Positions 1 through 11,175 of a stretch of 11,175 nt of DNA are shown here, in pieces (positions within the stretch are counted from its first letter, which is position 1; every line of letters begins with the position of its first letter). The translations under genes were made by a program, and so were the position numbers. This stretch comes from Deltaproteobacteria bacterium. GTDB lineage: Bacteria > Myxococcota > Myxococcia > Myxococcales > 40CM-4-68-19. The stretch lies in NCBI GenBank assembly GCA_005879095.1, contig VBLM01000175.1, forward strand, positions 1 through 11,175, given 5' to 3'. Below the pieces are notes generated by a model. That model did not search any database. It saw only the letters and a program-made list of their open reading frames with translations, and was not told the DNA's origin.

Positions 1-302
1 TCCACGGCTACGGCCATAACGCGGAAGACATGGCCGGCACCGACATCGCGGTGCGGGCCCTCGCCGACCTCGGCCTGGTCCACGACATGATCGTCGTGTA
101 CCCGAGCGGGCGCTGCTGCCTGACCGGACCGCACGGCGAGCGCACCTGCGACGAGTCGAACGGCACTCCCGACGGCTACGTCCGCGAATGTGCCCGGGGC
201 AGCTTCTACCTCGGCAAGTACGAGCAAGCGTTGTTCGAATTGATGGGCGAGATCGACAAACGCTACCGCACGCTCTCGCCAGCAGACGGTCCGGCGTTTT
301 AA
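1..302 (+). CDS. Esterase-like alpha/beta hydrolase, 5'-partial and apparently 3'-truncated
   Basis: The reading frame is open from the left edge (first complete codon at position 3) to TAA at 300-302. The visible part starts with HGYGHNAEDM, which resembles the oxyanion-loop HG.G segment of PF00756-type esterases. It continues with DMIVVYPSGR and GSFYLGKYEQ, and ends with ELMGEIDKRYRT, the segment that in this family sits just before the GxSxG nucleophile elbow. Here the frame stops seven residues later (SPADGPAF) with no GxSxG, and the following gene starts 10 bp downstream, so the catalytic serine and the Asp/His half are absent. I infer a 3'-truncated, probably inactive hydrolase. The family assignment rests on motif resemblance only. 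The real start lies outside the window. Confidence 0.65.
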   Translation, partial: HGYGHNAEDMAGTDIAVRALADLGLVHDMIVVYPSGRCCLTGPHGERTCDESNGTPDGYVRECARGSFYLGKYEQALFELMGEIDKRYRTLSPADGPAF

Positions 303-311
303 GCTCCGGGC

Positions 312-527
312 ATGGACGACTACTCCGAGCACGAAGAGGAAGAAAAGAAGTCGGGCAGGGCGCTGGGAACCAGGCGCAAGTTCGAAGAATTCGAGTGCCC
401 GGCCTGCAGCGCCAACAACCCGTACGACACCTTCGGCAACAACGACGAGCTCCTCTGCAACTGGTGCGGGATGCAGTTCAAGGCGATCGTCGACGAGGAC
501 GGCACCCTCAGGTTGAAGGAACTGTGA
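312..527 (+). CDS. Small zinc-ribbon protein (71 aa), function unknown
   Basis: A 71-residue protein with an acidic N-terminus (EHEEEEKK) and two cysteine pairs, C29-P-A-C32 and C49-N-W-C52, spaced as in a four-cysteine zinc ribbon. After the second pair comes a short strand-like tail (MQFKAIVDEDGTLRL). No catalytic motif is visible. The ATG at 312 lies 10 bp after the preceding stop. The stop TGA (525-527) overlaps the GTG start of fdhD in the sequence GTGA, which suggests translational coupling. A metal-binding adaptor or protein-protein interaction role is possible, but nothing in the sequence fixes it. Confidence 0.75.
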   Translation: MDDYSEHEEEEKKSGRALGTRRKFEEFECPACSANNPYDTFGNNDELLCNWCGMQFKAIVDEDGTLRLKEL

Positions 528-1348
528 AGGGCGTTGCGCGCAGGGAAGTGCGGAAGCTCGACGGCGGCCGGCTCTCGCCGCCGGTCGAAGACGACGTGGT
601 CGCCGAGGAGCCGCTCGAAATCCGCGCCGCCGGCGAGACGATGGCCATCACCATGCGGACGCCGGGCGCCGACCGCGAGCTGGCGGTCGGTTTTCTCTTC
701 GCCGAGGGCGTGATCTCGTCGCGCGAGGACGTCGGCAGCGTCTCGCATTGCGGCCGGCCGGACCAGGAGGGCTACGGCAACACCATCGACGTCGTGCCCG
801 GAGCGGGCGTCTCGCTCGATATCGAGAAGCTGTCGTTGACGCGGCGCGGCACGCTCACGACCGCTGCCTGCGGTGTGTGCGGGCGCCGCAGCATCGACGA
901 CGTGCTCGCTGCCTGCCGGCCGCAGATCGTTGCGGTTGGAACCATTTCAGCTGAAACGGTTTCAGCTGGAATCGTTTCATTGAAACGGTTTCAACCGAAC
1001 TTCTCCCGCACCGGCGGCATCCACGCCGCCGCGCTGCTCGACGCGAAAGGCGAAGTCATTTCCGCGTTCGAGGACATCGGCCGCCACAACGCGCTCGACA
1101 AGGCGGTGGGCAAGCTGGTCCTCGACGGCCGCATTCCCGGCGACGCCGCGAAATTGCTCGTCGTCAGCGGCCGGGCCAGCTTCGAGGTCGTGCAGAAGGC
1201 TTCCGCGGCGAACGTTCCGGTGATCGCCAGCGTCTCGGCTGCGAGCTCCCTCGCCGTCGATCTCGCCAAAGCCGCCGGCATCACGCTGTGCGGTTTCGTC
1301 CGCGACGGCAGGATGACCGTCTATTCGCACCCTGAGCGACTCAAGTAG
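524..1348 (+). CDS. fdhD: Formate dehydrogenase accessory sulfurtransferase FdhD
   Basis: FdhD moves sulfur from a cysteine desulfurase to the molybdenum bis-PGD cofactor, which is needed for active formate dehydrogenase; it acts in the cytoplasm. I choose the GTG at 524, overlapping the previous stop, which gives 274 residues, the usual family length (E. coli about 277). The open frame continues upstream to 188 but that part only shadows the two preceding genes. Visible signatures: EEPLEIR near 28-34, the sulfur-carrying CGVCG motif with C116 and C119, TGGIHAAAL (163-171), FEDIGRHNALDK (182-193) and SGRASFEVVQK (215-225). Codons 140-154 are unusually A/T-rich and repeat-like. The gene ends tail-to-tail with truD, overlapping by 8 bp. 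No formate dehydrogenase gene is in the window. Confidence 0.95.
   Translation: MKGVARREVRKLDGGRLSPPVEDDVVAEEPLEIRAAGETMAITMRTPGADRELAVGFLFAEGVISSREDVGSVSHCGRPDQEGYGNTIDVVPGAGVSLDIEKLSLTRRGTLTTAACGVCGRRSIDDVLAACRPQIVAVGTISAETVSAGIVSLKRFQPNFSRTGGIHAAALLDAKGEVISAFEDIGRHNALDKAVGKLVLDGRIPGDAAKLLVVSGRASFEVVQKASAANVPVIASVSAASSLAVDLAKAAGITLCGFVRDGRMTVYSHPERLK
941..1000 (+). repeat. Chain of GAAAC/GTTTC palindromes inside fdhD
   Basis: This 60-bp stretch reads as three degenerate 15-bp units (941-955, 956-970, 971-985) plus a partial fourth, coding for TISAE, TVSAG and IVSLK. It contains the perfect palindrome TTTCAGCTGAAA (945-956) and the odd-length dyads CTGAAACGGTTTCAG (951-965), GTTTCATTGAAAC (974-986) and TTGAAACGGTTTCAA (980-994). 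The codons used (TCA three times, GTT, ATT, TTG, AAA) contrast with the G/C-ending codons around it. The reading frame is kept. Confidence 0.7.
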
Positions 1349-2662
1349 CCTTCTTCCGTCGAGCTGTGCGAGCTTCCTTCTTGCGCCGCTGCTGCTCGAG
1401 AAAGCCTATCCTTTCCGGCTTCGGACGAGGTGGTTCCGGCGATGGCGGCGTGACGGCCGCCGGCGCGGGTTTGTGGCCTGCCGTATCCGCAAACCAGAGC
1501 ACACGGCGGACGACGAGCGTCGCGTACGCTCCGGGCGGCAGCGTGAAGGAGAGGTTCACTTTCAGCCGGCCGCGGTTGAGCTCGTCGCGGCGCGGCTCGT
1601 TCACGCGCAGCTTGCCCGGCACGACGAAGAGCGGCCGCTCCTCGTGCTTGAAGAAGAGCTGCGGCGTCTCCGGCACCCGCAGGTCCGAAAGCTGCAGACC
1701 CTGCGCCTTCAGCGCGCCGAGTGCGGCGGTCTCGATGCGCGGATAGTCGAACGTCGAATCCGGCGCAAGGAGCGGAAACGTCCGCGACCAGAGATCGTCA
1801 CGCAGCTCGCGCGACAGCGATCGCGGCATCGTCAGCGCGCCCGCCTGGTAGCGCATCCCGATCAGCTCGGCCCCCGGCACGCGCGCACCCAGGTACCGCT
1901 TCACGCCCTCGTTCCAGACGTAGCTCTGCAGCTCGAAGAGCGCCATCGCCCGCAGCCGCCGGTCGATGTGCATGAACGCGCCCTTGAAATCGCGCGGGTC
2001 CTCGCGCAGCCGCCGCAGCAACGGCGCATACCGCTTGCCGGCCTCGTGCGGGGCGCGCAGCTGCCATTCGCCCCAGTGATCGCGCCAGAAGGCCTTGACC
2101 TTCGCGTCGTCGCTCTTGTCCAACTCGCTCGGCGTGGCGAGAAATGCGCGCAGCGCGCCCTCCCAGTCGCCGCGCACGAGCTGCCGCGCGATGAACCCCT
2201 GGCCGTGCTTCAAAAAGCCGAACCGCTGCGAGTCGAAGTAGTTGACCACGCCGGCGCGCTGCACCTCGGCCACGCTCTCGCCCACCCGTCCGGCCTCGGC
2301 AGGCGAGAGGTCGCGCACCGTCACCTCGAATCGGTTGGCGGTGATGTTGGCGGACGTCAAAGGCTGGGCGACGCGCCCGATCAGCTTGAGCCGCAGATCG
2401 CCCGACTGCACGACATCCGTCGGACCGAGCGCGCCTTGTCCTTGAGCCCGCAGACGGACAAGTCGCGCCGTCGCACCGCGAATTCCTTCGAGAGCCGCTC
2501 CAGCGCCTGCAGCGTCGAAACCTTCTGCTTGTCCATCCGGTAGACCCAGACCGGACCCTCGGGGTCGTCCTCGAATCGGTACCCCTCGCGCACGACGAAG
2601 TCTTCGGGCCGCTGCTTGATCTTCACGCCGCGCCGCGTACCAGACGCGTCGGAGAGTGGCAA
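1341..2662 (-). pseudogene. truD: tRNA pseudouridine(13) synthase TruD, split by a 1-base frameshift
   Basis: TruD isomerises U13 of tRNA(Glu) to pseudouridine. The N-terminal part reads from a TTG at 2662 (a GTG at 2626 is an alternative): VKIKQRPEDFVVREGYRF, then CGLKDKARSV, with the catalytic aspartate D75 of the GLKD motif. The frame is then lost. The rest lies in the other frame: QSGDLRLK, LTSANITANRFEV, and the second family motif NYFDSQRFGF, ending at TGA 1343-1341. Adding one base near 2421/2422 (GTCCGACGG to GTCCAGACGG on the coding strand) restores ARSVQTDVVQSGDL and gives about 440 residues, longer than E. coli TruD (about 349). The C-terminus is a Pro-rich then Lys/Arg-rich tail. 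This may be a real mutation or a sequencing/assembly error. It is divergent from the cyclase gene. Confidence 0.88.
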
Positions 2663-2692
2663 GGAGCCTTACCCGCACCTACCCGCAAAATC

Positions 2693-2721
2693 TCGAAAAC
2701 ACTGCGCACGAGTGGTAAGAT
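2693..2721 (+). promoter_or_regulatory. Weak candidate sigma-70-like promoter for the cyclase gene
   Basis: In the 82-bp divergent gap between truD and the cyclase gene, TCGAAA (2693-2698, 4/6 match to TTGACA) and TAAGAT (2716-2721, 4/6 match to TATAAT) are 17 bp apart. The stretch is noticeably more A/T-rich than its surroundings. This is a by-eye candidate only. Confidence 0.25.
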
Positions 2722-2744
2722 CACACGGGAAGGACCCGGGGGAA

Positions 2745-4496
2745 ATGCCTGACGAACTGGATGACGAGCCGACCAACTACCGCCGATCGTCCATGGCCCC
2801 CTCGGCCTCGCGGTCAATACCGGCTTCGACTAACGTGACCCCCTTCGGCGCAGACGAGAAGACGCCCCCGCGCACAATGCCCCAGCAAGCCGCCGCGCCC
2901 GTCGCTCCGAGGATGATCCTCAAAGGACCCGCCGGCGCCGTCACCGAGTTTCCGCTGGGCGAGAACAACATCCTCGGCCGTAGCACCACCGCCTCCGTCC
3001 GCCTCGCCGACCGCGAGGTCTCGCGCAAGCACAGCCAGGTGGACAAGGAAGGCGACGACTACGTCCTGCGCGACCTCGGCTCGTCCAACGGCACCTTCCT
3101 CAACGGCAAGCGCATCTTCGGGCCGACCAAGCTGAAGGACGGCGACGAAGTCGTCATCGGCACCTCCAAGATGGAGTTCCGGCTCGGCAGCGCCGCCAAG
3201 CCGAAGAACGCCGAGATCGTCCACAGCGACGACGGCAAGGAAGAGCTGAAGGGCGTGGTCGCGCGCACCTCGGCCAAGGCGACCTTCGCGCCGGTCGAGC
3301 AGATCGGCGACGTCAACCAGCTCAAGCGCGACTACGAGCGGCTGCGCGTCGGCCACGAGTTCTCCAACTACGTCCGCCTCGAGCGCGACCTCAACGAGCT
3401 GCTCTCGCGGATTCTCCAGATCGCCTTCGACCTCATCCCCTGCGACAACGGCGTCATCCTGCTGCGCGACGCGCAGTCGCACGAGCTGGTGATCCAGGCG
3501 ATGCGGCAGCGCAAGCCGGGGCAGGGAAAGGTGCTCGTCTCCGACACGCTGCTCGGTCAGGTGCAGGCGACGAAGGAAGGCGTGCTGACTTCAGACGCCA
3601 TCGCCGACGATCGTTTCGCTTCGGCCCACTCGATCATCGCCCTCGGGGTTCGCAGCGCGATGGCGGTGCCGCTGCTCTCGACCGGCGGCGACGAGGTGAA
3701 GGGCATCATGTTCCTCGATTCGCGCGAGCGGATCGCGGCCTTCACCACCAAAGACCTGGAGGTCTTGAGCGCCATCGCCGCGCAGGCCTCGGTCGCGCTG
3801 GAGAACAGCGAATACGCGCGCGCGCTGGAGCATGAGGCCACGCAGCGGGCGCAGCTGGCGCGGTTCCTGTCTCCCGCGCTGGTCGAGCAGGCCGCGCGCG
3901 GCAGCATCGAGCTGTCGAAGGGCGGCGTGCTCACCGAGCTGACCATCCTGTTCAGCGACATCCGCGGATTTACTTCGATTTCCGAGAAGCTGCCCGCGCA
4001 GGAAGTGGTCAAGATGCTCAACGACTACTTCGAGCTGATGGTCGACATCCTCTTCGAGCACAACGGCATCCTCGACAAGTTCATCGGCGACGCGATCATG
4101 GGCCTCTGGGGCGCGCCGGTGAAACGGCCGGACGACGCGACCCAGGCAGTCCGCGCCGCGGTCAAGATGCAGGCGCGGCTCAAGGAGTGGAACGAGGACC
4201 GCGTCGCGGCCGGCAAGGTGCCGATCAAGATCGGCATCGGCTTGCATACGGGCCACGTCGTCGTCGGCAACATGGGCTCCAACCGCGCCCTCAGCTACAC
4301 CGCCATCGGCGACGGCGTGAACCTGGCCTCACGTCTGTGCGGCGTCGCCCGCGAGGACATGGTGGTGATCTCCGAAGACTGCGCTACGCGCGCCGGCAAG
4401 GAAAACTTCGTCCTCGAAGCCCTTCCTCCTGCCAAAGTCAAAAACCGCGAAGCCCCTGTCGAGATCTACCGGGTCGTTTCGGCTCTCGGCGAATAA
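2745..4496 (+). CDS. FHA-GAF-class III adenylate cyclase
   Basis: A 583-residue soluble signalling protein predicted to make cyclic AMP from ATP. Residues 1-55 look disordered and are Thr/Ser/Pro-rich. An FHA domain spans about 57-150 (GRS at 78-80, SRKH at 93-96, GSSNGTFLNG at 112-121), the phosphothreonine-binding fold. A GAF domain spans about 212-355. A class III cyclase domain spans about 395-550: metal-binding D405 (FSDIRGFT) and D449 (GDAIMGLWG), K445 (LDKFIGD), T519 at the base-recognition position (YTAIGDGVNLASR), and transition-state N526 and R530. K plus T favours ATP over GTP. No membrane segment is seen. I chose the ATG at 2745, preceded by GGGGGAA; the frame stays open upstream to 2616 but that part overlaps truD. 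The kinase downstream could supply the phosphothreonine signal. Confidence 0.93.
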   Translation: MPDELDDEPTNYRRSSMAPSASRSIPASTNVTPFGADEKTPPRTMPQQAAAPVAPRMILKGPAGAVTEFPLGENNILGRSTTASVRLADREVSRKHSQVDKEGDDYVLRDLGSSNGTFLNGKRIFGPTKLKDGDEVVIGTSKMEFRLGSAAKPKNAEIVHSDDGKEELKGVVARTSAKATFAPVEQIGDVNQLKRDYERLRVGHEFSNYVRLERDLNELLSRILQIAFDLIPCDNGVILLRDAQSHELVIQAMRQRKPGQGKVLVSDTLLGQVQATKEGVLTSDAIADDRFASAHSIIALGVRSAMAVPLLSTGGDEVKGIMFLDSRERIAAFTTKDLEVLSAIAAQASVALENSEYARALEHEATQRAQLARFLSPALVEQAARGSIELSKGGVLTELTILFSDIRGFTSISEKLPAQEVVKMLNDYFELMVDILFEHNGILDKFIGDAIMGLWGAPVKRPDDATQAVRAAVKMQARLKEWNEDRVAAGKVPIKIGIGLHTGHVVVGNMGSNRALSYTAIGDGVNLASRLCGVAREDMVVISEDCATRAGKENFVLEALPPAKVKNREAPVEIYRVVSALGE

Positions 4497-4524
4497 ATCT
4501 TCTTCGGTTCGGACTCGGGGTGAC

Positions 4525-4653
4525 GCCGGCCCCCCCAACCGTAGGGGGCCGCTCCTCAGACATGCAGAAATCGCCTGCGGCCCTTGCCCTGATGACGTTG
4601 GTAGGACGCGATTTCTGAACTCGTCGCTGCCCCCTACGGTTGGGGCGTCCGGC
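4525..4653. repeat. Left hairpin element of the inverted pair
   Basis: The stem arms are CCCCAACCGTAGGGGGC (4533-4549) against its exact reverse complement at 4629-4645 (17 bp). An inner stem pairs CAGAAATCGC (4565-4574) with GCGATTTCTG (4608-4617), 10 bp perfect. A short outer stem pairs GCCGG (4525-4529) with CCGGC (4649-4653). It lies 28 bp past the cyclase stop and could act as a processing, stability or attenuation structure on the cyclase-kinase transcript. That role is inferred. Confidence 0.75.
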
Positions 4654-4715
4654 TATCTTCCAACCCTGATTCTGCTTCGAAGCCAAATCAAAGTGGGAAG
4701 AGAGCCGGACGACCG

Positions 4716-4821
4716 GCGATTGGGGGGCGACCGACGAGTTCAGAAAGCGCCTCCGACCAACTGCACAAGGGCACGGACCCCAAGCGCTTTCTGCATGTCT
4801 GAGGAGGGCGCCCCCCAACGC
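4716..4821. repeat. Right hairpin element of the inverted pair
   Basis: GCGATTGGGGGGCG (4716-4729) pairs with CGCCCCCCAACGC (4809-4821) with one bulged A. The inner stem CAGAAAGCGC (4741-4750) pairs with GCGCTTTCTG (4784-4793), 10 bp perfect. Compared with the left copy, the inner stem has a T-A pair replaced by G-C, and the main stem has an A-T pair replaced by T-A. Pairing is therefore kept while sequence changes. Confidence 0.72.
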
Positions 4822-4909
4822 GGGCGGCCGGCGTCACCCCGAGTCCGAACCGAGCCTGAGTTGACGGAAGAAAAGTTGCGGGATCGATCGGCTGGGGCAA
4901 GCTGCCGGC

Positions 4910-6085
4910 ATGGCTGAGCCGACCGACGCCAAGTCGCAGCCGCCGCCCCAGAAAAAACGCGCTGTTCAGCGCTGCCCGAACTGCGACATCCGCTGCGACG
5001 TGAGCTGCTTCGTCGCCGGCGCCCTCGCCCGCTGCGGACACTGCAACGTCCGTTTCGAAGTCCAGCGCGAAGACTCGAAACCGCCGCCGCCTCCTGCTCC
5101 GAAACAGCCCGAGAGCCCGTTCCCCGCGCTCGACGGGTTCCTCGTCCACGAGCGCATCGGCCAGGGCGGCATGGGCGAGGTATTCCGTTGTACGCGCGTG
5201 TCGGACAACAAGCCGGTGGCGGTCAAGATCCTCACGCCGCAGATGGCGGCGGTGCCCGATTACGTCCGTAGATTCGGCCGCGAAGCCGCGGCGATGGCGC
5301 AGCTCGATCACCCCGGCATCGTCCGGCTGGTCGGCCGCGGCAAGGCGGGCGGGCACGTCTTCATCGCGATGGAGCTGATCGAGGGCACTTCGTTACGGCT
5401 GTGGGCGCACAAGAACCGCCCGACGGCGCGGCAGCTGGCGAAACTGCTGGCGCAGGTCGCGCACGCGCTGGCCTACGCGCACGCCCGAGCGGTCGTGCAC
5501 CGCGATCTCAAGCCGGACAACGTCCTGGTCACGGCCGACCTGCGCACCAAGGTGCTCGACTTCGGGCTCGCCGGCCTGCATTCCGAGGGCGCCGAGTGCC
5601 TGACCCAGAGCCACGTCGCGATGGGGACCGCCAACTACATGGCGCCCGAGCAGCGCAAGGATGCCAAGCGCGCCGATCACCGCGCCGACCTCTATTCGTT
5701 CGGGGTGATGGCGTACGAGCTGCTCACCGGCGAATTGCCGGTGGGGCGCTTTCCGCCGCCGACCAAGGTGGTTTCCGGACTCGACGCGCGCTGGGACGCG
5801 CTGATCGAGCGCTGCCTCGAGCTCGAGCCGGCGGCACGGCCGCACAGCGCGCTCGAGCTGGCACACGGACTCGAGGCCCTGGCGGGCGTCGCGACCCCGT
5901 TGGCCCTCGCTCCTCGCACGCGCCGGAAGGCGGGCAAGTCGGGGATCTGGTCGTGGCTCGGGATCGGCACGGCCGTCGCGGTGGTCATCGGCGTCGTCAG
6001 CCTGCGCGTGGCCCAGGACCACGGCTCGCACCGGCCGTCATTGACCGCAGCGCGCGCCGCACCGAAGAAGCCCTTGCGCCGCTAA
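4910..6085 (+). CDS. Ser/Thr protein kinase (Hanks/PknB type) with N-terminal zinc ribbon and C-terminal membrane anchor
   Basis: A 391-residue kinase. The N-terminus (20-51) has cysteine pairs CPNC (22-25) and CGHC (42-45), with further C29 and C33, consistent with a zinc ribbon of the MJ0042 kind. A Pro-rich linker leads to the kinase domain (about 78-325): glycine loop GQGGMGEV (84-91), ATP-binding K106, alpha-C E125, catalytic loop HRDLKPDN (197-204, D199), DFG (217-219) and APE (245-247). All core catalytic residues are present. One hydrophobic segment (about 346-366) leaves only about 25 residues beyond, so there is no PASTA or other outer sensor. TTGACG at 4861-4866, just past the inverted repeat, is a possible -35 box, without a good -10. 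The FHA cyclase upstream is a plausible partner. Confidence 0.93.
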   Translation: MAEPTDAKSQPPPQKKRAVQRCPNCDIRCDVSCFVAGALARCGHCNVRFEVQREDSKPPPPPAPKQPESPFPALDGFLVHERIGQGGMGEVFRCTRVSDNKPVAVKILTPQMAAVPDYVRRFGREAAAMAQLDHPGIVRLVGRGKAGGHVFIAMELIEGTSLRLWAHKNRPTARQLAKLLAQVAHALAYAHARAVVHRDLKPDNVLVTADLRTKVLDFGLAGLHSEGAECLTQSHVAMGTANYMAPEQRKDAKRADHRADLYSFGVMAYELLTGELPVGRFPPPTKVVSGLDARWDALIERCLELEPAARPHSALELAHGLEALAGVATPLALAPRTRRKAGKSGIWSWLGIGTAVAVVIGVVSLRVAQDHGSHRPSLTAARAAPKKPLRR

Positions 6086-6086
6086 G

Positions 6087-6178
6087 AGCAAAATCACACC
6101 ACAGAGACACAGAGATCACAGAGGCTTTTTGTAAGAAGCTTCTCTGTGCCCTCCGTGCCTCTGTGGTGAGATTTTGCT
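6087..6178. terminator. Palindromic repeat (A/T version) between convergent genes, likely bidirectional terminator
   Basis: The left arm starts AGCAAAATCACACCACAGAG (6087-6106). The right arm is its reverse complement with one mismatch (6159-6178). Inside are repeated ACAGAG units on the left and CTCTGTG/CTCCGTG/CTCTGTGG on the right. The element starts 1 bp after the kinase stop and ends 7 bp before the stop of the small minus-strand gene. Its position and dyad suggest termination from both sides. It resembles the dispersed CACAGAG-type palindromes found in many environmental bacterial genomes. Confidence 0.75.
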
Positions 6179-6185
6179 TTTGTTT

Positions 6186-6386
6186 TCACGGTTTAGCTGC
6201 GCCGTTGCGGGGTTTGTAGAACAGGACGACGGTCAAGCAGTGGAACTCGTTGTCGCTCGACTGAACCACCGTGCGATCGACGATCTCGAGGTCCGCGTTC
6301 GCCCGTAGCCAGCGCGTCACCTGCTCGCCGAGGTCGTCCCGCTCTTTTGCCTTGGTGGCCGAGAACACCTTCACGCCCGTGAACAT
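6186..6386 (-). CDS. Conserved-looking small protein (66 aa), unknown function
   Basis: A 66-residue protein, MFTGVKVFSATKAKERDDLG at its start, with a helix-like first half and a strand-rich second half (DLEIVDRTVVQSSD, then EFHCLTVVLFYKP). There is no signal peptide, membrane segment or catalytic motif. I chose the ATG at 6386 because it is preceded on the coding strand by a purine-rich GGGAGGGGGCGGG. The frame extends further upstream, but that part is the shadow of the divergent gene. It ends next to the 6087-6178 palindrome, convergent with the kinase gene. Reality rests on the ribosome binding site, the protein-like composition and the fit between its neighbours. Confidence 0.6.
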   Translation of the reverse strand: MFTGVKVFSATKAKERDDLGEQVTRWLRANADLEIVDRTVVQSSDNEFHCLTVVLFYKPRNGAAKP

Positions 6387-6489
6387 CCCGCCCCCTCCCG
6401 TCTCGTGAGCCGTGGCGATTTTCCTCGCGACCGGCCGGATGTCAAATCGGTCACTTGCGCCCGCGTCGGGCAGCACCCACCGTACGCCG

Positions 6490-6789
6490 ATGGGGCGGCC
6501 GGCACTGGTTGAGATCAGGGATCCCGCGCGGAAGCGCGAGTTGGCTGTCGAATTCATCCGCCAGATCCGCGCCATGGACCGCGACGATCTGCACGCCCTC
6601 ATCCTCCGCCACGCGGGCGAGGAATTGGCCGAGTTTTTCATTGCCTACGCGACCAACCTGATCGAGCGCGAGCCTGATCGCGCCGCGGAAAACGGGTCGA
6701 GCCTGCTGCTCATCGGGTACCTGATCCGGTGCTTCGAAGAAGGTCTGGAGCGGCGCGGCAGCGGCCCCGAAAGTCCATTCCTGCACTGA
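6490..6789 (+). CDS. Small helical protein (99 aa), unknown function
   Basis: The frame from ATG 6490 gives 99 residues. They are mostly amphipathic helix with many charged residues (KRELAVEFIRQIRAMDRDDL, then HAGEELAEFFIAYATNLIE), and a more hydrophobic segment SSLLLIGYLIRCFEEGLE near residues 72-89. The segment is probably too short and too charged at its end to be a membrane anchor. The start is uncertain: a GTG at 6412 would add 26 residues and no clear ribosome binding site precedes either. It is divergent from the 66-residue gene (103 bp between starts) and 36 bp upstream of the holin-like gene, so it may begin that operon. I do not recognise the family. Confidence 0.6.
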   Translation: MGRPALVEIRDPARKRELAVEFIRQIRAMDRDDLHALILRHAGEELAEFFIAYATNLIEREPDRAAENGSSLLLIGYLIRCFEEGLERRGSGPESPFLH

Positions 6790-6825
6790 TCTGGCGCCCG
6801 GAAACACCCGTACCTACGTTGGCGC

Positions 6826-7455
6826 ATGCCGTCTTCCATGCCCTCGAAAGACGCGCTGCAGCGTTTGATCGACGGTCTCCAGACCTTGATCCGCGAGCAC
6901 CTCGCGCTGGCGCGCGCCGAGATCAAGGACGACCTGCGCGTGATGGGGCGGGACCTGCTCGTCGGCGCCTCGGGGGTGCCGGCGCTCGCCGCCGGGTACC
7001 TTCTCATGATGGTGGCGATCGGGTACCTGCTCGGAGTCTGGCTGCCGCTGTGGGCGGCGTTCGGCATTGTCGCGGTGGTCAATCTGGGCGTGGGCGGCGC
7101 GGTCAGCCTGGCGGGCCTGCGCAAGATCATGCGGCAACGTGTCGGGATGCCGCGGACCGGCGAGGAATTACAGCGGGACAAGGTGTGGCTTGCGTCGCTC
7201 AAGGAAAGGCCGCAGCCGGTCTCGCCCGTCGTCGAAAGGGGGACACCAATGCGGCGCTCTGCGCCGTTACATGATGTCCCCGACACGGGGGCAGGTCCGG
7301 CGCGGCCGCCGTACAGCCAGGCCGTTCCGGCCGGAAAGTCGGGATCGACGGCCGGGGCGACGGGCTCGCTCAGCCCGCGCAGTCCGGATTCGCAGCGGCG
7401 CCAGCCGGAGCCAGGGGCGACGACCCCACCCAACGGCGCATCTTCTGTCCACTGA
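6826..7455 (+). CDS. Holin-X / YqjE-like membrane protein (PF07332-type)
   Basis: A 209-residue protein. Residues 1-40 form a charged amphipathic helix (LQTLIREHLALARAEIKDDL), followed by two membrane segments, about 49-70 (PALAAGYLLMMVAIGYLLGV) and 73-97. The C-terminal half (about 125-209) is Pro/Ser/Arg-rich and probably disordered. The charged helix plus two-segment hairpin is the pattern of the Holin-X (phage holin superfamily III) and YqjE-like group. In chromosomes these are usually not phage lysis genes, and no phage genes are nearby. A second ATG at 6838 is a possible start; neither has a clear ribosome binding site. The gene stands first of three small membrane-protein genes. Confidence 0.75.
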   Translation: MPSSMPSKDALQRLIDGLQTLIREHLALARAEIKDDLRVMGRDLLVGASGVPALAAGYLLMMVAIGYLLGVWLPLWAAFGIVAVVNLGVGGAVSLAGLRKIMRQRVGMPRTGEELQRDKVWLASLKERPQPVSPVVERGTPMRRSAPLHDVPDTGAGPARPPYSQAVPAGKSGSTAGATGSLSPRSPDSQRRQPEPGATTPPNGASSVH

Positions 7456-7504
7456 TTGGTCGGCGATCGAAAAGAAATTTTTTCTATTTTTCAGGGAGAG
7501 GCAC

Positions 7505-7708
7505 ATGGCAGAGACGGGCAGGGATCCGGCGGCGATTCGGGCCGGCATCGAACGGGCGCGACAGGAAATCGAGCAGTCGATGAGCGATCTGCGCGCCAAC
7601 GTCTCCGACACGTTCAACTGGCGCAGCATCGTCCGGCGCCACCCGGTGGCGACCTTCTGCGGCGCGGCGGCGGTCGGAGTCCTGATCGCGAAAGCGACCT
7701 CGAGGTGA
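7505..7708 (+). CDS. DUF3618-like small membrane protein (67 aa)
   Basis: A 67-residue protein. RDPAAIRAGIERARQEIEQS is typical of DUF3618 N-termini, a charged helix that ends in a short hydrophobic C-terminal segment (HPVATFCGAAAVGVLIAKA, about 46-64). I chose the ATG at 7505 because AGGGAGAG lies 7 bp upstream. The 49-bp gap before it is unusually A/T-rich (AAAGAAATTTTTTCTATTTTT), which may mark an internal promoter or leader. The next gene starts 2 bp after the stop. In other bacteria this family is found beside YqjD-like and holin-X-like genes, as here; the molecular role is unknown. Confidence 0.75.
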   Translation: MAETGRDPAAIRAGIERARQEIEQSMSDLRANVSDTFNWRSIVRRHPVATFCGAAAVGVLIAKATSR

Positions 7709-7710
7709 CC

Positions 7711-7980
7711 ATGGCAGAAGCGCGCAGCAACACGCAGCTCCCGATCGGCGGGGTCGCGGCGAAGAGCGTGATCGAAGAAGAGATCGAGGCCTTCCAGCAA
7801 GGGATCGAGATCGGCCGCAAGTACGCCGACGTCGCCCGCCGCAAGGTGGCGGCGTGGGCCGAGGAGCACCCGGGCCAGCTCATCCTGGCCGGCCTCGCCG
7901 GCGGCTTCCTCCTCGGCAAGCTGCTCTTCGGCAGGCGTCGCAATCGGATCAATCTCGCGGACCTGAATCTCGAGGAATAA
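7711..7980 (+). CDS. YqjD/ElaB (DUF883)-like inner membrane protein (89 aa)
   Basis: An 89-residue protein with an N-terminal charged helix (VIEEEIEAFQQGIEIGRKYA) and a C-terminal hydrophobic, glycine-rich segment (HPGQLILAGLAGGFLLGKLLF, about 53-73), followed by basic RRRNR and the acidic end LNLEE. This tail-anchor layout matches the YqjD/ElaB family; E. coli YqjD is an inner-membrane protein reported to bind ribosomes in stationary phase. It starts 2 bp after the DUF3618-like stop, so the pair is probably co-translated. Its TAA stop lies inside the arm of the 7978-8093 palindrome. The assignment to DUF883 is by layout; sequence identity is not strong by eye. Confidence 0.7.
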   Translation: MAEARSNTQLPIGGVAAKSVIEEEIEAFQQGIEIGRKYADVARRKVAAWAEEHPGQLILAGLAGGFLLGKLLFGRRRNRINLADLNLEE

Positions 7981-8093
7981 GGCTTCACGCGCACCGCGGA
8001 GCCGCGGAGGACGCGGAGGACGCGGAGGTTTTTGGTTTTTAAAAAAAAAGATCTCCGCGCTCTCCGCGCCTTCGCGGTGCGCTTGAAGCCTTA
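7978..8093. terminator. Palindromic repeat (G/C version) between convergent genes, carrying both stop codons
   Basis: The left arm begins TAAGGCTTCACGCGCACCGC at 7978 and the right arm is its reverse complement with one mismatch, ending at 8093. Each outer TAA is the stop codon of the gene on that side. Inside are GCGGAG units on the left and CTCCGCG units on the right, with an A/T-rich centre (GGTTTTTGGTTTTTAAAAAAAAAG). A strong hairpin flanked by T/A runs and placed between two gene ends suggests a bidirectional terminator. Confidence 0.8.
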
Positions 8094-8564
8094 TCGTGCG
8101 CGGGCGGTCGGGGGGACCATCGGTTCGGCGCGGGCGGACGGGGAGAGGCCGACTCCGTGCCGGTAGACTAGCGCGCCGCCGAGAGCCGTTTCGACCGTCA
8201 GGATGACCGCGCCGGAAAAGGCCGCCGCGAGATAGATGGTCCGCGCCTTCAGCGGCAGCGGCAGCTTCGACGCAACGCGCCAGACGGCGACCGGCAGCCA
8301 CACCAGCACCATCACGATCCCGAGCGCCTTGTGCAGATGCAGCAGCGCCTCTCCGGCCGCGCTATGCGGTCCGAGCGACGCTTCCGCGCCGAGCCCGGTG
8401 ATGAACGACATCACCGCGGCGATGGTTCCGGTCACGGTCATCCACCGGCCCGCGAAGAGCAGCGGCTCGCGCCGGAGCACCAGTCCGAGCACGTCGCAAA
8501 TCGGGGCCGTCAGCAGTAGCCCCACCGCGAAGTGGAGCACGAACGGATGGAGCTCGCCGCTCAC
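8091..8564 (-). CDS. DUF2231-like four-helix membrane protein (157 aa)
   Basis: A 157-residue membrane protein beginning MSGELHPFVLHFAVGLLLTA. The HP..VHF-type start, followed by four hydrophobic segments (about 6-28, 39-60, 77-97, 107-130), is the pattern of DUF2231. Histidines H6, H11, H66, H76 and H78 could be ligands, but no cofactor can be claimed from sequence. The start is the GTG at 8564, 9 bp after the queF stop, giving a likely co-transcribed minus-strand unit. The C-terminal tail (PSARAEPMVPPTARAR) is short and polar. The stop TAA lies in the adjoining palindrome. Confidence 0.72.
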   Translation of the reverse strand: MSGELHPFVLHFAVGLLLTAPICDVLGLVLRREPLLFAGRWMTVTGTIAAVMSFITGLGAEASLGPHSAAGEALLHLHKALGIVMVLVWLPVAVWRVASKLPLPLKARTIYLAAAFSGAVILTVETALGGALVYRHGVGLSPSARAEPMVPPTARAR

Positions 8565-8573
8565 GCGGCCATC

Positions 8574-8930
8574 TTACTTGTCGGGATAGCGCGCGACTAC
8601 GACGGTGTGGATCCCGCCTCGGACGAGGAAGTCGCCCACTACCTCGCACCGGCGCGGCTTCAGGGCCGCGACGAGGTCGTCGAGGATGCGGTTGGTGACG
8701 GCTTCGTGGAACGCGCCCTCGTTGCGGAAGCTCCACAGATAGAGCTTCAAGGACTTGAGCTCCACGCAGGTCTTGTCGGGCGTGTAGTTGATCCGGATGG
8801 TCGCGAAGTCGGGCTGGCCCGTCATCGGGCACAGGCAGGTGAACTCCGGGGTCTCGAAGCGGATCTCGTAATCCCGCTCCGGCTTCGGATTCGGGAAAGT
8901 CTCGAGCGAACGGCTGGGCGAAGACGGCAT
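8574..8930 (-). CDS. queF: NADPH-dependent 7-cyano-7-deazaguanine reductase QueF (short, type I)
   Basis: QueF reduces the nitrile of preQ0 to preQ1 in queuosine biosynthesis (cytoplasm). The 118-residue protein has [12 protein letters not shown] (30-41) with the predicted catalytic C34 and D41. The QueF signature ELKSLKLY is at 57-64, and FRNEGAFHE at 68-76 holds the substrate-binding His/Glu pair (H75, E76). The length fits the single-domain type I enzymes such as that of Bacillus, not the long E. coli form. The ATG at 8930 lies 9 bp after the stop of the lipoprotein gene, and DUF2231 follows 9 bp after its stop. No other queuosine genes and no preQ1 riboswitch are visible upstream. Confidence 0.95.
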
Positions 8931-8939
8931 CCGCCGATT

Positions 8940-11141
8940 CTAAGGCACACCGCCGGCGTAAAACACCTGACTCGACGTGCCGTCGCGCGGATCGCTCCAT
9001 GAAATCCGCAACTTGGACCCATCGAAGATGAACCCGAAGTAGTCGCCGAGGAAGTTGAGCTGCGCGTTCTGGTGGTCCGGGTTGAACGTGTACGGCGTGT
9101 CGCTGACGCGCTTGTTCGCGCCCCAGGTCGCGCCGCCGTCGTTGGAAACTGAGTACCAGGTGCTCCCCTTGCCGCCGTCGCGGTTGTCGAGCCAGCCGGC
9201 GAAGACGCGGCCGGTCGCCTGGTCGACGGTGGTCATGACGTGGAAATGCTGGAAGCAGTCGCCCTGGTCGTCGGAGACCCGGCCCCGACGCGCCACCACC
9301 GGCGTCGCGCCGGAAATATCGACGGTCGCGACCATCGCATCCCAGTACCGCGAGCCGGCCGAACCGGCCGAGCCGGGCGCAGAAGTATACCCGATATACA
9401 AATGGTGATTCTTGTCCACGCTGATCGAGGGCGGCTCGAACAGCACCTGGTCGTCGGAAGCGGAAACCGTCATCGGCGCGCCCCAGTGCGCGCCCTTGTC
9501 GGTGCTCTTGACCAGCGAGATCGAGTTCGCCGGCCCGGCCTCGACCGTCTGGTAGGTCACGAACACCTCATACACGGTGTTCCCGGTCGGGTCCGCCGGA
9601 TCGAAGACCGGCATGCCGAGGTTGTGCCCGAAATCGTTCGTGCCGCTCTCGATGGCGACCTTCGGCGTCCACGACAGCCCATGGTCGAAGGAAGTCACCG
9701 CGTACATGTGCTGCTGCGAGTTGTCGCCGACCGAGAAGGTCAGCATCAGCGTCTGCGAGGCGTCCGGCGAGACCGCGATCCACGGCTTGTCGAGCAGCAG
9801 CGCGCCGCTGTTGTTGTCGGTGGTGGTGGTCGCCTTGATGCCCGCCGACCAGGTCGCGCCGCCGTTGACGGAGTACGACGACTCCATGAACATGTCGGTC
9901 GGGACGAACGATGTCCCCTGCTGGACGATGGTGTACCCGACCCAGACGTAGTGCATCCGCTCGTGCGCGCCCGAGCCGTCGCTCCACTTCGAAACGACCA
10001 GCACCGGGTCCGACTGGACGCTGGTGGTGGCCGCCATCTTGCCCTTGTCCTGCCAGGTCGCGCCGTTGTCGGTGGACTGCGAGACGCCCATGTAGCTGTT
10101 GCCTGAGCCGTCGACGCCGATGTAGCCGATGGCCATCCGGCCCTGGCTGTCGATGGCGATGCTGTCCTCGGTAGCCAGCAGCGGCTTGGGATTCACGTTC
10201 TGCGTCACGCCAACGTTGGCGCCGAGGGAGTTGGCCGGCAGGCTGGGGACGGCGCAGTTCGGGTTGACGCCGCTCGGGACGCAGCCGATGTCGCCCGAGA
10301 GCGGCGCGAGCGGCCCCGGCAGCGGGATGCACTGGCCGAGGATCGGGAGGCAGTACTTCTGCTGCAGCCCGACGTCCGAGCAGCGCGACAGGTACGCGCC
10401 GGTCAGCGCGCAGTCGAGCCAGCTGTTGCAGGGGCCTGTCGCGCAGGTGCCGTTGGCGCAGACCGAGCCGGTGACGCAGTCGTTGTTGACGTTGCACTGG
10501 CCGCAGAAGCCGCAGCCGTTGGGGTTGTCGCTGGGGACGTTCGGGTCGTTGACCGGGCCGCCGTCGGTGCCGCCGACGCCGCCGTCGTGATTGTTGCCGA
10601 TCACGCCGCTGCAGTCGCCGGTGGACGGGTAGCACTGGTGCTTGGTGCCGGTGCGGTCCAGCGTGCAGATGTAGCCCGTCGGGCAAGGATCTGCGCTGCA
10701 GTCCTGGGTGCAGAAGTTCTGCGTGTGCTGCGAGTTGGAGACGCAGAGGCCGCCGCCGTGGCAATCGGCGTTGACCGTGCAGGCCTGGCAGAGCGTGTCC
10801 GAAGCCACGCCAGTACCCGCGTCGGTGTCCGTCCCGCCGTCGGGACCACCGTCGCCGCCGCCGCCCTGGGTCCCGATGACGCAGCGTCCGGTCGCCTGGT
10901 TGCAGACCTTTCCGGGCGGGCAGTTCGGGTTCAGCCCGCAGCCTTGCACGCAGGTCTGGCTGACGGTGTCGCAGACGTAATCGGGCGGGTTGCAGTCGGT
11001 ATCGAAGCCGCAGGCCTTGCCGGTCACGTCGCCGGCGTCGCCGCCGCCGTTGGTGATGTCGTCGCCCGGGTTCGATGCGTGTCCCCCGCACGCGGCCAGT
11101 CCAAGACCCAACACCAGGGCGGCAAACCGAAGAGGTCGCAT
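8940..11141 (-). CDS. Cysteine-rich lipoprotein with Asp-box beta-propeller (733 aa)
   Basis: A predicted secreted lipoprotein. The signal peptide MRPLRFAALVLGLGLAAC ends in a lipobox with C18. Residues 40-300 are rich in cysteine (31 residues) in short repeats (DCNPPDYVC, NCPPGKVC, DCHGGGLC, DCVTGSVC), separated by Gly/Asp-rich linkers such as GGGGDGGPDGGTDTDAG. This is a style common in myxobacterial surface proteins. Residues about 320-733 have five Asp-boxes: STDNGATW (356), SVNGGATW (424), SFDHGLSW (484), STDKGAHW (546) and SNDGGATW (666). These mark a sialidase/BNR-type propeller. The Arg triad of true sialidases is not evident, so enzyme activity is uncertain; a binding or adhesion role is equally possible. 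GGAG lies about 10 bp before ATG 11141. It is probably first in a unit with queF. Confidence 0.85.
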   Translation of the reverse strand: MRPLRFAALVLGLGLAACGGHASNPGDDITNGGGDAGDVTGKACGFDTDCNPPDYVCDTVSQTCVQGCGLNPNCPPGKVCNQATGRCVIGTQGGGGDGGPDGGTDTDAGTGVASDTLCQACTVNADCHGGGLCVSNSQHTQNFCTQDCSADPCPTGYICTLDRTGTKHQCYPSTGDCSGVIGNNHDGGVGGTDGGPVNDPNVPSDNPNGCGFCGQCNVNNDCVTGSVCANGTCATGPCNSWLDCALTGAYLSRCSDVGLQQKYCLPILGQCIPLPGPLAPLSGDIGCVPSGVNPNCAVPSLPANSLGANVGVTQNVNPKPLLATEDSIAIDSQGRMAIGYIGVDGSGNSYMGVSQSTDNGATWQDKGKMAATTSVQSDPVLVVSKWSDGSGAHERMHYVWVGYTIVQQGTSFVPTDMFMESSYSVNGGATWSAGIKATTTTDNNSGALLLDKPWIAVSPDASQTLMLTFSVGDNSQQHMYAVTSFDHGLSWTPKVAIESGTNDFGHNLGMPVFDPADPTGNTVYEVFVTYQTVEAGPANSISLVKSTDKGAHWGAPMTVSASDDQVLFEPPSISVDKNHHLYIGYTSAPGSAGSAGSRYWDAMVATVDISGATPVVARRGRVSDDQGDCFQHFHVMTTVDQATGRVFAGWLDNRDGGKGSTWYSVSNDGGATWGANKRVSDTPYTFNPDHQNAQLNFLGDYFGFIFDGSKLRISWSDPRDGTSSQVFYAGGVP

Positions 11142-11175
11142 CGACTTGAACTCCGAGTCACGGCCACCCGGTGTG

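Follow-up and report, generated by a model that had tools for sequence, protein, structure and literature searches.

What kind of element is a long palindrome standing between a cyclase gene and a protein kinase gene, and by which of its parts would it be recognized? The question is raised by positions 4504–4853 of the window (the whole 11,175-nt stretch of DNA analyzed here), which form a single long imperfect palindrome of about 350 bp between the two genes, its exact ends carrying an uncertainty of a few bases (Table 1). A first-pass annotation had described an inverted pair of homologous but diverged hairpins, and this description is borne out: the arms 4544–4634 and 4724–4814 are inverted copies over 91 nt with 80% identity, and the region 4497–4862 folds as DNA with −152.1 kcal/mol versus −70.9 ± 3.9 in 100 shuffles (z −21.0), the RNA fold of the same region reaching z −20.2 against shuffles. 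The outer ends, proposed as near-perfect terminal repeats of 27 bp, are indeed inverted and 97% complementary, but their length is 32 nt. Both compensated changes are in the sequence as claimed, A-T to T-A in the main stem and T-A to G-C in the inner stem; in the right copy, the stem as quoted ends with G·T and not with G-C. Our leaning, held with moderate confidence, is that this is a non-autonomous palindromic mobile element (MITE-like), in which two inverted hairpin units surround a central palindrome, inserted behind the cyclase stop codon and read through its loop in folded single-stranded DNA.

Table 1. Coordinates of the palindromic element, its parts and the neighboring genes in the window.
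Feature	Coordinates	Strand	Basis
FHA-GAF-adenylate/guanylate cyclase protein gene	2616..4496	+	Pfam PF00498, PF01590, PF00211; start codon uncertain
Whole palindromic element	4504..4853	.	end repeats common to copies on C187, C358, C157; missing in same spacer of six sister genomes
Left terminal inverted repeat	4504..4535	+	32 nt, 97% complementary to 4822-4853
Hairpin unit 1 (strand A on +)	4525..4653	+	outer stem 4525-4552/4626-4653, 89%
Unit 1 conserved internal loop, 5′ side CTCAGACATG	4555..4564	+	exact-loop search
Unit 1 inner stem, 5′ side CAGAAATCGC	4565..4574	+	sequence, covariation count
Unit 1 inner stem, 3′ side GCGATTTCTG	4608..4617	+	sequence, covariation count
Unit 1 conserved internal loop, 3′ side AACTCG	4618..4623	+	exact-loop search
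Central palindrome separating both units	4643..4714	.	inverted-repeat search of window
Hairpin unit 2 (strand A on −)	4713..4825	-	exact-loop search
Unit 2 conserved loop, AACTCG on −	4735..4740	-	exact-loop search
Unit 2 inner stem, CAGAAAGCGC on +, compensated versus unit 1	4741..4750	-	sequence, covariation count
Unit 2 inner stem, GCGCTTTCTG on +	4784..4793	-	sequence, covariation count
Unit 2 conserved loop, CTCAGACATG on −	4794..4803	-	exact-loop search
Right terminal inverted repeat	4822..4853	-	partner of 4504-4535; end sequence recurs in other copies
Protein kinase gene	4910..6085	+	Pfam PF00069

The element starts 7 nt past the stop codon of the cyclase gene. Adjacency of the cyclase and kinase genes is kept in seven of seven genomes of the genus, and the spacer up to the aligned kinase start measures 413 nt in the window genome (G000) and 190, 205, 150, 170, 99, and 27 nt in the sister genomes G002, G003, G006, G004, G005, and G001, respectively (the kinase match begins at residue 2 in G005 and at residue 7 in G001). 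No hairpin unit is found in the syntenic spacer of any of the six sister genomes; the element is an insertion, private to the window genome among the seven. The suggestion that it sets the relative expression of cyclase and kinase is not supported, because of this private nature and because the promoter-like TTGACGGAAGAAAA at 4861, located 5′ of the kinase gene and common to the window genome, G002, and G003, lies outside the element. TTGACGGAAGAAAA itself is a candidate kinase promoter. In G002, G003, and G004/G006, other palindromic stretches occupy this spacer (L400, L401, L402, and L403; seen by eye), which looks like a possible recurrent landing place for unrelated palindromes. Two more imperfect palindromes with arms of about 40 bp, CCACAGAGACACAGAG-like and CGCGGAGCCGCGGAGG-like, stand at 6084–6181 and 7977–8094 of the window and apparently belong to other repeat families.

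Further copies, for which a blastn search had been proposed, are found on four further contigs of the window genome (an assembly of 3.78 Mb on 791 contigs, 62% complete) and in other genomes, and therefore a chimera or an assembly artefact is unlikely. The identities on the other contigs are 97% (C187), 91% (C358), and 77–82%, the matches including two units on C254 and one end on C157; seven exact-loop units, the two of the window included, are distributed over four contigs of this genome. The end sequence CGGTTCGGACTCGG recurs with 0–1 mismatches at the ends of other copies, while matches with two mismatches barely exceed the reversed control, and the finding of common terminal inverted repeats applies to copies of the window's own family. 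When the copies were compared by eye, no target-site duplication was recognized, the exact ends being uncertain, and the open frames beside the copies compared contain no recurring transposase gene. Weak blastn matches in G016, G042, G044, and G047 are end-repeat fragments without the loop, and the whole element has no match in plasmids (megablast) or phages (blastn). The first-pass annotation could name no known family, and this agrees with the window element and 18 loci having no Rfam match above the gathering score, apart from tRNAs elsewhere in the loci; relaxed thresholds gave sub-threshold miRNA-like matches and one viral-element match, which were rejected.

The units of G000, G002, and G007 are built in the order outer stem, CTCARACATG, inner stem, terminal loop, inner stem, AACTCG, and outer stem. 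Covariation was counted in 23 of the 25 exact-loop units of these genomes, two G007 units with too short flanks being omitted. Paired cells amount to 84.4% versus 67.7% in shuffles. As the rows are related, the shuffle fractions are not probabilities: 17 of 24 pairs change on both sides (reached by 4 of 500 shuffles), double-change cells number 99 versus 38.4 ± 4.3 (reached by none of 500), and further pair types are unexceptional (34 versus 31.0; 58 of 500). The covariation score is 0.432, versus 0.156 ± 0.016 in shuffles and 0.10–0.18 with the partners slid. A 20-unit subset from which three G002 units are absent gives 16 of 24 pairs and 85 double-change cells versus 35.4. Stems of different families are not in the same register (alignment A1). 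In the G002 unit on C41 (L028), the outer arms come from two different families and do not pair, which counts against the mobile-element reading. Double changes that keep pairing had been taken to suggest a selected fold; they do exceed both column shuffles and slid controls, but they are no proof of selection, because template switching during replication can create and repair stems, according to one report (PMC8794818).

The feature kept between families is a two-strand internal loop, CTCARACATG/AACTCG, whose strand A is 5′-CTCARACATG-3′ plus 5′-AACTCG-3′ and strand B 5′-CGAGTT-3′ plus 5′-CATGTYTGAG-3′. The stems vary freely, and recognition appears to depend on the loop and not on the stem. 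The pattern CTCARACATGN{40,70}AACTCG is present in 11 of the 195 genomes searched in the window's phylum: G000, G002, and G007 with 7, 11, and 7 matches, all of one family, and eight others with one match each, which corresponds to background (about 10–12 hits in the reversed control). Real exact-loop hairpins thus reside in 3 of 195 genomes of this phylum, and they recur with unrelated stems in a second phylum, at up to 38 copies per genome. Of 368 genomes in this second phylum, that of G201, 38 contain the pattern and 18 the nested hairpin, namely, 11 genomes plus seven more (G222, G389, G390, G403, G443, G454, and G455). The outer arms of these seven pair with local scores of 48–65 (one unit checked per genome), whereas unrelated arms, compared along a shorter stretch, had a median of 9; inspection by eye suggests chance matches in the remaining 20 genomes, and 30 genomes match the reversed control. 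Exact-loop matches in G195 to G205 number 32, 38, 4, 12, 13, 4, 9, 1, 1, 2, and 1 with one control hit in total, and the second G204 match is no hairpin by eye. G195–G203 and G205 presumably belong to Bdellovibrionota, and G002 and G007 to Myxococcales and Deltaproteobacteria assemblies.

There are further places where the loop was looked for. A contig scan with CTCARACATGCN{38,62}GAACTCGT returned at least 114 stretches; among the matches listed, many are chance and others are nested hairpins with unrelated stems, the ungapped inner-pair score being low also for true bulged hairpins. In viral contigs the loop pattern occurs in eight stretches, none with a passing stem test, and a third viral pattern found nothing. 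As a literature string, CTCAAACATG alone gave publications unrelated by title among the matches listed, and a query for Bdellovibrio palindromes gave nothing on the element among the matches listed. G196 has 67 blastn matches, some of which are fragments or the reverse strand of one copy and some of which lie in head-to-tail arrays of about 128 nt. On C21, C126, and C137 of this genome (L422, L435, and L451), the hairpin unit forms head-to-tail tandem arrays with a period of about 127–129 nt. At L078, L108, and L115, a second repeat (CCGTCATYCC..GGGGATC/GGGAATC-like) lies as a nested insertion within the terminal loop of some hairpins.

Within single genomes, the mean column conservation of the loop is 0.92 in G196 (60 units; outer arms 0.74 and 0.86, inner part 0.90), 0.96 in G195 (27 units; 0.90, 0.88, and 0.88), and 0.96 in G199 (15 units; 0.78, 0.75, and 0.87), values that favor the loop where loci were chosen by the loop pattern (at least 20 of 49 in G196, at least 20 of 28 in G195, and 12 of 12 in G199). 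In G196, 25 of 60 units have the exact loop. In the second phylum, the loop pattern itself yielded most rows, so that loop identity there is partly due to selection, a point against the mobile-element reading. The inner part is nearly as conserved as the loop within a genome; between families, it is the loop that survives. An arm-swap test was made with stem positions 11–36 of 95 of the 105 collected units (the rest have short flanks, are duplicates, or come from genomes with fewer than three units), and 57 of these 95 score strictly best with their own partner arm. In G201 nine of nine do so, with a median self score of 32 versus 10 for other copies and 9 between genomes; therefore, each G201 copy is a private palindromic outer stem around a common core. 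Private stems are unexpected if a fixed unit is copied together with its stems, and this too counts against the mobile-element reading. For one G201 copy, both convergent neighbors are kept in G210 (67% identity for one flanking protein and 46% for the second), and the equivalent G210 spacer is short, without such a palindrome.

Furthermore, the two loop strands occur in either order, the second order being found at hairpin tips in other bacteria. Two queries of this order (TGTTTGAG-CGNAG-CGAGTT) match 5 and 6 plasmid records, versus 1 and 0 for reversed controls, with E values from 0.007 to 4 that fall below 0.05 in Butyrivibrio only. Seven of eight plasmid records were examined (the eighth is from E. 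faecalis), with two of three Butyrivibrio places, and the motif is in a hairpin in six of the seven records, from Butyrivibrio, Variovorax, Parabacteroides, Ilyobacter, and one cassette region common to Aeromonas and Pseudomonas putida plasmids; in the Enterococcus italicus plasmid the motif is not in a hairpin. One Butyrivibrio copy has a plain tip and one is a branched palindrome. In Variovorax and Parabacteroides, as in the window, two tips face each other in inverted order and the stems are compensated, the distances between tips being about 410 and 364 bp, respectively. The pattern TGTYTGAGCN{3,33}GCGAGTT occurs in 16 of 193 genomes of the window's phylum; its matches look like background except for three, in G079 and G055, which clearly form nested hairpins and differ in their stems. 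Near position 1501 of L364 and L366, a near-identical tip ATGTTTGAGCGCAGCGAGT is the apex of a hairpin between two resistance-gene-carrying cassettes. The Parabacteroides and Ilyobacter loci (L363 and L365) have in common CCTTGA.. TTTTGGTTACTTTT, next to and downstream of the tip hairpin, which suggests a larger common element. In viral contigs, the second order gave 60 stretches, several of which repeat one sequence; none shows a hairpin by eye, and their ungapped closing pairs never exceed 7 of 10; phages gave one match, inside a microvirus gene, and E. coli genomes none. Six literal forms of this order were not found in the literature searched, outside which most subscription papers lie. 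The tip of the second order has GCGAAGC or GCGCAGC, like the d(GCGNAGC) DNA mini-hairpin, which is stable; unlike this mini-hairpin, the core in the window form is an internal loop, not a tip.

The units are dispersed and inserted, their helices covary, and the loop is kept across unrelated helices in two phyla. If they are mobile elements of the favored type, a unit would fold when the DNA becomes single-stranded, and a trans-acting enzyme would read the folded loop and then copy or move the element. The helix sequence would be free, only its pairing being of importance, and template switching during replication probably helps to keep the arms complementary. The strand B loop could form tandem G·A pairs; tandem 5′-YGAR-3′ steps could form sheared G·A pairs in DNA. 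In four copy-rich genomes, the putative enzyme is, judging from the gene content, apparently not a Y1/RAYT protein.

The first-pass annotation had left the choice between a structured RNA and a hairpin-recognized mobile element; the dispersed, inserted unit fits the latter, and a strand-specific RNA is not favored. In the former case, the unit would be a protein-bound hairpin at gene 3′ ends, acting in termination, stability, or processing and spread by copying. Indeed, the placement is nearly always intergenic. In the second phylum, 86 of 96 distinct units could be placed (10 have no frame on one side), of which 38 are between tandem, 31 between convergent, and 11 between divergent genes and 6 are far from genes; frames of at least 120 aa hold none of the 86, and one of the 96 is in a 109-aa frame. 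In a comparison that also took in G000, G002, and G007 loci, open frames of 73–353 aa enclose several units and an 815-aa frame encloses the G002 unit L040, but frames over units in this G+C-rich DNA may be spurious. The excess of convergent over divergent spacers (31:11) would also fit a 3′-end function and counts against the mobile-element reading; eight of nine placed G201 units are between convergent genes, and the terminal hairpin of L052 and L060 resembles, by eye, a two-way intrinsic terminator. However, the orientation relative to tandem genes is random (20:18). A B-strand bias of 15:5, from a hand count, vanished with more loci (18:20). Strand A has no bias toward G·U either: outer-stem mismatches are 43 G·T versus 62 A·C (p 0.08), inner-stem ones 15 versus 17, and a looser count gives 89 versus 110, in a weak and unvalidated test in which 52 terminator-like control hairpins were also without bias (13:10). 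Together with the absence of an Rfam match and an insertion private to the window genome, these results make the structured RNA unlikely, though it is the strongest of the rivals.

Alternatively, palindromes and covariation could be made and kept by replication template switching, with no selection on the fold. This process can create or repair stems (PMC8794818), and it can explain the private palindromic arms of each G201 copy and the symmetric mismatches, G·T and A·C being about equal. It does not explain the kept unpaired loop: arm repair should erase unpaired bases, yet the loop is identical across the two phyla, whichever of its strands comes first. Template switching is likely a contributor and not the whole cause; as the whole cause it is improbable.

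Mobilization as a REPIN/BIME-like element by a RAYT (Y1) transposase is more doubtful still. The two inverted hairpins per element and their intergenic spread are REPIN-like, and Y1_Tnp matches exist in G000 (13), G002 (21), G007 (15), and G201 (2); nevertheless, G195, G196, G198, and G199, with 32, 38, 12, and 13 exact-loop copies, have none in their small and possibly incomplete assemblies. The core is absent from 38 Y1 loci of G000, G001, G002, G005, G007, and G201, apart from one chance-like match in L032, and GTAG stands 25–60 nt from the loop in only 5 of 105 units on strand A and 1 of 105 on strand B. The units also measure 110–130 nt, versus 20–40 bp for the REPs described in PMC3733652. 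G001 has 13 Y1_Tnp (RAYT/IS200-type) matches, and its fetched loci are without the core.

A relic or relative of an integron attC site is hardly credible: attC sites, which are folded single-strand hairpins with unpaired bases and a free stem sequence, embody the same concept, and the near-identical tip of L364 and L366 stands at a hairpin apex between gene cassettes, but facing R boxes (RYYYAAC/GTTRRRY) occur in 0 of 105 units.

Among known systems, ERIC/RU-type and other palindromic MITEs are similar to the mobile element proposed here in being intergenic palindromes of about 100–350 bp with dispersed copies (RU-1 is reportedly 127 bp and RU-2 168 bp), but here one internal loop is found in stem-unrelated families across phyla. 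REPINs and BIMEs are likewise short, non-autonomous intergenic elements with two inverted hairpins, and in E. coli REPs conserved in-stem mismatches matter for recognition, according to PMC8266576. Unlike them, the window-type units are much longer, their stems are not conserved between families, GTAG is not common to them, nor is any common tag seen by eye, and no RAYT was found in four copy-rich genomes. A wider proposal, which we offer only tentatively, is that of a new superfamily of bacterial mobile hairpins that would be defined by the internal loop (5′-CGAGTT / 5′-TGTYTGAG) and not by stems or ends, with either helix closing and both strand orders. It would spread over Myxococcota, Bdellovibrionota, Pseudomonadota, Bacteroidota, Bacillota, and Fusobacteriota, its folded DNA being recognized by an enzyme of a new type, through which each insertion site would acquire palindromic arms of its own.

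Sequence is the usual means of tracing repeat families, and here similarity searches see each family as separate; the small loop alone ties together elements of distant phyla whose stems are unrelated. The private arms of G201 offer a natural test of how long palindromes originate, and of why compensated changes need not mean selection on RNA. Should recognition indeed occur at the loop, a new DNA-hairpin-handling activity would be indicated.
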